Source: a virus
Length of the DNA: 64,000 bases
Reading direction: 5' to 3' (one strand)
IMG/VR virus record: IMGVR_UViG_3300017991_000060
Location: 1-64,000 of that record
Positions 1-64,000 of this stretch are shown here, piece by piece; position 1 is the first letter of the stretch; the number at the start of each line of letters is the position of its first letter. Made by a program: the position numbers and the translations under genes. The notes beneath the pieces were generated by a model. The model did not search any database. It worked only from the letters and a program-made list of their open reading frames with translations, and had not been told where the DNA came from.

Positions 1-413
1 CACCTACCAAGGAACCACCACCCGCCCTTCCGCTTGCACTCGCCCTCCCGCTTGATCTTCTTCCACTCCCGCTCCTCCCAGTCCTTCGCCCACTTGGGGG
101 TACCCTGGTGAGCCGCCACCGCACCCCCGGCCGCCGCGGCGACGAAGGGGAACACTTCGTCAAGCTGCCTGCCGGATCGGCTGGACTGGTAGGAGTACCG
201 GAGGCTCTCCGAGAGGTGGAACTCGCCCCCGAGGGCCTCGGCGTCATCCCCGAGCATGTCCGCCACCCTGGAGTCGGTGGTGTAGGCCGTCACCCAGGTG
301 CCGGACTTCTCGGACTTGACACGCCATCGGTACGGTGGCTTCATCTCGATGAGGCGTTCGAACGCGACCGCCTCCGCATCGCCAGGGAACTCGAACGCCA
401 AACGGAATCTCAT
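1..413 (-). CDS. Hypothetical protein, 5' part (gene runs off the window)
   Basis: An open minus-strand frame starts at the ATG at 413 and has no stop before base 1 (137 codons visible). The start overlaps the stop of the upstream Nudix/ART gene by 4 nt (ATGA), so the two are translationally coupled. It begins MRFRLAFEF, which loosely recalls the MRFTYE starts of genes at 21367 and 22174. The visible part has a hydrophilic first half, a short AAAAGGAV stretch and a lysine- and tryptophan-rich end. No family recognised. Confidence 0.75.
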   Translation of the reverse strand, partial: MRFRLAFEFPGDAEAVAFERLIEMKPPYRWRVKSEKSGTWVTAYTTDSRVADMLGDDAEALGGEFHLSESLRYSYQSSRSGRQLDEVFPFVAAAAGGAVAAHQGTPKWAKDWEEREWKKIKREGECKRKGGWWFLGR

Positions 414-3400
414 CTTACCCTCCGATCCGACTTGCGTTTCCGCTTCGCTAGCCACTTGTCGTTGGCGCGCTTCCAGTCCGCTCGGATGTCGTCCTTCGTG
501 ACCTTCCCTGCGATGTACTTCTTGGCAAGCCCGATAGTGCGCGCGCCTGCTGGCTCGATCCCAAGCTCGCGGCCTTTCTCCGTAGGCTCGACCTGGAACG
601 TCCGTACCACCCTGGTGATGCTGTCACCGTAGGGACTGTCCGACTTCCGCACCATCATCTCGTCTTGGATCTTGTTGACCCGCGCGAGGTCCGAGACGAA
701 AACGTCGCTCTTGAGCACCATGCCCAAGTATCGAAACGCTTCTGTGACCCACAGGCGTCGTTTGCCGCTCGCGAACTCAGGCTGGAGGACTGACGCCCAC
801 AACAGACGCCGCGCGAGGTTGCGCGCGCCCTCTTTCAGTTTGCTCTCCGCCACCTGGAGGACCTCCAGGTCCGGGTACTCATCGGCCAGGTCCGCTACAG
901 CCTTCTCCGCGTCGGGCTCACAGTGGTGCCCCCAGGGCTCCAGCTTCCCGCCGCGCTTCCGGTCGAACTTGGACACTTGCCACGGGCGGCCGGGATCACA
1001 GTCACCGCGGACGGAACGGTGAATCATGAACTCCTGGCGGTTCTTCTTGGATCGTAGGTGCACGCCGTGCTTCGCGCCGCGAACCTTGCGGACCATCACG
1101 TTGGAACGCTCCGCGGTGCGGGCCATGCCCCGGATGACGTCCTTCATCGGCCCTTCGATGCGGAGCCGCTTGAAGCGGTCCTCGAACTCCTGGTAGGTCA
1201 TCGCTCCGTTCTTCACCTTGTCCAGAAGGTCGAACCCGAGGCCCAGGTCGTCTCCCTTCGCCTCGGCTAGCTCCTTTGGCGTGAGCTTCCAGGCGAGGAC
1301 CGGCCCTTGTAGCCGCTCGGCGTTGAACATGGCCCCGAAGAAGTTCTGCCAGTCCTGGTCGCTCCAGCCGCACTGGTAGCCCTTCGTCGTCTCGCCCCAG
1401 TCGCCCTTGTCCTCCGTGCGGTGGATCGCGGCGAGGATCTTCCCGCCCGGCTTTAGGAGACCGCGGGCGGCCATGAGGACCTGGTGGCGGAGTGCCATCG
1501 TGGGGACCACGTTCAGCACGTAGTTCACCATGATGGTGTCGTACCGTTTCAGGAGCGGCTTGATGTCCGGGTGGTGCACGGGGTCGTACCGGGCGAAATC
1601 GTGCACATCGTGGCCCGCGCCATAATCGAGGACATCCCCGGTGAGTAAGCCCTGGTCCTGGTACATCTTCGCCGGCCGGCTGATCTCCTTCCGCGCGAGG
1701 GCTGTGGCCCCGCCCATCACCTTGTCGATGGTGGCGTCCTCGACGATCTCCCTCCCCAGGTAGGCTTTGGTCAGGGCGTCGCTCGCGTGGGCGGCGACCT
1801 CGAACGGGCACGCCACGCTCTCCCCGCGCTTCTTCATCGCCTCCGTCAGCTTCGGAACGACCTCCGCCTCCCAGTACTTCTTGTAACCGATGCGGTTCCG
1901 GTCGGGGTTCAGCTTCTCCCAGGCGGAGGAGCGCGCCTTGCTCGCCTCCACGTCGAAGCCCTGATAGTCGTCTCGGACGAAGGCCCACTTGTGGTGGTAT
2001 ATCTGGGGGTTCTCCGCGTTGTAGGGACGATGTGCCGCCTGGGCCACACCCTTCGCCACGCTCCAAGAGTCGCCCACCGTCGGCTCATCCGCGGCGTTCC
2101 AGTCGGGGGAGCTGGTGAACGTCACCTCGTCCGTCTGGCGGTCCCATCGGATGATGGAGTACCGCGCATCCTGGGGGAGCGCCTTCTCGGCCTCGGCCAC
2201 CCGCTCGTTCGGGATGGGCGAGTCGTCGAGGGCGGTGTGATGCACGTAGACCTTAGAGCCCACGACCTTGCCGGGTTGCCGCGCTTCTGACTCCGTGACC
2301 ATCAGCCCAGAGGACTCCTCCAGGCTGGCGCCGAGGCGGCCGACGTTCGGGTTGAAGTCGTAGGAGTACCCGTCCGGGCTCCGCCGGAGCGACTTGTCCA
2401 GGAGGTTGTCGATGGAATCGCCCAGCCCCTCGATGCCGGAACGGCTGAGCTCGTACCAGTCCCCATCCGTCGGGTCCCAGACAAAGAGGTCTCGTGCCGG
2501 GACAGACCCCCGCGAGAAGTAGTAGTCGTACTTGTTCTCCATGTCCTCGCGGTACTCGACCCCGTGCCGCTTCTTCACCTGGTAGGAGAGGACCACCACC
2601 GTACGGTCCCGGTGCGCCTCACGCCACTTCTCCTCCAACTCCTCCGGGTCGCCCCAACTGACGTAGAACTCTTCCCACTCCTCTTCTGTCTCCGGCTTCT
2701 CATCGAGAGGGGGGAACTCTGGGGCGCCGTACTCTGCGTGTTGTCCGAGCACGATATACCAGTTGTCCACGCGGTCGGCCGTCGCGACGAACACCTTGCC
2801 CCGGCTGTGTCCGGCGTAGGCCGGGGCGGTCGCGCCGATTCCACCACCCCCGGCGCCCGGCTTCAGCCCGTGGCGTCGAATGCTTTCCAGATGCCCGAAG
2901 TACGTGACGTGGTAGAGCCAAGTGTCCTCCGGCACATTGACCTTGTCTCGGAAGGCCATCTCCGCCAGCTCGGGGGCGGACTCGGCCGCGCGGTGGATGC
3001 GTGCGCCACTATGCTTCAACAGTGCCTCCAGCCCGAAGTGCTTGGGGCGGAGACGCTGTAGCTCGTCCCAAGTCACCCACTCCGCCAGCGCGGTTTCCCA
3101 GTTGAGCTTTGGTTCGAACTCCTCATCCACGAGGCCGATGAAGTTCGAGTACCGGAAGCCGCCCCCAGGCGATGTGAACACGTAGGCGGGGAAGAGATCG
3201 ATGTCACCGCGGTACCCAAGCTCTTCCTCAATCTCTCGAAGCGCGGCCTTCTTCGGGTCCTCCCCCGCATCAATGGCTCCCCCAAAGACGCCCCAGGTGT
3301 TGGGCTCGTTTACGTGGGGGGAACGTAGGCCAACCAAGATGCGGCCGGTCCTGGGGCAGATGGGAAGCACCCCAGCGCCAGCGTTGCCCCAGAACGGCTC

Positions 3401-3472
3401 ACCGCCAGCGTGGGTGTACGCCGCTTCTAGAAAGTCCCGCACCCATTTCCCGGCGATCTCAGAGAGGTTCAT
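410..3472 (-). CDS. Giant multidomain protein: Nudix + ART-like + methyltransferase-like
   Basis: This 1020-aa protein starts at the ATG at 3472, which has GGAGG five bases upstream; the ATG four codons earlier has no usable spacing. Residues ~30-150 are a Nudix hydrolase domain with a complete box (GX5EX7REUXEEXGU, read as G-AIDAG-E-DPKKAAL-REIEEELGY). Residues ~185-345 look like an ADP-ribosyltransferase fold: LYHVT, then HLESIRRHGLKP, then GKVFVA. Residues ~590-730 resemble a class I SAM methyltransferase (DVLDYGAGH, NYVLNVVP, LLKPGGKIL). The last 200 residues are Lys/Arg-rich. The region around HHKWAFV (~residue 494) is unassigned. Such Nudix/ART combinations occur in phage proteins that modify host proteins or NAD/ADP-ribose; virion packaging and injection is only inference. 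First gene after the divergent promoter region. Confidence 0.8.
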   Translation of the reverse strand: MNLSEIAGKWVRDFLEAAYTHAGGEPFWGNAGAGVLPICPRTGRILVGLRSPHVNEPNTWGVFGGAIDAGEDPKKAALREIEEELGYRGDIDLFPAYVFTSPGGGFRYSNFIGLVDEEFEPKLNWETALAEWVTWDELQRLRPKHFGLEALLKHSGARIHRAAESAPELAEMAFRDKVNVPEDTWLYHVTYFGHLESIRRHGLKPGAGGGGIGATAPAYAGHSRGKVFVATADRVDNWYIVLGQHAEYGAPEFPPLDEKPETEEEWEEFYVSWGDPEELEEKWREAHRDRTVVVLSYQVKKRHGVEYREDMENKYDYYFSRGSVPARDLFVWDPTDGDWYELSRSGIEGLGDSIDNLLDKSLRRSPDGYSYDFNPNVGRLGASLEESSGLMVTESEARQPGKVVGSKVYVHHTALDDSPIPNERVAEAEKALPQDARYSIIRWDRQTDEVTFTSSPDWNAADEPTVGDSWSVAKGVAQAAHRPYNAENPQIYHHKWAFVRDDYQGFDVEASKARSSAWEKLNPDRNRIGYKKYWEAEVVPKLTEAMKKRGESVACPFEVAAHASDALTKAYLGREIVEDATIDKVMGGATALARKEISRPAKMYQDQGLLTGDVLDYGAGHDVHDFARYDPVHHPDIKPLLKRYDTIMVNYVLNVVPTMALRHQVLMAARGLLKPGGKILAAIHRTEDKGDWGETTKGYQCGWSDQDWQNFFGAMFNAERLQGPVLAWKLTPKELAEAKGDDLGLGFDLLDKVKNGAMTYQEFEDRFKRLRIEGPMKDVIRGMARTAERSNVMVRKVRGAKHGVHLRSKKNRQEFMIHRSVRGDCDPGRPWQVSKFDRKRGGKLEPWGHHCEPDAEKAVADLADEYPDLEVLQVAESKLKEGARNLARRLLWASVLQPEFASGKRRLWVTEAFRYLGMVLKSDVFVSDLARVNKIQDEMMVRKSDSPYGDSITRVVRTFQVEPTEKGRELGIEPAGARTIGLAKKYIAGKVTKDDIRADWKRANDKWLAKRKRKSDRRVR

Positions 3473-3539
3473 ACCGTCCTCCATCCCCTGGAGGATACCA
3501 AGCTCGGCAGCCAGCGGCTAGAGAGCTCCTCCCTACCGT

Positions 3540-3568
3540 TTGACAGACGGGGCGCAATCGGGTATTGT
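3540..3568 (+). promoter_or_regulatory. P1: sigma70-type promoter of the plus-strand operon
   Basis: TTGACA at 3540-3545, a 17-bp spacer and TATTGT at 3563-3568. The extended -35 reads GTTTGACA, shared with four other promoters in the window. It lies in the 134-bp divergent gap and points at the GTG start at 3607. A perfect -35 and 17-bp spacing suggest strong use by host polymerase early in infection. Confidence 0.85.
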
Positions 3569-3582
3569 TGCCCCTGGGGCAA
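3568..3582. promoter_or_regulatory. Operator-like palindrome overlapping the P1 start site
   Basis: A perfect inverted repeat, TTGCCCC-T-GGGGCAA, starts at the last base of the P1 -10 box and covers the expected transcription start. That position suits a repressor or, in RNA, a 5'-end hairpin. No second copy was noticed in the window. Confidence 0.6.
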
Positions 3583-3606
3583 TGGTGCCCAGGAAAGGAG
3601 CGAACC

Positions 3607-4224
3607 GTGAGCAACATATTCGTGTGCGAGCACCGGGGCTACGCGATCACCATCAACTGCAATGGGAGGTTCCTGGCGGAAGTGCCGAGCCTCCGAAACG
3701 ACGACACCATCCACCACATCAGCGAGAAGACTCTCGACGACGCGAAGGCCGCCATCGACGCGAAGATCGGCGCGGACAAGCGGAAGCCCATCAACATCCC
3801 TGTCACCGTGGTAGGGCTCGACGACGGCCGGAAGTACAGCGCCAACCGACGGCCCGAGCGCGTGGTGGACGGGACCCTCATCGGCATCAACGCCTCCAGC
3901 GGGAAGTTCCGCGTCAAGGACAAAGACGCGACCCACCAGTTCACCTCGAACTACGGCAAGTGCCAAGTGATCCTCCAGGACGACCCGGAACGCGATGCGA
4001 TCCTCGCGGCCTTCCGCAAGATGAACGACGCCGACAAGGCGGCTCGTGAGGCAACCGATGCGTTCAGGGCTGCCATCAAGGGGCACGTCATCGAGGGCGG
4101 CGGCTACGGCACGAACAGCCACAACGTCATCGAGAAGGAGCGGGCTCTCGTCGAGAAAGCGGAGAGCCTCCGCGCCTCCTGGGCTAAGACGGGGAAGGCT
4201 AAGAAGAAGGGGAAGGGGAAGTAG
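3607..4224 (+). CDS. Hypothetical protein, first gene of plus-strand operon
   Basis: A 205-aa protein starting at GTG 3607 with AAGGAG six bases upstream. It is a soluble, charged protein with a Lys/Gly-rich end (KTGKAKKKGKGK). No family recognised. As the promoter-proximal gene of the only plus-strand operon and transcribed from the consensus promoter P1, it is probably expressed early. The Val codon GTA inside GTAGGG at ~3812 is rare for this genome. Confidence 0.85.
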   Translation: MSNIFVCEHRGYAITINCNGRFLAEVPSLRNDDTIHHISEKTLDDAKAAIDAKIGADKRKPINIPVTVVGLDDGRKYSANRRPERVVDGTLIGINASSGKFRVKDKDATHQFTSNYGKCQVILQDDPERDAILAAFRKMNDADKAAREATDAFRAAIKGHVIEGGGYGTNSHNVIEKERALVEKAESLRASWAKTGKAKKKGKGK

Positions 4225-4225
4225 G

Positions 4226-4723
4226 ATGGGCGAGAGCTCGCACGAGACGCAGACCCGCGAGCTCCTCGCGGAGCACGGGAAGTACATCCGGAACACGAAG
4301 CACGGCGAGCTCTGGGAGATCCCGGTCGGTACCTCCGGCCGGGTGATGACCCCGGACTCGAACGGGCACGGCGGAGGGGGTGGTGCGGAGCACCGCGCCT
4401 GGAAGAACGCCCTGGCGGATGTCCGCCGGGTGCTGCGTGAACACCAGCGGCCGGAGGCCGATGAGGAGGACGACGTGGCGACAACCAGGACGGAGATGAT
4501 CCAAGCGGCCGGGGTCCACCTAGAGACGACGACGAAGAAGATTGTGGAGCGCACAACTCGCGCGGTGCTTGACAAGGCGGCGCTTCTACAGATCGTGCTC
4601 GGCATCGACGGGATCGACGACGGTGACACCGTGAAGCTCGACATCGAGGACCTCGGAATCGAGGCCGTGCTCGGGGCCAACTTCCATTGCACCGTCACGC
4701 ACATCAGCGTCAGAGAGGAGTAG
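4226..4723 (+). CDS. Hypothetical protein (possible HicA-like N-terminus)
   Basis: A 165-aa protein; ATG at 4226 follows the previous TAG stop by one base and uses AAGGGGAAG as ribosome binding site. Residues ~8-70 (RELLAEHGKYIRNTKHGELWEIP, then RVMTP) vaguely recall the HicA/double-stranded-RNA-binding fold, but the match is weak. The second half is a separate acidic domain. An internal GTG near codon 84 is preceded by GAGGAGG, so a shorter second product is possible. Second gene of the plus-strand operon. Confidence 0.8.
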   Translation: MGESSHETQTRELLAEHGKYIRNTKHGELWEIPVGTSGRVMTPDSNGHGGGGGAEHRAWKNALADVRRVLREHQRPEADEEDDVATTRTEMIQAAGVHLETTTKKIVERTTRAVLDKAALLQIVLGIDGIDDGDTVKLDIEDLGIEAVLGANFHCTVTHISVREE

Positions 4724-4726
4724 GCC

Positions 4727-5089
4727 ATGATCGACATCAAGGCGGAGGGCGTTCCGCTCGGGCGCACGAGCGGCATCATCATGGCGGCGGCCGACAGTCT
4801 GCACCCGCTCGTCGCCCGCTACCAGGCCGGGCGCGCTGACCTGGAGCGGACGTGCCTGTGCATCGAGCACGAGGTTCGCACGGCCGCCCTCGGATGTGGT
4901 GGGAACTGGAAGGACATCCGGGTCATGTGCGACGCGGCCACGCAGTCGCCGGAGACGCTAGAAGCACGCAAGGTGCGCCTCACGTTCGGCATCAAGGTAG
5001 GGCCGACCCCGGAATGGACTGGCGGCCACTTCATCCTGGGATGCGAGCTCGGCGCGTTGATGGTTGAGTACCAACCGTGGGAGGTGTAA
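4727..5089 (+). CDS. Hypothetical protein
   Basis: A 120-aa soluble protein; the ATG at 4727 is preceded by GAGGAG, which also spans the TAG stop of the gene before it. It has three cysteines near residues 44-60 (TCLCIEHE, ALGCGG) and ends in MVEYQPWEV. No family recognised. Third gene of the plus-strand operon. Confidence 0.8.
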   Translation: MIDIKAEGVPLGRTSGIIMAAADSLHPLVARYQAGRADLERTCLCIEHEVRTAALGCGGNWKDIRVMCDAATQSPETLEARKVRLTFGIKVGPTPEWTGGHFILGCELGALMVEYQPWEV

Positions 5090-5090
5090 C

Positions 5091-5321
5091 GTGGGAGAGA
5101 CGTGTTGTCTGTACCGCCGGAAGCTGGTCATCGGCTTGCTCGCCGTGCTCCCCGAGGAGGAGTGCGGGGTGAAGGACTCCGAGGTGGCCGACCTCATCGA
5201 CTTCGACCTCCAAGCCCCCTCGGGGAAGCCCGTCATCCGGGTACGCTTCTGCCCCTGGTGCGGGAAGCCCTGGGATGGGAAGTCGGAACAACGCATCGTG
5301 GACATCAAAGGAGTTAGCTGA
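5091..5321 (+). CDS. Small zinc-ribbon-like protein
   Basis: A 76-aa protein starting at GTG 5091 (GGGAGG six bases upstream). It has an N-terminal CC pair (ETCCLYRR) and a C-terminal CPWCGKP knuckle, so it may bind one zinc. Fourth gene of the plus-strand operon; function unknown. Confidence 0.75.
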   Translation: MGETCCLYRRKLVIGLLAVLPEEECGVKDSEVADLIDFDLQAPSGKPVIRVRFCPWCGKPWDGKSEQRIVDIKGVS

Positions 5322-5386
5322 TGACTGACATCAACTTTCTTCAAGTACTTGGTGTGCGGCCGGACGTACTCTGCCGCTGTCAGTGA
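5321..5386 (+). CDS. Very short ORF (21 aa), possible gene remnant
   Basis: ATG at 5321 overlaps the previous TGA stop (TGATG) and has a good ribosome binding site (AAGGAG, 7-nt spacing), but the frame closes after 21 codons (MTDINFLQVLG...). It may be a leader peptide for the structured region downstream or the stump of a lost gene. Confidence 0.4.
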   Translation: MTDINFLQVLGVRPDVLCRCQ

Positions 5387-5400
5387 GCTGTGGTAGTCTC

Positions 5401-5563
5401 CCTGGTGAGAGCTGCCCCCCGGCGGCAGCCGTACCTAGGAAATGAGAAGGGGAGGCCGGGGTGAACCGGAAGGCGCGGGAGGGTGATTGACCTTTGCGGA
5501 GTGACTGACCCCGAACACCGAGCCAGGTACGACGCCCACCCGACAACGGCGGGCGCTCTCTTT
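5401..5563 (+). ncRNA. Candidate structured RNA / end of the plus-strand operon
   Basis: The gap between two convergent operons (5387-5574) has no convincing gene but many complementary segments. CGTACCT (5430-5436) pairs perfectly with AGGTACG (5525-5531) about 90 nt away. GCTGCC (5411-5416) pairs with GGCAGC (5424-5429). Shorter helices such as CCGG-loop-CCGG lie in between. GCCC..GGGC at ~5533-5554 followed by TCTCTTT could be the operon terminator. It matches no riboswitch or intron class I know. Strand assigned from continuity with the plus operon. Confidence 0.4.
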
Positions 5564-5574
5564 GCACGGGTCAG

Positions 5575-5850
5575 CTAGAAGTCCACCATCGCGCGGTGGA
5601 ACCTATCCTCTGGTGTGGAGAGGGTCTTCCTCAGTATGGGTCCGATCCCGGCGATGTAGGCGATCTCCTCCGGGTTCCCCCCAGCCGCCACCACCCTCTT
5701 CTTGAGTCGCCCCTTCGCGAGCTGGAGCGCCCTCCAAGAGTGCACGCCGCGGGGGCCGTCGAAGGTTCGCGTCCTGAGGTGGTAGTAGCAGGGGCCGGGG
5801 AGGGAGAACACCCAGGCCCGGTCCTCGGGGGAGAGGTCGGAGAGGCTCAT
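5575..5850 (-). CDS. Hypothetical protein with C-terminal AMVDF tag
   Basis: A 91-aa protein; its ATG at 5850 overlaps the preceding stop by 4 nt. No known domain; basic middle (KGRLKKRVV). It ends FHRAMVDF-stop, one of five proteins in the window with the terminal motif A/P-M-T/V-D-F. Last minus-strand gene before the convergent gap. Confidence 0.8.
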   Translation of the reverse strand: MSLSDLSPEDRAWVFSLPGPCYYHLRTRTFDGPRGVHSWRALQLAKGRLKKRVVAAGGNPEEIAYIAGIGPILRKTLSTPEDRFHRAMVDF

Positions 5851-6356
5851 TGCTCGGCCACCTCCGCCACCGCCTGTTCCACGTAGACCCGACGGGGAGG
5901 GGCCTTCCCCGCGGGCCAGCGTCGCATCACCTCCGCCACCACATCCACGGGCGTGGCGGGATCGCGCTCCGGGTTGAGCGGGCCGACGTGGGGCTTGGAC
6001 ACGACCTCGCGGGCGATGCGAGATGCCACCCGCCGTTCCTCCCCGGCGCGCTCCACCTCATCCCGCGCGGCTTCCTTCGCCCCTTCCTGAAGCTCGCGCC
6101 GTGTCCTCTCCAGTTCATCCCTGGTGTCCTGGAGCTCCACCTCGACGGCCTCCCGGCGCTCCTCCGCGTCGTGTAGGCGCGTCTCGTTCCGGTCCGTCCT
6201 CACCACGGCCCAGGCCGCGATGAACGCGGGGATGGACGCCACCAGGATGGGGCGCACCCACTTCTCCGCCCACCCCGCGCGATCCACGAGCTCTACCTTC
6301 CGCACGCCCTCCGGCTCCGGGCCGGGCTTCTCCACCGAGTACCCCATCCGTCCCAT
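5847..6356 (-). CDS. Membrane-anchored coiled-coil protein
   Basis: A 169-aa protein with one predicted transmembrane helix near residues 35-52 (ILVASIPAFIAAWAVV) followed by a long charged coiled coil (residues ~60-120, rich in E/R heptads) and a soluble tail. This topology resembles phage i-spanins or membrane-tethered accessory proteins, but nothing specific identifies it. Start chosen at 6356; the ATG three codons later (MGYS) is an alternative. Confidence 0.75.
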   Translation of the reverse strand: MGRMGYSVEKPGPEPEGVRKVELVDRAGWAEKWVRPILVASIPAFIAAWAVVRTDRNETRLHDAEERREAVEVELQDTRDELERTRRELQEGAKEAARDEVERAGEERRVASRIAREVVSKPHVGPLNPERDPATPVDVVAEVMRRWPAGKAPPRRVYVEQAVAEVAEQ

Positions 6357-6360
6357 CTTC

Positions 6361-6789
6361 CTACCGCACCTCGCGGGCGAACACCTCGAACGCCTGGATC
6401 ATAGCATCCAGGTGGGCGTCATCGATGGTGGTCCCGCGCCCCGAGCACGTCACGTCCCGGCCGTTCACGGTGAACCCGAGGTCCACGACTTCATCCCCGT
6501 CGGGGAGGTGGCGGCCCTTCACCGCGATCCGCCCTACCCGGTCCAGGAACTCCTTCACGATGGCGGGGAGGGGCCGCTCGTTCGTGTACACCCCGGCGAT
6601 GGGGGTGGGCTGCCGCCCGGCCTCCTGGCCCCGCCGGAAGCCCTCCTCAAACCCTTTGGCGTGACCTACCTCGTAACCCTTGGCCCAAGGGATTTCCAGG
6701 GGGGCCTTTGGGACCTCCCCCAGTTGTACCACGTCCCCGTCCACCGTCATCCGTACGTTCTCGTTGGTCGTCAACTTGTCCTCCGTCAT
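6361..6789 (-). CDS. Hypothetical protein
   Basis: A 142-aa soluble protein starting at ATG 6789 (GGAGG five bases upstream). An acidic N-terminus is followed by a helical GYEVGHAKGFEEGFRRGQEAG segment. No family recognised. Its ribosome binding site contains the stop of the preceding open frame. Confidence 0.8.
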   Translation of the reverse strand: MTEDKLTTNENVRMTVDGDVVQLGEVPKAPLEIPWAKGYEVGHAKGFEEGFRRGQEAGRQPTPIAGVYTNERPLPAIVKEFLDRVGRIAVKGRHLPDGDEVVDLGFTVNGRDVTCSGRGTTIDDAHLDAMIQAFEVFAREVR

Positions 6790-6791
6790 CG

Positions 6792-7031
6792 TCACCTCCC
6801 CGTGCGGCGGCCCGGCCGGATTCGAGGGGCTCGCCACTTCGCGTGTTTTTGAGGTAGGGTTATCCTCCCCACCATCCCCTCACCACATCCACGAGGCCCT
6901 TCCCCGCGGCGTACATCAGGAACAGCACCGGCCATCCGGAACACTCCAGACGAGGCAGCTCCAGTCCGGCGGGGGCAGTTGCAGTAGCCGTCGTGGTCCC
7001 AGTCCCGGTCCTCTAGACTCGCCCCTGTCAT
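6792..7031 (-). CDS. Small gene that appears to need a +1 frameshift
   Basis: ATG at 7031 overlaps the stop of the HNH gene (ATGA). The first ~22 codons (MTGASLEDRDWDHDGYCNC...) have the strong G/C third positions of real genes. Downstream, that signal moves to the +1 frame, which encodes ...LECSGWPVLFLMYAAGKGLVDVV..., a likely membrane segment, and stops at 6860. The literal frame runs to 6792 with poor codon use. The switch falls near a CCC-C run (~6965). It may be programmed frameshifting, a mutation or a sequence error. Confidence 0.45.
   Translation of the reverse strand: MTGASLEDRDWDHDGYCNCPRRTGAASSGVFRMAGAVPDVRRGEGPRGCGEGMVGRITLPQKHAKWRAPRIRPGRRTGR
6854..6865 (+). repeat. Direct repeat, copy 1 (GTAGGGTTATCC)
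   Basis: Identical 12-mer to 7834-7845. The two copies flank the HNH endonuclease gene plus the small frameshifted gene, about 980 bp apart, as expected for borders of an inserted cassette. Confidence 0.6.
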
Positions 7032-7774
7032 CGCGCCACGCCCAGGGCACACTCAGGTAGCATCCACCGCTCACCGCGTCCGTCCGCGCGGCACATCGCC
7101 TCCGGGAACTCCCCAGCGAGGACCCGCTTGCGGACGAGGTGCCTGGAGGTCCCGAGGCGGCCGGCGGCCTGGGGGAGCGTGAACCACCTCTCCCCCGGCG
7201 CGGAGTCCGGCCCGTCCCATCGTAGGCCGAGCACCTCCGCGGCCTCCCGCATCGACTCCAGCGGCTCCGCGTGCCTCCACGTCTCCCCCCGCTGGATCGC
7301 GCACACGTACGTCGGATCGAACCCGAGCGCCTCCCCGATCTCCTTCGGCTGGATCGGCCCGGTGGCGAGGGTTCGCACGGCGCTCGCTTGTAGCGAAGAG
7401 AGGATGGCCCGGCCGTTCTCCTCCCCGACCTGGGGCACCGTGTTCTCCTTGTGCGTCACCCACTGGAGGTTCGAGGCCCGGTTGTCCGTCTTGTTCCTGT
7501 TCTTGTGGTCAACGATGTAGCCCGGCTCAGGCATCGGGTCCAGGAACGCCTCCGCCACCAGACTGTGCACCGTACGCGAGGTGTTTACCTTGGGACCGAG
7601 GTCCGGCCGGTACAGGAGCACGCTCAAGTACCCCTTACTCGTGGGGGCGGGCCTGAGTCGATGCCACCTCCCACCTCGAACGCTGGAGAACACCTTCCCC
7701 TTCCTGGTCACGCAATAGCACGGGAACTCCACAATCCGACGGGCACCCTCCGGCACCGGCAGTCGCTCGCTCAT
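7028..7774 (-). CDS. HNH homing endonuclease
   Basis: A 248-aa protein starting at ATG 7774 (AGGAGG 7 nt upstream). The N-terminal ~80 residues resemble the NUMOD4-type region of phage HNH enzymes (CYCVTRKGKVFS, GYLSVLLYR, VHSLVAEAFL). The HNH core is VDHKNRNKTDNRASNLQWVTHKEN (residues ~85-110; HNH with the second-site N residues present). The C-terminus has helix-turn-helix-like DNA-binding segments (LPQAAGRLGTSRHLVRKRV). A free-standing homing endonuclease that spreads itself by double-strand cleavage is the likely role. It is flanked by 12-bp direct repeats. Confidence 0.88.
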   Translation of the reverse strand: MSERLPVPEGARRIVEFPCYCVTRKGKVFSSVRGGRWHRLRPAPTSKGYLSVLLYRPDLGPKVNTSRTVHSLVAEAFLDPMPEPGYIVDHKNRNKTDNRASNLQWVTHKENTVPQVGEENGRAILSSLQASAVRTLATGPIQPKEIGEALGFDPTYVCAIQRGETWRHAEPLESMREAAEVLGLRWDGPDSAPGERWFTLPQAAGRLGTSRHLVRKRVLAGEFPEAMCRADGRGERWMLPECALGVAR

Positions 7775-7824
7775 CCTCCACCTCCTGAGCACCACCATAC
7801 CCCAAGCCACCGCTCGGGCTCCAG

Positions 7825-7839
7825 ACTAAACCTGTAGGG
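7825..7839 (+). promoter_or_regulatory. 15-bp element ACTAAACCTGTAGGG, plus orientation
   Basis: One of four near-identical copies (others at 10232, 10484 and 12814, all on the minus strand). This copy lies in the 287-bp gap upstream of the HNH gene, reading away from it. It is directly joined to the GTAGGGTTATCC repeat. Role unknown. Confidence 0.55.
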
Positions 7840-7845
7840 TTATCC
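7834..7845 (+). repeat. Direct repeat, copy 2 (GTAGGGTTATCC)
   Basis: Second copy of the 12-mer at 6854-6865; see that entry. Confidence 0.6.
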
Positions 7846-8009
7846 GGGATGAATTGATGCCTCAGATTTCGTCCAGCCCTCGCGCGCTTTGGATCTCGGG
7901 CGGCGACCCCCACCCCCATCCCCCCGCTGACGGGATGCCTCGACCTCGCCGCGGGAGAGCTCCGCCGACGCCCAGGAAGGCATGTTGTAGTCCGTCGGTC
8001 AGGCGGCGA

Positions 8010-8038
8010 GAGCTCGACGAGCTCGTTCTGGCGAGCTC
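8010..8038 (-). terminator. Hairpin downstream of the MucR-like gene
   Basis: On the minus strand GAGCTCG-CCAGAA-CGAGCTC forms a perfect 7-bp stem, starting 24 bases after the stop of the 8062-8958 gene. Three GAGCTC palindromes fall at 8010, 8019 and 8033, with a fourth at 7957. There is no U-tract, so it could be a weak terminator, an RNA stability element or a protein-binding array. The rest of 7775-8061 holds no convincing gene. Confidence 0.4.
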
Positions 8039-8061
8039 CTCACGCCGAGATGGGGTGTTCT

Positions 8062-8958
8062 TCAGAAGGGCTCATCAGCATCGGGCATCGTCGGAGCGAT
8101 CCCGCCGGACTCCTCCACCGGCTCGGGCGTCACCACCTCCGCCTCGACCGGCCGTGCGGAGTCGGCGTCGAGGACCTGGGCACGCGCTGTGGCGCCCGCC
8201 GCGAGAGAGGAGAGGAGCGTGCGGACCGTCTCGCGCTCCGCGGCCGAGATGGAGGAGGGCACCTGGAGCACCTCGTCTCGGCCGGAGTACTGGTCGAGCG
8301 GCGAGCCCGCGGCGACCTGGGCGGGCGGCGTCTTAGCCTCATCGATGGCGAGCTTGATGGCCTTGAGCACCATGTCCTCCCCCGTCTTGAGCTCCGCGAG
8401 AGTCTGACTCGCGATCCCTACGAGGTCCTTCGTCGGTGTGGGGCCGCCGTTCTCTCCGCCCTGGGTGATACGCCAGTCCGCGCCGAGCTCCCGGTTCGTC
8501 GCGTCGAGTCTGGCGACGGCCTGGCCGTGCAGTTCGAGCCGCGCGGAGATGAGCCCGAGCAACGCGACGCGGAGACGGTCGCGCACCGGCCCGGCCATGA
8601 TGTAGGCGGCGACCTCATCGGCCAGCGACGCCACGAACTCGGGTCGGGCCTCCAGGTGCGAGGCGACGACGCGGACTAGCTCGCCTGGCGGAGCTTGGCG
8701 AGACGAGCTTGCCGAGCTCTCCCCGTTGCTACAACCGGCCGGGAGCCCAGTGCGGGCGCGGGATACGGGCGGGGCAGAGGCATCCTGACTGAACAGGCGA
8801 GCGTACCGAGCCGCTGTGTACCCGTGCGTTTGCAGATGAGCCTTCGTCAACCGCTTGAACCGCTTCCCACACAACTGGCAGACCACCCCGTTGTCTGTAC
8901 GCGCCTTGCGAGTCGCTTTCTTTCTGGGCTTCCCCGACATATTGCTCTTGCCCGCCAT
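8062..8958 (-). CDS. MucR/Ros-like zinc protein with SSB-like DEPF tail
   Basis: A 298-aa protein starting at ATG 8958 (GGAGG 7 nt upstream). Residues ~20-55 form a CQLCGKRFKRLTKAHLQTHG zinc finger followed by a YARLF segment, as in Ros/MucR regulators. The rest is helical, with a predicted coiled region and an acidic tail. The last residues, DADEPF, match the acidic-Pro-Phe tip of single-stranded-DNA-binding proteins and equal the end of the SSB-like protein at 38724. It may be a DNA-binding regulator or replication accessory factor. Confidence 0.7.
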   Translation of the reverse strand: MAGKSNMSGKPRKKATRKARTDNGVVCQLCGKRFKRLTKAHLQTHGYTAARYARLFSQDASAPPVSRARTGLPAGCSNGESSASSSRQAPPGELVRVVASHLEARPEFVASLADEVAAYIMAGPVRDRLRVALLGLISARLELHGQAVARLDATNRELGADWRITQGGENGGPTPTKDLVGIASQTLAELKTGEDMVLKAIKLAIDEAKTPPAQVAAGSPLDQYSGRDEVLQVPSSISAAERETVRTLLSSLAAGATARAQVLDADSARPVEAEVVTPEPVEESGGIAPTMPDADEPF

Positions 8959-8984
8959 ATACTGTCCTCCATATACATCGGTCC

Positions 8985-9027
8985 ACATGCATGTCTCGGT
9001 ATACCCTACGACATATGTGCCCCGCAA
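8985..9027 (-). promoter_or_regulatory. Candidate promoter/operator region of the MucR-like gene
   Basis: The 219 bp upstream of 8958 are unusually A/T-rich. A weak promoter pair, TTGCGG (9027-9022) and TATACC (9003-8998) with an 18-bp spacer, is flanked by two perfect palindromes, ACATGCATGT (8985-8994) and ACATATGT (9011-9018). The palindromes could be self-regulatory sites. Confidence 0.35.
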
Positions 9028-9145
9028 TGGAAGAGTTTGTAATGAGGTTTTGAATACTAGGATGTCTGAATACGGCTCTATACCTACATTCCTTCGTGCC
9101 TGTTCGTGGGGATATTCTCTGGTGGGGATCCGATTGAAGTCAGCA

Positions 9146-9185
9146 GGTTGGTGGAGGTTGGTGGAGGTCAGTGGGGGTCAGTACG
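9146..9185. repeat. Four 10-bp direct repeats
   Basis: GGTTGGTGGA occurs twice head to tail, followed by GGTCAGTGGG and GGTCAGTACG in the same 10-bp register. One-helical-turn spacing places all units on the same DNA face, as in operator arrays or iterons. It lies just upstream of the A/T-rich promoter region of the MucR-like gene and slightly overlaps the end of the gene at 9178. Confidence 0.55.
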
Positions 9186-9414
9186 TCCTGGGGGGAGACT
9201 GCGGGCTTCGGTGTCGTTCACAGAGGGAAGGGCCGGGGCAACGCGGGGGCTTGTCGTGGGCGGTGGCGCTGTGGCAGCACAAGAACACTGGGGAGAGCTC
9301 GGCCTGGACGGACTCGACGAAGAAACGCGTGCGGTAGGTGCACGGGATGATGGAAGGGCAAGGGCAACAGCAACGGGGGCGGTGAGGGTGCGTCCTCTGG
9401 TCGTGGGTATTCAT
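9178..9414 (-). CDS. Small cysteine-rich protein
   Basis: A 78-aa frame whose ATG at 9414 overlaps the stop of the 30-aa membrane gene (ATGA). It holds about ten cysteines (RCCCPCP, CTYR, LCCH, RCPG, LCER), suggesting zinc binding. Third codon positions are G/C-rich, which supports coding. No family recognised. Confidence 0.55.
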   Translation of the reverse strand: MNTHDQRTHPHRPRCCCPCPSIIPCTYRTRFFVESVQAELSPVFLCCHSATAHDKPPRCPGPSLCERHRSPQSPPRTY

Positions 9415-9503
9415 AGTCGCGGTCCTTCCCTCTCGTTCAGGATGACGAGAAGCGCAAACGCCATGAGGAACGCGGCAAGGGCGATGGTCGCTCCGGTGCC
9501 CAC
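9411..9503 (-). CDS. 30-aa single-span membrane peptide
   Basis: Starts at GTG 9503, four bases after the stop of the previous gene. The product is almost wholly one transmembrane helix (ATIALAAFLMAFALLVIL) with a charged end (NEREGPRL). Its stop overlaps the next start by 4 nt. A small phage membrane peptide of unknown role. Confidence 0.55.
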   Translation of the reverse strand: MGTGATIALAAFLMAFALLVILNEREGPRL

Positions 9504-9506
9504 GGC

Positions 9507-9869
9507 TCACCAACCCGTGAAGTAGGTGTTCGAAGTGGGGCCGGTGGCAAACGTGGCGGGGCCGTTTGAGTAGAAGGTGAAGCCGCCAAGGTTGCCGCTG
9601 AACTGGACGCGGATGCCTGGTCCTCCGATGACCACCACCCTGGGCCAGCGCAGGGGAGGGGGTGGCGTGGGGGGCTGGGTGCGTTGCCGTAGGCGCTGCT
9701 TCTCCTGGAGGGTGCGCCGGTCGAACTCGGCGTCGAGGGCGGCGCGGGCCATCCCGGCTGTGGCGAGGAGACGTTCGAGGGCGGCCTCCGCAGATGCGCG
9801 CTCCCCCTCGGGAGTCTCGGGGTGGCGGATGAGGGCGAGCACCTTCAGGGCACGGTCGATGACATTCAT
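9507..9869 (-). CDS. Hypothetical protein, helical N-terminus and Gly-rich beta C-terminus
   Basis: A 120-aa protein; ATG 9869 overlaps the preceding stop (ATGA). Residues 1-65 are helical. After a QPPTPPPP linker comes a compact beta-rich tail (VVVIGGPGIRVQFSGNLGGFTFYSNGPATF...TYFTGW). No family recognised; the linker-plus-beta-tail layout would suit a surface decoration, but this is a guess. Confidence 0.75.
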   Translation of the reverse strand: MNVIDRALKVLALIRHPETPEGERASAEAALERLLATAGMARAALDAEFDRRTLQEKQRLRQRTQPPTPPPPLRWPRVVVIGGPGIRVQFSGNLGGFTFYSNGPATFATGPTSNTYFTGW

Positions 9870-10222
9870 CGGCTGCGGCCCTCCCCCCACAGACTCCGCC
9901 AGAGGACGTCGTTCGGCTCCCAGCTCGGGAAGCCCGCCGCGTCGATGGACGTGCTCTTGCGGTGTCCGATGTCCCCGCCACGGTCCAGGAAGGCCGCCAC
10001 CTTCTTTGCGAGGGCGATGACCTGAGCGCGGTGCTTGATGCGCCCCTTCACCCGGAATACCACCCGGCCCCGCCTGGGGGTCAAAGGGAACACCCCCACC
10101 GAGAAGGTCTTCTGACTCAGCCACCTCGGCCGGCAGCTTGGGCCGGGGTCACACTGGCTCCCCCACCCGTACTCCGTCCTACCCTTCCCCTTCGACTTCC
10201 TCTTCCTCATCTTCGTTGGCAC
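9866..10222 (-). CDS. Hypothetical basic protein
   Basis: A 118-aa protein, start chosen at GTG 10222 because GGGAGG lies six bases upstream; the ATG at 10210 is the alternative. The N-terminus is very basic (KMRKRKSKGKGR), followed by a RVVFRVKGRIKHRAQVIALAKKV segment. No family recognised. Confidence 0.7.
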   Translation of the reverse strand: MPTKMRKRKSKGKGRTEYGWGSQCDPGPSCRPRWLSQKTFSVGVFPLTPRRGRVVFRVKGRIKHRAQVIALAKKVAAFLDRGGDIGHRKSTSIDAAGFPSWEPNDVLWRSLWGEGRSR

Positions 10223-10231
10223 CGTCCACCT

Positions 10232-10246
10232 CCCTATAGGTTTGGT
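10232..10246 (-). promoter_or_regulatory. 15-bp element ACCAAACCTATAGGG
   Basis: Copy of the recurring element, placed so that its last GGG merges into the GGGAGG ribosome binding site of the gene starting at 10222. Confidence 0.55.
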
Positions 10247-10264
10247 CCCCACCTCACCGGCCCA

Positions 10265-10474
10265 TCAGTCACAGAGCCCCCTCATGTTGGCACGCCGGAG
10301 GATGTCCTCGGCCGTCTCGCGCTGCCTGGGGGAAAGGGAGCCCGCGTTGGTGTAGGCGCGGCCGAGACGCTCCACCCACTCGACCTCCCGCTCGTTCAGG
10401 CCGTGGTCGATCTCGGAGAGGGCGAACACCACATCCCCGTCCGTCCACTTGCCCAAGTCGTTCAAGTCGATCAC
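10265..10474 (-). CDS. Small acidic hypothetical protein
   Basis: A 69-aa helical protein starting at GTG 10474 (GGGAGG 7 nt upstream, part of the 15-bp element). No family recognised. Confidence 0.75.
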   Translation of the reverse strand: MIDLNDLGKWTDGDVVFALSEIDHGLNEREVEWVERLGRAYTNAGSLSPRQRETAEDILRRANMRGLCD

Positions 10475-10483
10475 GGCACACCT

Positions 10484-10498
10484 CCCTACAGGTTTAGT
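10484..10498 (-). promoter_or_regulatory. 15-bp element ACTAAACCTGTAGGG
   Basis: Fills most of the 27-bp gap between two genes and runs into the GGGAGG ribosome binding site of the gene starting at 10474, exactly as the copy at 10232 does for the next gene. Confidence 0.6.
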
Positions 10499-10501
10499 AT
10501 G

Positions 10502-11356
10502 CTAGCCCTTGGGCGTCACCTTCTCCATCCATCTCTCCCGCTCGGAACGAGGGAGAACGTTCCACGTCTCCGCCGAGAGCTTGTCCCAATCGGTGTGGTC
10601 GATGTGGCCCGTCGGCTTGCCGCCGAAGAAGTGGGTGACTTGCCACTCGACGCCGGGGCGCGTGCTCGGGTGGAGCACGTACTGCCGTCCGCCGCCAAGC
10701 TCGACCACGTAGATGTCCTTGTCCGAGTACACGTCCATCAGGTGGGCGTCGAAGAGGTCGCGCGCCTTCTTCATGTTCATCGGGTCGCGCGGGTCCAGGG
10801 GCACGAGGTCGTACCGCCTCACCTCGGCCGAGGTGAGGGGGCGGTCGTAGACCAAGACGCCGTGCTTGAAGCGCGGGTTGGAGCTCTTGCGCGTGCGGAC
10901 CCAGCCCTTCTCGGGGGAGCCGCCAGAAAGGATGGGACGCGCCCACACCCCGTACTCGAACTCGCGGGCCAACGCCCCCTCGCTCACCTCGTACGTGTAA
11001 GTGGGCTCGGCGTCCTCGGTGATCTCGCCCTCGCGCACCTTGACAGAGATGTCCGGCACGCCCGCGGCAAGGGCGCGGTCCGCGAGGAGCTTCTTGTTCT
11101 TCGTCGCCCAGGGCACGCCCTTCAAGTCGGAGATGGTGCGGGCGAAGGCGAAAGCGTGGGCCTTCTTGCTGTAGGAGCCGATGACGATGCCGCCGGTGGG
11201 GAGGTGGATCACCGGCCACGGGCTCCCGTACACGTCGGGCATGGCGGCCTTCCGGTTGAAGGTGGCGATGTGCGGCCCGAACAGCCAGCCCTTCACCTGG
11301 AGCCCGGCCTCTTCCCACGCCGGGCCAAGCGTAAACGTCCCTGCCCTCGCCTTCAT
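10502..11356 (-). CDS. Hypothetical protein
   Basis: A 284-aa protein starting at ATG 11356 directly after AGGAGGTAGGG. Mixed alpha/beta with motifs GGIVIGSYSKKAHAFAFA and HGVLVYDRPLTSAEVRRYDLVPL; no transmembrane segment. No family recognised. Its ribosome binding site contains the stop codon of the upstream gene, so the pair is coupled. It lies among the ART/GNAT multidomain proteins. Confidence 0.8.
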   Translation of the reverse strand: MKARAGTFTLGPAWEEAGLQVKGWLFGPHIATFNRKAAMPDVYGSPWPVIHLPTGGIVIGSYSKKAHAFAFARTISDLKGVPWATKNKKLLADRALAAGVPDISVKVREGEITEDAEPTYTYEVSEGALAREFEYGVWARPILSGGSPEKGWVRTRKSSNPRFKHGVLVYDRPLTSAEVRRYDLVPLDPRDPMNMKKARDLFDAHLMDVYSDKDIYVVELGGGRQYVLHPSTRPGVEWQVTHFFGGKPTGHIDHTDWDKLSAETWNVLPRSERERWMEKVTPKG

Positions 11357-11358
11357 CC

Positions 11359-12225
11359 CTACCTCCTGATCTCCAGGTTGTACTCCTCGGGCAAGCCGGA
11401 GTCGATGAGCCAGTCGATGAGCTCGTCGTCCGTGTACTCGTCTCCGTCGAAGGCGAGGGGGGTGAGCTCCTCGCGCACCTCCGGCACGAAGTACCGCTTG
11501 AGGTCCAGGCGCGTGACATCCCGTCGGTCGAGCTCCTCGTGGTCGTCGAAGTAGTAGAGGACCCTCCACGCACGAGTCAATTGGGGGTCGCCCGACTCGA
11601 ACGTCGGCACCGGATCACCGCGCCGGTGCATGATCTCCATCATGTCCTGGACGATGCTCCTGGGCGTCACCGTCTGGACGTGCTTCCACACGCCGGGCGG
11701 GAGCGCCTCGACGGGCGCGAAGAGGATGTAGGAGGGCGGGATCTCGTCGGCGTTGGAGGCGAGGAAGGCCATCGGGTCGTCCAAGGGGGCCTTGCTCGTC
11801 GAGTGGGGGTCCGGGATGGTGTACATCGGGAGGTTCGGCTTGGCGGTGATGCTGTAGATGTGGACTGGGCGGTCCGGGGAAAGGAACGGCTCGCCGGAAC
11901 CTGGGTGCTCGTCGGCGGCGAGGCGGCCGACCCATGCCGGGCCGGTGCCTGAGTCCGAAACGTGCAAGCCGTAGAAGCCGGGGAGGCCGTACTTCACCAT
12001 GTCGATGGGGAGGGTGAGGGGACCGGACTCCCTACGGCCGGTGTCCACCCGGTCGAACTTCCGGCCCGAGCGCACGGCCCTCGGGGTGGCATTCGTCCAC
12101 CCGCTTCGGACGTGGGTACCAAGCACGCGGGCATCCATCGCCTTGGCGTTGGGGAACCCGGCCGCCGCAGCGTACGCATCCCGGTTGGTGCGACGCCACC
12201 GTACCTCCTGGAGCCCAGTGTCCAT
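11359..12225 (-). CDS. Hypothetical protein
   Basis: A 288-aa protein starting at ATG 12225, one base after the TAG of the preceding gene; GAGG overlaps that stop. It contains a GFYGLHVSDSG...VHIYSITAKPNLPMYTIPD region that could be a compact alpha/beta enzyme core (the order GLHVS...IY.I..KP recalls ART-type folds, weakly) and an acidic C-terminus. Function unknown. Confidence 0.8.
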   Translation of the reverse strand: MDTGLQEVRWRRTNRDAYAAAAGFPNAKAMDARVLGTHVRSGWTNATPRAVRSGRKFDRVDTGRRESGPLTLPIDMVKYGLPGFYGLHVSDSGTGPAWVGRLAADEHPGSGEPFLSPDRPVHIYSITAKPNLPMYTIPDPHSTSKAPLDDPMAFLASNADEIPPSYILFAPVEALPPGVWKHVQTVTPRSIVQDMMEIMHRRGDPVPTFESGDPQLTRAWRVLYYFDDHEELDRRDVTRLDLKRYFVPEVREELTPLAFDGDEYTDDELIDWLIDSGLPEEYNLEIRR

Positions 12226-12228
12226 CCC

Positions 12229-12852
12229 CTACACCTCGATCCCAAAGCCTTCGATCTTCTCGATGGTCTTCGCGAGCATCCCCTCCACGTCCGAGAGGTC
12301 GCCCAGAGGGATGCCCTGGACACCAAGGCGACGGTCCTCGAAGGGGAGATGCAAGCGGTACTTGCCCTTCGTGCCGGTGACCTTCAGCTTGTCCCAGCGC
12401 GCGGTACGTAGGAGGTGGGAAAGGGCGTTGAAGAAGAGGCGGCGGGCGGCATCCTTCTTCTCGGTGGCACTCGGCTTCGCCCCCTTGGCCTTAGCCTTCT
12501 TCTTCGGGGGCAGCACGAGGACGGAGCCGCCTTTGAAGTCCACGAAGAGGAGGGCGTCGTGGAGGTAGGGGGTGCTGGCGGAGACGGACCGTTTCCCGAA
12601 GAGGTTGCGCCACGCGCGCTCCCCAGCCTTCTTCGCCCCCGCCACGTTCGCCGCGCCCGAGTCGAAGCTCCACGCCTGGATGAGCGGGTTCGTGCGGCTC
12701 ACGCGAAGGACGCGTATCGGGCCGTGGGGGCGGTCGGGGAACTGGGGGTCCGGGCCAATAGCCGCGATCCCCGCGGGCTTGAGGAACTGGTACGGGGAGA
12801 GGACCTCCCAATCCCCTACAGGTTTGGTGCTCGACTCGTACGTGTACCCCAC
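12229..12852 (-). CDS. Hypothetical protein with MGYTYES start
   Basis: A 207-aa protein. I place the start at GTG 12852, which has GGGAGG five bases upstream and gives MGYTYESS, matching the MRFTYES starts at 22174 and 21367; an ATG twelve codons upstream lacks a ribosome binding site. Middle region has a KKKAKAKGAKP basic linker. Codons 9-13 contain one copy of the 15-bp element. Function unknown. Confidence 0.75.
   Translation of the reverse strand: MGYTYESSTKPVGDWEVLSPYQFLKPAGIAAIGPDPQFPDRPHGPIRVLRVSRTNPLIQAWSFDSGAANVAGAKKAGERAWRNLFGKRSVSASTPYLHDALLFVDFKGGSVLVLPPKKKAKAKGAKPSATEKKDAARRLFFNALSHLLRTARWDKLKVTGTKGKYRLHLPFEDRRLGVQGIPLGDLSDVEGMLAKTIEKIEGFGIEV
12814..12828 (-). promoter_or_regulatory. 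15-bp element ACCAAACCTGTAGGG inside a gene
   Basis: Copy of the recurring element located within codons 8-13 of the gene starting at 12852, followed by GGGAGG a few bases later. Because it is intragenic, conservation of the DNA word rather than the protein is notable. Confidence 0.5.
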
Positions 12853-12963
12853 CGTCTCCTCCCGCTTGCAGATGAATCGCAAGGCCATCTCGTTTCGACT
12901 TTCGGCCTCCCCCCAGTGTCCCTGGGACCCCCTGGGGGCAGAACGGCTCAGGCGCGGGCTCCC

Positions 12964-15900
12964 CTACTTCCTCAACCGCCGTTTCCGGCGCTTCCTTGGC
13001 GGTCCCGACTTGTGGTCCGACTCGTGATCGAAGGCGGCACGGTTCGCCAGGTTCCCCGCCGCGTTGTTCCTGGTGTTCCCATCCTTGTGGTGAACGTGCT
13101 TCCCGTCCCCCACACGGGCCTTGCCCTTCTTGATGAGCTTGTACCGGGCGCGGTTCCTCGCGCATCGGTCGTCCTTCCGAGCGCGCGTCTCGCGGGCGTA
13201 CTCGGCGCGGTAGTCCCGCTCGCGCTCCTGGAGCCGTGACCCTTCCCGCCACTTCGAGCCGAGGTCCGTCAAGCCGGAGGGCGGGATGCTCTTGAGCCCG
13301 TGGTGGCGCTTGATCTCCTGGAACATCGCCGTGGCAACACCGCGCCGGCGGTGCTCCTCGGGGACTTCGATGTGGTCGATGCGCGCCGTGCCGTCATCGA
13401 AGTACGAGTACTCCACCTTCCCCACCACGCGCCCGGCGTGGTCTCGGGCGATGAGGCCCATGTAGTGCTGCCCCTGGTAGCTGTCCGTGTGGAGGTGCTC
13501 GAAGCGGAGCCCGAGGGCCGGCATGATGGCCGGCTTGCCGTGCCGCTTCTCCAGGTAGCGGAGGATGGTGTCCTCGCTCGGGGAGGTGGGCGCGTGCTCC
13601 AGGTGCAAGCGCCCGCCCTTCCAGGAGGCGAAGCGCCCGCCCCCCATCCAGAGGAGGTCCAGGGCCACCCCGTCCGTCCAGAGCTTCGCGGACTCCGCCG
13701 GCCGCCGCGCGAGGAAAGCGTCGATGACCTTCTTGTGCGCCGGCGTGAGCTCGATGCGCTCCATCACGATCTCTCGCCCGTGTAGGTACCCCTTTGCGGC
13801 GAAGTCCTGATGCAGCGCGAGGGCATCCGGGGTGCGGTCGTCAGAGACGAGCAGCTTGCCGCCCTGCTCCCTAGCCCACCGCGCGGCGTGGCGGTACATC
13901 TTCGTCGCCCATCCCCTACGTTGGAAGGCGGGCCACACCATCACGTTGCTCACCTCGAACCCGCCCGGCACGGGCACGACAGCGATCTCCCCCACCTCCT
14001 TCCCACCGTCCCGGAAGATGAACTGGTGCTTGCCTCCGTAGCTGGCGTGCTGTATCGCCGCTTCGGTGAGCCCGCCGCCGTGGGCCTTGTGCACCGCCAT
14101 CACGGCCGGAACGGCGCGCCTCACCACGTCCTCGGCCGGACCATCCAGGACCAGGAGACCCATGCGCGCGAGCATGGGGAGGGTGTAGGGGGGCGAGATG
14201 CGGTACCGTCGGCTCACCGGGTCCTTCATCCACCCGCGCTTGCCGCGCTTCTCCCGCGCGAGCCACTGGTCGCAGTCGTCGTTCGGGTTCGAGGGGGTGA
14301 GGTGGCCTTGCTCGTCGTCCATCTGATGCTTCGTCACGTCCGGGCGCGCGGTGTCGTAGTGCTTCCAGACACGGTACGCCGCGGGGGAGAGGTCCTGGCG
14401 ATCCGAGATGAGCCCACCGCCCATGATCGAGGCGAGCTCGATGGCCACGTCGTAGAGTAGCGGCCCGAAGCCGTGATCGGAGCGAGAGAAGTCCACCTCC
14501 CAAGCACCATCGCACGGCGTCTCCGGGTTGTCGATGCGCGCGATGGTGATCCGGCCCGCGGGGCGCGCGGCCGGGGAGTCAGCCTCCAGGTCCCAGTACT
14601 GGGTGAGGATGATGTTGTTCCCGGCGCGGACCCAGACCCCTACACCGGGCGGGAGCGCCTGGGGTCCCTTCGCCGCTTCGGTGAGCGCGCCGCGGATGGT
14701 GTCCTCGCGGTCGCCGCCGTCGATCACCAGGCGGTCCATGCGCGCCAACATGGGGAGGGTGTAGGGAGGGTCGATCACGTACCGGCGAGAAATGGGGTCC
14801 TTCACCCACCCGCGCTTGCCGTACTTCTGCCGCGAGAGCGCCTGGTCACAGTCGTCCTCTGGGCGCGCCGGCGTCAGCGTCCCGTACTCATTGTCGAGCT
14901 GGTGCTTCTCCACGTCCGGCCGCTTGGTGTCGTAGTGCTTCCAGACTTTCCGCGCCGAGTTGGAGACGGACCGGCGATCCGAGATGAGGCCGCCGCCCAG
15001 GATCGAGGCGACCTCCACCGCGGCGTCGTAGAGGAGCGGCCCGAAGCCATGCGTCGCCCCGGACATCTTCACCTCCCACGCACCCTCGCACGGCCAGATG
15101 CTCTCGACGCGATGGAACGTGATCTCCCCCTCCAAACCTGGCCGCTCGGACGGCTCCCCAGTTTCGAGGTCACAGTAGTACACCTTGCTGATGTAGTTAC
15201 CGGCGCGCACGCCGATTCCGATGCCCGACGGGAGGTCGCGCGGCCCCTTCGCCACCTCGTCGAGCGCGGCCACCCGCTCCCGGATGTGTAGGCGTTCAGT
15301 CAGGTCAGCCCGGAGGGCGTCCTCGGCCTCCGCCATCTCCCAGGGGTCCAAAGGTCCAGCGAAGTCGCTCGGCTGCATGTCGGTGTGCTTCGCGAGGCGC
15401 TTCACCACTGACGGGATGTGCGGCCCGTTGTAGTAGAGGCGGCCCGCCTTCGCGAGCGCACGCATCGTGCTCCTCGGGTCCTTCTGGGAGCGCCGGAAGC
15501 GGCGGGACAGGGCGCTCAGGTGCCACGGGTCCGCGTCATCCTCGGCCGATCCCTGGTCACAGTCGTCGCTCGGGTCCTGGGGGGTGAGGTCGCCGTATTG
15601 GTTGTCGAGCTGTGCCTTCGTCACGTCGCGGCGGCGCTTGTCGTAGTAGCCCCAAACGCGGGCGGCGTCACCGGACACCGTGACCCGATCCGACATGAGC
15701 CCTCCCCCAGCCGCGGTGGCGAGCTCCATCGCCACGTCGTACAGGAGCGGCCCCCATCCACGGCCCGCCTCAGCGCCGGACACCATGAAAGCATCGCTAC
15801 ACGGGCCGTGCCCGCCGCGATCAATGCTCACCTCACCGCGCATCTCGGCCTCATCCTCAGCGGCGATGTCCCAGTACACCACCTGGAAGGAGTTGGGGCT

Positions 15901-17067
15901 GTAGGAGAGGAGGAGAACCACCATGTTCGGGTCCTCACGCACCAGGTCCGCCACACCCTTCGCGGATTCGACCAGGGCCGGGGTGCGGCGGCGCTCGGGA
16001 AGGAACTCCTTCCAATCGGCAGACTCAACCTCCACGTTCGGGGAGACGGCCTGCTTATAATCCGCCTCGAACTGCGGGACCCCCTCCCCGTAGACGCGGT
16101 ACAGCTTCTTCCACTTCTCGTCGTCGCGGGGCTCCACGTACATCGCGATGATCCGGTTCCGGCCGCGGAACCCTACAACGGACTGGAGGCGGCGGTGCGG
16201 CGCGATGGCCGTCGCCGTTTCGTACCGGCTCATCTCTTTCGAGATGCGGTCGAGCATCCGGCGATGCGCCTTTTCAGCTTGGGGGATGGTGGGGGCGAGG
16301 GCGTAGAGCTTCGCCTTGGTGATCTCCCAGGCGTCATCACCCTTCAGCCCGCGCATGAAGTCCCTGGCCGTCTTGCCGTCGAGCTTCATACCCTGGTCCA
16401 ACGCGGCTTGAACGAACTCGGGGCTATAGTATCCGGCGCGCTCTCTCTCCTCCTTCACGTAGTACGCCACGGCACGGTTGAGCTCTGTGTGTACCAGGGT
16501 CGGAGCCATGCGGCGGAGGAACTTCTCGTGCTCCGGATGGAGAGCCCCACCCATCCAGTGACGCGAGAGCTCCTCGATGAACGCCTCGGTGAACTTGTCC
16601 TCGACCTCGCGGCGGAAGGTGGCGTCAGCCTTCATCCGTGTCCACGTCTGAAACACAGTGTAGGAGTGGCCGAGGTCGAACATGTACCGGCCGGGGATGC
16701 CCATACCGCGTTCGAGGGCGCTCTTAACAGTCGTGTTAATGCGATCCTCGTCCCAGTACCCAGCCTTCTCCTGGGCCTCGATCACGATGTAGAGCTCCTC
16801 ACCACCGAACTTGCGCGCGGTGTTCCCAGCGGAGCTGCTGGCGGTGTGGAACTTCGGCGTAACGTAGACCCCACGGAGGGAAGCACGGCTGGGCCGCGTG
16901 GCGCTCGCGTCCGGGTCGGCCCGCCACGTCTTGTGCGTCGGTTCAGGGGAGAGCCCGTTCGCCATGATCGACTTGAGGAAGTAGGTGGAGGTTCCGTGGT
17001 ACACGATGCGACGATAGTTGAAGCGGCGCTCGTTGAGGACCTGCCACATCTGGTACGTGTAGGCCAT
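12964..17067 (-). CDS. Giant multidomain protein: ART-like + three GNAT-like repeats + two GNAT + HNH
   Basis: A 1367-aa protein; the ATG at 17067 is nine bases after AGGAGG, while the ATG abutting that site is unusable. Residues ~20-130 look like an ADP-ribosyltransferase (IVYHGTS, LKSIMANGLSP, GVYVTP). Three ~150-residue repeats follow (about 370-510, 600-745, 795-940), each with GxGxGPLLYD...GGGL(M/I)SDR, VW..Y and a DDCDQ end; the glycine loop resembles GNAT motif A. Two clearer GNAT domains lie at ~1000-1100 (FQRRGWATKMY) and ~1195-1270 (HRRRGVATAMF). An HNH-like zinc-finger nuclease motif closes the protein (HVHHKDGNTRNNAAGNL, ~1330) before a basic tail. N-terminus MAYTYQ belongs to the shared start motif. 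Probably an effector set acting on host proteins; delivery unknown. Confidence 0.82.
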   Translation of the reverse strand: MAYTYQMWQVLNERRFNYRRIVYHGTSTYFLKSIMANGLSPEPTHKTWRADPDASATRPSRASLRGVYVTPKFHTASSSAGNTARKFGGEELYIVIEAQEKAGYWDEDRINTTVKSALERGMGIPGRYMFDLGHSYTVFQTWTRMKADATFRREVEDKFTEAFIEELSRHWMGGALHPEHEKFLRRMAPTLVHTELNRAVAYYVKEERERAGYYSPEFVQAALDQGMKLDGKTARDFMRGLKGDDAWEITKAKLYALAPTIPQAEKAHRRMLDRISKEMSRYETATAIAPHRRLQSVVGFRGRNRIIAMYVEPRDDEKWKKLYRVYGEGVPQFEADYKQAVSPNVEVESADWKEFLPERRRTPALVESAKGVADLVREDPNMVVLLLSYSPNSFQVVYWDIAAEDEAEMRGEVSIDRGGHGPCSDAFMVSGAEAGRGWGPLLYDVAMELATAAGGGLMSDRVTVSGDAARVWGYYDKRRRDVTKAQLDNQYGDLTPQDPSDDCDQGSAEDDADPWHLSALSRRFRRSQKDPRSTMRALAKAGRLYYNGPHIPSVVKRLAKHTDMQPSDFAGPLDPWEMAEAEDALRADLTERLHIRERVAALDEVAKGPRDLPSGIGIGVRAGNYISKVYYCDLETGEPSERPGLEGEITFHRVESIWPCEGAWEVKMSGATHGFGPLLYDAAVEVASILGGGLISDRRSVSNSARKVWKHYDTKRPDVEKHQLDNEYGTLTPARPEDDCDQALSRQKYGKRGWVKDPISRRYVIDPPYTLPMLARMDRLVIDGGDREDTIRGALTEAAKGPQALPPGVGVWVRAGNNIILTQYWDLEADSPAARPAGRITIARIDNPETPCDGAWEVDFSRSDHGFGPLLYDVAIELASIMGGGLISDRQDLSPAAYRVWKHYDTARPDVTKHQMDDEQGHLTPSNPNDDCDQWLAREKRGKRGWMKDPVSRRYRISPPYTLPMLARMGLLVLDGPAEDVVRRAVPAVMAVHKAHGGGLTEAAIQHASYGGKHQFIFRDGGKEVGEIAVVPVPGGFEVSNVMVWPAFQRRGWATKMYRHAARWAREQGGKLLVSDDRTPDALALHQDFAAKGYLHGREIVMERIELTPAHKKVIDAFLARRPAESAKLWTDGVALDLLWMGGGRFASWKGGRLHLEHAPTSPSEDTILRYLEKRHGKPAIMPALGLRFEHLHTDSYQGQHYMGLIARDHAGRVVGKVEYSYFDDGTARIDHIEVPEEHRRRGVATAMFQEIKRHHGLKSIPPSGLTDLGSKWREGSRLQERERDYRAEYARETRARKDDRCARNRARYKLIKKGKARVGDGKHVHHKDGNTRNNAAGNLANRAAFDHESDHKSGPPRKRRKRRLRK

Positions 17068-17115
17068 GAGACACATCCTCCTAGCCCGCCACGATACCAG
17101 ATGCGGCGGCTTAGT

Positions 17116-17205
17116 TCACGCTGTTGGGCGGGTCGCGTACGCGCACGCCAGGCACTTGCTCGACTCGGGGTCGATGGGTTGGCGCTGCTCGGGTTGATCG
17201 CTCAT
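17116..17205 (-). CDS. 29-aa ORF with CxxC
   Basis: ATG at 17205 overlaps the stop of the Acb2-like gene (ATGA). The product MSDQPEQRQ... ends with a CLACAYATRP knuckle. Coupled position and normal codon use favour a real gene, but its size leaves doubt. Confidence 0.45.
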   Translation of the reverse strand: MSDQPEQRQPIDPESSKCLACAYATRPTA

Positions 17206-17465
17206 TCGGTCGCCCCCTCTACGGCTTCCACGTCTCCGATGTTGTCTTTCCACTCGCACGCGATAGCGGCGTTCGCCGTCATCATGGCCATCCGCACCTT
17301 GCGGATGGCCGCGCTCTGATCCGGCCCGGCCGGGGTCATGTTCAGGATGATCTTCGCGAAGGCCCGCGCGCCGTCGCGCAACGCCTCGTAGCGTTCCGCC
17401 TGGTCCCTGTCCGGGGGATGGTACGTGAACCAGGTATCCAAGTCTCGTTCGGTGAGAATCCTCAT
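17202..17465 (-). CDS. acb2: Acb2-like anti-CBASS cyclic-nucleotide sponge
   Basis: An 87-aa protein, start ATG 17465 (GGGAGGAG upstream). It has the hallmarks of the Acb2 family: WFTYHPP near residue 12, then Q-x-ERYEALRDGARAFA, TPAGPDQSAAIRKV and the C-terminal MMTANAAIACE helix. Acb2 proteins form compact helical hexamers that bind cyclic di- and trinucleotides and so block CBASS (and some Thoeris) signalling. Length fits the family. It is the one gene here with a clear anti-defence assignment, and its small neighbours are therefore candidates for similar roles. Confidence 0.85.
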   Translation of the reverse strand: MRILTERDLDTWFTYHPPDRDQAERYEALRDGARAFAKIILNMTPAGPDQSAAIRKVRMAMMTANAAIACEWKDNIGDVEAVEGATE

Positions 17466-17504
17466 CGTTCGCTTCTCCTCCCTACCCATCAAGTGCTTAT
17501 CCTC

Positions 17505-17795
17505 TCAGAAGTCCGTCATCGCTTGCTGTAAGATGGGACGCTTCGCAGGTGAACCGTAGAATCCCTCACATACGCCAGGCGTAGGGGGGCTCGGCGGCAA
17601 CGCCCGCTCCGCGTCGTCCGCCCCCTCCAGGAACCGGGAGAGCCGGTCGCGGAGGTGACGCGCACCGTGTTGGTCGAGGGCCACCCGGAACACCTCGCGG
17701 GTCAGCGGGTCCGAGGCGGCCAAGATGAACTCGTCGCGGGACGCCCACCCCGACCCGCTGTAGGTGAGGCCGCTCGGAGAGACGTGGGAGCTCAT
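17505..17795 (-). CDS. Hypothetical protein with C-terminal AMTDF tag
   Basis: A 96-aa protein starting at ATG 17795 (GGGAGG 7 nt upstream; 4-nt overlap with the HAD gene). No domain recognised; Pro-rich second half. It ends ILQQAMTDF-stop (TGA), identical in its last five residues to proteins ending at 19511 and 24727. Confidence 0.8.
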   Translation of the reverse strand: MSSHVSPSGLTYSGSGWASRDEFILAASDPLTREVFRVALDQHGARHLRDRLSRFLEGADDAERALPPSPPTPGVCEGFYGSPAKRPILQQAMTDF

Positions 17796-18184
17796 ACAAT
17801 GTCCTCCCGCTTGTTCCAGGGCATGGGGGTCCCGTTCGCAACCCACTCGTCCACAAAGTCCCAGGTACCATCGAACCGGAAGCCGCGGTCATCCGCGTAG
17901 GCCACCGCGCCGGGCTTCTCCCCTGCCGCCACGGCGTCCACCTCGATGCCGTGGAGGTCGAGCCACTGCTTCACGGCCCGCACGCCACCCGGCTCATTGC
18001 AGCGCGCCGACATCACCACCACGTCGAACCGTTCGCGGAGCTTCGCCACCGCCTCTCGGGCGCCGGGCACCGGCCCGTCGCAGACCGTCTCCACATCCAC
18101 CCAAGGGGACGTGTAGGCATGGATCACGCCGTCGAAGTCGAGGACTACGGCACGCCGCGTGCCCGTCGGGGGCATCCAAACCAT
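17792..18184 (-). CDS. HAD-superfamily phosphatase
   Basis: A 130-aa protein; ATG 18184 overlaps the ParB-like gene stop (ATGA). Motif I is VVLDFDGVIHAYT with the catalytic aspartates at D16 and D18, motif II is VVVMSAR, and the motif III/IV region is KPGAVAYADDRGFRFDG. The size and the missing cap domain fit small phage/bacterial HAD hydrolases that act on nucleotide or polynucleotide phosphates; the substrate is not evident. Confidence 0.8.
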   Translation of the reverse strand: MVWMPPTGTRRAVVLDFDGVIHAYTSPWVDVETVCDGPVPGAREAVAKLRERFDVVVMSARCNEPGGVRAVKQWLDLHGIEVDAVAAGEKPGAVAYADDRGFRFDGTWDFVDEWVANGTPMPWNKREDIV

Positions 18185-18984
18185 CACGCGCCCCCGTTGA
18201 AGATAGCCGCGCGGAGCCGCTCCCCGTTCACGTCGTCGGCCTTGACATCCCCCACGGCCCACAGGAGGGCCTCCCTGATCGTAGGGGAAGCCCTCTCCGC
18301 CACCTTCCGCACCTTGGCCTTGGAGGGGCGCACCGACGACTTGCGCCGCCGCCTAGGCTTCCCGGAGGGCGTCGGGGCGGGGAGGTCCTCCTCCGCCAGC
18401 TTCGCCTCCTGGTCCTCGCGGCTCATGGTGGTGTAGGGCTTCGCGGCGGCCATCGTCATCTGGCCGCGCTCGACGGCCCGGCGCACCGGCGGGGAGAGGT
18501 CGAGAAGAGCGAGGTACCGCTTCACCTGGATGGAGCTCAGCCCCCACGCCGCGGCGGCCTCGTCCACCGTGCGGCCGGTGTCCAGGTACCGCTGCATCTT
18601 CTCGGCCTTCTCCATCAGGGTGTCGCCCCTACGGAGCTCGTTCAGGAACACCATCATGTCGATGATGCGGTCGTCGCTCCCGCGCTCCACCTCGCACGGG
18701 ACCATGAGGCGCTCGCCGCCCATCTCCTCCAGGCGGCGGTTCGCCTCGCGGCAGTTGATGACCCTACGGCGGCCGTCCACCACCTCGATGGAGTCACCGT
18801 TCTTCCGCACCTTGATGGCGACCTTCACCCCAAACGACATCATGTTCCGCACGATCTTCTCGTCCGGCGGGAGGTTCACCCGAGGGTCGTAGAGCGGGTG
18901 CGCCCTGTCGGTGATGAGCGTCAGGATGTCAGGGTCCAGGAGGAACGCCTGACGCCGCTTCCCCGGAAGTGCCTGGCCTCCCAT
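18184..18984 (-). CDS. ParB/Srx-fold DNA-binding protein
   Basis: A 266-aa protein. Residues ~10-110 resemble a ParB N-terminal domain (IKVRKNGDSIEVVDGRRRVINCREANRR, where ParB has a box II GERR-type motif), followed by a helix-turn-helix (TVDEAAAAWGLSSIQVKRYLALL) and a basic Arg/Lys linker. Such phage proteins can be DNA-binding regulators, CTP-dependent clamps or nucleases. The start at 18984 lies one base after the preceding TAA stop, with AGGGGAAG as ribosome binding site. Confidence 0.78.
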   Translation of the reverse strand: MGGQALPGKRRQAFLLDPDILTLITDRAHPLYDPRVNLPPDEKIVRNMMSFGVKVAIKVRKNGDSIEVVDGRRRVINCREANRRLEEMGGERLMVPCEVERGSDDRIIDMMVFLNELRRGDTLMEKAEKMQRYLDTGRTVDEAAAAWGLSSIQVKRYLALLDLSPPVRRAVERGQMTMAAAKPYTTMSREDQEAKLAEEDLPAPTPSGKPRRRRKSSVRPSKAKVRKVAERASPTIREALLWAVGDVKADDVNGERLRAAIFNGGA

Positions 18985-18985
18985 G

Positions 18986-19213
18986 TTACTTCCCCTTCCT
19001 CTCGAACTCTTGAAGCCTCCGCTCGTGGTCAGTGGCTTCCTCCTGCATGTAGGTCACGTCCGAACGGAGCGCGGCGACCTCGGCCTCCAACTCGACAACC
19101 CGCACGCGGAGCTGCACTTCTCCCTGGGCGGCGCCACGCTCGGCGTGCATCGCCATGCCAATGACCGCAACCGCCAAGCAGATGATGACGGCCAGGCTCA
19201 TACGATCTCCCAT
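18986..19213 (-). CDS. Single-span membrane protein with coiled coil (spanin-like)
   Basis: A 75-aa protein, start ATG 19213 (AGGAG, 7-nt spacing). A transmembrane helix (LAVIICLAVAVIGMAM) is followed by a coiled coil (ELEAEVAALRSDVTYMQEEA). This topology matches i-spanins of Gram-negative phages, but many small phage membrane proteins look alike. Neighbours at 19216 and 19959 could complete a lysis group. Confidence 0.65.
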   Translation of the reverse strand: MGDRMSLAVIICLAVAVIGMAMHAERGAAQGEVQLRVRVVELEAEVAALRSDVTYMQEEATDHERRLQEFERKGK

Positions 19214-19215
19214 CC

Positions 19216-19320
19216 CTACACTCCTTTGAACCAGCGGCAGGCGCTCCCGATCCCGTCGAGGGCGTGCAAGAGTAGCCCCAGGAGGCACCCTGAAGCCCAC
19301 GACTTACGCCGCCCGCTCAT
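19216..19320 (-). CDS. 34-aa membrane peptide
   Basis: ATG 19320 overlaps the stop of the preceding gene by 4 nt. The product has a basic start (MSGRRKSWASG), a short hydrophobic helix (CLLGLLLHALDGIGSAC) and a basic end. The cysteine after the helix is not in a good lipobox. Adjacent to the spanin-like gene, so an o-spanin-type role is conceivable but unproven. Confidence 0.5.
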   Translation of the reverse strand: MSGRRKSWASGCLLGLLLHALDGIGSACRWFKGV

Positions 19321-19511
19321 ATCTCGCCCGCCTTCCTCATTCGCTTCAACATCTTCCCGGCCGCTTCGGGCTCCATGCCGGTGAACTCCTCCACATCGAC
19401 AACGAGGTCCTCCCAGGCATGTCGCCTTGACTCATGCTCATTCTGTAGGGCCTGCCACCGTCCGCGAATCCACGACTTCATCATCGCGAGGTTGAACTCG
19501 TCGGTGCCCAT
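19317..19511 (-). CDS. Small helical hypothetical protein
   Basis: A 64-aa charged protein; ATG 19511 overlaps the stop of the preceding gene (TGATG). No family recognised. Confidence 0.75.
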   Translation of the reverse strand: MGTDEFNLAMMKSWIRGRWQALQNEHESRRHAWEDLVVDVEEFTGMEPEAAGKMLKRMRKAGEI

Positions 19512-19780
19512 CAGAAGTCCGTCATCGCTGCGCTGAAGTTGTCGCGGCTAGCGTCGCTCTCCAGCATGTGCCTCGGTACCCCTACGGCCTTGCCAATCTC
19601 GGTGAGCGCCTGCCTCGGCGGCACGTCCACCGGGGCTGGAAGGCGCTTCAGGCTGGCGGGGTCGTGGCAGCACTCGCCGGGTTCAACGGCGTCGGCGCGC
19701 GCCTGGGGGCACTCGATCAGCTCGCCGCGCTCGCGACACAGAACCCTACAGAACCCACCGCCCCAATGTCCACAAGGCAT
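19511..19780 (-). CDS. Hypothetical cysteine-rich protein with C-terminal AMTDF tag
   Basis: An 89-aa protein starting at ATG 19780 with GAGGAGG upstream; the longer upstream frame would overlap promoter P2 and is rejected. Cysteines at the N-terminus (MPCGHWGGGFCRVLC, ECP, ECCH) suggest zinc binding. It ends DNFSAAMTDF-stop (TGA). It is the first gene after P2. Confidence 0.78.
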   Translation of the reverse strand: MPCGHWGGGFCRVLCRERGELIECPQARADAVEPGECCHDPASLKRLPAPVDVPPRQALTEIGKAVGVPRHMLESDASRDNFSAAMTDF

Positions 19781-19799
19781 AACGCCCTCCTCCCCGGCA

Positions 19800-19828
19800 A
19801 CAATACCAGGGCGGAGGGCGTATGTCAA
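19800..19828 (-). promoter_or_regulatory. P2: sigma70-type promoter
   Basis: TTGACA at 19828-19823, 17-bp spacer, TATTGT at 19805-19800; extended -35 GTTTGACA. The same -10 hexamer as P1. Two 9-bp inverted arms, ACGCCCTCC and GGAGGGCGT (19782-19821), flank the -10 and start site and could bind a repressor. Confidence 0.82.
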
Positions 19829-19845
19829 ACGGTGTAGGGTCGGCG

Positions 19846-19962
19846 TCAGTCGGCGGGGGGCTCGGCCGGGGGGTCCTCGTCCGCCAACCCGGTCGCCTCC
19901 AGGATCTTCCCGAGGACCACCTGGGGAACGCCCAGGCCGCGGGCTGCATCCGCGATCTTCAT
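19846..19962 (-). CDS. 38-aa hypothetical protein
   Basis: ATG 19962 overlaps the stop of the holin-like gene (ATGA). Product MKIADAARGLGVPQVVLGKILEATG... with a Pro/Glu/Asp-rich end; it resembles a lone helix-turn-helix or SAP-like segment. Normal codon bias supports coding. Confidence 0.6.
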   Translation of the reverse strand: MKIADAARGLGVPQVVLGKILEATGLADEDPPAEPPAD

Positions 19963-20150
19963 CTTGCTTCGCTCGTGTTCGCCCCCGCCATGAAGATGGA
20001 CATAACCTGTACGACCCAGAAGTTGTCGGGGAGCTTGTCGGTGATGTAGGGGGCCGCGAGGACGAGCCCCGCGATCACGAGAAGGAGAAGGCTGAACTTC
20101 CCCTCGCTAGTCTGTAGTCCCGTCCTTCCGCCCTTCGTCTGCTCGCTCAT
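19959..20150 (-). CDS. Holin-like small membrane protein
   Basis: A 63-aa protein from ATG 20150 (GGAGG five bases upstream). After a TGLQTSEG motif come two hydrophobic segments (FSLLLLVIAGLVLAA and FWVVQVMSIFMAGA). The TSE-before-helix pattern recalls a common phage holin-like family. Its position near a spanin-like gene gives mild support; no endolysin is visible in the window. Confidence 0.55.
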   Translation of the reverse strand: MSEQTKGGRTGLQTSEGKFSLLLLVIAGLVLAAPYITDKLPDNFWVVQVMSIFMAGANTSEAR

Positions 20151-20442
20151 CTCCGCCTCCAAGTTGCGCTTCATCGAACACGCGAATGATGTGCGTCCTC
20201 ATGCTTGCCGGACAAGTGCACTTGCCGCCGTTGCTCACGGCCGGACAGCCCTTCAAGTGCTCCCCCGTTTCCCTACGTCGGCCGACCTCCGCCGTGAGCT
20301 CGATGAAGAGCTTGAGGTTGATCGGCCGCGAGTCGTTCACCCGTTCCAGGATGCGCCGCCGGAGGGCCGGGTCATCCTTGATCTTCTGGAGGGCATATCT
20401 CCGTTGCCGCGCGAGCTGGGCTTCCAGTTCGGGGTGATCCAT
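20107..20442 (-). CDS. Hypothetical protein with CxC zinc-like motif
   Basis: A 111-aa charged protein; GAGGTAGGGC precedes ATG 20442. A C-P...GGKCTCPASMRTH cluster (residues ~67-83) may bind metal. It overlaps the next gene by 44 nt. Confidence 0.75.
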   Translation of the reverse strand: MDHPELEAQLARQRRYALQKIKDDPALRRRILERVNDSRPINLKLFIELTAEVGRRRETGEHLKGCPAVSNGGKCTCPASMRTHIIRVFDEAQLGGGDERADEGRKDGTTD

Positions 20443-20445
20443 GCC

Positions 20446-20748
20446 CTACCTCTCTTCCTCGGCGTCTGCCTCAGCTACTCCGAACACCTCTTTCTGCCAA
20501 TCGATCTGGTCACGGAGGAGCGCCTCTACCTTCTCGCTGTAGCGCGTCTCCAACTTGCGTTCGCGAGCGTGCCAGGCGGCCCGGCACTTCTTGCACTCCT
20601 CGCGCTCCTTCAGGATGTGGCGAACGAGAAAGATGACAGCCACGATGCACAACGCCGGTACCCCGCCCTGGGTGATGATGTCAACCAGTCCGGCCGTTCC
20701 TCCGGTCGTTGTCGCATCTACCGTCGCTTGTGCCTGTGCCAGAATCAC
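20446..20748 (-). CDS. Membrane protein with C-terminal coiled coil
   Basis: A 100-aa protein starting at GTG 20748 (AGGAGG five bases upstream). One transmembrane helix (VPALCIVAVIFLVRHIL) followed by a charged helix with CKKC. Another candidate for the membrane/lysis group; function not shown. Confidence 0.7.
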   Translation of the reverse strand: MILAQAQATVDATTTGGTAGLVDIITQGGVPALCIVAVIFLVRHILKEREECKKCRAAWHARERKLETRYSEKVEALLRDQIDWQKEVFGVAEADAEEER

Positions 20749-20966
20749 CGATACCTCCTAGACCTATCCGCATCCCCTAGTGTACTCGCAGCTAAGGCCC
20801 GCCGCTCATCGAACTCTCGTGCCAATGCGTCAACCGCTTCCCGCGGAAACGTCTGTAGGTGATCCGGCCTCAGCAAAACCCCCTTCCGCACGTACTCCCC
20901 GAGGAGGAGCTTAGAGCACGCGCCGAGCACGCAGGCCGCGTCGGCGTAGTGGATACGTTCCGTCAC
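20745..20966 (-). CDS. Small hypothetical protein
   Basis: A 73-aa protein; GTG 20966 overlaps the preceding stop (GTGA). Residues 8-18 read ADAACVLGACS; the C-terminus is Arg-rich. No family recognised. Confidence 0.65.
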   Translation of the reverse strand: MTERIHYADAACVLGACSKLLLGEYVRKGVLLRPDHLQTFPREAVDALAREFDERRALAASTLGDADRSRRYR

Positions 20967-21367
20967 CTCACGCTGCGTGCAATGGACATCAGCTCGTACT
21001 GTAGGCCCTGGTCGGTGACTTCCTTGGACAACGCCGCGGCGTCCCAGGTGTTCCAGTTCACCGGCATCTCTTCGACGATCTTCACCACCTTCTTCGCCGT
21101 GGCGAGGTCGCGGATGTCGTGCATCATCCCGAGGCCGGTGGGAAGGTGCGTGAGCACCCAGTCCTTGGTCGCCCCGGTACCCCACGAGTGTAGGCCCCAC
21201 AAGCGGCCCTTACCCACGATGTGACCCTTCACCGTGCGCGGCCCGTCATCCTCCATGATCTTGAACGAACCGCGGCCGGCACGCTTCGGCTTGTTGAGCG
21301 GCTCCGTCATGGCCCGGCGCTTTCCGCCTCTCCGCCTCGCTTCGCTCATCTCGTACGTGAACCGCAT
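20963..21367 (-). CDS. Hypothetical protein with MRFTYE start
   Basis: A 134-aa protein, ATG 21367 after GGAGGCGGCC. It starts MRFTYEMSEARRRGGKRR, sharing the first six residues, and the DNA around the start codon, with the next gene upstream. It has no recognised domain; the middle reads WGLHSWGTGATKDWVLTHLPTG. See the N-terminal motif finding. Confidence 0.8.
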   Translation of the reverse strand: MRFTYEMSEARRRGGKRRAMTEPLNKPKRAGRGSFKIMEDDGPRTVKGHIVGKGRLWGLHSWGTGATKDWVLTHLPTGLGMMHDIRDLATAKKVVKIVEEMPVNWNTWDAAALSKEVTDQGLQYELMSIARSVR

Positions 21368-21376
21368 GGCCGCCTC

Positions 21377-22174
21377 CTACTTCTTCGTCGGGTTGCCGAG
21401 GGCCGAACCGTACGAGCGGCCAACCTTGAGGAGCGTGTTGATGTCGAGTGGGACCACCAGGGACTTGAGCGTGAAGTTCGGGGTCGCGAGGAAGCCCTGC
21501 CCGAAGCGGTGGTGCCCATCGAGGATGTAGTCGTCGGAGCTCACGATGATGGTAGCACTCGTGGCGAGAAAGCCGCCGATTTCGGGCACGCCGAAGGCGA
21601 TGATCGACGCGATGCACTTGTCGAACCAAATCTCTCCCTGTAGAGGTTTCAGGGTCTTCACGGCGCGCATGACGACGGGGGCGCGGAGCTTGTCGTCGTT
21701 CGGGTCGCCGTCGCGCTGGCCGAGGACGGTCCACTCGATGTCACCGAACATGGGTGGGCTGGAGTGCTGCCACGGGAAGGGGTCGCCAGGAACGCACTGG
21801 GCGCACGCCATGTCCATGTCGGCGTGCGGGGAGAAGATGTCTACGTTTCCGGCGCGGATGTCCTGCTCGAACTGGCCGATGTCATCGGGCTCGATGACGG
21901 GCATCCGATCCCTGGGGATCGGGAGGGCGTGGCGCATCTTGGCCTTGAGCTGCGTGTAGTTCCGGTCGAAGTCTGGGAGCTCGGTGTCGAGGTCCAGGCC
22001 GACGGCCGAGAACATGCGCTCCGCCACCCGGCGCGCCTCCTGCGGCGACGTGGTGGCGACGTTGTGGGTGTAGCGACCCTTGTACCGCTTGAGATAGTCC
22101 TTGCCCCACGCCTCCTCCGCACTCGACCGCTCGACGATCATGGGGCCTTGGTACGACTCGTACGTGAACCGCAT
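21377..22174 (-). CDS. ParB-like (DGHHR) protein with MRFTYES start
   Basis: A 265-aa protein; ATG 22174 is preceded by GGAGG (7-nt spacing). The C-terminal half carries YILDGHHRFGQG (residues ~220-230), the signature of ParB/sulfiredoxin-fold proteins, preceded by a predicted beta strand (TIIVSSDD). The first ~120 residues are unassigned. The N-terminus MRFTYESYQGP belongs to the recurring start motif. It could be a nuclease or regulator; substrate unknown. Confidence 0.72.
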   Translation of the reverse strand: MRFTYESYQGPMIVERSSAEEAWGKDYLKRYKGRYTHNVATTSPQEARRVAERMFSAVGLDLDTELPDFDRNYTQLKAKMRHALPIPRDRMPVIEPDDIGQFEQDIRAGNVDIFSPHADMDMACAQCVPGDPFPWQHSSPPMFGDIEWTVLGQRDGDPNDDKLRAPVVMRAVKTLKPLQGEIWFDKCIASIIAFGVPEIGGFLATSATIIVSSDDYILDGHHRFGQGFLATPNFTLKSLVVPLDINTLLKVGRSYGSALGNPTKK

Positions 22175-22233
22175 GGCTTCACCTCCTCGTGGTCCTGACA
22201 GAATAGCAAAAGGACCTGGCGGGAGGCGAGAAC

Positions 22234-22425
22234 CTACACCCGCTGGAGCCACTCGGCGGGCACGACGCGCTCCTCGCCGCGGGATCGAACGAGGAACATG
22301 GGGGCGTGCTTCTCCTTCGTGCAGTCCTCCACGACGGTCGCCTCACGCCGTCCGCCGGGCCGCGTCTCCGAGCCGGACAGGCGCAACCAGTTCACGACGA
22401 GGACCCGTTCGCCTACACGCCACAT
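22234..22425 (-). CDS. Small SH3-like beta protein
   Basis: A 63-aa protein, ATG 22425 with GAGAGG six bases upstream. The pattern VGERVLVV...ATVVEDC...MFLVRSRGEERVVPAEWL suggests a five-stranded SH3-like barrel. Function unknown. Confidence 0.7.
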   Translation of the reverse strand: MWRVGERVLVVNWLRLSGSETRPGGRREATVVEDCTKEKHAPMFLVRSRGEERVVPAEWLQRV

Positions 22426-23111
22426 CCGAAGCCTCTCAAGAGGTGGCCGACGATGACCGCTTCCATCGCCGTCACACGCGCCGGGTTCGTCGTGCGAAGG
22501 TTGATCCTCACGCTGCGGCTGTTCGCGTGCTCCCCGATGCTGTTGTCGATGCTGCCGGCCACCATCTCCTGGGACCAGTTCGAGGGTGGGTAAAACCGCG
22601 TGCGGTGGATCGCCATCGAGGAGACCATCTCGTCCACCGTGGCGGAGCGCCGCTCACCGAGCCACCTACGGCCGCGCTTCGCGACGACGGACACCGCGAC
22701 GCGATCCTCCAGGCGAAGGCCCCACAACCCAAGGATGTAGTCTCCTAGCGCGCTGCCGGGCGGCCCCTCCGCCACGATCTCCATGATGCACTGGGGGTGC
22801 GACTCAACGAACCCGAAGCCGTAGCACGCCGGGCAGTCCTTCACCTCCACGTCTCCGTCCCAACCCGGTGGGGGCACCTTCACACCGTTCTTCGTGGTGT
22901 CCCAACCGGCCGGGCACACGCTGCACGGCACGATGTCGGCCGCCGTGACTGGTGCGCCGTTCGCGCAGTCGTCACACCGCGCCCGCGCCTTCGGGAGCTT
23001 CGCGAGCTCGACGTAGTGCCCGCACTCCAGAGTGATCCCCCAAACCATCCCGCCATCAGGCGCCACCCTCGGCGTCGCCGCCTCGATCCGTCGTAGTGGC
23101 TTCCCTGCCAT
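22413..23111 (-). CDS. Hypothetical zinc-binding protein
   Basis: A 232-aa protein with three cysteine knuckles in the first half (CGHY...CDDC, PCSVCP, CPACYGFG) and a beta-rich second half. ATG 23111 follows AAAGGA. No enzyme motif recognised. Confidence 0.75.
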   Translation of the reverse strand: MAGKPLRRIEAATPRVAPDGGMVWGITLECGHYVELAKLPKARARCDDCANGAPVTAADIVPCSVCPAGWDTTKNGVKVPPPGWDGDVEVKDCPACYGFGFVESHPQCIMEIVAEGPPGSALGDYILGLWGLRLEDRVAVSVVAKRGRRWLGERRSATVDEMVSSMAIHRTRFYPPSNWSQEMVAGSIDNSIGEHANSRSVRINLRTTNPARVTAMEAVIVGHLLRGFGCGV

Positions 23112-23601
23112 CCCCGTATCCTTTCGGTGCCTCGGGCACGCAAGCCCGAACCACGCTGCACAGAAACCAGTCGATGCTCCCCACGACGTGGGCCACTTTC
23201 CCTAGCGCGTGGCGCGCGCCCTTGGCGTCACCGACGTACAAGGGCTCCGGCACTTTCTCAACGGTGTAGAACACCGCCGGAGCCCGCGACATCCCAACGT
23301 ACGCCGCCAGACGAAGGCGGCACTGGTCTGCGATCATCCGCGGCCGGACCCCACGGAGGTAGGGAACCATCACGTCCGGGTCCATCTCGCAGTCCCAGGC
23401 GAACTGCGCCGGGTCCTTTGCCTGGCGGCGCTCCTCTGCCCGGCCGCCCGGCGTCTCCAGGGATGGCCTAGCGATCCCGAAGCTCTGCACGAGCGTGCCG
23501 CTCTCACGCGGTTTGTCCTCTCGGATGTAGGGCATCGCGATGAAGGGCAGCGGCGCGCCTTCGAGCTCCACCATGCCGTCGTCGTCCAGGTCGTCAGTCA
23601 T
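23056..23601 (-). CDS. Hypothetical protein
   Basis: A 181-aa protein, ATG 23601 overlapping the end of the amidohydrolase-like gene by 8 nt. Acidic start (MTDDLDDDG), then IARPSLETPGGRAEERR and a FYTVEKVPEPLYVG strand pair. It overlaps the next gene by 56 nt. No family recognised. Confidence 0.7.
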   Translation of the reverse strand: MTDDLDDDGMVELEGAPLPFIAMPYIREDKPRESGTLVQSFGIARPSLETPGGRAEERRQAKDPAQFAWDCEMDPDVMVPYLRGVRPRMIADQCRLRLAAYVGMSRAPAVFYTVEKVPEPLYVGDAKGARHALGKVAHVVGSIDWFLCSVVRACVPEAPKGYGDGREATTTDRGGDAEGGA

Positions 23602-24142
23602 CGAGTCCACCTTGGAGCAGCTCCGCGATGGTGTAGGCGTGGACCCGCCCGAACACATCGGCGTCGCCGCCGTCCCGGTGCTCCGCGAGGATGGCCGATG
23701 CCCCCAGGGAGGCCGCCTCAGCGCACACATCGTTCGGGTACGCGCTCGGGAGGACTCCGACGCTCATGGGGCACCCAAAGAACCCGGCCACCTCATACAA
23801 GCGCCGCGCATAGGTGCGGAGGAACCTCTCGTCCTGGTTCGAGCGGAGCAGCGCGATGTCCTCCCCCTGGAACCTGGGGTAGTCGTCCGGGAAGCTGTGC
23901 ACATCGAGCACGAGGGCGGGCCGCTCCTCCTCGACCACCTCCGCCACGCGGCGGCGGAACTGCGAGCCGCGCGACTCCGGCCGGTTCATGTCCGCGCGTT
24001 CGTACCTACAGCACCGGGAGATGAGAACCCGGCTCGCCACCCCGAGGTCCTGGAGTCCCTCGTGGATCGCCTTGGCAACGGCGGGGGCAGCGCGGTCGTT
24101 CTCCGGCGCGCCGTGGGGAACGGTGATGAGCACATCGAGCAT
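23594..24142 (-). CDS. N-formylglutamate amidohydrolase-like protein
   Basis: A 182-aa protein starting at ATG 24142 (AAGGAGG 8 nt upstream). Motifs ITVPHGAPENDRAA (residues ~6-20) and LVLDVHSFPDD (~78-88) match the metal-binding VPH and DxHS elements of the family, which contains zinc amidohydrolases. Length is shorter than bacterial members (~250 aa). Substrate in a phage is unknown; a role in peptide or peptidoglycan amide cleavage is only speculation. Confidence 0.65.
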   Translation of the reverse strand: MLDVLITVPHGAPENDRAAPAVAKAIHEGLQDLGVASRVLISRCCRYERADMNRPESRGSQFRRRVAEVVEEERPALVLDVHSFPDDYPRFQGEDIALLRSNQDERFLRTYARRLYEVAGFFGCPMSVGVLPSAYPNDVCAEAASLGASAILAEHRDGGDADVFGRVHAYTIAELLQGGLDD

Positions 24143-24167
24143 GGCCTGGCCCTCCTTCGTCGCCAGT

Positions 24168-24488
24168 TTACTCGAACCCGTCGAGCATAGCATCGTGTAG
24201 GGCGGGCGGCTTCGGCCGCTTCGCCTCCACCGGACAGAAGCACTTGTCCGGGTATACGCACCGGCACGGCTCAGGAGGATCGGGGGCGGCCGGTCGCGCC
24301 TCAGCCTCGGCCAGCTTCTCCCGGAGCCACGCGATGTTCCGCTCGGAGTGCTTGATGGCTTCGTAGATGTGCGCCTTGAAGTGCTCGGGGCAGAGGTTGA
24401 CGGCCGAGGCAACACTGTGCCCCCACCCCCTGGGCATCTCCTCGGCCTCCACGGTGACGTGGCAGACGTAGCACCCCCAAGTCCTCAT
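24168..24488 (-). CDS. Zinc-binding protein with DAMLDGFE tail
   Basis: A 106-aa protein, ATG 24488 (GGAGG, 5-nt spacing; 4-nt overlap with the gene before). CYVCHV...CPEHF near the start and CRCVYPDKCFC near residue 80 suggest two metal sites around a helical middle. It ends ALHDAMLDGFE, a variant of the AMTDF tag. Confidence 0.75.
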   Translation of the reverse strand: MRTWGCYVCHVTVEAEEMPRGWGHSVASAVNLCPEHFKAHIYEAIKHSERNIAWLREKLAEAEARPAAPDPPEPCRCVYPDKCFCPVEAKRPKPPALHDAMLDGFE

Positions 24489-24727
24489 CCGTTCCTCCAC
24501 CTGTCCAGGAGGCGATGACCTTCCAGGAAGCGGGCGGCCTCGCTGCGCGTGAGCTGCTCGCAGAACAGCCGCCCCTCCTCATCATCACACTCGGCCCTGG
24601 TGTTCGCCGCATTGATGGCAGCGAGTACCGACGCGGCGCATTGGTGCCTGTTGTAGGTCTCGCCCACGTACAAACCGCATATCGGGCAATAGTCTTCTGG
24701 GCGATAGGTAGCGCCGCGTGTCCTCAT
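24485..24727 (-). CDS. Small zinc-finger protein
   Basis: An 80-aa protein; ATG 24727 overlaps the methyltransferase stop (TAATG). CPICGLYVGETYNRHQC is a plausible C2HC finger at residues ~14-30. Role unknown; coupled to the methyltransferase gene. Confidence 0.75.
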   Translation of the reverse strand: MRTRGATYRPEDYCPICGLYVGETYNRHQCAASVLAAINAANTRAECDDEEGRLFCEQLTRSEAARFLEGHRLLDRWRNG

Positions 24728-25494
24728 TAGAAGTCCGTCATGGCCGCGCCGAACGGGTCAGCCGCGATCTCCATGTGGCCGCCACCATCCTTGCGGCGCT
24801 GTAGGGGCGGCTCGGCGCGCTCGATCAGGCCGTGCTTCTCCGCAAGGGCGCGACGGTGGGGGAGGTCCTCGTTCGGGTGGAGGTGCCAGCCAGTGTCGTG
24901 CCCCCAGCACGTCCACCGCTCCCGCAGCCGGGTAGCGAAGAGCTCCAGGTAGGGGCCGCCGAACCGCTCCTCCAAGTAGTCTTGGATGTCCTCCGGCTTC
25001 TTGGAGTGCTTGCCGATGGGCGCATAGAACTGCTGGTCCTCGCCGCCGAGGAGGCCGATGGGCGTGCCGCTCGGGTCCCGCTTCATCGCTGGCTTCCCGC
25101 GGCGGCCGATCAGCACGAACTCCGAGCACCCCATCGTCCAGAACCCTACACCACGACGGATCTGGCCGGAGGTGGGCGAGGTCTTCACCCAGGGGATGCC
25201 GGTGACGTACTCGAAGCCCCAGACCTCCAGGAGACTCACGGCCTGGGGGAGCTTGGGCCAAGTGCCCCACTGGGCGAGGATGCAGTCCTCGGCCGCCCAC
25301 TCCTTCACCCGGAGCTGGCCGAGCTGCGCGAACGTCATCCCCGTGTAGTGAGCGCGGGCCGCGCCGTGCGCCTGGTTCGAGAAGTTCCGGTACCGCCAAG
25401 GGCAATCCACCACGATGACGCCGAAGCCGCCAGTGGGCGGGACGCCGTAGTAGGGGTGCTCGGGGTCGGTGCGTTCGAGCGGCGGCTTAGTCAT
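24727..25494 (-). CDS. MT-A70 family N6-adenine methyltransferase with AMTDF tail
   Basis: A 255-aa protein from ATG 25494 (GGAGG upstream, 8-nt overlap with the gene before). The MT-A70 core is clear: VIVVDCPWRYRNF at residues ~23-35 (the usual DPPW is DCPW here), then LAQWGTWPKLPQAVSLLEVWGFEYVTGIPWVKT, GFWTMGCSEFVLIGRRG and the C-terminal KPEDIQDYLEERFGGPYLELFATRLR. It probably methylates adenine in phage DNA to evade restriction, or alters host DNA/RNA. The protein ends DPFGAAMTDF-stop (TAA). Confidence 0.85.
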   Translation of the reverse strand: MTKPPLERTDPEHPYYGVPPTGGFGVIVVDCPWRYRNFSNQAHGAARAHYTGMTFAQLGQLRVKEWAAEDCILAQWGTWPKLPQAVSLLEVWGFEYVTGIPWVKTSPTSGQIRRGVGFWTMGCSEFVLIGRRGKPAMKRDPSGTPIGLLGGEDQQFYAPIGKHSKKPEDIQDYLEERFGGPYLELFATRLRERWTCWGHDTGWHLHPNEDLPHRRALAEKHGLIERAEPPLQRRKDGGGHMEIAADPFGAAMTDF

Positions 25495-25918
25495 CGAGGA
25501 GCGCCTCCCACTTCGCGTTGCGGCCGTCGGCCTCGGGCTTCGCCAAGGCGTACATCCAAGACGAGCGCCCCCGGACCGTCTCCACCTCGCCGGGAGTCCC
25601 GAGGACATCGTGGAGCTCCCGACGCGCGTGCTCCACGATCTCCGCCTTCAGGTGCTCCAAGCCAATCCGGTCGCAGAGCTCCAGGACGGCCTCGCTCTTG
25701 TGGAGCTCAGTACCAAGGCTCGTCTCCTTGAACTCCGCCACCTTCGCGACGAAGTAGGTCCTCAGCACCCCACACAGCACCTCCTCGGGGAGCTCGCCGG
25801 ACACGATCTCCGCGGCGCGGTCGAGCCCGGCGATGAGGCCGTGCGGGTCGCTGTCGTGCATGGCTTCCAGGTACGCGCGCGCGCCCTGGATCGCGTCGAT
25901 GATCTTCTGGCGGTCCAT
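25487..25918 (-). CDS. Hypothetical helical protein
   Basis: A 143-aa, almost all-helical soluble protein; ATG 25918 follows GGAGGAGTAGG, which contains the previous stop. No family recognised. Directly upstream of, and coupled to, the MT-A70 gene. Confidence 0.78.
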   Translation of the reverse strand: MDRQKIIDAIQGARAYLEAMHDSDPHGLIAGLDRAAEIVSGELPEEVLCGVLRTYFVAKVAEFKETSLGTELHKSEAVLELCDRIGLEHLKAEIVEHARRELHDVLGTPGEVETVRGRSSWMYALAKPEADGRNAKWEALLDD

Positions 25919-25919
25919 C

Positions 25920-26345
25920 CTACTCCTCCCCCGTGAGCCCGTTGGCTCTCAGCGTGCGCCAGACCACGGCCCGGCTCACGCCGAACTCGCGCTGGAGCTC
26001 CTTGTAGGTAGCGCCCTCCCGGCGGCGACGGCAGAGATCACGGATGCGGCCCTCGCTTCCGAGCTTCAGGCGCTTCGGCTCCGGCCGGATCGCGATGGGC
26101 ACCAGGTCACCCGGCCCTTTCCCCTTCACGATCTTCGCCACGTCGGCCACCGCCTCCGCGATGCCGCGCGTGCTGGCCCGCCGCCCGTTCCGCAATGCCT
26201 TCTCGGCGTAGGTTTCCACGGCCGGGAGGGCCGCTTTCACCATCGCCTTCGTGATGAACTCGATCAGCTCCTCCTGCGTCTTGGGGAGGTGAACCCCACC
26301 CTCTGGTGAGTAAGTAGGAATCTCGACTCGCTTCTTCCTTCCCAT
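25920..26345 (-). CDS. Helix-turn-helix DNA-binding protein
   Basis: A 141-aa protein with a C-terminal resolvase/sigma-like helix-turn-helix (IRDLCRRRREGATYKELQREFGVSRAVVWRTLRANGL). The N-terminal half is helical. ATG 26345 chosen with GGAGG ten bases upstream. A probable phage regulator. Confidence 0.75.
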   Translation of the reverse strand: MGRKKRVEIPTYSPEGGVHLPKTQEELIEFITKAMVKAALPAVETYAEKALRNGRRASTRGIAEAVADVAKIVKGKGPGDLVPIAIRPEPKRLKLGSEGRIRDLCRRRREGATYKELQREFGVSRAVVWRTLRANGLTGEE

Positions 26346-26359
26346 CGCTCGCTCGCCTC

Positions 26360-26539
26360 CTAGATCATCCTCCGGTCCTTCTCCTCCAGGCGCGCTCCGA
26401 CCCGCACGAGGAAGAAGTGCATAGTGCGCGCCTGCTCGCTCGGCAGCGCACCAAGGTCAACGTCTCGGACGTTGACGCCCACTTCGTTCCCCAGGCGGAG
26501 CAGGAGTGCCTGTAGGAGCTGCTTCTCTCTGTCAGTCAT
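26360..26539 (-). CDS. Small helical protein expressed from P3
   Basis: A 59-aa protein starting at ATG 26539 (CGGAGG, 5-nt spacing); promoter P3 lies immediately upstream, giving a leader of about ten bases. No family recognised. Confidence 0.75.
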   Translation of the reverse strand: MTDREKQLLQALLLRLGNEVGVNVRDVDLGALPSEQARTMHFFLVRVGARLEEKDRRMI

Positions 26540-26555
26540 CGTGACCTCCGCTCCT

Positions 26556-26584
26556 AAGTTACCATGCCACGCGCGGTCTGTCAA
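26556..26584 (-). promoter_or_regulatory. P3: sigma70-type promoter
   Basis: TTGACA at 26584-26579, 17-bp spacer, TAACTT at 26561-26556; extended -35 GTTTGACA. The -10 is the weakest of the set, so it may need help or be less active. Confidence 0.7.
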
Positions 26585-26601
26585 ACATCCAGTACAAGGA
26601 G

Positions 26602-26622
26602 ACGGGGGCCAACGGCCCCCGT
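26602..26622 (-). terminator. Strong hairpin between gene end and P3
   Basis: ACGGGGGCC-AAC-GGCCCCCGT forms a perfect 9-bp stem with a 3-nt loop, four bases after the stop at 26627 and 17 bases before P3. No U-run follows on either strand, but position suggests it insulates the two transcription units. Confidence 0.6.
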
Positions 26623-26626
26623 TACC

Positions 26627-26866
26627 CTACTCGCCGGTTTCGTCGGTATTGCGCTCGCGCTTCCGCCTGGAGAACGAGGTGCGTTTCGCCTTCTCCTTCG
26701 CGAACACGCCGCCGCGGCGGTACTCCACGGCGAAGTCGGCCAGCGCCTTCTCCGCCTCCGCCTCGGAGGCGAACGTCTTGCTCGAACCGTCGGGGTAAGT
26801 CACTTGGACCGGGCCTTGAAGGGTCGGCGCGCCAGCCGCCTTCGCTGCCTCAGCAATCTTGCCCAT
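26627..26866 (-). CDS. Small hypothetical protein
   Basis: A 79-aa protein, ATG 26866 (AGGAG 9 nt upstream), with a QVTYPDGSSKTFASEAEAEKALADF segment and a basic tail. It overlaps the upstream winged-helix gene by 67 nt in another frame. Confidence 0.7.
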   Translation of the reverse strand: MGKIAEAAKAAGAPTLQGPVQVTYPDGSSKTFASEAEAEKALADFAVEYRRGGVFAKEKAKRTSFSRRKRERNTDETGE

Positions 26867-27132
26867 TCGCCTTCGCTCCTCTTCTGCTTCGTGGCGTGGT
26901 AGACGATGCCACCGCCGCCGCATTGATCTCCGAACGCCTCCGTCCTTCGGCGGCGCTCCTCCGTCCGCACGAGGAAGCCCTCGCGCACGAGTCGCTGCAC
27001 GAACCGCCAGGCCGTAGGCTGGGGCACGTCCAGATATTCGACCAACTCCGGCACGATAAGACCACGCCTCCGCGCGGCGAGCCAACACGCCACGGGGATG
27101 CCGGAATCCCCGATGCGCTCGGGCCTAGCCAC
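26800..27132 (-). CDS. Winged helix-turn-helix protein
   Basis: A 110-aa protein starting at GTG 27132 (GAGG, 5-nt spacing). Residues ~15-60 form an IclR/MarR-like winged helix (IVPELVEYLDVPQPTAWRFVQRLVREGFLVRTEERRRR). The tail is very basic. Likely a transcription regulator. Confidence 0.72.
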   Translation of the reverse strand: MARPERIGDSGIPVACWLAARRRGLIVPELVEYLDVPQPTAWRFVQRLVREGFLVRTEERRRRTEAFGDQCGGGGIVYHATKQKRSEGEWARLLRQRRRLARRPFKARSK

Positions 27133-27517
27133 CCCTACCTCTCGGCGGGGTCGTGGCCGCAGTGTAAGCCAGGTTCATGAACGTCCGCACCGACGCGGCC
27201 ACGTCTCCGTCGGGGTGGACGACTCCGTTGTCCTGGAGGACCCTACACGCACGGCGGACATGCGGAGCGTCGGGGAGCCCGGACATCTCGATCCAGGCCG
27301 CGGTGGGGTCCGGCTCGATCCGCGCCCACAACCACCTTAGTCGGAGGTGGGCCGGGGTGTCTGGTGGGCACTCCTCATCCGGGTCCTCGTCCTCCTGGAG
27401 CTGCATGGAGGTCCACGCCGCCACAAGCTGTAGGTGGATCGGGTTCGCCTTCACCATCGTGAAGGTCGGGCCGTCGTCGCGTTCCTTCAGGCTCAGGAGG
27501 ATGTCGGATGCCTTCAT
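27125..27517 (-). CDS. Hypothetical protein
   Basis: A 130-aa soluble protein; ATG 27517 overlaps the preceding stop (ATGA). Acidic middle (QLQEDEDPDEECPPDTP). No family recognised. Confidence 0.75.
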   Translation of the reverse strand: MKASDILLSLKERDDGPTFTMVKANPIHLQLVAAWTSMQLQEDEDPDEECPPDTPAHLRLRWLWARIEPDPTAAWIEMSGLPDAPHVRRACRVLQDNGVVHPDGDVAASVRTFMNLAYTAATTPPRGRGG

Positions 27518-27936
27518 AGTCCTGCCTTCCAGCCGTCCTCGTCCTGCGTGAAGTCGTGCGCCACGCGGTCGAATGTGGTGAGGGCGCGGGCGGCCACATC
27601 GTAGGTGGTCCCGAGCTCCTCAGCCGCCGCTCTCGTGTTCCTCCCCAGGTGCATCAAGTGCATCACGCGTACGGCCAAAATGACTTGCTCGACCAGCTCC
27701 CGCGGCGGGAGGTTCGCCGCCTGCCACCTCCCGACCTCGAACACGCGGAGCGCGGCCGGTGGAATCTCGCGGGACTGGCAAACCTCCACGGCGCGACCAA
27801 GCCCTACAGCACCGGCCAGAGAGGCAAACGCCCAGAGGTCAGGCGCGCGGCAGGCCCGGAGAAGCAACCGCATCGCCGGGCCTGGGAGCCGCTCAGGAAT
27901 CGGAGGGAAGCGCGGCGTCTCCTGCGCGGAGGGCAT
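27514..27936 (-). CDS. Hypothetical helical protein
   Basis: A 140-aa protein; ATG 27936 has AAGGAG seven bases upstream. Mostly helical, with a possible helix-turn-helix near RNTRAAAEELGTTYDVAARAL. It overlaps the upstream gene by 44 nt. Confidence 0.75.
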   Translation of the reverse strand: MPSAQETPRFPPIPERLPGPAMRLLLRACRAPDLWAFASLAGAVGLGRAVEVCQSREIPPAALRVFEVGRWQAANLPPRELVEQVILAVRVMHLMHLGRNTRAAAEELGTTYDVAARALTTFDRVAHDFTQDEDGWKAGL

Positions 27937-28921
27937 AGTCGATCTCCTTCAGGAGCGGCCCTACCTGCTCGTCGTCCTTGTACCAGAGGAGCACCTCGCG
28001 GACGCGGGCGAGGAGGCCGGACTTGCCCGCGACCACCAGGGGTACTCCGTACTTCGTCTCGATGGACTGGCAGAGGAACTCCACCTCCACGGGGAGGCCG
28101 CCCTCGCTCACGTCAGGCACCGAGCTCATGTAGTGCGTCGCCATGAGCGCCGCGGCGGCCGAGTCGCCCATCTCGTGATCCTCGGGGCACGCGCGCTGCT
28201 TCACCTTCCTCAACGCGGCCCGCCAAAGACGTAGGTTCTCCCGACCTTCCTTGTTCCCAGGGAAGATCATGGACACCTTGACCTGGGGCTTCTTCTCCTC
28301 GCGCGGCTTCGGGTCCAGCGTAGGGGAGCCGATGTCCTCGTCCTCGTCAAACCCCTCGGCCGCCGCGGAAGTCACCTCGCCCGCCGTCGTCCTGGTCCCG
28401 GTCGCGCCGGAGAGCTTCACCTCGTCGCGGAGGTCGAGGTAGTTGATGCCGTGCTCCTCGATCCGGTCGAGCCACTGGAGGAGCGTCATCTCCGAGCGCG
28501 CGACGCGGAGCACAGCGTCGATCTTGCCCCACCCAAGACGTAGGACCCGCGCCATCGTGTGCTCCGAGAGGTTCATCGCCGTGAGGTCCAGGTAAATCTT
28601 GCGGAGCCGATACGCCTTGCTCTGACGGCAGTTCAGAATCGACCAGGACCAGTCGTCGAAGTGCTTGTAGGTCTTGCCGTCCGGCCACTGTTGCCAGTAT
28701 GGGGTGGACAGGGTGCCATCCGGCAGGCGGTACCTCACGGTCGCCTCGTGAATCATCTGGCCGAGCACCATGATCTCCGTATGGCTCCGGTTGATGAGGA
28801 CCTGGGAAAGACGGTTGGCGAAGTGACGTAGGTACCTGTTGTCGATCATGCCGTCCTGCCGAACGCGATCCAGGTATTCCGGCGGGGCGGGTACGATAGG
28901 GTCTGGTCCTGACTGGCTCAT
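27893..28921 (-). CDS. Hypothetical protein, possible replication/regulatory factor
   Basis: A 342-aa protein; ATG 28921 overlaps the preceding stop (ATGA). The N-terminal 180 residues are helical with a region (YRLRKIYLDLTAMNLSEHTMARVLRLGWGKIDAVLRVA) that may bind DNA. A Glu/Asp-rich linker separates a C-terminal helical domain. No family recognised; sits with recombination nucleases. Confidence 0.75.
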   Translation of the reverse strand: MSQSGPDPIVPAPPEYLDRVRQDGMIDNRYLRHFANRLSQVLINRSHTEIMVLGQMIHEATVRYRLPDGTLSTPYWQQWPDGKTYKHFDDWSWSILNCRQSKAYRLRKIYLDLTAMNLSEHTMARVLRLGWGKIDAVLRVARSEMTLLQWLDRIEEHGINYLDLRDEVKLSGATGTRTTAGEVTSAAAEGFDEDEDIGSPTLDPKPREEKKPQVKVSMIFPGNKEGRENLRLWRAALRKVKQRACPEDHEMGDSAAAALMATHYMSSVPDVSEGGLPVEVEFLCQSIETKYGVPLVVAGKSGLLARVREVLLWYKDDEQVGPLLKEIDYALRAGDAALPSDS

Positions 28922-29160
28922 ACAGGTGCGTTCTCCTCGACCCATCGCGCATGGTAGCGGATGAAGGCCGTGCACGAAATGCCGAGGTCCTCGGACATCT
29001 CACGTAGGGTCCACGTACCACCACCCCGCTTCACCGTCCGGGCAGCGAGGTACTCCTTGAACCTGTCGAAGCCTAGCTCGCGAATGGCTACTAGGATGTC
29101 CTCCTGCGCGGCGTGAAGGGGCGATCCCAGCGGACACACCTTGTCTTTGAAGCGCGGCAT
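28918..29160 (-). CDS. Small helix-turn-helix protein
   Basis: An 80-aa protein, ATG 29160 immediately after GGAGGTAGGG. C-terminal helix-turn-helix (WTLREMSEDLGISCTAFIRYHARWV). A possible regulator. Confidence 0.72.
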   Translation of the reverse strand: MPRFKDKVCPLGSPLHAAQEDILVAIRELGFDRFKEYLAARTVKRGGGTWTLREMSEDLGISCTAFIRYHARWVEENAPV

Positions 29161-29162
29161 CC

Positions 29163-30191
29163 CTACCTCCAGGCGCTTTCCGGTGCGTCTCGACCGAAGC
29201 ACATCGAGCACGCCGGGCACTTCCTCGCCATCTCGTCCCTGGGGTCAGAACAGACCCGCGCGTCCGCGAGAGTATGCGATCCGTCCGCAAGCGCGACGTT
29301 CACCGCGTCTATCCTACCACGGACAGCGGCCAGTATCTCGGGGTCCAGCGGGGCGACGATCTCCTTCCACTTGGAGACGGCATTCTTGTTGACGTAGATG
29401 AACAGGATGTGGGTGATGCCGTGGCAAGCCGCGTACAGAGTGGACTGCCGAACGTGGTCGGCCTTTGGCAGCACGCGGTAGTCCCTCGGGATCTCGGACA
29501 CCCATCCGGGCGGCGCGGTCCACCCGGCCGCCAACGCGAGGTCCTCCCAGTACGTGTTCTTCCCCTCGCACCACCCGAACTCGTTGATGGACTTGATCTC
29601 CAGGACGTACCTGAACAACGTGTCGCCTACGCGGTGGTGGACCTCGCCGTCCATCATACCGTTGATCCCGAGCTCCTTCGCCAGCGGGAGGCCGCGCATC
29701 CACGGCTCGATGTAGATCCACGGCATCTGATCGCGCCGGTTCATCCCGTTGCACCTGGGGCACGGCGCAGCGTCGAAGATCGGCTCCCCGTTGTGGCCTG
29801 GGTAGTGCGTCCTGGGCATGTACCCCTTGTCAGTGCGGTGCCCACAGTGGGCGCACTTCCACTTCCCCCAGAGCTTCCCTACCACACCGAGCTGGTACTG
29901 CACCATGCGGTGGACAGCATCGCCCACAACAAACTCGCTGTAGAGGTGCGGGGGGAACCTCTGCGCCTCGGCCGCGGACCGCTTGAACTCGAACCCCCAC
30001 CGGATCACGGCCGGGTCGTCGGAGTACAGCGCCTCGTCGGCCTGAACCATGTAGTAGCGGAACACCGGGCAGAAGTCATCGCGGCTCACCTGGCTCGGGT
30101 GGAACCCAGGCGACCGCGGCGTCTCGCGGCGCGTGCGGTAGTAGGCATTCACCAAACGGCGAAGCCCAAGACTGTTCGGAACGTCGCTCAT
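29163..30191 (-). CDS. Cas4/RecB-like PD-(D/E)XK exonuclease with Fe-S-type cysteines
   Basis: A 342-aa protein from ATG 30191 (GGAGG, 7-nt spacing). An N-terminal cysteine (DDFCPVFRYY, ~40) and a C-terminal trio (CSDPRDEMARKCPACSMC) fit the four-cysteine iron-sulfur layout of Cas4/AddB nucleases. The catalytic core reads VVGDAVHRMVQ, GMMDGEVHH and YVLEIKSIN (D...EIK). A separate zinc ribbon (CAHCG...CPRC) is inserted between. Likely a recombination or end-resection nuclease; adjacent to an Hjc-like resolvase and RecA-like gene. Confidence 0.8.
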   Translation of the reverse strand: MSDVPNSLGLRRLVNAYYRTRRETPRSPGFHPSQVSRDDFCPVFRYYMVQADEALYSDDPAVIRWGFEFKRSAAEAQRFPPHLYSEFVVGDAVHRMVQYQLGVVGKLWGKWKCAHCGHRTDKGYMPRTHYPGHNGEPIFDAAPCPRCNGMNRRDQMPWIYIEPWMRGLPLAKELGINGMMDGEVHHRVGDTLFRYVLEIKSINEFGWCEGKNTYWEDLALAAGWTAPPGWVSEIPRDYRVLPKADHVRQSTLYAACHGITHILFIYVNKNAVSKWKEIVAPLDPEILAAVRGRIDAVNVALADGSHTLADARVCSDPRDEMARKCPACSMCFGRDAPESAWR

Positions 30192-30583
30192 GCCAACCCC
30201 TCCAGGAGACGTATCGCCGCACCAGCATCCCCGTCCATGACTGCGGCGGCGGCCTTCATCAACAGCTCCGCCTTCGCGAGCGGGAGGGCGGCCCAGTCGA
30301 AGCCCTCCCAGCCGAACACGAACACCGGGGCCTGCCCTACAGCAAGGGCCTGGGCGCGGATCTCCTCCAGGTCCTCCCGCTTCACCCGGATGGTCTTGGC
30401 GGCCGGGTCCGCCCTCGTCTTGCACGACGCGCGGAACATGCCGCCGGTCGCGTCGCCCTTGTGCGTCGGCCGCCACCCGCACCCGCTACCTGGGGTCCGC
30501 TTACCCGCCGGAAGCGCCCTTGCGGCAGCGTCCTCTTGCACCTCGTGAGTAGGCTTCCTCGGCCCTCTGAACCTTCGCTTCAT
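30188..30583 (-). CDS. Hjc-like PD-(D/E)XK nuclease (putative Holliday-junction resolvase)
   Basis: A 131-aa protein from ATG 30583. The family pattern is clear: E at ~17, then GKRTPGSGCGW..THKGDATGGMFRASCKT (D/C-K catalytic segment), then REDLEEIRAQALAVGQAPVFVFGW. In this family the E-D-ExK residues bind Mg2+; here the usual ExK is CxT-like (ASCKT), so the acidic residue may be replaced. Neighbour of Cas4-like and RecA-like genes supports a junction-cleaving role. Confidence 0.7.
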   Translation of the reverse strand: MKRRFRGPRKPTHEVQEDAAARALPAGKRTPGSGCGWRPTHKGDATGGMFRASCKTRADPAAKTIRVKREDLEEIRAQALAVGQAPVFVFGWEGFDWAALPLAKAELLMKAAAAVMDGDAGAAIRLLEGLA

Positions 30584-30698
30584 CGTCCACCCGCTTTGCC
30601 GCGCCGCACTTGCCAACGTGTCGGACGAACGGCCCCCATCTCTCGTATCGCTTGCCGCAAGCACAACGGTACGGCTTGTCCTCGTAGGCCAGAGCCAC
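30501..30698 (-). CDS. Small C2HC zinc-finger protein
   Basis: A 65-aa protein, GTG 30698 with AAGG upstream. CACGKRYERWGPFVRHVGKC is a good C2HC zinc finger at residues ~12-31. The last 28 codons overlap the start of the resolvase gene in another frame. Confidence 0.65.
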   Translation of the reverse strand: MALAYEDKPYRCACGKRYERWGPFVRHVGKCGAAKRVDDEAKVQRAEEAYSRGARGRCRKGASGG

Positions 30699-30700
30699 CC

Positions 30701-32281
30701 CTACACCTTCAGGGCCGCGCCGCGCGCCCAGAGGACCTGGAGCACCCTCGCGCGGAGGTCGTCATAGATCGGCGTGTGCGCGCGGAGGAACGCGGTGCAG
30801 TCGCCCACGCGGGGGAACACCTTCTCCCCGCCGTCGATGAAGTCGGAGTACAGGGTGAGCCGCGCCTTCCCGCTTCCGTCCTTCAGGAAGCCCTCGCCCA
30901 GCTCGCGGGCGTACCGCATCACCACGTCGAGGTCGTCCGAATCCCCTACAGCGTGGTCGGCGTCGCGCACGAGCCAGTACCGGATGGTCCCGGAGACGCC
31001 ACAGCTCCCGCCGTACTTGTGCTTGCTGATCTCGAACTCGAAGTCGCCGTGGAGCGAGACGGTGTTCGTGGCGTCGAAGGTGTAGCCCCTCGCCATGAGC
31101 CGGAGGTCGAGGGAGCAAGCGTGCTCGACCTTGTTCCCCCCGGTCGGCCCGAGGAACGGGTGCTTCCCCCATCCGATGTTCTTCGTCGTCACCTGGGAGG
31201 TGAGGAGCACGGTGGGTCTGTAGCGCGCGGTCAGGCCCTCCTCGAAACACTGGGCGATGTGCCTGGTGATGAAGCGGCCCATGACGTTCGCGTGGGCGGC
31301 GACCACCGGCGACTCGTCGAGGGCCTTCTCCTGGTTGCTCTGCGGGTTCAGCATGGAGATGGAGTCGATGATGATGAGGTCGAACTCCTGGGCCACTACA
31401 GCTTCCTCGATGGTGGAGAGCGACTTCTCCGCCCAGCCGCTCCCCACCAGGAGTACGTTCGAGGTGTCCACCCCGTTCTCCCGCGCCCACCGCTCGTCGA
31501 TGGTACCCTCGGAGTCGAGGTAGAGGCAGCGCCACGGCTCGCACCTGTTCGCCGGGGCGAACACCACCTGGCGCGGCTTCGGCTTCGCTTTGCCCGCCGC
31601 CTTCACTACGTGCTCCGGCGGGTCGCAGTCGATGGCCGGGAGCGCCACCTTCCCGAGCGTCGGGTGTTCCACCGTGCGGAGCTCGTGCCCGTCGGGGAGC
31701 TGGCCGTTGCTGATCTCCAGCGCGGCCTTGGCCGGGAGCCACGGGTAGTCGTCTTCGTTCATGAGCCAGAAACGAGGCTTCGGGCACCTACAGTCCACGC
31801 ACCGCACGTCCTCCCCCTCCGCCTGGCGGACCTTCACCGGACACGGGGCGTCGCCGAAGTCCAGGCCGAGGCGTTCCTGCTGCGCCCTCGTCTGACAGGT
31901 GCAGTCCGGGTGACGCACGAGCGGGGTCTTGCAATGACGACAGTGGTTCTGCGCCGAGCTGAGGGCGCGTAGGCACAGCGTGGACTTCAGGACGGACTTC
32001 GGACCCCACAGACGGTTGATGCCGCCGACGCGGAGGCCGCCCTTGGTGAGCCAGTCCAACATCAAGATGCCGAACGGGAGGGTGCGGACCCGCGCGACGG
32101 GGGCCACGTCGAGCGGCATGGCCGCGGTGCGGCCCCAGGTGCGGCCGATGGACTCCGCTATCGCGGACACCCGCGTCTGCCCGAGGGACGGCGAGCCGCC
32201 CTGGTCGTAGGCGGAGAGGTCCGGCATCTTGAGGTCCTGCTTCTTCGGCTTCGGCTTGCTCGCCCGTTTTCTCTTGCTCAC
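30701..32281 (-). CDS. RecA-like recombinase/ATPase with cysteine-rich insertion
   Basis: A 526-aa protein; GTG 32281 overlaps the preceding stop (GTGA). RecA-core features: GGINRLWGPKSVLKSTLCL in the Walker A position (residues ~85-103; the usual G before K is L), and LIIIDSISML as Walker B (~300). Between them (residues ~112-165) is an insertion with about eight cysteines (CRHC...CTC, CP, CVDCRC), likely zinc-binding. Longer than bacterial RecA or UvsX (~350-390 aa). Probable strand-exchange protein; DnaB-like ATPase is the alternative. Confidence 0.7.
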   Translation of the reverse strand: MSKRKRASKPKPKKQDLKMPDLSAYDQGGSPSLGQTRVSAIAESIGRTWGRTAAMPLDVAPVARVRTLPFGILMLDWLTKGGLRVGGINRLWGPKSVLKSTLCLRALSSAQNHCRHCKTPLVRHPDCTCQTRAQQERLGLDFGDAPCPVKVRQAEGEDVRCVDCRCPKPRFWLMNEDDYPWLPAKAALEISNGQLPDGHELRTVEHPTLGKVALPAIDCDPPEHVVKAAGKAKPKPRQVVFAPANRCEPWRCLYLDSEGTIDERWARENGVDTSNVLLVGSGWAEKSLSTIEEAVVAQEFDLIIIDSISMLNPQSNQEKALDESPVVAAHANVMGRFITRHIAQCFEEGLTARYRPTVLLTSQVTTKNIGWGKHPFLGPTGGNKVEHACSLDLRLMARGYTFDATNTVSLHGDFEFEISKHKYGGSCGVSGTIRYWLVRDADHAVGDSDDLDVVMRYARELGEGFLKDGSGKARLTLYSDFIDGGEKVFPRVGDCTAFLRAHTPIYDDLRARVLQVLWARGAALKV

Positions 32282-32874
32282 GTTCGCCTGTTCCTCCTGT
32301 GCCGCTCCCCCTTGCCGAGCGGGACCCACGAGACGCCGGAGTCGCGCAGCTCGCTCTCGACGAGGGCGGCGAGGACCTTCCTACTTCCGTTCCCGTTGTG
32401 CTCGTACATCGCCCGCACGGCGCGGGCGGCGGCGTCGATGAACGGTTGCGTGAACCAGTACCGGCCGCCCAGCTCGATGGACGATCCGGGCAGAACGCCC
32501 CCCGCGAGCCAGGACCGCACCGTGGCCTGGGAACGACCTACAGCATCCGCGAGGTACCGAGTGGAGTACACCCACTGACCCTTCGCATCGTCGCGCGGGC
32601 CGCGCACGGAGTCGATGGGCCGAACGCACCTGGGGAGTCCTCTCCGCCCGGCCGAGGTCGCGCCTCGCGGCGGGGTGGGCTCGGAGCGGTTGCGCTCGAA
32701 CCGCTCCTCGGCGCGCCGCCTTCTCGCCGCGGCCCTCCGGCTCCTACTACGTTCGAGCACGGCCTCCCGGTACTCCCGGTCCTTCTTGTACCGCTTGCGC
32801 CGGTTCGCGTTGAACGACTCGCGGTTCTCCTCGTACCACTTCCGGTACCTCTCCCGCGGCGTCTGTGCAGTCAT
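32278..32874 (-). CDS. Basic helix-turn-helix protein
   Basis: A 198-aa protein; ATG 32874 overlaps the helicase stop (ATGA). A highly basic N-terminus (RERYRKWYEENRESFNANRR) is followed by a MerR/excisionase-like helix-turn-helix (YLADAVGRSQATVRSWLAGGVLP). Likely binds DNA; role unknown. Confidence 0.72.
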   Translation of the reverse strand: MTAQTPRERYRKWYEENRESFNANRRKRYKKDREYREAVLERSRSRRAAARRRRAEERFERNRSEPTPPRGATSAGRRGLPRCVRPIDSVRGPRDDAKGQWVYSTRYLADAVGRSQATVRSWLAGGVLPGSSIELGGRYWFTQPFIDAAARAVRAMYEHNGNGSRKVLAALVESELRDSGVSWVPLGKGERHRRNRRT

Positions 32875-34289
32875 ACAGGCATCCTCCACGGCCAGGGTTC
32901 ATTCCGAATGGTGAACCCCTTGGCCTTGTAGTATTCGAGTCGCCTATACGCCTGCTGGATCAACTTCCTGTGCCCATACACGAAGTCGAGTATGAGCGGA
33001 CGGCACGGTGCCTGGGGCTGTAGACCCCGGCCCATCGCCTGCCTGACATCGGTGATGGGTCCGAAGATGCCCAGGAGGGTCGGAGGTGGCTGGAAGTCCA
33101 CGCCCTTCGCTGCGGCCTTGAAGGTCCCGATGCATGGAGACTTCGCCATCTCCGTGGCCGTCGTGTTGCCGCCCACGTAGGACCCAGGGTTCGCGCCGCG
33201 CTGTCTGAGCCGCTCGACGACCAGGGCTATATGAGCGCGGAGCCCGGCGAGCGCGAGGACATGGCGGCCCTCGTCGTGCGCCCGGAACAGCATGTCCGCC
33301 ACGGTGGAGGTGTAGACCGGATCGGCCATCATCGCCTTCTCCGCCTCGACCCGGTTCAGGGTCCCAAAGGTGATGATGCGAGGGAACCCCATGTACGGCT
33401 CGCCGGTTTCCTTCCGCACCTTCGGGATGCGATGCTTGGTGTAGGGGATCGGGACGAACGCCACGTCGGCACGCATCTCCCTGGTGAGCTCAGCGATCAC
33501 CGGCCCGATAAGCCAGAAGATCGCTTGCTCCAAGCCGTCCTTCCGGTCCGGGGTCGCGCTCAGTCCGATGATGTAGGCGGCGTCGAACCGAACGAGCGCC
33601 CCCATAATGAGGTCGCACGGCGCGGAGTCGCACTCGTCAACGATGATCGTCCCGAACTTCCGGCGCACCTCCGGCGGGATGTCACGGTTCATCAAGGTCT
33701 GCGCCATCGCCACCACGATGGGCTTGTCCACGTCAAACCGCTCACGCTGGATCACCCCTACGGGCACCGGCCGTCCCTGGGCATCGCGCACGAACTTCTC
33801 CACGTCGCGGATGAACTGCCCCTTGAGGTTGTCCTGGGTGACGATGATGAGGACGTGGCCGCCGAGCTCCATCGCCGCCTGGATCGAGATGAGCGTCTTG
33901 CCGGAGCGGGTCGGCGCGACAAACACACCGCCGAGGCCGTTCGCCCTACAGCCGCTCACGATGTCTGTGATCGCTTGGCGCTGTCCAGGTGGGAAGGGTG
34001 GAGCGCCCCACTCGATGCCGGTGACGCTAGAACCCGGAGGTAGCGGCCATCCAGAACTCCGGTTGTCCATCGCGCGGAGCCAAGGGACGAGCCAAGCCCC
34101 CTCTGGAGAGAGGGGGTACGCCCTGGGGATGTGCGTCCACCGGCCGCCGTTCATCCAGAACGGCATCTGAATCGACGGGCCGTGCTGTTGACGTTGCCAC
34201 AGTGTCAGCGTGCGTTGTAGGTATTCCAGGGCTTGCGCTTCGTGGGGCTCCGCACCCAGCGCCAGGGTCCCAGACATCCATGCGTACAT
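32871..34289 (-). CDS. UvsW-like superfamily 2 DNA helicase
   Basis: A 472-aa protein; ATG 34289 has GGAGG five bases upstream and lies ~12 bases after the predicted P4 start site. Helicase motifs: I VAPTRSGKTLIS (~120-132), Ia-like VTQDNLKGQF, II IIVDECDSAP (~220), III LSATPDRKDG (~243), VI-region ATEMAKSPCIGTF..AKGVDF and QAMGRGLQP. Resembles T4 UvsW-type helicases used in recombination-dependent replication. Its first 88 codons overlap the end of the PrimPol-like gene in a different frame. Confidence 0.85.
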   Translation of the reverse strand: MYAWMSGTLALGAEPHEAQALEYLQRTLTLWQRQQHGPSIQMPFWMNGGRWTHIPRAYPLSPEGAWLVPWLRAMDNRSSGWPLPPGSSVTGIEWGAPPFPPGQRQAITDIVSGCRANGLGGVFVAPTRSGKTLISIQAAMELGGHVLIIVTQDNLKGQFIRDVEKFVRDAQGRPVPVGVIQRERFDVDKPIVVAMAQTLMNRDIPPEVRRKFGTIIVDECDSAPCDLIMGALVRFDAAYIIGLSATPDRKDGLEQAIFWLIGPVIAELTREMRADVAFVPIPYTKHRIPKVRKETGEPYMGFPRIITFGTLNRVEAEKAMMADPVYTSTVADMLFRAHDEGRHVLALAGLRAHIALVVERLRQRGANPGSYVGGNTTATEMAKSPCIGTFKAAAKGVDFQPPPTLLGIFGPITDVRQAMGRGLQPQAPCRPLILDFVYGHRKLIQQAYRRLEYYKAKGFTIRNEPWPWRMPV

Positions 34290-35847
34290 CCGCACCTCCG
34301 CCCGTGAATATACCCGGACGCGCGGCGTCTGTCAAACTGCCCCACTCCACTTGGTCGCACCCGACGACACCTACGACATCGTACGCAGTCGCGATGCGAA
34401 GCGTTGGATGCGGAATGCCGCGCGTCACCCGGAGCACATCTGGAAAGTCCGCCTCCAACCGCTTGAGCGCGTCGTTCACCGTGCCCGGCTTGAGGCCGAG
34501 GACCCGGGCGACGGTGCGGCGACCCAGGAAGAACTGGCGGCGGGGGTGTAGGCCGCGCCCCCAGAACCAGAACGAAATAAGGAAAGCAAGGACCCGCGCG
34601 TCAACCCTGGACCGGCGGCGGCGAAGCCGCTGGTGGACCTCCCACCACGGGTTCAAGGTACCCTCGATCTCCTCGGGAGGCGGGAACGCCGTCACCCACT
34701 CGGGCATCTCCTCACCCTTCGCCGGGGTCCAAGCGGCGAGGGCCGACACGTAGTCCGCGCGTCCGGTGGCCGCCGCCTTGGTCCCTGGTAGGTCCTGTAA
34801 CGCCTTCGCGATGCCGCGGGGGGAAACGCCTTGCCGGGCCATCTGCCGCGCAAGGTGCGCGTCCCTGCCGCTCCTGCCGCCTTTCCAAACAGCGACGGGG
34901 GAGGCTAGCGCCCATCGATACTGCGTGTGCCTTCGCTGCATCCTGCGGATGATCGCAGCGTCCCGAAGGGGGTCGCCCTCGGGGAGCGGCCCGACATCTC
35001 CAGGCGCGGGAACCGGAATCTCGCAGCGCAAGCCCTCCGGGAAGTAGGAGCGGAGCGCCTCGACCACCCGCTCCGGCTCGCACGCCGCCGCGCTCATCGT
35101 AACGGAGGAGCTCCGCGTCACGTTCGCGTCGCGCATCGCCTCGACCACCGCGTCCAGGTTCGTCACCGGCCGGAGCTCCGGCGTCAGTAGGATGCCGCCA
35201 CCGTGGTCATGGTCGGCTGGGTGAAGAGGGAGCGCGTGCATCGTCCCGTACCCAGCTTGGTGCTGCGCTCCTGGGATGATGTCGCACCGGCCGTCAGCCC
35301 CGATGGCCCGGCGGATCGCCCTCCCCACGGTCGAAGTCGCCGTCGTTGGGACCGGCGCGTCGAGGAACACAAATACGTGCGCCCCGGTGCCGCTCTTGCT
35401 CGCGAAGACGAGCGGGGGGAACCCGAGCCCGAGACACGCGCCGACCGCGGCGGCGACCATCTTCCCGGTGCCCGTCTCCCCGTTGTGCGCGTCGATGTCA
35501 ATGCAGAGGTAAGTGGTGCCAAGGCCGTCGCAAGTGTGCTCCCCGATGCACCCGCACTCACCGGTTCCGAGAAAGGGGTAGGACCCGGCACGGACGGCCC
35601 CAACGAGATGTGCGCGGAACGCCGTCTCGCGGTCTGTCCTGGGGGCGGGGTGCCATCCCTTCCAGATGCCGCGCTGTTCGAATAGGGCCGGTACCGGATG
35701 GCCGCAGAACAGGTCGAGGGACGCATCAAGCAAGCCTGGGTGGGCGTGCCGTCCTCCGGTGAGGGCGTCGAGCCCATACCCAGGGAGTCGGCGTGGGCGG
35801 CGGCGTGACCGACCCCTACACCAAGGGCACGAACATACTGTTTCCAA
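34027..35847 (-). CDS. PrimPol/AEP-like primase with C-terminal helix-turn-helix
   Basis: A 606-aa protein starting at TTG 35847 (AGGAG 7 nt upstream). After an N-terminal CPWC pair, residues ~110-200 contain YLCIDIDAHN (catalytic DxD) and FASKSGTGAHVFVFL (SxH-like), the order seen in archaeo-eukaryotic primases including phage and TOTE-type proteins. Residues ~440-480 form a helix-turn-helix (RRTVARVLGLKPGTVNDALKRL). The last ~88 residues are low-complexity and overlap the helicase gene by 263 nt, so the functional C-terminus may end earlier. A DnaG-type primase is also present at 40238. Confidence 0.7.
   Translation of the reverse strand: METVCSCPWCRGRSRRRPRRLPGYGLDALTGGRHAHPGLLDASLDLFCGHPVPALFEQRGIWKGWHPAPRTDRETAFRAHLVGAVRAGSYPFLGTGECGCIGEHTCDGLGTTYLCIDIDAHNGETGTGKMVAAAVGACLGLGFPPLVFASKSGTGAHVFVFLDAPVPTTATSTVGRAIRRAIGADGRCDIIPGAQHQAGYGTMHALPLHPADHDHGGGILLTPELRPVTNLDAVVEAMRDANVTRSSSVTMSAAACEPERVVEALRSYFPEGLRCEIPVPAPGDVGPLPEGDPLRDAAIIRRMQRRHTQYRWALASPVAVWKGGRSGRDAHLARQMARQGVSPRGIAKALQDLPGTKAAATGRADYVSALAAWTPAKGEEMPEWVTAFPPPEEIEGTLNPWWEVHQRLRRRRSRVDARVLAFLISFWFWGRGLHPRRQFFLGRRTVARVLGLKPGTVNDALKRLEADFPDVLRVTRGIPHPTLRIATAYDVVGVVGCDQVEWGSLTDAARPGIFTGGGADVRMDVWDPGAGCGAPRSASPGIPTTHADTVATSTARPVDSDAVLDERRPVDAHPQGVPPLSRGGLARPLAPRDGQPEFWMAATSGF
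34307..34335 (-). promoter_or_regulatory. P4: sigma70-type promoter of the helicase gene
   Basis: TTGACA at 34335-34330, 17-bp spacer, TATATT at 34312-34307; extended -35 GTTTGACAGAC identical to P1. It lies inside the 3' part of the PrimPol frame. Confidence 0.82.
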
Positions 35848-35899
35848 GGGTCCGCTCCTGGCGCGTGATGCTTCCCCGAAACGCGCTTGGTAAGAGTCC

Positions 35900-36256
35900 T
35901 CAGTATCGCGTTTTCCTAAACTGAATGAAAGGGGTCAGCGAAGGATGGTCAGCGACTAACATCCGGGCGATATACGCCGTGTAGTTGTTGTTCACCTTGT
36001 AGTCCAGCCCGTAGGTGAACGTCACCTCCCAACGCACACGCTCTGCCAACAGCTTCACACCGAATCGCCGCCCCTTCGTGGACATCTCCAACGCAAACCT
36101 AATGAAGAGTCGATAAACGTCGGGATTCGCGGTGATCCACTTCTCCGCGGCCCTCCGAAGGTCCTCTCCAAAAGGGTTGTTCTCCCGCGCCGGTCCTACG
36201 TCATCCGGGTCAGGGATGCCGCCGAAGCCACCAACCATCGCGTCATGAAAGTCCAT
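35900..36256 (-). CDS. Hypothetical protein with N-terminal FHDAMVGGF
   Basis: A 118-aa protein; ATG 36256 overlaps the polymerase stop (TGATG). It starts MDFHDAMVGGFGG, echoing the C-terminal tags FHRAMVDF and LHDAMLDGFE of other proteins, here at the N-terminus. The rest (KWITANPDVYRLFIRFALEM...RFGVKLLAERVRWEV) matches a known phage helical family of unknown function seen near replication genes. Confidence 0.75.
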   Translation of the reverse strand: MDFHDAMVGGFGGIPDPDDVGPARENNPFGEDLRRAAEKWITANPDVYRLFIRFALEMSTKGRRFGVKLLAERVRWEVTFTYGLDYKVNNNYTAYIARMLVADHPSLTPFIQFRKTRY

Positions 36257-38664
36257 CAATGTGCGTCTCCCCACGTCTTGGCTACAGCACCATCCGCGAA
36301 CACCGGGACGGCGAGCTGCACCACGTGCTCCAGCTCCCAACACATGATAGCGAGGACCTCGTGCGCCACCTCATCCGGCGCTTCGTAAAGGAGCTCGTCG
36401 TGGACCTGGTTGATGAGCTTCGCCTGCCGAACCAAGGGGTTCTCGTGATTCCGTAGGCGCTCTCGGATGCGGATCATGGCGAGCTTCATGATGACGCCGG
36501 TTCCTCCCTGGGCGAGCACATTCACCGCCTGACGGATGATCTCTTCCCACTCCCAGAACCGGAAGTTATCGGACTTCATCAGAAGGCGTTGCGCGTGGAA
36601 CCGGCGGACGTGCCCGCTGAACATCTGGACGTAACCGTGCTCGCTGACCTCGAACCGAACCCGCTTATGGAGCCTGGCCCGAACGTAGGGGTACTCCTTG
36701 TCCAGCGATTTGAGCGCGGCCTTCGCATCCTTGAGCGTCATGTTCTCGCGCCGAGCGAGGGTGCGGTGGCCCATGCCGTAGTTGAAGGCGTGGTTCACCG
36801 GCTTCGCGGCCTGGCGGCCTTCACCCGGCCCGTACTTGTCGAAAAGGCCGATGGCGACGGAGGACTTGCTATGGATGTCGCGACCCAGGCAGAACCCACT
36901 GAGCGGCGGCTGGTCCTTCTGGGCCTTGTCCCTCTTACCCTCAGCCGCTCCGCACACCGGGCACTCATGTAGGGGTTGGTCCGTCTCCCCAGAGTTCCCG
37001 CACTCCGCACAATCCCACCCGCGGAACAGCGCGAGGAGGGTAGGGTCCTTCGACTCGTGGGCGATGAGCCGGTTCTCGATCTGCGCGAGGTCGGCAGAGC
37101 AGAGGGACCAGTCCTCCTCGGAGATGAACACCTGGCGGAGCGACTGGACCCGCCAGACCTTGCGCTTCTTCTTCCCTTCCTGGACCTCGCCCGTCACCAC
37201 GCCGCGCGGCGGGTTGTCGTAGTCGGCATAGACGGTGCCGTCCTTCGCCGTGAACGGGAAGGGCACCTCCGGCATCGTGAACGGCCTGGGGATGTTCTCG
37301 ACGTTCGGATCGTCCGAGGAGAAGCGGCCGGTGCGCGCGCCGACCGGCCAGAACGAAGCGTGAATGCGGTTGTCCGGGTCCAACGTCGCGCGCTCCAGCA
37401 TCGGGGCGACGTAGGTGCCCATGATCTTCTCGTACGCCCGAAGGGTGAGGAGGCGCTGGATGTGCTCGCGGTAAGGCTTCAGGGCGTGCTGCGAGAGGTA
37501 CCCAAGGACATCCTTGTCCACCTTGCAGTACCCGTCGGACCGCTTCCACTTCGGCTGGAGTTCTCCGTTCCGTAGGGTCCATGGCGGCGGCCTAAGCTGC
37601 CACTCGTCCCATATCTTCTTCGCCACCTGGGGCGTCGAGGCCGGGTTGAACAGGTCCTTCTCCGGCGCGCCCTCGATGACGCCGCCCCACCGCTCTACGA
37701 CTTCGGCGCGGAGGTCTGCAAGGACCTTCTCCATCACGCCGTGCATGGAGGCGATCTCATCGATGTCGATCTTGAGTCCGTTCTCCTCCATCTCCGTCAC
37801 GCACGGGTGACACACCTTCGTCTCCAGGTCCACCAGAGAAAAGAGGTCCACGCCGTACCTCTCGGAGTCGCGCTGTAGGCGCGGCCAGAGCCAGAAGAAC
37901 ACGCCAAGAGTGATGCCTGCGTCCTCAGCGCCGTAAAGAGAAAAGCGTTCGATGGCCTCGCGGTCGTACTTGCCGAGGACGACCGGCTCGATGATCTCCC
38001 GCATCGCGGCCTCGACGTTCCGCTTCAACATCCGCGCCGGTAGGCGCATGACGGCCTGGGTGAGCGGCGGCCACGACGGATCGATGCACGGCTCCTCCTT
38101 CAACTTCTTCCGGTGGTCGCGGTAGACCTCCCAGCACTCCTTAAGAAGTCGCCGCACCTCCTTCGGGCCTTGCTTCTTGATCTTCGCTATCTCGCGTTGA
38201 GTCTGCGCGTAGGAGGACTGGCCGTGCATCCCGAGAAGGGTACCGCCGAGCTCCTTCAGCCCCTTCGGCATGTTCTCGTCGTAGACGTGGATCATGGAGA
38301 AGGTGCACCACACCCGGCACCTGAAGTCGTCCTCCGTCACCCCACGGGCGCGGATGACCTGAGCGTCCACCTTGGGCGGGTGCATAACGAAATGCCGGTT
38401 CGGGTCCCGAATGATGGGGAGCAACACGTTCTCCCGGACGTACGACCACGGGTGGATCTCGGAGCCATTGATGTAAGGCCAGAAGGTACAGAAGATCCCC
38501 GTCTCCGGCGTGCCCCCAGCGAAGGAAATGCCATGGAGCGGGGCATGACACGTCGGCTTCCCTTCGCTCGTGTCGAACTCGGTGTCCATCGCGACGACGG
38601 GGGAGACGGTGGAATCGAGTAGGAGAGGGATCGCTTCGTCGGGGGTGAGTACCTTCAGTTCCAT
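36256..38664 (-). CDS. Family A DNA polymerase with 3'-5' exonuclease and inserted zinc ribbon
   Basis: An 802-aa protein. Exonuclease motif I is VAMDTEFDTS (D27/E29). Polymerase motif A SADLAQIENRLIAHESKD is at ~520-537, motif B (KPVNHAFNYGMG) at ~616, and motif C VHDELLYE at ~753. DPNVENIPRP precedes motif A as usual. Between motifs A and B, residues ~551-570 hold a CAECG...CPVCG ribbon absent from E. coli and T7 polymerases. This is the main replicative polymerase candidate. ATG 38664 follows GGAGCGAGCG. Confidence 0.9.
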   Translation of the reverse strand: MELKVLTPDEAIPLLLDSTVSPVVAMDTEFDTSEGKPTCHAPLHGISFAGGTPETGIFCTFWPYINGSEIHPWSYVRENVLLPIIRDPNRHFVMHPPKVDAQVIRARGVTEDDFRCRVWCTFSMIHVYDENMPKGLKELGGTLLGMHGQSSYAQTQREIAKIKKQGPKEVRRLLKECWEVYRDHRKKLKEEPCIDPSWPPLTQAVMRLPARMLKRNVEAAMREIIEPVVLGKYDREAIERFSLYGAEDAGITLGVFFWLWPRLQRDSERYGVDLFSLVDLETKVCHPCVTEMEENGLKIDIDEIASMHGVMEKVLADLRAEVVERWGGVIEGAPEKDLFNPASTPQVAKKIWDEWQLRPPPWTLRNGELQPKWKRSDGYCKVDKDVLGYLSQHALKPYREHIQRLLTLRAYEKIMGTYVAPMLERATLDPDNRIHASFWPVGARTGRFSSDDPNVENIPRPFTMPEVPFPFTAKDGTVYADYDNPPRGVVTGEVQEGKKKRKVWRVQSLRQVFISEEDWSLCSADLAQIENRLIAHESKDPTLLALFRGWDCAECGNSGETDQPLHECPVCGAAEGKRDKAQKDQPPLSGFCLGRDIHSKSSVAIGLFDKYGPGEGRQAAKPVNHAFNYGMGHRTLARRENMTLKDAKAALKSLDKEYPYVRARLHKRVRFEVSEHGYVQMFSGHVRRFHAQRLLMKSDNFRFWEWEEIIRQAVNVLAQGGTGVIMKLAMIRIRERLRNHENPLVRQAKLINQVHDELLYEAPDEVAHEVLAIMCWELEHVVQLAVPVFADGAVAKTWGDAH

Positions 38665-38690
38665 CGCTCGCTCCAGGTGAGACGGTGGGA

Positions 38691-38720
38691 GGCGGGCGTT
38701 ACCCCGCCCCCCACCGGGGG
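38691..38720 (-). terminator. Double hairpin after the SSB gene
   Basis: In the gap between SSB and polymerase, CCCCC-ACC-GGGGG (38708-38720) and GGCGGG-CGTTAC-CCCGCC (38691-38708) are perfect inverted repeats that share an arm. They begin three bases after the SSB stop codon. A partial terminator or attenuator would let SSB be made in excess of polymerase. Confidence 0.5.
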
Positions 38721-38723
38721 AAA

Positions 38724-40148
38724 CTAGAACGGCTCATCCTTGCTGCCGGGCTGGGACGAGTTCCAACCCTGCTGGAAGTCGTAGCCGCCACCGACAGCGG
38801 GCGGCCCGTTCTGACCCTGGGGAGCGGCCGGGGGAGCGGCCTGACCCTGGGGAGCGGCCGGGGGCTGGCTCGGGGGAGCCGGGGTAGCCGGGGGAGGGGC
38901 CTGGGGTTGCGCCGGAGGAGCGGCCGGGGGCATCTGGGCCGGGTTCGGGGCCTTCGGCACGGACTCCAAGGGGGTGCCTCCGAACGTAGGGGGCTGGGGA
39001 GCCGTCTGCTGCGTCGGGGGCGGCGGGGGTGCCTGGGCACCGGCGGGCGGCTGAACGCCCGGAGGAGGCGGCGGCGTGGCGGCCCAGGGGGGCGGAGCGG
39101 GGGGAGTGCCCGGAGCCGCGGGCGCGGGCGGAGTGGCCGGGGCCTGGGGCTGTGCCGGGGGAGCGTGCGCCGGAGCCGGAGGCCCTACGTGCGTCGGCGG
39201 GGCCTGGGGCGCTGCCGGGGCCGTGCCGGGGAAGGGCGGGGGAGCTGCCGGGGCGGCCGGGGGCTGGCTCGGGGGAGTGGGCGGGTTGTACGCCGGGACC
39301 TGGCCCGGCATCACCGCGCCGGGGGCCGGGGCGAAGCCGCCAGGAACGCCCGCACCGGGAGCGCCGGGGATCGGGGGCGCAGACTGCCACCCCCCACCGC
39401 CGCCCTGGGCACCGAGCTGGCCCTCCAGGTATCCGACGAACTGCGACGCCTCCTCGGGCTTGTAGGTCCCGATCTCCTGCCCGTAGTCGATGGGAGAGAT
39501 GAGCTCAGCCACCGTCGCGGCGTGGTCCTTCGGCTGTTCGCCGCGCCGCTGGGAGCTCTCCATCATGCCCTTGATGGCCGGGGAGTACCAGAAGTGCTCC
39601 GTCGGGTTCACCACCCCGAGGTCGGTCCAGTGGTCGCCGTGCTTCGCGCTCGTCTGGGGCTTACCCTTCGGGGCCTGGGACCTGTAGACCTTGAACCGGC
39701 GGAACTTCATCTGCCCGTACGTCCTAGCGAGGTGGGAGAAGGAGTCGAAGCCCTTGGCGTCGAGCTCCAGGAGCATCTTCATGTCCTTGTACTGCTTGTT
39801 GTTGTAGGTAAACTCCCGCTCGTCGATGATCGTCACGTACGCGAGCCCGTCCCGGCCGATCTTCCGGGGGTACTTGAGGGAGGCGTTGCAGACGAGGCAC
39901 TCGCGCGGGCAGGGGTCCTTGTTCCCGTCGGGGTTCCAGCCCCAGCACGTCTGCCTCATCCGCGCCGCTACGTTGTCGCGGCGGAGGAACAGCTTGTGAC
40001 GGACGACCCGCACGGGCGGCTCATCCAGGATGGTGATGGTCGTCTCGCCCCCAGGCGGGAGCCAGAAGATCCTCGGTCCCTTGACGGCGCGGCCCTTGTC
40101 TACGTTCAGGTCGCCCGCCTGACCATAGCCTCTCGGCAGTTCCGGCAT
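38724..40148 (-). CDS. ssb: Single-stranded-DNA-binding protein with Pro/Ala-rich linker and DEPF tail
   Basis: A 474-aa protein from ATG 40148. Residues ~15-230 are a folded domain of the phage SSB type: FWLPPGGETTITILDE, a zinc-like cluster CWGWNPDG..DPCPRECLVC (~66-86), VTIIDEREFTYNNKQYKDMKMLL and FRRFKVYR strands. About 200 residues of Pro/Ala/Gly-rich low complexity follow, ending in YDFQQGWNSS...SKDEPF. The acidic-Pro-Phe tip is the docking site of bacterial SSBs. It lies between primase and polymerase and has its own strong promoter (P5). Confidence 0.75.
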   Translation of the reverse strand: MPELPRGYGQAGDLNVDKGRAVKGPRIFWLPPGGETTITILDEPPVRVVRHKLFLRRDNVAARMRQTCWGWNPDGNKDPCPRECLVCNASLKYPRKIGRDGLAYVTIIDEREFTYNNKQYKDMKMLLELDAKGFDSFSHLARTYGQMKFRRFKVYRSQAPKGKPQTSAKHGDHWTDLGVVNPTEHFWYSPAIKGMMESSQRRGEQPKDHAATVAELISPIDYGQEIGTYKPEEASQFVGYLEGQLGAQGGGGGWQSAPPIPGAPGAGVPGGFAPAPGAVMPGQVPAYNPPTPPSQPPAAPAAPPPFPGTAPAAPQAPPTHVGPPAPAHAPPAQPQAPATPPAPAAPGTPPAPPPWAATPPPPPGVQPPAGAQAPPPPPTQQTAPQPPTFGGTPLESVPKAPNPAQMPPAAPPAQPQAPPPATPAPPSQPPAAPQGQAAPPAAPQGQNGPPAVGGGYDFQQGWNSSQPGSKDEPF

Positions 40149-40235
40149 CAGTCTTTCCTTCCTGCTGGCTCTGGCGGCTGGCCCACGGCCACCGCTTCCG
40201 AGCACGCTGCACACAGAAACACACACAGTCCGCTG

Positions 40236-40245
40236 CCCTACGTAG
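40236..40245. promoter_or_regulatory. Palindrome CCTACGTAGG downstream of P5
   Basis: A perfect 10-bp palindrome just past the expected P5 start point, made of two inverted CCTAC units. With the GCGGG-AGACA-CCCGC inverted repeat inside the P5 spacer, it suggests operator control of SSB expression. Confidence 0.45.
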
Positions 40246-41284
40246 GCAACGGTGGTGGATTATACGCGGGTGTCTCCCGCTTGTCAAACGCTAGGTACCG
40301 CGCCTCCCGGTCGGCGCGTATAAGCTCCGCCGCCGTCACGTCCGCCGGGTCCTTCTCACCTGGGAGGGACGCGATGCGGACGGGGAAGTAGGGCCGGAGC
40401 TGCTGCTTCAGGCCGGGGTGCCACTTCCCCTTCGGGTCCTTCCACCCGTGGACGGCGCGCCGCCCGGCCTCATCGTTCTCGTAGATGACGGTGACGGTGC
40501 GCGCCCACTGACGGAGCTTCCTCAGCCGCTCCGGGGTGATGCCCGTCGTCGCCCCGAGGACCCCCAGGACGTTTGGAAGCACGCGGGCCGCCCAGACGGT
40601 GGAGGTACAACCCTCGACGAGCCGGACATGCTCCCGCGTCGGGTCGATAAAGTTCTCGCCGTAGAACACGCCGCGCTTCCACTGGCCTACAGGCTCGTCG
40701 TGGTACTTCGGGGTGATCTCCGGCGAGACGGCGCGCCTGGAGATCCCGACCAGACGGCCTCGATGATCCCGACACGGGAAGGTCGCCCGGCCGCGTTCTG
40801 GATCGTAGCCGATCTGCCACTTCACCACGTCCGAACGGATGATGCCGCGCTTCACCAGGTACTCCGGGACCCCGTTCCGGTAGCACTGGAGCGCGTACCT
40901 CTCCAGCCATTCACCGTAGGTCAGCCGATCAACCTCGGCCGGTGCGCCGGTGCGGATCGCCCTCGCCCTGGACAGAGCGGCGGCGAAGCTCGGCTGGTCA
41001 TTCTCAGCGGTGAAGGCTACCGCGGCGGCGAGGCCGCCGATGTCCGCCTCAGCCTGGGCGAACACGGACGAGAGGGTACCCGCCACTTGGCAGCGGTGGC
41101 AGTAACAAGAGGACGGCCCAGCCGTGTTCACCAAGACGGAGAGCGTCGGGGTGCCCTTGTCGCCCGGCGGGTGCCGCCTTGGGTCGAGGTAGTAGGGGCA
41201 ACGGATATGGACGTTCTCCGCCTTCGCCCGGTCGATGGGCGAGTCGGTGATCCGTGCGAGCTCGTGAATCAAGAGGCGGTCCAT
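40238..41284 (-). CDS. DnaG-type primase (CHC2 zinc + TOPRIM)
   Basis: A 348-aa protein, ATG 41284 with GAGGA upstream. A zinc-binding region (CPYYLDPRRH...CYCHRC, residues ~29-65) is followed by the primase core (YLVKRGI..VVKWQIGYDPERGRATFPCRDHRGRLVGISRRAV) and TOPRIM motifs VEGCTSTVW (~219), VIYENDEAGRRAV (~267) and PGEKDPADV. Makes primers for the DnaB-like helicase encoded at 43139. P5 lies inside its 3' end. Confidence 0.87.
   Translation of the reverse strand: MDRLLIHELARITDSPIDRAKAENVHIRCPYYLDPRRHPPGDKGTPTLSVLVNTAGPSSCYCHRCQVAGTLSSVFAQAEADIGGLAAAVAFTAENDQPSFAAALSRARAIRTGAPAEVDRLTYGEWLERYALQCYRNGVPEYLVKRGIIRSDVVKWQIGYDPERGRATFPCRDHRGRLVGISRRAVSPEITPKYHDEPVGQWKRGVFYGENFIDPTREHVRLVEGCTSTVWAARVLPNVLGVLGATTGITPERLRKLRQWARTVTVIYENDEAGRRAVHGWKDPKGKWHPGLKQQLRPYFPVRIASLPGEKDPADVTAAELIRADREARYLAFDKRETPAYNPPPLPT
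40259..40287 (-). promoter_or_regulatory. P5: consensus sigma70 promoter of the SSB gene
   Basis: TTGACA at 40287-40282, 17-bp spacer, TATAAT at 40264-40259: both hexamers are perfect. Extended -35 GTTTGACA. The leader to ATG 40148 is about 104 nt, the longest of the set. Confidence 0.9.
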
Positions 41285-41448
41285 CGCTTCCTCGCGCAGT
41301 CAGGGCAGAACCAGGTCAGAGCCTCGCCTACTTTCCCTGGGGGGCAGTACCAGAACTCGGCCCATCCGTCGGCCCGTGCGGAGGTGACGTGGGCGGCGTT
41401 GGAACATCCTGCCGCACCACACGAGTAGTAGGGTCCGGGCTCTCCCAT
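41269..41448 (-). CDS. Small zinc-binding protein
   Basis: A 59-aa protein from ATG 41448. CGAAGC near residue 9 and FCPDCARKRW near the end can form one zinc site. It overlaps the neighbouring gene (41328-41636) by 121 nt in another frame and the primase start by 16 nt. Confidence 0.6.
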   Translation of the reverse strand: MGEPGPYYSCGAAGCSNAAHVTSARADGWAEFWYCPPGKVGEALTWFCPDCARKRWTAS

Positions 41449-41636
41449 GGGATCTCCGTCGCCTCGAACTTCATCCTCTGAACGAGGTGGAGATGCATCG
41501 CCTCCATGCCGCGCTTCACCGCCTGGGCCACTAGCCACCTGAGCCGTTCTCCTTCAACTTCCTCGACCGGGGCAACGAACGTGAGCCGCCGCATCGGCTT
41601 GTCCTGGATGAGCATCACCACCACTTCAAGGGCCAC
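41328..41636 (-). CDS. Hypothetical protein
   Basis: A 102-aa protein starting at GTG 41636 (GGAGG, 5-nt spacing). The first ~60 residues form an alpha/beta unit; the rest is Pro/Thr-rich and overlaps the zinc protein gene. No family recognised. Confidence 0.68.
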   Translation of the reverse strand: MALEVVVMLIQDKPMRRLTFVAPVEEVEGERLRWLVAQAVKRGMEAMHLHLVQRMKFEATEIPWESPDPTTRVVRQDVPTPPTSPPHGPTDGPSSGTAPQGK

Positions 41637-41645
41637 GGCAACCTC

Positions 41646-42335
41646 CTAGAAGTCCGTCATCGGGTTGTAGTGCCCGCGGCCCTTGGGGAGTGGGTCCTCC
41701 ACCTCCTCGGGGAGCCGCTCGAACACCGTGTACCATCGCGCCCGGTTGTTCCGCCCGGTACCAACGCCGACGACGGCGACCTCCTTCCCCCACTTGCCAG
41801 GGTGCGGCCAGATGTAGTCGAGGACACCCACCCGTCCTCCGGGCTCGACGCACCGGAGGCACCGCTTCAGGAGGTCGTTCAGGTCGCTCGGGAACACCTC
41901 GGCCGGGACGTTGTAGTGCTCGTGGTCCGCCGCGGTGTAGGGGCGGTCGATCATGATGGCGGGCCACAACGGAACTTGCTTCTGCCGCATGTACTCCGTC
42001 GAAACAGAGGATGTGCGCCGAGCCCCGATCACAACGAAATCCGGCCGCGGGTAAAGATCCTCACTGCCCACGCCGATCCGGCGCGCGTCCATGAGGTAGT
42101 CGGGCTCGGTGGCCGGGTCCAAGTCCAACGTGCGGTCGTGCGGCCCGAAGCCGCGGTAGAGGTTCTTCTTCACAAGCCCGGCGCAGACGTGGAGCACCGG
42201 GTCCTCCCACCGCACGCCGAGGAGCTGGCGGGCGCGGTGAAGGAACCCGGCCGGGTACGCGCCGTAGTAGCGGGCTCCGTCCCGGAGCTTCGCGCGGGCG
42301 AGAATCCACACGTCACAGATGGGCCGGTAACTCAC
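41646..42335 (-). CDS. DNA methyltransferase-like protein with PMTDF tail
   Basis: A 229-aa protein, GTG 42335 chosen because GGAGGGG lies eight bases upstream. Methyltransferase features: VLHVCAGLV (motif I-like), LDLDPATEPDYLMDAR (acidic loop) and PAIMIDRPYTAADHEHY, where DRPY sits at the DPPY motif IV position. C-terminal VEPGGRVGVLDYIWP strand. Probably an adenine or cytosine-N4 DNA methyltransferase; the variant DRPY makes activity uncertain. Ends GHYNPMTDF-stop (TAG), the second methyltransferase with this tag. Confidence 0.7.
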   Translation of the reverse strand: MSYRPICDVWILARAKLRDGARYYGAYPAGFLHRARQLLGVRWEDPVLHVCAGLVKKNLYRGFGPHDRTLDLDPATEPDYLMDARRIGVGSEDLYPRPDFVVIGARRTSSVSTEYMRQKQVPLWPAIMIDRPYTAADHEHYNVPAEVFPSDLNDLLKRCLRCVEPGGRVGVLDYIWPHPGKWGKEVAVVGVGTGRNNRARWYTVFERLPEEVEDPLPKGRGHYNPMTDF

Positions 42336-42369
42336 AGTCCAAACCCCTCCTTCGCCACGCCGGTGTGCG

Positions 42370-42567
42370 TTAGAGGGCCTCGTAGACCTCGTAGCCCCAC
42401 GAGGTCGTCTTGATCTTGCGGCCCCGTTCCTTGTGGGTCCGTGTCCACTCGGGCGCGAACTCGGGCGCGATTCGGCCGGCTCCGATCTGCCGGACGAGGT
42501 GGACGAACCCCTCCGTGCCATCATCGAACGTGATCGTGTCCAGCTCTTGCTTCTGCTTCTTGCTCAT
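42370..42567 (-). CDS. Small hypothetical protein
   Basis: A 65-aa protein, ATG 42567 with GGAGG five bases upstream. Lys-rich start, then TITFDDGTEGFVHLVRQIG and a KTTSWGYEVYEAL end. No family recognised. Confidence 0.75.
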   Translation of the reverse strand: MSKKQKQELDTITFDDGTEGFVHLVRQIGAGRIAPEFAPEWTRTHKERGRKIKTTSWGYEVYEAL

Positions 42568-42728
42568 CTTGGCCTCCTGTCTACGGGATATCCAGATGCA
42601 CGTAGGGCGTGCCGCGTGCGGTCTCCTGGATCAGGATCTCGCGCCCGGCATGCTGCTACAAAAGCAGCCACCCAAACGGTGCCGCTCTTGGGGTACGTGA
42701 TTATGGCGATGTCGGGCTTGTTAGGCAT
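42564..42728 (-). CDS. Small gene that appears to need a +1 frameshift (P-loop-like YPKSGTVW)
   Basis: ATG 42728 overlaps the preceding stop by 8 nt. The first ~18 codons (MPNKPDIAIITYPKSGTVW) show normal codon bias and resemble the PAPS-binding loop of sulfotransferases. Then codon quality collapses at GCTGCTTTTGTAGCAGC, a small hairpin, and the good frame is +1 (GREILIQETARGTPYVHLDIP), stopping at 42581 just before the next ribosome binding site. Literal frame: 54 aa to 42564. Mutation, sequence error or programmed shift. Confidence 0.4.
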   Translation of the reverse strand: MPNKPDIAIITYPKSGTVWVAAFVAACRARDPDPGDRTRHALRASGYPVDRRPR

Positions 42729-43146
42729 CACTCACCCCCTCCGGCAGAATGATGCCGCCCTCAGTGGTCCGCTCCTCACCATCGGCCGGGGCCTCGATCT
42801 GGGACTCGCCGGGGGCGGGGCCGGGCATGGCGATGGAGGTCACGTTGCCCAGGGCGATGTCTACGACGCCGTGGATGATGAGCGCCACCGGCTCGCCCCC
42901 GCGGCCATCGTCCATCGTGAGGGTGAGGGCGCGGTCGTCGCCCTGGAAGCTGGCAGAACGGAGCCGCTGCCCTACGATCTCCGGCCACGCCTCCGAGAGC
43001 TTCTGGTGGAGCGCCGCCGACGCGCGGCGTTGTTTCTCGGGGTTGTTCGCCCTGGTCCCGCTCCGCCCCGCGTTCTTCTTCCGCTGCTTCGCCGCCGCGC
43101 GGGCGCGCTGCTTCCGCGTCGGGGTCCCTTTACGCCGCTTACCCAT
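42721..43146 (-). CDS. Hypothetical protein with basic N-terminus
   Basis: A 141-aa protein from ATG 43146 (GGAGG, 5-nt spacing). The first 40 residues are strongly basic (MGKRRKGTPTRKQRARAAAKQRKK), the rest acidic and beta-rich. Overlaps the helicase stop by 8 nt. Could bind nucleic acid; unknown. Confidence 0.72.
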   Translation of the reverse strand: MGKRRKGTPTRKQRARAAAKQRKKNAGRSGTRANNPEKQRRASAALHQKLSEAWPEIVGQRLRSASFQGDDRALTLTMDDGRGGEPVALIIHGVVDIALGNVTSIAMPGPAPGESQIEAPADGEERTTEGGIILPEGVSDA

Positions 43147-44494
43147 CTCCGCCTCCATCTACTATCTCGGTGAAATCGAGCGTCGCCTTGACATCGAATC
43201 TGGTTTTCAGCTCGCGGAGCGGTAGGCCGTCCCGCACCTTGAGCGTACGCCAGATGGCCTCCCTGGCTTGCTCCACCTCGGGGGGCCGGAACAGCCCCAT
43301 GAGCACGTCGCACGCGCGCCCTACCTCATCGGTGAGGATCGCGGAGTTCATGCTCGCTCGGGTCGAGTCCTCGGACACGTCCCGGTTGAAGTGCCACGAC
43401 ATCGCGCCTGGGATGCCCATGCGCTTGTTGAGGTCCACGAAGTCGAGGACCAAGTTCGAGGCCGCCACCTTCTTGTCGCGGCCCTGGGCGGCGAGGTAGG
43501 CCGAGTCCCAGAGCACGATGTCCGGCTGGAACCCGACGACCTCCATCTCCAGGTCGGCCACGCTCCGAACGAGCGGAGCGGCCACCACCTTCAAGCGGCC
43601 GAACGCGCAAGCCGGGTTCTCCAGGTACTCGTAGAACTGGATGATCTGGCGCTCCTCGTTCGGGGTGAGGAGCCCGTTGGTGAACCGCCACGCCGACACG
43701 CGCGCCGACACGGCGTCGAAGCGTGTGGTGAGCCGCTGACGGGCGAGGTCGGCGTCCGGGCACTCCTCGTTCGGGTCCACCCCTTCCTCGTGGCAGTAGA
43801 TGCACGCGCGCCGCACGATCCGGTGCTTCGCTCTCCCCCGCCCCGCGGATTCTGGCGGCGTCTCCATCGAGCAGAACAGCACGTCGAGCCCGATCTGCCA
43901 GAGGTAGGTCGCCCAGAGGATCATGCCCCAGGTCTTGCCGACGCTCGGCCGCGCGAGGAGAACCCAAGTGTCTCCCCCCATGAACCCGCGGGTGGCCTTG
44001 GTTAGCGCCTCGTGCGGGAGGGGGAGCCCCTGACGGCCGCGCGCCCGCTTCCGGCGTAGGTAGTCCCGGTACCTGTCCCGCACGCCCTCCCGGATGTCCG
44101 AGAGCATGAGCCCCTTCTCCGGCGGCCGGAACGTGCGGCCTATCTCGGAGAGGACCGCCCGCGCGCCGTCGAGGGCGGTGTGCGGCTCCGCCTTCTCCAG
44201 CGGTTGCGCCACCTTCTCGGTGAAGCCCTCCTCCATCGCCACGCGGAGCGCGTTGTCCGCGACCATCTGCGCGTAGTAGGCGATGTCGTCCTGGGCCGGG
44301 GGGAGACCCATGTTGAACGTCTGCTTCAGAGTGTCGGCGTGGGGGAGCTTCGAGTGCTCGCGGACGAAGCCGAGCACCCAGTCATAGATCGGCCGCCACT
44401 CCGGGGTGAGATGGTCGCGCTCAATCCGCCGTAGGTCCGCGACCGCGCACTGCCCCGAGAGGAGGGCGGAGAAGTACATGGCATCGTGGTTCAC
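43139..44494 (-). CDS. DnaB-like replicative DNA helicase
   Basis: A 451-aa protein; GTG 44494 overlaps the loader stop (GTGA). N-terminal helical domain, then a RecA-type ATPase: VLLARPSVGKTWGMI Walker A (~181; A replaces the first G), SMETPPE (the H1a Glu), FQPDIVLWDSAYL Walker B (~325) and a C-terminal MSWHFNRDVSEDS Arg-finger region. Includes a CIYCHEEG..EECPD cysteine group. With the loader, DnaG primase and polymerase this completes a phage replisome. Confidence 0.83.
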   Translation of the reverse strand: MNHDAMYFSALLSGQCAVADLRRIERDHLTPEWRPIYDWVLGFVREHSKLPHADTLKQTFNMGLPPAQDDIAYYAQMVADNALRVAMEEGFTEKVAQPLEKAEPHTALDGARAVLSEIGRTFRPPEKGLMLSDIREGVRDRYRDYLRRKRARGRQGLPLPHEALTKATRGFMGGDTWVLLARPSVGKTWGMILWATYLWQIGLDVLFCSMETPPESAGRGRAKHRIVRRACIYCHEEGVDPNEECPDADLARQRLTTRFDAVSARVSAWRFTNGLLTPNEERQIIQFYEYLENPACAFGRLKVVAAPLVRSVADLEMEVVGFQPDIVLWDSAYLAAQGRDKKVAASNLVLDFVDLNKRMGIPGAMSWHFNRDVSEDSTRASMNSAILTDEVGRACDVLMGLFRPPEVEQAREAIWRTLKVRDGLPLRELKTRFDVKATLDFTEIVDGGGDG

Positions 44495-45099
44495 CAGGCG
44501 CTCTCCAGGTTGTCGGGCCACTGGTCGTTGTCGATGCCCACCGGGACGATGACGCGGCGGAGGACGGACACGAGCCCGTCGGCGCGCGTGTAGGCCGAGG
44601 GAAGCTGGTCCCAGTTGGTGTTCGAGGTGATGATGACGGAGCGGTGACGGTCGTACATGTCCCGAGCCGCCGCCTCCAGGGCTGCACCGGCCGGGCCGCT
44701 CAGTCTGAACTTCTCGGATCCGAGGTCATCGATGATGAGTAGGTCCGAGGATAGAAGGCGGTCGTGGAGCTTCGCGTTCCGCTCCGTGTCCCGGAAGATG
44801 ACGCCGGGGATGTGGCGCGTCGGGAGCCAGAGGCACCGCTCGCACCGGCGAGCTGCGTCCATGAGGAGGATAGCCGCTAGGCTGCTCTTGCCCACGTTGA
44901 ACCGGCCGTGGATGTAGAAACCGTGACCCATGCCGAGCCACGTCTTGATATTCGCGAGGGCTTCCTGGACCCACTTCCGGATGTCCTGCGGCGCGATGCA
45001 GTCGGTGTTCGCGACCCAGTACCGCTCCGGCAGGTTCGAATCCATGAGCACCTCACGCATCTCGTCCTCCGGGATGCGGTAGTCCCTGATCCGCCTCAT
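44491..45099 (-). CDS. DnaC/IstB-like helicase loader (AAA+ ATPase)
   Basis: A 202-aa protein from ATG 45099 (GGGAGG 8 nt upstream). Walker A FYIHGRFNVGKSSLA (~60-74), Walker B LLIIDDLGSEKF (~117), sensor I VIITSNTNW, and an arginine-rich end. Size and order match DnaC-type loaders, and the next gene encodes the DnaB-like helicase. Confidence 0.87.
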   Translation of the reverse strand: MRRIRDYRIPEDEMREVLMDSNLPERYWVANTDCIAPQDIRKWVQEALANIKTWLGMGHGFYIHGRFNVGKSSLAAILLMDAARRCERCLWLPTRHIPGVIFRDTERNAKLHDRLLSSDLLIIDDLGSEKFRLSGPAGAALEAAARDMYDRHRSVIITSNTNWDQLPSAYTRADGLVSVLRRVIVPVGIDNDQWPDNLESAW

Positions 45100-45563
45100 C
45101 GCTTCTTCCTCCCTAGAACGGTGCCGCCGGTGTCCACCCACTCCCGCCCTGGTCCGCGGGACGGCGCGGGCCGCTTGAGCTTCGGCGCTTCCTCGGGGAG
45201 CACGTCGGCCAGGACGTTTCGCGTCACCACCCCCCATTCCCCCGTGAGCCCCTGGGCGGCCACGTCGGCCTGGAGGTAGTAGGTATACCCGACGCGGTGC
45301 CCGAGCTCCCTGGGGGCGTTGTGGTCGCTGATCCACCTGAAGTTGAAGAGCTGCCAGAGGTCGCCCCGCGCCGCGGCCAGACCGACGCCTACACGCTTCG
45401 CGAGGGCGGCCACCGTGGCGTGGCTCACGAGCTTGTGCCGAGCCATCGCGCCGGACGCCTCGACCACCATCGGCGGGGGGAGGTACTCGATGGCCTCGCG
45501 GACCAGCTCCCGATAGAGCGCCCGCGGACCGGCCATCTTCCCAAGGTACTCACCGGGCCGCAT
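45096..45563 (-). CDS. Hypothetical protein, possible replication initiator-like
   Basis: A 155-aa protein, ATG 45563 (GAGG, 6-nt spacing), coupled to the loader gene by a 4-nt overlap. A helical core (SHATVAALAKRVGVGLAAARGDLWQLFNF) may be a winged helix; phage initiators often precede the loader gene. Unproven. Confidence 0.7.
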   Translation of the reverse strand: MRPGEYLGKMAGPRALYRELVREAIEYLPPPMVVEASGAMARHKLVSHATVAALAKRVGVGLAAARGDLWQLFNFRWISDHNAPRELGHRVGYTYYLQADVAAQGLTGEWGVVTRNVLADVLPEEAPKLKRPAPSRGPGREWVDTGGTVLGRKKR

Positions 45564-45885
45564 CGTCCACCTCGTACGTGATCTTCGCCCCGAAGTTGGT
45601 GTGGTAGGGAAACTCCACCCCGATCCACTTCATCCGGTAGAGATGCTGCCGCACGCCCCAGGTCATGGACCGCGGCACGTACCCGATGTGCGTCCAGTCC
45701 CACCCTCCCTCGAAGTTCTGGATGTAGAGGTAGACGCCGATGGCGTCCGGGTCGTACGGGTCGTTCGGCTCCGGGCACAAGTACGGGAACACCCGGCCGA
45801 CCTTCGCCACCCCGGCCGCGCGGGCTATCAACGTCTGGCGACCCTCGAACGTCACGCCCGCGACCTTGAACTGGTAGACGCTCAT
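45550..45885 (-). CDS. HIRAN-domain protein
   Basis: A 111-aa protein consisting of a single HIRAN domain: FKVAGVTFEGRQTLIARA, PEPNDPYDPDAIGVYL and HIGYVPRSM. HIRAN domains bind 3' DNA ends in fork-remodelling helicases. Here it is free-standing between UDG and a replication gene, so a repair or fork-protection role is likely. Confidence 0.8.
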   Translation of the reverse strand: MSVYQFKVAGVTFEGRQTLIARAAGVAKVGRVFPYLCPEPNDPYDPDAIGVYLYIQNFEGGWDWTHIGYVPRSMTWGVRQHLYRMKWIGVEFPYHTNFGAKITYEVDDAAR

Positions 45886-46733
45886 CCTCCGAGGCTCCCT
45901 CCCACCGCCGGCTTCGGGTCCACCAAATAACGCGGAATGATCGACCAGGCGGGCGAGTGGCGCACCTGGCCGGAGTGCATCCTGCCGTGAAGGTCCTCCA
46001 GGAACAGCTTGGCCGCCGCGTACTCCTTGTAGGAGGGGGCGGCCGGGATCACCCGGAGGAGGTACGCCGGGTGGCGCGTGTAGCCGAAGGTGACGCCCTC
46101 GACCTCGTGCCAGGTATTCGGGTACATCCCCTTCACGTCATCGAAGAAGGCGCTCGCCGCGTGATCCCCGAGGAGGAGAACCAGGCCGGGGCGGAGCGCC
46201 CGAAGAAGGGACAGGAACCGCTCGGAACACGCCATGAGCTCCGCGAGCGTAGGGGGCCGATCACGGTCGAATCGATGATCGACCGGGCGGCAGCCCACCA
46301 AATTGATCCACCCCAGGTCGCGGTCCGGGTCGATGCCGACCTCGCGGAAGAGCTCGGACATCAACCGGCCGCTCGCCCCGACGAAAGGCTTACCCTTCAT
46401 GTCCTCGGTGCGGCCTGGGCCTTCACCGATGGCGACGATGGGACTGTAGGGGTTCCCCCGGAACAGCACGACGCACTGACGGCTCGTCGAGAGGTGGCAC
46501 CGGCCACAGTGCACGTACTCCCGCTCGATCATCGCTAGGCCCGTCGCCGGGTCGGGCGGCATCTGCGGGTAGTGGAGCTGGAAGTGCTCCAGTTGCGTGA
46601 TGGGGAGGGCGTTCTCGTGAGAGATCGCCCCGATTATCGTGGGGGCTTCGACGGGCCACGGTGCGACGTATGTAGACATGGGCACCGGCGCGTTCGGATG
46701 TGGGCGCTGGTGCATTGCTTGGTACACGAACAA
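45882..46733 (-). CDS. Uracil-DNA glycosylase (family 4/5 type)
   Basis: A 283-aa protein; start set at TTG 46733 because AGGAG lies six bases upstream, though later GTG/ATG codons are possible. Motifs: IVAIGEGPGRTEDMKGKPFVG (~95-118), WINLVGCRPV (~140) and HPAYLLR (~221). Cysteines CGRCHLSTSRQC before motif 1 fit the iron-sulfur site of family 4 enzymes. Removes uracil from DNA. P6 drives it. Confidence 0.83.
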   Translation of the reverse strand: MFVYQAMHQRPHPNAPVPMSTYVAPWPVEAPTIIGAISHENALPITQLEHFQLHYPQMPPDPATGLAMIEREYVHCGRCHLSTSRQCVVLFRGNPYSPIVAIGEGPGRTEDMKGKPFVGASGRLMSELFREVGIDPDRDLGWINLVGCRPVDHRFDRDRPPTLAELMACSERFLSLLRALRPGLVLLLGDHAASAFFDDVKGMYPNTWHEVEGVTFGYTRHPAYLLRVIPAAPSYKEYAAAKLFLEDLHGRMHSGQVRHSPAWSIIPRYLVDPKPAVGGSLGG

Positions 46734-46795
46734 GGCGCGCTCCTGGTGGCGTCTTTCACCCCGAATGACGCCGCTCTACGACCAACGTATTCAGG

Positions 46796-46824
46796 ATATT
46801 ACCATGGCGCGTCCGGTTCGTCAA
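46796..46824 (-). promoter_or_regulatory. P6: sigma70-type promoter of the UDG gene
   Basis: TTGACG at 46824-46819, 17-bp spacer, TAATAT at 46801-46796. It begins at the base next to the stop of the upstream gene. It lacks the GTTTGACA extension of P1-P5. The leader to TTG 46733 is about 56 nt. Confidence 0.7.
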
Positions 46825-47274
46825 CTAGAGGCCGGAGAGCACCATCCTGACGAGGAACTTCAAGCCGATCTCGCCTACGCCCTTGAGCACACCGAGCACG
46901 GCGTTCCACGATTCCTCGCGCTCCTTGGACTCGGCCACGGCCGCGTCACCGGCCGCGTGCATGGCGGCCCGACGCTCTGCGAAGGTCGCCTGCGTCTCCA
47001 GGTAGAGACGCCGTGCCGCGGCCTCATCGCCGTCCTCCCAGTGTCCCATGAGGTGAGCGAACCCTACCTTCCCGAGACGGACGAACGGCTTCTTGTTGGC
47101 GTCGAGGAGGTTCAGGGCGTTGTACGCGGCCCTCGTGCCCTCCTCCCCGAGCCCGAGGCCCTTCAAGACATCCGCGGCTTTCCTACCTTCGTCGATGAGC
47201 TTGCCGAGGTACTCCTCGCCACCCTCATCGATGATGTCGTCGCCCTTCTTCTTCAGGGTTTCCATAAGGCTCAT
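46825..47274 (-). CDS. Hypothetical protein with amphipathic C-terminus
   Basis: A 149-aa helical protein; ATG 47274 overlaps the lipoprotein stop (ATGA). Ends in a hydrophobic stretch (IGLKFLVRMVLSGL) that could be membrane-associated. No family recognised. Confidence 0.75.
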   Translation of the reverse strand: MSLMETLKKKGDDIIDEGGEEYLGKLIDEGRKAADVLKGLGLGEEGTRAAYNALNLLDANKKPFVRLGKVGFAHLMGHWEDGDEAAARRLYLETQATFAERRAAMHAAGDAAVAESKEREESWNAVLGVLKGVGEIGLKFLVRMVLSGL

Positions 47275-47537
47275 TTTCCGTCGGCCCCCTTCCGCGCGTC
47301 CATGCGCGCCTTGACTTCCTTCGGAAGCTCCTCGCCGGTGAGGACGTGGAGGATCTGCCAGTCAAAGTCGTAGTTGTCCTGGGCGATGAGCTTCGCCTCT
47401 TCGGGGAGTGCCTTGTCATTCATGTGCCCCTTATTCACCGCGACGGCGTCCTTCAGGGCCTTCTCTACCATGGGGTGGCCGGTGCAACAGCCCGCGATGC
47501 ACACCACGATGATAATGGTGAGAATCATCCTCCGCAT
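47271..47537 (-). CDS. Small lipoprotein
   Basis: An 88-aa protein, ATG 47537 (GGAGG, 7-nt spacing). Signal peptide MRRMILTIIIVVCIAGC with a classical lipobox (IAG-C), then a charged helical domain. Small phage lipoproteins can be o-spanins or superinfection-exclusion factors. Confidence 0.8.
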   Translation of the reverse strand: MRRMILTIIIVVCIAGCCTGHPMVEKALKDAVAVNKGHMNDKALPEEAKLIAQDNYDFDWQILHVLTGEELPKEVKARMDARKGADGK

Positions 47538-47538
47538 A

Positions 47539-48432
47539 TCAGTTCCTCCAGGTTAGGTACTCACGCATAATATCATCCCGCGACACGTATGGCTTCCACA
47601 CTACGCGCCCGACGAACTGTACGGTATCCCCATCGCACAAGTTCTTCCCGATGAGAGTGAAATCCCATGCGGGTTGTACCGGGGCGCGCCATCGCATCAC
47701 CGTGAACCTGACTTCGCGGCGAGACGTGCATAGCACATCGAACATCACCGCGTAGACCATACCCCCAACGCACCGCCCGAAATACAAGGGCAGCACCGGA
47801 TGCACCGCCGCCGAGGCGGTGAGGTTCAGGTCCAAGTCGGGGTCGCTGCCATCGAACCGGATGGTAGTGCCGGCCGGTGCGTAGCTCTCGCCCATCCTCC
47901 CTTGGACACGCCGCGAAGACGCCCACCCTCCCCCATCCACAGGAAACATGATGTCGGGGCTGGTGGCCGACAGCATGTAGGAGGCGAAGAACATCGCCGC
48001 GAACCCCTCAGGGGCGAACTCCGACGCGTCTAGCACCAATGCTGTGACCGCGAAGTCCACATAATGTGGCGGCACCACACGGTAGTCCACTTCACACTTC
48101 ATGCCCCGCACTCGCCCTCGCCCTCGCAGCCGAGCGCCGCCGGGGGTGGAGACGAGCTCCAGATGGGCATTCCTCGGGGCGAAGGCGTTATCGGGGTGTG
48201 GGTGCCCGCAGAGAACGTGCTCGAAATTGAGACCGCCCACGTTGAAAGCGGAGTGCTCGGCATAAGAGAGCGCCCGCACCCCGTTCAGGCCGCCGGCATT
48301 GCCGCCGAAAGTAGCTCGGATATCCCCAACAGCGACGTCCACTCCCCCCGCAGACGTGGGTGACGAAGCGTCCGCGCATCCCAAAGCGACTAGGGAAGCG
48401 GCCCCAACGATGAGAAAGATTCCCCGTCCCAT
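47539..48432 (-). CDS. Secreted lipoprotein of unknown function
   Basis: A 297-aa protein; ATG 48432 gives a signal peptide MGRGIFLIVGAASLVALGC with lipobox (ALG-C). The mature part is beta-rich (LRGRGRVRGMKCEVDYRVVPPHYVDFAVTALVLD; AGTTIRFDGSDPDLDLNL), lectin-like in appearance, with several cysteines. An exported ~30-kDa lipoprotein next to tail-fibre genes is unusual and suggests receptor masking or superinfection exclusion; not demonstrated. Confidence 0.72.
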   Translation of the reverse strand: MGRGIFLIVGAASLVALGCADASSPTSAGGVDVAVGDIRATFGGNAGGLNGVRALSYAEHSAFNVGGLNFEHVLCGHPHPDNAFAPRNAHLELVSTPGGARLRGRGRVRGMKCEVDYRVVPPHYVDFAVTALVLDASEFAPEGFAAMFFASYMLSATSPDIMFPVDGGGWASSRRVQGRMGESYAPAGTTIRFDGSDPDLDLNLTASAAVHPVLPLYFGRCVGGMVYAVMFDVLCTSRREVRFTVMRWRAPVQPAWDFTLIGKNLCDGDTVQFVGRVVWKPYVSRDDIMREYLTWRN

Positions 48433-48653
48433 GCCCACCCCCAGAACTTCCCGTCCGTGACCCCAGCGGCGCTCATAGCGGCTTGCCACGCGGCCAAGTC
48501 ACCATCGAAGTACCTTCGCGTCTGCCCCGGCTGGGGAGCGAGACACCCTTCTTCCACGCTGCACACCAACGCGATCCCGTCTCGGGCCGCATCACCATGG
48601 CAGTGTACGCGAATGCGATTGTCCCCATCGTCCGTAATCACACAGATGCCCAT
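48390..48653 (-). CDS. Small hypothetical protein
   Basis: An 87-aa protein, ATG 48653 (GGGAGG, 8-nt spacing). Two cysteine-containing strands, then YFDGDLAAWQAAMSAAGVTDGKFWGWAW. Overlaps the next gene by 43 nt. No family recognised. Confidence 0.7.
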   Translation of the reverse strand: MGICVITDDGDNRIRVHCHGDAARDGIALVCSVEEGCLAPQPGQTRRYFDGDLAAWQAAMSAAGVTDGKFWGWAWDGESFSSLGPLP

Positions 48654-48666
48654 CGTTCGCGCCTCC

Positions 48667-50190
48667 CTACGCGATCCTCGTCACGTTCACGCGGCCTGTC
48701 ATGCCGGTAGCCGCGTTATCGTTCCGCATCCACACAGTCGCAGTGGTGATGTTGTGAATACGCCCGCAAAATATGCCCCCACTCACGCCGACGAAATAGG
48801 GCGTGTTGAGAACAGGATCATGCCCGTTGTCGTTCGTGACCATACCGGTGATCTGGTAGTCCCCCAGCGAGCCCCCCAGACCGTGATTGAACACGGCGCT
48901 CGCGGAAGGGCCGCACGATGCCGTAGCGGTGAAGTGCCCCCGCACCCTTGGCGCGCTCCGCGTGATCGAGATGTTCTGGCCACCTGCGTCAGCCACGGAC
49001 ATCCCGGCGCCACTCGTCAGGTTGACGGCGCCCGTCTTGGCGCCGGGGGACAGGGAAGTAACGCCGGCTGCGGCTCCAGCCGCTGCGATCCCAACCCTGC
49101 CACCACCGGCATCCGACAGTGTGATGTTCGCCCCGGCCTTCAAGTGCGAAAACCGCGTGCCGACAGGGTTGCCACCAGAATCCTCAGCCTGGATCGGGGT
49201 GTTGACTCGGGAATCGTTGCCCTGCACCGCCTCCAATGATGCCGTGTCCAAGTTGGCGGCGAATTGGACCTTGCCCTTCTGCGCCTCGGTGCCGTCGGGG
49301 ATGTCGCCGGCCACCTGATCGGAGACGCGGTACACCTCGGAGGTGAACAGGGGGCGGTTCGGGTCGTTCCGGCTGAACACCTTGGGCACGCCGACGAGGT
49401 GCACGTCCGTCGGTGCCGGAGTGAGCGTGCTCGGGTCCACCGTCTGCTCCGCGCCGGACGCATCCTTGTAGTAGTAGCTCAGGGTCCATACCCCGGCTGC
49501 TTCGGTGATGCGTCCGTACACCTTCGCTCCGGCCGCCAGGTCGTTCTCGATCTCGTCACCGGCCTGGTCGAGAATCTGCACGTAGTTCGCCGGTGAGGTC
49601 GTGACGATGCCGACTTGGGTAGAGCTGCCACCGGAGTTCGGGACCACGGTACCGGCCGGGGCCTGGATGCGCGTCTCCGCGGCGAACATGGCGGACACGT
49701 CATCGCTCATGCCGGAAGGCGCGGAACCGAACAGCCCCTTGTCCACTCGGTACCCATCGAGGTCGCGCGAGAGGGCGATGAAGCCGTTCACCTGCCAGAT
49801 GTCGTTGTAGTCCACGATGACGGATGCCGTCTCGTCGATGAGGACGTAGGCCACCGGAGAGCCGACAGGCATGGGCGGGCCGTTATTCTGTCCAGGCGCG
49901 CCATCCAGGAACGCGGAGGCCGTCAGGACCTCGACGCCCTGGGCCACCTGGACGGTGCCGGTGAGATCGATATACACGAGGTCGTACCGCTTGGTCCCGG
50001 CGGACACCACGGAGAACCCTACAGTGAGCTGGTCGCCGCCGGTGAACTTGTCGTACACCGTGTCCGAACCGGCGAAGCCAAACCCGGCCTTCACCCGTAC
50101 CTGGTTGGCGGCCGGGTCCAACGGTTCGGGCCGGAACCAGGCGGCCGGTCCGATGTCGAGCTGACGTTGTGGCGTGGGGGTCAATGCCAT
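48667..50190 (-). CDS. Tail-fibre-like protein
   Basis: A 507-aa, Gly/Ser/Ala/Thr-rich protein from ATG 50190 (AAGGAG upstream). An N-terminal beta domain (RYDLVYIDLTGTVQVAQGVEV) is followed by repetitive segments typical of fibres (LKAGANITLSDAGGGRVGIA; LTSGAGMSVADAGGQNISI) and a distal beta domain. It is the last large structural gene after the baseplate, where receptor-binding proteins usually lie. Confidence 0.75.
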   Translation of the reverse strand: MALTPTPQRQLDIGPAAWFRPEPLDPAANQVRVKAGFGFAGSDTVYDKFTGGDQLTVGFSVVSAGTKRYDLVYIDLTGTVQVAQGVEVLTASAFLDGAPGQNNGPPMPVGSPVAYVLIDETASVIVDYNDIWQVNGFIALSRDLDGYRVDKGLFGSAPSGMSDDVSAMFAAETRIQAPAGTVVPNSGGSSTQVGIVTTSPANYVQILDQAGDEIENDLAAGAKVYGRITEAAGVWTLSYYYKDASGAEQTVDPSTLTPAPTDVHLVGVPKVFSRNDPNRPLFTSEVYRVSDQVAGDIPDGTEAQKGKVQFAANLDTASLEAVQGNDSRVNTPIQAEDSGGNPVGTRFSHLKAGANITLSDAGGGRVGIAAAGAAAGVTSLSPGAKTGAVNLTSGAGMSVADAGGQNISITRSAPRVRGHFTATASCGPSASAVFNHGLGGSLGDYQITGMVTNDNGHDPVLNTPYFVGVSGGIFCGRIHNITTATVWMRNDNAATGMTGRVNVTRIA

Positions 50191-50202
50191 TCTGCCTACT
50201 CC

Positions 50203-51081
50203 TTACCCGAGCGCCCGCTGAATGAGCAGCACCCGGTCGCCCGGATTGAGGACGAACCCGGAAAGGTCGATACCCTTGTTGCCAGCCGGGCCGCCCACGG
50301 GAGGGGTCAGGAAGCCCTTGTCCGTTTCGGTGTACTCGACCCCAGGGTATAGACGCTGCCGATTGAGGAAGGCGTCCACGAGGTTGCCGTTGACCTGGAA
50401 GTCGAACGTAGCGGCAACGGAAGCCTCTCCGCCAGTAGCGACGTAGTAAGTCATAGACGCCACGGTGCTCGGGCCGATGAGCGCGACGCCCGCGCAGTCT
50501 CCGCCGCTCGTGTTGACCAGGAAGGTGATGTACCAGGTGAACCGCATCTGGTAGGAGGAGGTCTTGGTGATCGGAGAGAACGCCTTGCGCGCGAAGAGGG
50601 ACCCAGCCCCAAGGAGGCCAGTGAACAACCCGGCCTCGGTGTAGACAAACCCGTTGCCCTCCGTCGTGGCCCAAGTCACCTCGGCACGCACCACGTTCCC
50701 GCTCGCCGTCAGCACCGCGGCTTTGCGCTGCCCCGTGGTCTGCTGAAGCGCAATGTCCGCGAGGATGGGCGGGTTCGCCGGGAACGCCGGATCTCCAAGC
50801 TCGATGTAGTTGAGCGCGGAGTTCGCCGCGCCAAGCGCCATCTGGGCCATGAGGACCTCGGCCTGGGAGACGACCAGGTTGTCGTCGTCCACCACCTTCA
50901 CCCACTCGTCGTCACCCTCCCGGCGCATCTCCACCACGAGGTGGCCGACCGCCTTCGGGGCGTAGTCGCCGCCGAGGAGGTTGTCGGAGCGGGACTGGGC
51001 GATCTCGCTGGCCGCCCGCCGCCCCGCCGCCCGCATGGCCTTTCTCGTCTCGATGTAGCGCCGGGCCTTCTCAAGTGCCAT
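50203..51081 (-). CDS. Tail appendage / fibre-like protein
   Basis: A 292-aa protein, ATG 51081 (GGAGG, 5-nt spacing). Helical start, then beta-rich sequence (NVVRAEVTWATTEGNGFVYTEAGLFTG) as in baseplate-attached fibre adaptors. C-terminal FVLNPGDRVLLIQRALG. Probably connects fibre to baseplate. Confidence 0.65.
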   Translation of the reverse strand: MALEKARRYIETRKAMRAAGRRAASEIAQSRSDNLLGGDYAPKAVGHLVVEMRREGDDEWVKVVDDDNLVVSQAEVLMAQMALGAANSALNYIELGDPAFPANPPILADIALQQTTGQRKAAVLTASGNVVRAEVTWATTEGNGFVYTEAGLFTGLLGAGSLFARKAFSPITKTSSYQMRFTWYITFLVNTSGGDCAGVALIGPSTVASMTYYVATGGEASVAATFDFQVNGNLVDAFLNRQRLYPGVEYTETDKGFLTPPVGGPAGNKGIDLSGFVLNPGDRVLLIQRALG

Positions 51082-51090
51082 CGGACCCTC

Positions 51091-51579
51091 CTAACCCACC
51101 ACCACCGCGTACCCGTCTTGGGCGGCCGGGTGCGTGATGATGACCCTGTTCTCGGTCGAATGCTGTAGGATGTACTGATCGACCCCAGGTGCCAACGGCA
51201 CCGCCTGGAGCTGCCTCCAAGTGAGATCGAACACCTGGACAATTGGCTGGCTCCCGAGGTTGTGGTCGATCTGCCAGACGGCCAGACCCGGACTGTCCAC
51301 CTTCGTGATGATCTTCGCCGGTGCCGGATAGCCGAGCTGGAGCTGCTGGAACAACGTGCGCCAGTTGGTGTCGTAGAACATCTGGAGCTTCACGTTGTTC
51401 GGGTCCTCGTTCAGCACCCGCATCATGCCGTCCCTACGCTGCGTCGAGTCCGGCACGTCGGGGTCCGAGCTGAGGTTGGTCTGCCCAAGCGCGGTAAAGT
51501 TGTCTCTGACCTCCGAGGAGAGCGCCGGGGTCTTCGTCGCGGGCCGCTCGAACCTGAAGAGTTCACCTGGTTCCGCCAT
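51091..51579 (-). CDS. Probable tail appendage protein
   Basis: A 162-aa beta-rich protein, ATG 51579 (AGGAGG, 5-nt spacing), between the gpI-like gene and fibre genes. Segment VWQIDHNLGSQPIVQVFDLTWRQLQAVPL looks like a carbohydrate-binding or fibre beta domain. Function assigned by position only. Confidence 0.6.
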   Translation of the reverse strand: MAEPGELFRFERPATKTPALSSEVRDNFTALGQTNLSSDPDVPDSTQRRDGMMRVLNEDPNNVKLQMFYDTNWRTLFQQLQLGYPAPAKIITKVDSPGLAVWQIDHNLGSQPIVQVFDLTWRQLQAVPLAPGVDQYILQHSTENRVIITHPAAQDGYAVVVG

Positions 51580-51588
51580 CTGAACCTC

Positions 51589-52842
51589 CTACCACAACCC
51601 ATCGGCGGGCGAAGCGCCTCCGGTGTCGATCTCCAACACGTCGAGGGGGCACACGATCTCCGCGCGGTCGTCGAACGGCGCCTCGGCCCCGACCACTGTA
51701 CCCAATGCGTCGAGCACTTCCACCAGCATCCCATCCTCGCCACGCACGGCCTCGTCGATGATGTAGAGATCCGAGAGTCCGAAGGAGAGCGGATCGCTCG
51801 GCACCGGATCGACGAGATTCTGCGCCGTCTGGGCGCACGACTCCTGGTCTGTCGCCCCAGGCTGGAGTGTGTCTTGGAACTCGACGGTGAGCCCGAGCGT
51901 CCGTAGGAGGACGTGGATGGGCTTGCACTCGTCGAGTCGCTCCAAGATGTTCGAGACCGCCTCCTCGTCGATCACCGGGGGGTCCACGCCAGCGGGGGAG
52001 ATGTTGATCTCGATGTCGATCCGCGCCGCCTGGTAGGGCCACTCCTCAGTGACCTGCTCGTAGTCCACCGTCACCGCGCCGACCGTGGCGGCCTGGAAGT
52101 CAACGGTGAACCGGCCGGTGGTGTGGTCTATCTCACCGAACACGACGCCACCGGCCCCTACGATATCGTCCGAGTCCTCCGAGGACCTAGCGGACGTGGT
52201 GCCATCGGTGAAGAGGACGGTGCCCGGCTTGATCGGCACGTTCGGGAGTGCGCCGGTGTACACCTGGTTCCCGGCCGGACCGACGGCCTGCCCCGTGATG
52301 GGCGTCGTCGCGTACCTGGACTGGTTGTAGTCGTTGTTCTCCTCGTACACGTCCTTCTTGTGCAGCGGGATGATGTCCAGCACCTCGAACCCGATCATGC
52401 GGTACCAAACCTTGATCCCGGCGTACTGGCCGATGCGCTTGTAGGCGTCCCGGAGCCCGAGGACGACGGCGCGCTGCATGTCCTCCGGGATGCTGACCTC
52501 CAGGTCGTACCCGAAGGAACGGGCGAGGACCGGCAGCATGTTCACCGGACACGTCATCGGATCGAGTAAAGCGTCAAGGCTCTCCAGAACTGCGAGGTCC
52601 TCGCCCTCCGCCTCTTCGATGGCGTACATGAAGTTCTGGATGATCGGCGTGAGGCCGATGGCGTCCCAAGCGAGCTGCACGGCCGCCTCGGGGTCGTTCG
52701 CCGTGTCCCACTCGGAGTCCGGGTCATCCCAGTGCAGGGCGTGCCCGAAGGTCAGCGATTGCTGGTCCTCCAGTTGGATTCGCGGGAGGAGGCGGCGGTA
52801 CAGGTCCACCCGAAGGCGGTTGTAGGCTTCGCGGTTAGCCAA
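51589..52842 (-). CDS. Phage tail protein I-like baseplate protein
   Basis: A 417-aa protein starting at TTG 52842, with GGAGG six bases upstream inside the end of the gpJ-like gene. N-terminus YNRLRVDLYRRLLPRIQLED, then LLDPMTCPVNMLPVLARSFGYDLEV and RIGQYAGIKVWYRMIGFEV match the tail protein I/baseplate pattern (ASALGV-type core). C-terminal ~200 residues are beta-rich and may dock the fibre. Confidence 0.75.
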   Translation of the reverse strand: MANREAYNRLRVDLYRRLLPRIQLEDQQSLTFGHALHWDDPDSEWDTANDPEAAVQLAWDAIGLTPIIQNFMYAIEEAEGEDLAVLESLDALLDPMTCPVNMLPVLARSFGYDLEVSIPEDMQRAVVLGLRDAYKRIGQYAGIKVWYRMIGFEVLDIIPLHKKDVYEENNDYNQSRYATTPITGQAVGPAGNQVYTGALPNVPIKPGTVLFTDGTTSARSSEDSDDIVGAGGVVFGEIDHTTGRFTVDFQAATVGAVTVDYEQVTEEWPYQAARIDIEINISPAGVDPPVIDEEAVSNILERLDECKPIHVLLRTLGLTVEFQDTLQPGATDQESCAQTAQNLVDPVPSDPLSFGLSDLYIIDEAVRGEDGMLVEVLDALGTVVGAEAPFDDRAEIVCPLDVLEIDTGGASPADGLW

Positions 52843-55800
52843 GCTGCACCTCCGGCGGTTTCTCCGTGAGGTTCACCCGGCCAAGCGACGCGATCTGGCT
52901 CCCGTCGATGGGAATGTCGAGGGACGGGGGAACGCCCGTGAGGCTGTCGTAGGTGAGCACCATGGCCCGCCCGGCCGCGACCGGGCTCCCAGCCAGAGAG
53001 GACACGTACCGGCCGCGGAGGTGGTCGAGGCGATCCGTGGGGAAGGTGTTCGCCGGTCCTGCCGCTGGCGGACCCCAGAGGCGGCCGGTGTGGTCCGCAA
53101 ACAGCCCCTTGTCCAGTCCGGGTGCCCCAGGAGTCTTCACTCTGAACACCCACCCCGAGTACATGAGGGTCGCCACATTTGTGACCCAGATGAGGAAGGT
53201 AGGAGAAGCCGCCGCGGCCGGAGGGGTAAGGAACGTGATAGTCCCACTGCCACCGCCGTACGCGATGACGTTCGTTCCCTCCGGGTCGAGACTCTCACCG
53301 TTGATGTCGCCGTTCCAGTTGTCATAGGCGTCCTCGAACGCGACGCCCGGCGTTGCGAGGTCCGTCAGTTGGAGCCGAAGGCGTCCCTCGCCGTCGAGCC
53401 CTCCTCGGGAGAAGTCCTGGCCAGTGGTGAACGCGAACTGCCTGGTCACGCCGTCCGGCACCGGGGAGAGCGTCGCGACGTAGGACCCCCCAGCGCCCGG
53501 TCCTGGAGCCGGGGCAACGGACCAGGTGAACTCGATCTTCCCGTCCTCGTACCGGATCGCGTACGTCTTGGTGATGTCCACGTTCCCATAGATCGCCTCC
53601 TCGCCGTCATCGTAGGCGAAGAGTACTCCGCCGGGCTGGAGGCCGTCAGCGTCGAAGCCGCCCCACAGGAACACCCGGCCCTCGTCGAAGGGGGAGAACT
53701 CGTCCGGGATGTACACCTCCACCGTCTCCGTTTGCCACAACGCACGGATGACGGTGGTAGGGAGCGCGTTCCAAGTGAACGCCACGTCGCCAGTCTGGTA
53801 GTTGACGGACCCCACCACCCCAACGGGAGGAGAAGTCTGTACGAGCGCGCCGGTTCCGTTGTCCGACACGACTTGCCCGCCGCTGTCCTGGATGGTCAAG
53901 GTGTTCTGGAGGACACCCGCGGCCAGCCGCCCGGCCATCTGCTGCGTGGAGCCAATCTGGAAGGAGTCCACCACACGCACCTGGTCGCCGCTCCACACAC
54001 CCTGGGGGCGGCGTTGGACGATGGGGTAGTAGTCCGTCGCGCCGTCCAACCGGCCGACGTTCCCGTCGCTCCCCCCGAGGTCTTCCTCGCGCGCGAAGTA
54101 CACCTCGGCCCTGGCCGTAGCGTACACGCGGCTCCCGATGGGCGGCGGGTCCGCGAACTGTAGGGAGAACACCCCAGTGCTCATGTCCACCGCATTCCCG
54201 GTGGAACCAGGCGAGATGCTGTTGTCGTTGTCGCCGGTGAACGCACCTTCCCCATCGTCAACGGCCTGTTGACCGCCGTCGGCGTCAGCGATGATGACGG
54301 ACTGCGGGACGAGGGCCGTGCCTTCCTGTAGCACCAGGTTCCCGGAGAACAAGACGGCGAACCCATCGCCGGTGCCGATCTCCTGGGAGATGCGCGAAGC
54401 GCCCGTCACCTTGATGATCTCTGCGCTCTCGACGCCACCCGTCTCTTGGATCGCGTTGTAAAGGCGGCTCACGCTCAAGTCCACGCCGGGGAGCACGAAG
54501 GCGCTGGAGAAGAACTTCTCGATGGACTGCCGAATGGCCGCCCACACCGTCTGGCGCGCCGCGCCCGTCTCCAGAATCACCGAGGCGTCGATGTCCATGA
54601 CGACGACCTGGCCGTCTACGACCTCCACGTTCGTGCAGATGGTGCGCTTGGAGTCAAGGTACTTCTTCACGGCGTACTTGAGCGGCGTGTTCGAGGTGGT
54701 GAGGTTCCCCTCGGAGTCCCTACCCCACGTCGCGATCTCAACGGTGTTCAGCTCCGGCACCGTCTGCTTCAGGTACGCCGAGGCGTGGGCGAGCGCGCCG
54801 TACACCTGGTCAAAGTAGGTAGCGGCGTGGGTGGTAAAGTCCAAACGGCGAACCGCACGGTCGCCAGATACGGCGAACTTGGGGGCGAAGTACCGGGCAT
54901 GATCCACCGACTCCGGCGGATTGCCGCCGCTCCCGGTTTCTAGGTTGTAGAGGCGGACGGACGCCCGAGCGCCACTCGGGAGGAAGCCCTGGACCGTCGT
55001 GTCAATCGCCCCAATGTCCACGTTCCCGCGGACACCTCCACCGACACGGTACCGGAACACGATCTCCGAACCGGCCGGAGGAATCAGTCCAAAGATCCCG
55101 TCACCGAAGAGAACGATGGCCGTGTCGTCCTGGTCGTAGGTGAGCTGGTACCGCTTCTGCGCGCCGACGATGAGATAGTGAACGTCGATCACATCCCCGG
55201 CCGCCGGGGCCGCCCCGTCCGCGACGGTACCGAACCGGATCTTCGTGGTTCCGTCCACCTCCTGGACCACATCGTATTCCAGGGGGGCGCCGGTCAGGCC
55301 GGACGCGAGGGGTGCCTGTCGCCACGTCACCGCGGCGGAAGAAGGTTGGCCGGATGGCTGCACGAGCAAGAGGATGCCATCCTCGTCGTCCGGGTCGATG
55401 ACGGCGTGTAGAAGGCTGAGAGTGAACTCCTGGTTGTCCGTCCCGTCTCCAACGAAGGTATCCCGCCCGCGCCGGTCGCCTTCGGAGAACACGAGGGACG
55501 GCACCTCCTCCCACAGCTCAGCCGCCACCTCCACCGTCACGGAGCCCTCGATGGTGTTCGGATGCTCCAGGGGGAACTTCTGCCACTTCTCCCCGGTGCT
55601 AACGTGGCGGACTTCCTTGGTGACGCCCTCGGTAAACACGATGAGATCGTCGGTAGTGCCATCCGGCCAAACCGGAGCACCAGCCGGGATCTGCGTGTCC
55701 TCCAGGAGCTCGAACGTCAGGTCGCCCACCTGGACCTTCAGGCCGGAGCGTAGGGTGATGGCCCCACCCTGAACCGGTACGGGCGTGCAGCGCACTGCAA

Positions 55801-56095
55801 CAGACGCCGACGAGGCAGGCTTCATGCGGTAGCCCTGGGCGCGGCATAGGAGGACCATCGCCTCCCGCGTGTCAGCCAACGCAAGGAGCGAGTTGATCAT
55901 CTTGCGGTCGTAGTAGAAAGCGTTCTGCGCGTGGAACCACGCGAGCACATCGAGGATGGCACCAGCGATGTCGGTGGCGAGAAGGGCGTTGTAGCGGCCG
56001 TCGCCAACGCGCCGACGCACAAGCTCCCTAGCCCGACGGGCGCACACGTCGAAGGTCCTGGCGGTGTAGTCGATCTCGATTGCGGTGCCCATCAT
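52835..56095 (-). CDS. Baseplate J-like wedge protein
   Basis: A 1086-aa protein, longer than P2 gpJ (~300 aa) and nearer the large T4 gp6-type proteins. N-terminal region NALLATDIAGAILDVLAWFHAQNAFYYDRKMI; the central LNTVEIATWGRD...VEVVDGQVVVMDIDASVILETGA segment is typical of baseplate J proteins. The C-terminal half is beta-rich with repeated DGVTRQF/VNYQTGDV-like modules. Between gp25- and gpI-like genes, as in contractile phages. ATG 56092 is an alternative start. Confidence 0.82.
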   Translation of the reverse strand: MMGTAIEIDYTARTFDVCARRARELVRRRVGDGRYNALLATDIAGAILDVLAWFHAQNAFYYDRKMINSLLALADTREAMVLLCRAQGYRMKPASSASVAVRCTPVPVQGGAITLRSGLKVQVGDLTFELLEDTQIPAGAPVWPDGTTDDLIVFTEGVTKEVRHVSTGEKWQKFPLEHPNTIEGSVTVEVAAELWEEVPSLVFSEGDRRGRDTFVGDGTDNQEFTLSLLHAVIDPDDEDGILLLVQPSGQPSSAAVTWRQAPLASGLTGAPLEYDVVQEVDGTTKIRFGTVADGAAPAAGDVIDVHYLIVGAQKRYQLTYDQDDTAIVLFGDGIFGLIPPAGSEIVFRYRVGGGVRGNVDIGAIDTTVQGFLPSGARASVRLYNLETGSGGNPPESVDHARYFAPKFAVSGDRAVRRLDFTTHAATYFDQVYGALAHASAYLKQTVPELNTVEIATWGRDSEGNLTTSNTPLKYAVKKYLDSKRTICTNVEVVDGQVVVMDIDASVILETGAARQTVWAAIRQSIEKFFSSAFVLPGVDLSVSRLYNAIQETGGVESAEIIKVTGASRISQEIGTGDGFAVLFSGNLVLQEGTALVPQSVIIADADGGQQAVDDGEGAFTGDNDNSISPGSTGNAVDMSTGVFSLQFADPPPIGSRVYATARAEVYFAREEDLGGSDGNVGRLDGATDYYPIVQRRPQGVWSGDQVRVVDSFQIGSTQQMAGRLAAGVLQNTLTIQDSGGQVVSDNGTGALVQTSPPVGVVGSVNYQTGDVAFTWNALPTTVIRALWQTETVEVYIPDEFSPFDEGRVFLWGGFDADGLQPGGVLFAYDDGEEAIYGNVDITKTYAIRYEDGKIEFTWSVAPAPGPGAGGSYVATLSPVPDGVTRQFAFTTGQDFSRGGLDGEGRLRLQLTDLATPGVAFEDAYDNWNGDINGESLDPEGTNVIAYGGGSGTITFLTPPAAAASPTFLIWVTNVATLMYSGWVFRVKTPGAPGLDKGLFADHTGRLWGPPAAGPANTFPTDRLDHLRGRYVSSLAGSPVAAGRAMVLTYDSLTGVPPSLDIPIDGSQIASLGRVNLTEKPPEVQLG

Positions 56096-56099
56096 ACCC

Positions 56100-56588
56100 T
56101 CACAGGTTCATCTTCGGGAAGTCGGCCGCCGCATTGTACACCCTCCGCTCGGGATCACCGTACACGGAGAAACCGACTGACACGTACACGGCGTACGGGT
56201 TCACGTCAGGGTCCCAGTCCACGTTGACGGCAACCACCTCGGCGCGAGGCTCCTGGTCCGCGAGGTCCTGGCGCGCGTAGTAACCGATCTGCTGAATGGT
56301 GATGTCGTCCAGCGGCTCGAACAGAAGGTACGGCAGCTCGCTTCCGATGTCCGGGTCGTAAGGTATCGACCGCTTCGGCGTGGAAAGGATGTTGACGAGC
56401 GACGTAGCAATAATCGCAACGTCGTCCTGAACCGGCCCCAGGACGCTCTGGGGTGTAGCGCCGAACGGGTACCCGGCCCCGCGGTGAAGTCCGCGCGTTT
56501 TGGCAAACACCCTACGGTCCACCTGGGGAGGCGCGAGTCGCTGCGATTCGTACCCAGTCGTCAGCTCCGGGGGGATCGGGTCTGCCAT
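56100..56588 (-). CDS. gp25-like baseplate wedge protein
   Basis: A 162-aa protein; ATG 56588 overlaps the spike stop (TGATG). Core: DDVAIIATSLVNILSTPKRSIPYDPDIGSELPYLLFEPLDD, then ARQDLADQEPRAEVVAVNVD, the signature of the gp25/lysozyme-like wedge family required for sheath initiation. Supports a contractile tail. Confidence 0.85.
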   Translation of the reverse strand: MADPIPPELTTGYESQRLAPPQVDRRVFAKTRGLHRGAGYPFGATPQSVLGPVQDDVAIIATSLVNILSTPKRSIPYDPDIGSELPYLLFEPLDDITIQQIGYYARQDLADQEPRAEVVAVNVDWDPDVNPYAVYVSVGFSVYGDPERRVYNAAADFPKMNL

Positions 56589-57637
56589 CAGCTTGCCACC
56601 ACCTCCTGAGTCACATCCGTAGAGGACGGGCTCAAATCGGCCACCGGCAACGGCCCCGCGGTCGGTGTCGGCACACCTGGACCTGGGCTGTAAAGATGCG
56701 TGTGGCCGTTGTACTTGGTCAGGAACGCCTCCGTCGCAAGGCGTTGCTTCGCCGCAGCGATGGACCCAAGGGCTAGACTACCAGCGCCGCCAGCGGTCGC
56801 GATGATGAGCGACGCTCCGGTGAGCGTCAGAACACCGCCCACCGTCAACGTGAACGCCGTGCCTACCAACATCGAGAACGCGAGCGCGAACGTCCAAGTG
56901 GCAGCCCCGAGGAAGTTCTTGATCGAGACGCCTCCGCCGGTGGACACGCTCGGGGCCACGCCCGTACTCTGTAGGGTAACGCCCTGAGCGACCACGGTGG
57001 CCGCCCCTCCGGCCGTCACGTTCGCCTGGCCCGGCGTGGTGACGTTGATGGCCTGGGCCGCGGTGTCGATGACCACGGACTGCGTTGCGTCCTTCATGCG
57101 CGCCTGCTGAACGGTGTCGTCGAGCACCATCTCACGGTTGCCCGGCGTCGTGACGCGCGCCTTCTTCTCCACGTCGTCAAGGAGGAACTCGTAGCCACCC
57201 TCCGTAACGGCCAGAATCTTCTCCTCGCCAGGCTTGAAACGCATCTCGATGACGTGCCCGTTCGGAGTCCGCATAAGCCACGTCTTGGGGCCTTGCGCGT
57301 AGGAGCTCTTGAACTCGTCAGGGATCTTCGCCTGGGAGAACCACCCACCGAACCACACCGGCCGCTCGCCGTCGCCGTCGCGGAACATCACCCAGACCTC
57401 CGCGCCAATCTCCGGCACGGCGATTATGCCGGACTTGTTCCCGGTGCAGAGCGCGCCCGGCCTAGCCCACGGGAGCTGGTCGTCCTCGATCTTCTCGCCC
57501 TCGTCCTGCGCTCCGTAAACGCTCGGCACACGGATGCGGAGACGGCCCCCGGTGTCAGGGTCCTTGTCATCAACGACGACACCAGGCCATGGGCCGGTCC
57601 ACGTCGCGGGCGCGTGGTCTTGCGTCGCCGCCTCCAT
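56588..57637 (-). CDS. Tail spike/puncturing protein (gp5/gpV/VgrG-like)
   Basis: A 349-aa protein, ATG 57637 overlapping the gpD-like stop (TGATG). N-terminal OB fold (GVVVDDKDPDTGGRLRIRVPSVYG; IIAVPEIGAEVWVMFRDGDGERPVWFGGWF), then a beta-helix-like region (MVLDDTVQQARMKDATQSVVID...INVTTPGQANV). A hydrophobic stretch at ~250-300 is unusual. It ends with NGHTHLYSPGPGVPTPTA, common in spike tips. Confidence 0.83.
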   Translation of the reverse strand: MEAATQDHAPATWTGPWPGVVVDDKDPDTGGRLRIRVPSVYGAQDEGEKIEDDQLPWARPGALCTGNKSGIIAVPEIGAEVWVMFRDGDGERPVWFGGWFSQAKIPDEFKSSYAQGPKTWLMRTPNGHVIEMRFKPGEEKILAVTEGGYEFLLDDVEKKARVTTPGNREMVLDDTVQQARMKDATQSVVIDTAAQAINVTTPGQANVTAGGAATVVAQGVTLQSTGVAPSVSTGGGVSIKNFLGAATWTFALAFSMLVGTAFTLTVGGVLTLTGASLIIATAGGAGSLALGSIAAAKQRLATEAFLTKYNGHTHLYSPGPGVPTPTAGPLPVADLSPSSTDVTQEVVAS

Positions 57638-58851
57638 CAATCTATCTCCTCCGCCACCAAGGTCGTCCTCGGGCGGTTCCGGCCGCCCACGGAATGCTGG
57701 TCCGAGGTCTGCCCCCTAGACACACTCGAACCCGTCGGCTCCGCCACGCCAAAGAACGACTCACGACGGAAGCACAAGGCCGTCGTCTTGCACCCGCCCT
57801 GAAAGCCGTTGTGCACCACTTCCAGAACCACGTAGCGGCCGAACACGCCGATGTCTTGGTCCGGCGTACTAACCCCCTGGACCTCAATCATATCGCCTGG
57901 ATGCAACGTGGTGTCGCATATGCTGTCCAAGCGCAGAGAGAAGTACCTCGGACCATGCGCTCCCCACGCCGCGCGGACGCGCTCCTCAACACCGGCCTCG
58001 GACTCAGAGGTGGTAGGAATAACGCGGAGGCCATCGTCCGGGTCGCGCGCCAAGCGGCTCCCGAGAGCTGGTTGCGAGCTGGCGGCCTGGGCTCCCATCT
58101 CGAACACGGCAGGGGAACCGGCGTCAAGATCGAACCCAACACCAGTCAAGGTCGCACCGCCGCCGCGGTCGATAGATCGGCCGTTGTACGAGAGCAACAT
58201 CCGGTCCAGTCTGGAGTCTCCGATGCTCAGCCGGTACTGGCGCACCGACGACGCTCCGAGGTTCGGAGGCCCGTACCGGAGAACATCGTCGTCGAGCCAA
58301 AGGTAGGTGTCCGCACGGCCGGACTCGGCAGCCGACTCCGCCGCAAGATAGCGCGCATAGTCCCAGTCGGACTGCCGGAGCTGCCAACGGTCGCGCGTCC
58401 TAGCGGTACCAGTGATGTCGTGTTGAAGCCCGTACTCCACGGCGATGCGCCGTAAGACACTGGAGATAGACGTTGCGGGCCACGCCCGAGTCCTGGCTCT
58501 CTGGAGCATCTCCAACCGCTTGTCACCACCGTACACCCTGGCCGACATACCATTTCCGTCGAAGCCCATCCTAGAGTTGTCGAAGTAGACCCTCCGCCAT
58601 TCCTCAGGCGCGTCGTAGTTCGCGCCGCTGAGTCGGAGCCGCATGTAACGAACGGGCTCCTCGTCGCGGCCGACCAGAAAGTCCTTCCACTCCGCCCAGT
58701 TGTCAGCACTGAACTCGATCATCCAGTACCACCCGCCGCGCAACGCACTTTCGATCCAAGTGTACGCGTTCAAGTGCTGCGTGATGTCGTCTGCCACCTC
58801 CTCGGTCTTCAGCTCGAACGATACTTGCAGGCTGGTGTCGGCTTCTGGCAT
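57637..58851 (-). CDS. gpD-like baseplate hub protein (late control D family)
   Basis: A 404-aa protein, ATG 58851 (GAGG, 8-nt spacing). Domain order (SFELKTEEVADDITQHLNAYTWIESAL; LRQSDWDYARYLAAESAAESG; HPGDMIEVQGVS) matches gpD/gp27-like hub proteins, which pair with the spike. Directly upstream of the spike gene and downstream of the LysM gene. Confidence 0.78.
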   Translation of the reverse strand: MPEADTSLQVSFELKTEEVADDITQHLNAYTWIESALRGGWYWMIEFSADNWAEWKDFLVGRDEEPVRYMRLRLSGANYDAPEEWRRVYFDNSRMGFDGNGMSARVYGGDKRLEMLQRARTRAWPATSISSVLRRIAVEYGLQHDITGTARTRDRWQLRQSDWDYARYLAAESAAESGRADTYLWLDDDVLRYGPPNLGASSVRQYRLSIGDSRLDRMLLSYNGRSIDRGGGATLTGVGFDLDAGSPAVFEMGAQAASSQPALGSRLARDPDDGLRVIPTTSESEAGVEERVRAAWGAHGPRYFSLRLDSICDTTLHPGDMIEVQGVSTPDQDIGVFGRYVVLEVVHNGFQGGCKTTALCFRRESFFGVAEPTGSSVSRGQTSDQHSVGGRNRPRTTLVAEEID

Positions 58852-59199
58852 TTACGTCACCTCGCCGCGCTTCGCAGCGCGGAGCAGAGCGGCCGACACA
58901 TGTACCGGCTTCGGGACCTTCAGGCGCAGACCCGGCACCACCTGTTCCAGCGGGAAGTAGATTTGGTTCGCGTTGGCGATCACCCACCAGAGGGCGTGGT
59001 TCCCCTCACCGTAAGCACGGCGCGCGAAGAGTTCGAGTTGCCCTTCCTCCCCCTCCTGGACGACGTACTCCTCCTCATCTCCGTCCATCTGGATGCTCAT
59101 GTTGTCCCAGACGCCAAAGAAGCTCTTGCCGCCCTTCACGAAGAGGCGCGTGGCCTTCAAGCGCGATGTGAACGGTAGGTCCAGCTCGAACCGTGCCAT
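58852..59199 (-). CDS. LysM-type baseplate/hub protein (gp53/gpX-like)
   Basis: A 115-aa protein; start ATG 59199 (GGAGAG, 7-nt spacing) or the adjacent GTG. The C-terminal part YVVQEGEEGQLELFARRAYGEGNHALWWVIANANQI...LEQVVPGLRLKVPKP is a LysM-like motif typical of tail-hub proteins between tape measure and gpD. Confidence 0.8.
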   Translation of the reverse strand: MARFELDLPFTSRLKATRLFVKGGKSFFGVWDNMSIQMDGDEEEYVVQEGEEGQLELFARRAYGEGNHALWWVIANANQIYFPLEQVVPGLRLKVPKPVHVSAALLRAAKRGEVT

Positions 59200-60083
59200 C
59201 ACCGAACTCTCCCCAGGAGACGGGAAGCGGTGCGCGTGTTGATGGTGTTGAACCTCTCATTCGCGATGCGCCGCTCCATCGCACGGGTTGACGGACCCTT
59301 CCCAATGCTACCCTGCTCGGACGCCTCCAAGCTAGCCAGGTACTTAGAGTCCGCACCGGCGTTGTTGCCGTGGTAACGGATGTATTCCCAGTTCGGCACC
59401 CTCCTGAGAAGCGGCTTCATCTGAAGCCTGACTGTGGCCCCGTAGGGACGGCCTGATATCGGGTGCCACGGCGGCTCCCACGTCACCGCGATGTTGGTGA
59501 TGTACCCGCGGATGATCTTCCACGAGCCGATCACGAGGAGCACCATCGGGGGGTCACGCCGCTTCGCGTTCTGCCACCTACGCCTCATACCCCTGCTGGT
59601 TGCTGCCGTCGGGATGTTGAGCGTCCTGAACTGCTGCCATGCGTCCGGCCGCTCCAGGCGGAACCCGAGCGCCATGCACCAGTTCACCTTGCGCTCCATC
59701 GCGATGAGTGCCTCGTTCAAGGTGTAGGGCCACATGGCATTCGGGTCTGACATCCGGCCGCCATCACCCGTCTTGATGCCAGTGCGGAACTTCAGGACGA
59801 GGTTGATGTCGCCCCAGCTCCCACCCTTGTAGTTCACATGCGTCGGTTGTGGTGCGACGTTGCCGCCGTGCTCCTGGTACGCCGCCAACGAGTAGGACTC
59901 CTCCATGTTCTCGTGGAACGGGAAGGCGTCGAACACGAGGCGCGAGTCGCCCGGCACCGGAGCGTACTCCAGGACCAGCGCGCACATCGTCGTATTGCTC
60001 CACGTCGCGTTCGGCGCGAGGCGCGCAACGTGCGGGGATTGCCAGGGCTGAGTCTCCTCCCGTCTTGCCGCGTCGTCTACCAT
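59199..60083 (-). CDS. Probable tail hub/initiator protein
   Basis: A 294-aa protein from ATG 60083 (GGAGG, 6-nt spacing), overlapping the tape-measure stop by 7 nt. Two halves: an N-terminal domain (MCALVLEYAPVPGDSRLVFDAFPF) and a C-terminal domain (PPMVLLVIGSWKIIRGYITNIAVTWEPPW) whose last motif recalls hub proteins that grip the tube. Role assigned mainly by position. Confidence 0.65.
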   Translation of the reverse strand: MVDDAARREETQPWQSPHVARLAPNATWSNTTMCALVLEYAPVPGDSRLVFDAFPFHENMEESYSLAAYQEHGGNVAPQPTHVNYKGGSWGDINLVLKFRTGIKTGDGGRMSDPNAMWPYTLNEALIAMERKVNWCMALGFRLERPDAWQQFRTLNIPTAATSRGMRRRWQNAKRRDPPMVLLVIGSWKIIRGYITNIAVTWEPPWHPISGRPYGATVRLQMKPLLRRVPNWEYIRYHGNNAGADSKYLASLEASEQGSIGKGPSTRAMERRIANERFNTINTRTASRLLGRVR

Positions 60084-62515
60084 ACGAAGCCTCCAGCGCC
60101 CACGGCGTCGTTCAGGTCAGCGTAGCGGTCCGTCCCGCCATCCGGCTTGGGCGGCGTTGCGTCCAGGACACGAAGCGGGTTCTGGAGGACCTCCAGAATG
60201 CGGTTCGCGGTCGCTACGAGCTCGTCCACCCCCTCCAGGGACATGCGGTCCATCACCGGAGACACGAACGTCCGCACGGCCTCCGCCGTGAGCGGGACCA
60301 CGGCCTCGGGTACGCCCGCCTCCGCGATGGCCGCGGTAGTCTCATCGGTGACGACACCACCAGCCGCCAGCTCCGGGATATGGTACTCTGCGCCCCAGAG
60401 GATGTTGCTGATGGTGCCGCCCGGAATCACCGGCGGGTCCCATTCCAGGATGTCGTTCGCGAGGTCGATGACCCAGTAGTTGATGAGCCCCTTCATCGCT
60501 TCGATGGGAGCCTGTAGCGCGCTGAGGATGGTGTTGACGATGCCCTCGGCGGCCTCCCCAATACTGTCGAGGCCCAAGAAGTTGTAGATCGCCTCGCCAA
60601 TGCCAGCGATCCACAGGAGGAAGTCCTGGCCCTTCCGAACGATCCAATCGAAGAACCCAGCAATCGCGTTCGGGATGATGCTCACGAAGAAGTTGATGAC
60701 CCCATCCACCGCGCCGTCGATCCAGTCTATGAGCTTGTTCAGCGTCTTCACGATGAGGCCGGGGTTCGGGGAGAAGATGCTCTTGAAAGACTCCCAGATG
60801 CCAGTAAACAGCCCAATAACCATGTCGTAGGCCGATTCGAACGGCTTCACAAACGTCTCGTACAGCTTCTTCCCACCGATCTCCAGGGCCTCAAAGAACA
60901 ACGTCACCTTGTCGGCCAGCCACACGATAGCCTCGATGATCGGCTTCAGGATGGGCAGCACCGCACGCAGTAGGCCAATGGCGATCTTCAGGACGATCTT
61001 GATGAAGGGCGCGAGCGCCTTGATGATCGCCTTGTTGATCTCCGCGAACGCCTTCACCAGCGGCATCAGGATCGGGAGGAGCTCGCCCAGGAGCCCCACC
61101 AGGTCCGGCATGATCTCCTGGATGATGTCCGCGAACACTTCCACCCGCGTTAGGAACAGGTCCACGAAAATCTCTACGAGCTGCATCACGATGGGGAGGA
61201 GCGTCTCCACCAGGTCCATCACGATAGGGAGGATCTTCTCGACGATGGGCAATAGGGTGGCAAACACCTTCTGCACGAGCGGCACCATACTCCCGATGGC
61301 GTCTATGATCGGACCAAGGATTCCGCCAGCGCCCTCCAGGGCGTCCTGTAACGGATCGGCCACAAGCATCACCACCTCCTCGATCATCTCGACGAGGGGA
61401 AACATGATGCGCTCGATCACCGGGGCCATGTTGTCGAAGATCGTAGAGAGCTGCGAAGCGATGGGGGCGAACACGTTCTCCAAGACGCCGCCCATGATCT
61501 CGAACGCCGGTTGTAGCGTCCGCGTGAAGATGTCGATGAGCGGCTGAAGAAGCGTGAGGAGCGGGCCGATGGGTCCCAAGAGGAACGCCGTCAAGCCACC
61601 CTTCCCAAAGGACGCGCCCAGGCCCTTCATCAACCCAGCCCCGAACTTCGCGCCCATGAAGTTCGAGTTCTCCAGGGAGCGGGCCAAGGAATCGAAGGTG
61701 GCGCTCGCTTTCCCTACACCGGCCTTCAGAAGATCCGCCCCCTTCGTGACGGAGCTGAATCCCTTGCTGAGGATGGAGAACGCGGACTGCGCCACCTTGA
61801 TGGTGTTGGGGAACTCCTCCTCCGCGATCTGCGTGATGGCCTTGCCGAAGTCCGCACCGATGTTCTTCACGGCCATGAGGTTGTGCTGTAGGGCTCCGAG
61901 CGGGCCGCCGCCCTCACGGTTGAGCCCGATCATCCCCTTCGCCGCCTCGAACACCGTGTCGCGGAAGCTCGCCATCTTGTCCGGCATGGTGCCGAGCACG
62001 GAATCGAACTTGGAGAACCCATCGAATGCGGAACCGAGGAGCGGGGTCGCCTTGATGAGATCGCGTAGGGCCTCGACCATCGCCGTGAGGTTCTCGGCCG
62101 GTTCCTCCGGTACCTCGACCTCCGGCATCTCGACTTCGCCGAGGAGGTCCTCCAATGCGGCGGCCTCCACGTCATCCTTGAAGCCGAGGGCGGCCTCCCC
62201 GAGCGACTGAAGGTGATCCATGAACGGCGTGGCGTCGGGTTCCTCGAACACCTCGTCGAGCATCCCCACGTCGTCTCCGAAGCTATCCAGATAATCCTGA
62301 ACGTCGAGCATCGCCGTGGTGGTCGAGGTCGCCGCGGAGGCGGCGGCTTCCCCGGCCTGGGCCGTCACCTCCTCGACGGTCCCGGCGATGTCTCCAATGT
62401 GCTCCTGCATAACGGGTACGGCGTCATCGAGCACGGCCTGGGCGCGCTCGATGTTCGGGGTGGCGAGGTCCTCGGCGGAGAAGATGAACGCGAACTCTTG
62501 CGTGATGTCGGCCAT
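60077..62515 (-). CDS. Tape measure protein
   Basis: An 812-aa protein with a helical N-terminus, central SAFSILSKGFSSVTKGADLLK, and a long hydrophobic region (residues ~300-560) rich in repeated MxPL/IxPxLxEIL units (VFAPIASQLSTIF; VLPIVEKILPIVMDLVETLLPIVMQL). This composition is typical of tape measure proteins, which set tail length and help DNA entry. It sits between assembly and hub genes as expected. Confidence 0.85.
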   Translation of the reverse strand: MADITQEFAFIFSAEDLATPNIERAQAVLDDAVPVMQEHIGDIAGTVEEVTAQAGEAAASAATSTTTAMLDVQDYLDSFGDDVGMLDEVFEEPDATPFMDHLQSLGEAALGFKDDVEAAALEDLLGEVEMPEVEVPEEPAENLTAMVEALRDLIKATPLLGSAFDGFSKFDSVLGTMPDKMASFRDTVFEAAKGMIGLNREGGGPLGALQHNLMAVKNIGADFGKAITQIAEEEFPNTIKVAQSAFSILSKGFSSVTKGADLLKAGVGKASATFDSLARSLENSNFMGAKFGAGLMKGLGASFGKGGLTAFLLGPIGPLLTLLQPLIDIFTRTLQPAFEIMGGVLENVFAPIASQLSTIFDNMAPVIERIMFPLVEMIEEVVMLVADPLQDALEGAGGILGPIIDAIGSMVPLVQKVFATLLPIVEKILPIVMDLVETLLPIVMQLVEIFVDLFLTRVEVFADIIQEIMPDLVGLLGELLPILMPLVKAFAEINKAIIKALAPFIKIVLKIAIGLLRAVLPILKPIIEAIVWLADKVTLFFEALEIGGKKLYETFVKPFESAYDMVIGLFTGIWESFKSIFSPNPGLIVKTLNKLIDWIDGAVDGVINFFVSIIPNAIAGFFDWIVRKGQDFLLWIAGIGEAIYNFLGLDSIGEAAEGIVNTILSALQAPIEAMKGLINYWVIDLANDILEWDPPVIPGGTISNILWGAEYHIPELAAGGVVTDETTAAIAEAGVPEAVVPLTAEAVRTFVSPVMDRMSLEGVDELVATANRILEVLQNPLRVLDATPPKPDGGTDRYADLNDAVGAGGFVW

Positions 62516-62518
62516 TTC

Positions 62519-62800
62519 CTACACCCCAAGGAACCTAGAAACCAACACCTGAACAAGCCCGGCCAACTTGCCCTTGCTGTCCTGGCCTCCGGCGATCAAC
62601 TTCAACTGCTCTTGCAGGTCCCGATGGTGGCGGTACAGGAGATCCTGCCGCTGCCACTTCGTCAGGCGGCCCCACTCCTCCGGGGAGATGCCGACTTTCG
62701 AAACGAGACGCCACCTCTCTTCGTAGAGGACCTCGATTCGGGAGCGGCCGTCAGCTCCTTTTGGAACGAGGAGGTCTACGGCGAAACATAGCCCCATCAA
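62519..62800 (-). CDS. Small tail-assembly protein
   Basis: A 93-aa helical protein between the gp26-like gene and the tape measure, overlapping the former by 50 nt. Start TTG 62800 (GAGG, 7-nt spacing) or ATG 62797. WGRLTKWQRQDLLYRHHRDLQEQLK is typical of small tail chaperones. Assigned by position. Confidence 0.65.
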   Translation of the reverse strand: MMGLCFAVDLLVPKGADGRSRIEVLYEERWRLVSKVGISPEEWGRLTKWQRQDLLYRHHRDLQEQLKLIAGGQDSKGKLAGLVQVLVSRFLGV

Positions 62801-63938
62801 GGGGCAACCTCACCTTGAACGAAGCCCCGCAAGGACACCGGAAGCGCGGCCTCGTGTCGTAGCCCCAGCTCCGCAAGCCAGTGTGGTCGCGGAAGCCGGA
62901 AAGGGTTTGCGTCGCGGAGCCCTGGACCCACCGCATCGCCTCCAGGCGGCTCACCCGCCGCCCGTTGATGGCGACGATCTGTAGCGCCAAGAGGAACGAG
63001 TGCATCGGATTCCCCTCGTCGGTGTTCGCGTCTCCGAGGCGCGCCGCGAAGTCCTCGGCCGTCTCCACGTCGGCCACCCGCGGGAGCCTCCAGGTGATGA
63101 CCTCGTTGGTGATGGGGAGGGGGTCCGTCTCGAACGGTTCCTCCATCTGCGACGGGGAGAGCCTGAACTCCTCGACGCCCTTGGCGGCATCCTCCTCGCG
63201 CTCCATCTCACGGAGGATGGCCTCCACATCGGCCGCCTCCTCGTCCTCCGGGACAGGCGGCCAGTTCACGTCCTCAGCCTCCCCGGCGAAGCGGAGAACC
63301 CTACACGGGAGCTCCGCCATCGGGAACGTCACCAGGAAGGGCTTGCACTTCCCGTGCTTCGGGCGGAGGCCGATGATGTCCGAGCCGTTACAGTACGAGA
63401 GCCAGTTGAGGACCAGGGCCACCCAGTCGAAGAGGACCAGCTCCTCGTAGGGGATCGGCCCAGTGTCCACGCAGTCGCGCATGATCTTGCGGAGCATAGC
63501 GACGCTAGCCTCGGGGCTGTCCGCCGCCCCGGCCATGACGTTCTCCTGGGCTCCGCGCGTAGGCACCATGAGGATCGTCTTGTGGTGCCCGTACTGCCCG
63601 TAGCACACGCCGCCGCTGGGGAGGTCGTAGGGCCTCGCCAGCGGGTCCCGGGCCACCGTGTTGCCGGAGGTGGCCTGGGCCGCCCCGCGGCCCTTGCCGG
63701 AGCTCTGGGGCGGCTGCATAGGGTTGGGAATGCCGAGTTCTCCCGGCGGTGCGTTGAGGGGAGCGCCCCCGAGGTGGGGAGGACCCCCGCCCGCCATTTC
63801 GGTGCCGGGCGGGGGCGTCCACAGCCCCTCACCTTCCGCTGCCTGCGATGGAGTCTGCCTGGGGGTCCGCATGGCCTTCAGGGCCTCCGCCGCGATGGGA
63901 GTCGTGCGTTCCCTGGGGGTGTCCGCCTCACCCGCCAT
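62751..63938 (-). CDS. Baseplate hub assembly protein (T4 gp26-like family)
   Basis: A 395-aa protein from ATG 63938 (GAGG, 6-nt spacing). A disordered Pro/Gly-rich start is followed by ARPYDLPSGGVCYGQYGHHKTILMVPTRGAQENVM...MLRKIMRDCV, PYEELVLFDWVALVLNWLSY and CPCGASFKVRLPLDGAMF. This LPSGG start, D-lLlnwlR-like helix and final C-x-C-G ribbon match the T4-type baseplate assembly family. Larger than T4 gp26 (208 aa). Confidence 0.7.
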   Translation of the reverse strand: MAGEADTPRERTTPIAAEALKAMRTPRQTPSQAAEGEGLWTPPPGTEMAGGGPPHLGGAPLNAPPGELGIPNPMQPPQSSGKGRGAAQATSGNTVARDPLARPYDLPSGGVCYGQYGHHKTILMVPTRGAQENVMAGAADSPEASVAMLRKIMRDCVDTGPIPYEELVLFDWVALVLNWLSYCNGSDIIGLRPKHGKCKPFLVTFPMAELPCRVLRFAGEAEDVNWPPVPEDEEAADVEAILREMEREEDAAKGVEEFRLSPSQMEEPFETDPLPITNEVITWRLPRVADVETAEDFAARLGDANTDEGNPMHSFLLALQIVAINGRRVSRLEAMRWVQGSATQTLSGFRDHTGLRSWGYDTRPRFRCPCGASFKVRLPLDGAMFRRRPPRSKRS

Positions 63939-63956
63939 CAATCACCTCTCTCTGGT

Positions 63957-64000
63957 CTACGCGCCCCTGGGCGCTGCTTGGTTGAAGACGCTGGACTTCG
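63957..64000 (-). CDS. 3' end of an upstream gene
   Basis: Only the last 13 codons are inside the window (KSSVFNQAAPRGA-stop, TAG at 63959-63957), with good third-position bias. It lies 18 bases before the start of the gp26-like gene, so it is probably a tail gene. Confidence 0.5.
   Translation of the reverse strand, partial: KSSVFNQAAPRGA

Follow-up and report, generated by a model that had tools for sequence, protein, structure and literature searches.

The analysed window, comprising the first 64 kb of the 117,865-base virus record IMGVR_UViG_3300017991_000060, begins with a long gene on the minus strand. Between positions 410 and 3484, the sole plausible gene is an open reading frame (ORF) of 1024 codons with a strong third-position GC bias. 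The fifth codon of this ORF, an ATG at 3472, has a Shine-Dalgarno sequence (GGAGG) 5 nt upstream, and the sequence upstream of the ATG at 3484 holds no GGAGG-type ribosome-binding site; therefore, a start at 3472 and a product of 1020 aa are likelier. The gene had been called at 410-3472 in an original prediction made from the sequence alone; the ORF, its codon bias, and the better ribosome-binding site bear out that call, and its boundary is probably the true start. Residues are numbered throughout from the ATG at 3484. The record also encodes a tail sheath, tape measure, baseplate wedge, head maturation protease, major head protein, terminase, DNA polymerase, and UvsX-like recombinase. Since sheath, tape measure, baseplate, head, and terminase genes are present, this is a contractile-tail phage, and the earlier label of phage is correct.

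The product was originally described as a fusion of Nudix, ADP-ribosyltransferase (ART)-like, and methyltransferase-like domains. This observation is confirmed, and extended by two parts that had been overlooked: a fourth domain, at aa 405-546, and, nearer the C-terminus, a segment at aa 800-881. The interpretation attached to it is partly supported.

At the level of sequence, the Nudix hydrolase domain (aa 29-160; 3005-3400, minus strand) is certain. It matches Pfam PF00293 with E = 1.4e-14 and 54.7 bits, well over the cutoff of 21.1, and PHROG_1198 with 8.5e-24. Measured against the consensus Gx5Ex7REUxEExGU, the Nudix box at aa 69-91 (3212-3280) is complete, as had been claimed, and reads G69-x5-E75-x7-R83-E84-x-x-E87-E88-x-G90. 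The closest homologues in named phages belong to the Burkholderia phages BcepSaruman and BcepSauron (50% identity), followed by Tunturi_5 (42%) and Erwinia phage Kaldavass (38%); relatives in IMG/VR are 50-69% identical, and a search of bacterial genome contigs found none. A proline 15 residues past the box is an ADP-ribose-type motif (PMC5389931), and P106 holds this position both here and in the related phage protein L129. The residue is serine in L131 and alanine in L132 and L133; given its replacement in L131 and L132, the proline does not fix the Nudix substrate. The NudC/NADH-type motif SQPWPFPxS was looked for and is absent, and the suggestion that the protein controls NAD-type RNA caps finds no specific support.

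Family alignments, AlphaFold, Foldseek, and profile comparison together point to an ART-superfamily (KptA/DarT/PARP-like) domain at aa 187-345 (2450-2926, minus strand), followed by a helical module tail at aa 346-392 (2309-2449, minus strand) that is conserved in L129. The ART region has no match in Pfam; as the sole query of direct searches it found nothing, and by sequence against the PDB it matched DarT only at E = 0.17. A motif scan of viral contigs (YHVT...GL) yielded a large protein family, in which a close subgroup keeps the pattern up to a conserved Trp; this set is biased by the scan pattern itself, and the HMM scores of the ART loci are inflated because the loci were pre-selected by YHVT...GL.P. 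A nine-member ART alignment was tried as a scanning profile and dropped as too diverse. The region nevertheless represents a genuine phage protein family, because the module is 43% identical over 228 aa to that of L129, which was reached independently by way of its Nudix domain, and because it has a confident AlphaFold model with fold matches in the ART superfamily.

The model of the ART region (41 sequences) has a pLDDT of 81 and a pTM of 0.78. In a Foldseek comparison with the PDB, the top 18 matches are KptA/Tpt1 chains, with probabilities of 0.87 to 1.00 and a best E of 6e-4; DarT ranks below them; TM-scores are only 0.27-0.30, so the predicted ART fold is likely rather than proven. Among fold matches in BFVD, those with ART-related names are DarT, RNA 2'-phosphotransferase, a Bodo saltans virus KptA/Ap4A hydrolase fusion, and PARP; the top match is a large phage protein named ParB/sulfiredoxin, and many of the remaining matches are uncharacterized proteins. 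By profile comparison, the family is related to KptA-like phage ARTs (probability 96%, E = 2e-9; negative control 0.16%), among which is the N-terminus of another polyvalent protein of the window (12964-17076, minus strand); no link emerged to ARTs of the Pfam ART-PolyVal type. The NAD-binding fold is not missing on structure prediction; with the reservation of low TM-scores, the region fits best on KptA/Tpt1 and on other ART-superfamily proteins.

The active-site positions read H192-F232-D320, with D320 immediately preceding strand 5. The histidine is invariant in the family, partly owing to selection by the search pattern. The aromatic second position holds Tyr or Phe in 40 of 41 sequences, and Phe in 17 of the 41, this protein included. 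The third varies across the family (D, E, Q, N, K, and P), and D320 and its DYY context are retained in L129, the closest ART relative. On the evidence of family, AlphaFold, and Foldseek, the original ART assignment is likely right for the fold; catalytic activity stays putative, given the low TM-scores and the H192-F232-D320 active site.

The middle and latter half of the protein resemble TIGR04096, a family named for a DNA phosphorothioation-associated putative methyltransferase. The whole protein scores E = 4e-14 and 52 bits, under the curated NCBI cutoff of 150, so it is a relative rather than a member and the label of DNA phosphorothioation is not transferable. A mid domain of unassigned function, with an IYHHKW motif (aa 405-546; 1847-2272, minus strand), corresponds to the C-terminal part of TIGR04096 (positions 324-464) and to PHROG_16075; its AlphaFold pLDDT is over 90, and Foldseek gave no match to a solved structure among the matches listed. 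A short variant of a class I SAM methyltransferase follows (aa 589-742; 1259-1720, minus strand), of which aa 594-676 match TIGR04096 positions 7-98. Both ends of TIGR04096 are present in swapped order, with the C-terminal part first. On the model, the methyltransferase-like part is of class I SAM (Rossmann-type) fold, with SAM methyltransferases as top Foldseek matches (E = 2.5e-4) and a glycine-rich motif I, DYGAG, at 620-624. The TIGR04096 match, motif I, and fold matches agree with the methyltransferase-like domain of the original prediction; this fold, like that of the ART region, stands as a prediction.

The swapped order occurs also in L142, L143, L156, L001, L005, L007, and L170, and methyltransferase-first order is kept in L008, L145, L160, and L172. 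The methyltransferase motifs here are DYGAG-34-NYVLNV and GYQCGW. The protein shares a short core with L142, L143, and L156, with 34 residues from DxGxG to NYVLNV versus about 50 in most others; it is about 45% identical to these three, and GYQCGW is common to all. L142, L143, and L156 form a phage methyltransferase subfamily with this shortened core and a strict GYQCGW, and in L156 the gene lies in a head gene cluster.

The protein carries unrelated enzymatic domains (Nudix, ART-like, and methyltransferase), where at least two mark a polyvalent protein. By sequence it is a mosaic whose Nudix and ART modules recur, reordered, in giant phage proteins. L129, a 2279-aa phage protein, has a Nudix domain 65% identical and an ART 43% identical to those described here, arranged as ART, ART-PolyVal, Nudix, a segment resembling aa 800-881, and then DarA_C with two more ART motifs; the corresponding C-terminal segment here (842-1087, minus strand) is shared with L129 at a BLASTP E = 7e-6. 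A 455-kb phage has its Nudix domain within a 3662-aa ORF also bearing two ART motifs, and gp273 of the cultured phage Tunturi_5 combines Nudix, three ART-PolyVal stretches, and GNATs in one protein. Nudix and ART motifs thus share one polypeptide at least 4 times (the 410-3484 protein, L129, Tunturi_5 gp273, and the 3662-aa protein); the pairing recurs, so this phage is not alone in having the fusion. The modules are also found apart: Nudix lacks a recognised ART in L131, L132, L133, L175, and L177, is paired with a 2H phosphoesterase in L131, and is absent from most ART relatives. Elsewhere, the ART-like subfamily of this protein is joined to a CCA-adding/poly(A) polymerase-type nucleotidyltransferase with an HD domain (L035, 1231-3258). 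In L136 (2805-16151), a giant ORF spans at least 4449 aa of the locus and 5914 aa of its record; it encodes numerous ART-like domains together with GNATs and a peptidase-like domain.

Several relatives are neighbours of head genes. The gene for L129 lies directly downstream of a portal gene; L156, a stand-alone protein of mid domain and methyltransferase, is encoded between portal and scaffold/major head genes; and the gene for Tunturi_5 gp273 adjoins that of a minor head protein. The C-terminus of L129 also resembles a protein encoded beside the likely portal gene of the studied phage (32% over 69 aa, E = 1e-5). Capsid-targeting sequences have been described for T4 (PMC9026906) and for DarB of P1 (PMC9024508). 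The ART protein L086 starts MKTYEQFIAEAM and the Nudix protein L178 starts MKNYNQFIKEN; both starts are like that of a T4-type phage protein annotated as an internal virion protein, MKTYQEFIAEAV.

The studied phage has a start pattern of its own. M-x-[FY]-[ST]-Y-[EQ]-x-[FYWS] begins four of its proteins (window 12964-17076, 20963-21367, and 21377-22252; record 105429-106034), where 0.2 are expected among 115 genes. The M-x-[FY]-[ST]-Y-[EQ] start resembles the T4 capsid-targeting start and, judged by sequence, may be a packaging signal of this phage. The window 21377-22252 protein, with its N-terminal FTYE signal, also has a ParB/sulfiredoxin-like motif, ILDGHHRFGQG, and no Pfam match. At the N-terminus of the 410-3484 protein, neither a T4-like nor the local [FY][ST]Y[EQ] signal was found; because the protein itself has no such start, we infer its packaging from its relatives. 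Its gene is not adjacent to head genes in the record, and on its left the contig ends. The main text of the Tunturi_5 paper reports no virion mass spectrometry. Possible head-protease sites, L[DE]E[AST]S, occur four times versus 0.2 expected, a count not used as evidence because the pattern was picked after seeing them. They lie in the major head protein (record 76276-77736), in the head protease near its N-terminus (79356-81635), in a protein encoded between the likely portal and terminase genes (105429-106034), and at aa 388 of the 410-3484 protein, in the linker after the ART.

We consider it reasonably probable that the gene encodes a polyvalent effector of early infection, packaged in the head and injected. 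The domains and their order, the recurrence of the modules, and the head-gene neighbourhoods of relatives are observed. From these we infer that the protein is packaged, injected, and released by proteolysis, that its domains are catalytically active, and which substrates they take. The chain would be synthesised late and packed into the phage head, where the head protease may cleave it between domains; it would enter the host cell together with the phage DNA, and its modules would then work as separate tools. The Nudix domain would hydrolyse a nucleoside-diphosphate-X, with ADP-ribose or another NAD-derived product as the leading guess; the KptA/DarT/PARP-type ART would draw on NAD+ in modifying a host macromolecule or nucleic acid; and the accessory domain and SAM methyltransferase, as a TIGR04096-like pair, would methylate some target. 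The effector reading is supported by the recurrence of the modules in giant phage proteins near portal and head genes, by the T4-type internal virion protein-like starts of ART (L086) and Nudix (L178) relatives, and by the head maturation protease and contractile tail of the phage. It is weakened by the missing N-terminal signal, the lack of adjacent head genes, the low ART TM-scores, and F232 in place of the usual tyrosine.

Part of this weakness bears on packaging itself. An ordinary intracellular multi-enzyme protein, produced during infection and never packaged, would need neither a capsid-targeting motif nor head genes beside it in the record, and the protein has neither; such a role is unlikely, as relatives of all three modules show a head-module location or capsid-targeting-like starts. 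Somewhat less doubtful, though still rather unlikely, is that the ART-like domain has degenerated into a non-catalytic fold for binding or packing, leaving the Nudix and methyltransferase domains as the only enzymes. The variable acidic residue before strand 5 and the Phe for Tyr that this protein shares with other family members speak for such decay; the invariance of H192, pattern-selected in part, and the retention of D320 with its DYY context in L129 speak against it.

Other alternatives couple the domains to each other. The original prediction proposed that the Nudix-ART pair builds and trims ADP-ribose marks. As one device acting on one target, such as protein or RNA, and leaving a phosphoribosyl scar, the pair would account for the repeated union of Nudix and ART motifs in one polypeptide and for the ADP-ribose-type proline P106. 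Yet domain order and spacing vary between cases, each domain mostly or often occurs apart from the other, and both P106 and the ART acidic residue vary; shuffling of this kind argues against a dedicated write-and-trim machine, which we regard as improbable. An RNA-repair role, in which a KptA/Tpt1-type 2'-phosphotransferase makes an ADP-ribose product that the Nudix domain disposes of, is very unlikely. The KptA/Tpt1 fold matches favour it, as do the KptA-Nudix fusion known in Bodo saltans virus (PMC9503650), which is BFVD fold match rank 18, and the 2H phosphoesterase adjoining the same Nudix in L131. However, the N-terminal RNA lobe of Tpt1 holds three of its four essential Arg-His-Arg-Arg residues (PMC6333775), no lobe precedes strand 1 here, and the R228 position is not conserved in the ART family; with the lobe and three essential residues missing, the ART module is not a Tpt1 enzyme. 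Slimmer still is the chance that one injected chain couples its activities: the ART would attach ADP-ribose to nucleic acid or protein of phage or host, the Nudix domain would cut the mark down to a phosphoribosyl scar, and methylation of the same target by the swapped TIGR04096 module would complete a composite modification that counters host defence.

The injected effector that we favour has parallels among the polyvalent proteins of phages and conjugative elements described by Iyer et al. 2017 (PMC5512222), with which it shares unrelated enzymatic domains including ART, reshuffled modules, and relatives near head genes. Unlike them, its ART is YHVT/KptA-like and is not matched by Pfam ART-PolyVal; in the passage of that study consulted, Nudix is linked only to InPase and does not occur in a Nudix-ART-methyltransferase combination. 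Tunturi_5 gp273, from a Tunturiibacter phage (PP885688; annotated MutT/NUDIX hydrolase; 1489 aa), likewise has a Nudix domain (42%) followed by ARTs and GNATs; it differs in having Pfam ART-PolyVal domains instead of a YHVT-type ART, and no TIGR04096-type module. TIGR04096 itself shares both parts with the protein, which departs from it in the swapped order, the score of 52 versus the cutoff of 150, and the shortened methyltransferase core. In structure, the ART module matches KptA/Tpt1 RNA 2'-phosphotransferase best; unlike that enzyme, it has no RNA lobe and an essential tetrad that is absent or not conserved. Alt, ModA, and ModB of phage T4 and Dar of P1 are head-packaged, injected anti-host proteins, and L129 carries a DarA_C domain. 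The T4 ARTs belong to the R-S-E class (PMC5512222); no similarity of the 410-3484 protein to them appeared in the searches made.

If the modules are active, a pair of NDP-X hydrolase and ADP-ribosyltransferase joins the injected arsenal of contractile-tail phages, as does a methyltransferase family named so far only from phosphorothioation neighbourhoods. The orphan C-terminal domain of TIGR04096 (PHROG_16075) gains a head-gene context. In the cultured Tunturi_5, it can be tested directly whether a related protein is packaged and active.

The protein encoded at 12964-17076 combines a capsid-targeting-like start, an ART-like domain, repeats, two GNATs, and an HNH. Its N-terminal domain is the one homologous, in profile, to the ART of the 410-3484 protein; three internal repeats of about 130 aa end in DDCDQ, and the HNH is C-terminal. 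The two genes had been proposed to form a set of host-takeover enzymes, a proposal that fits the ART-like N-terminus, the GNAT and HNH domains, and the capsid-targeting-like start of the second protein.
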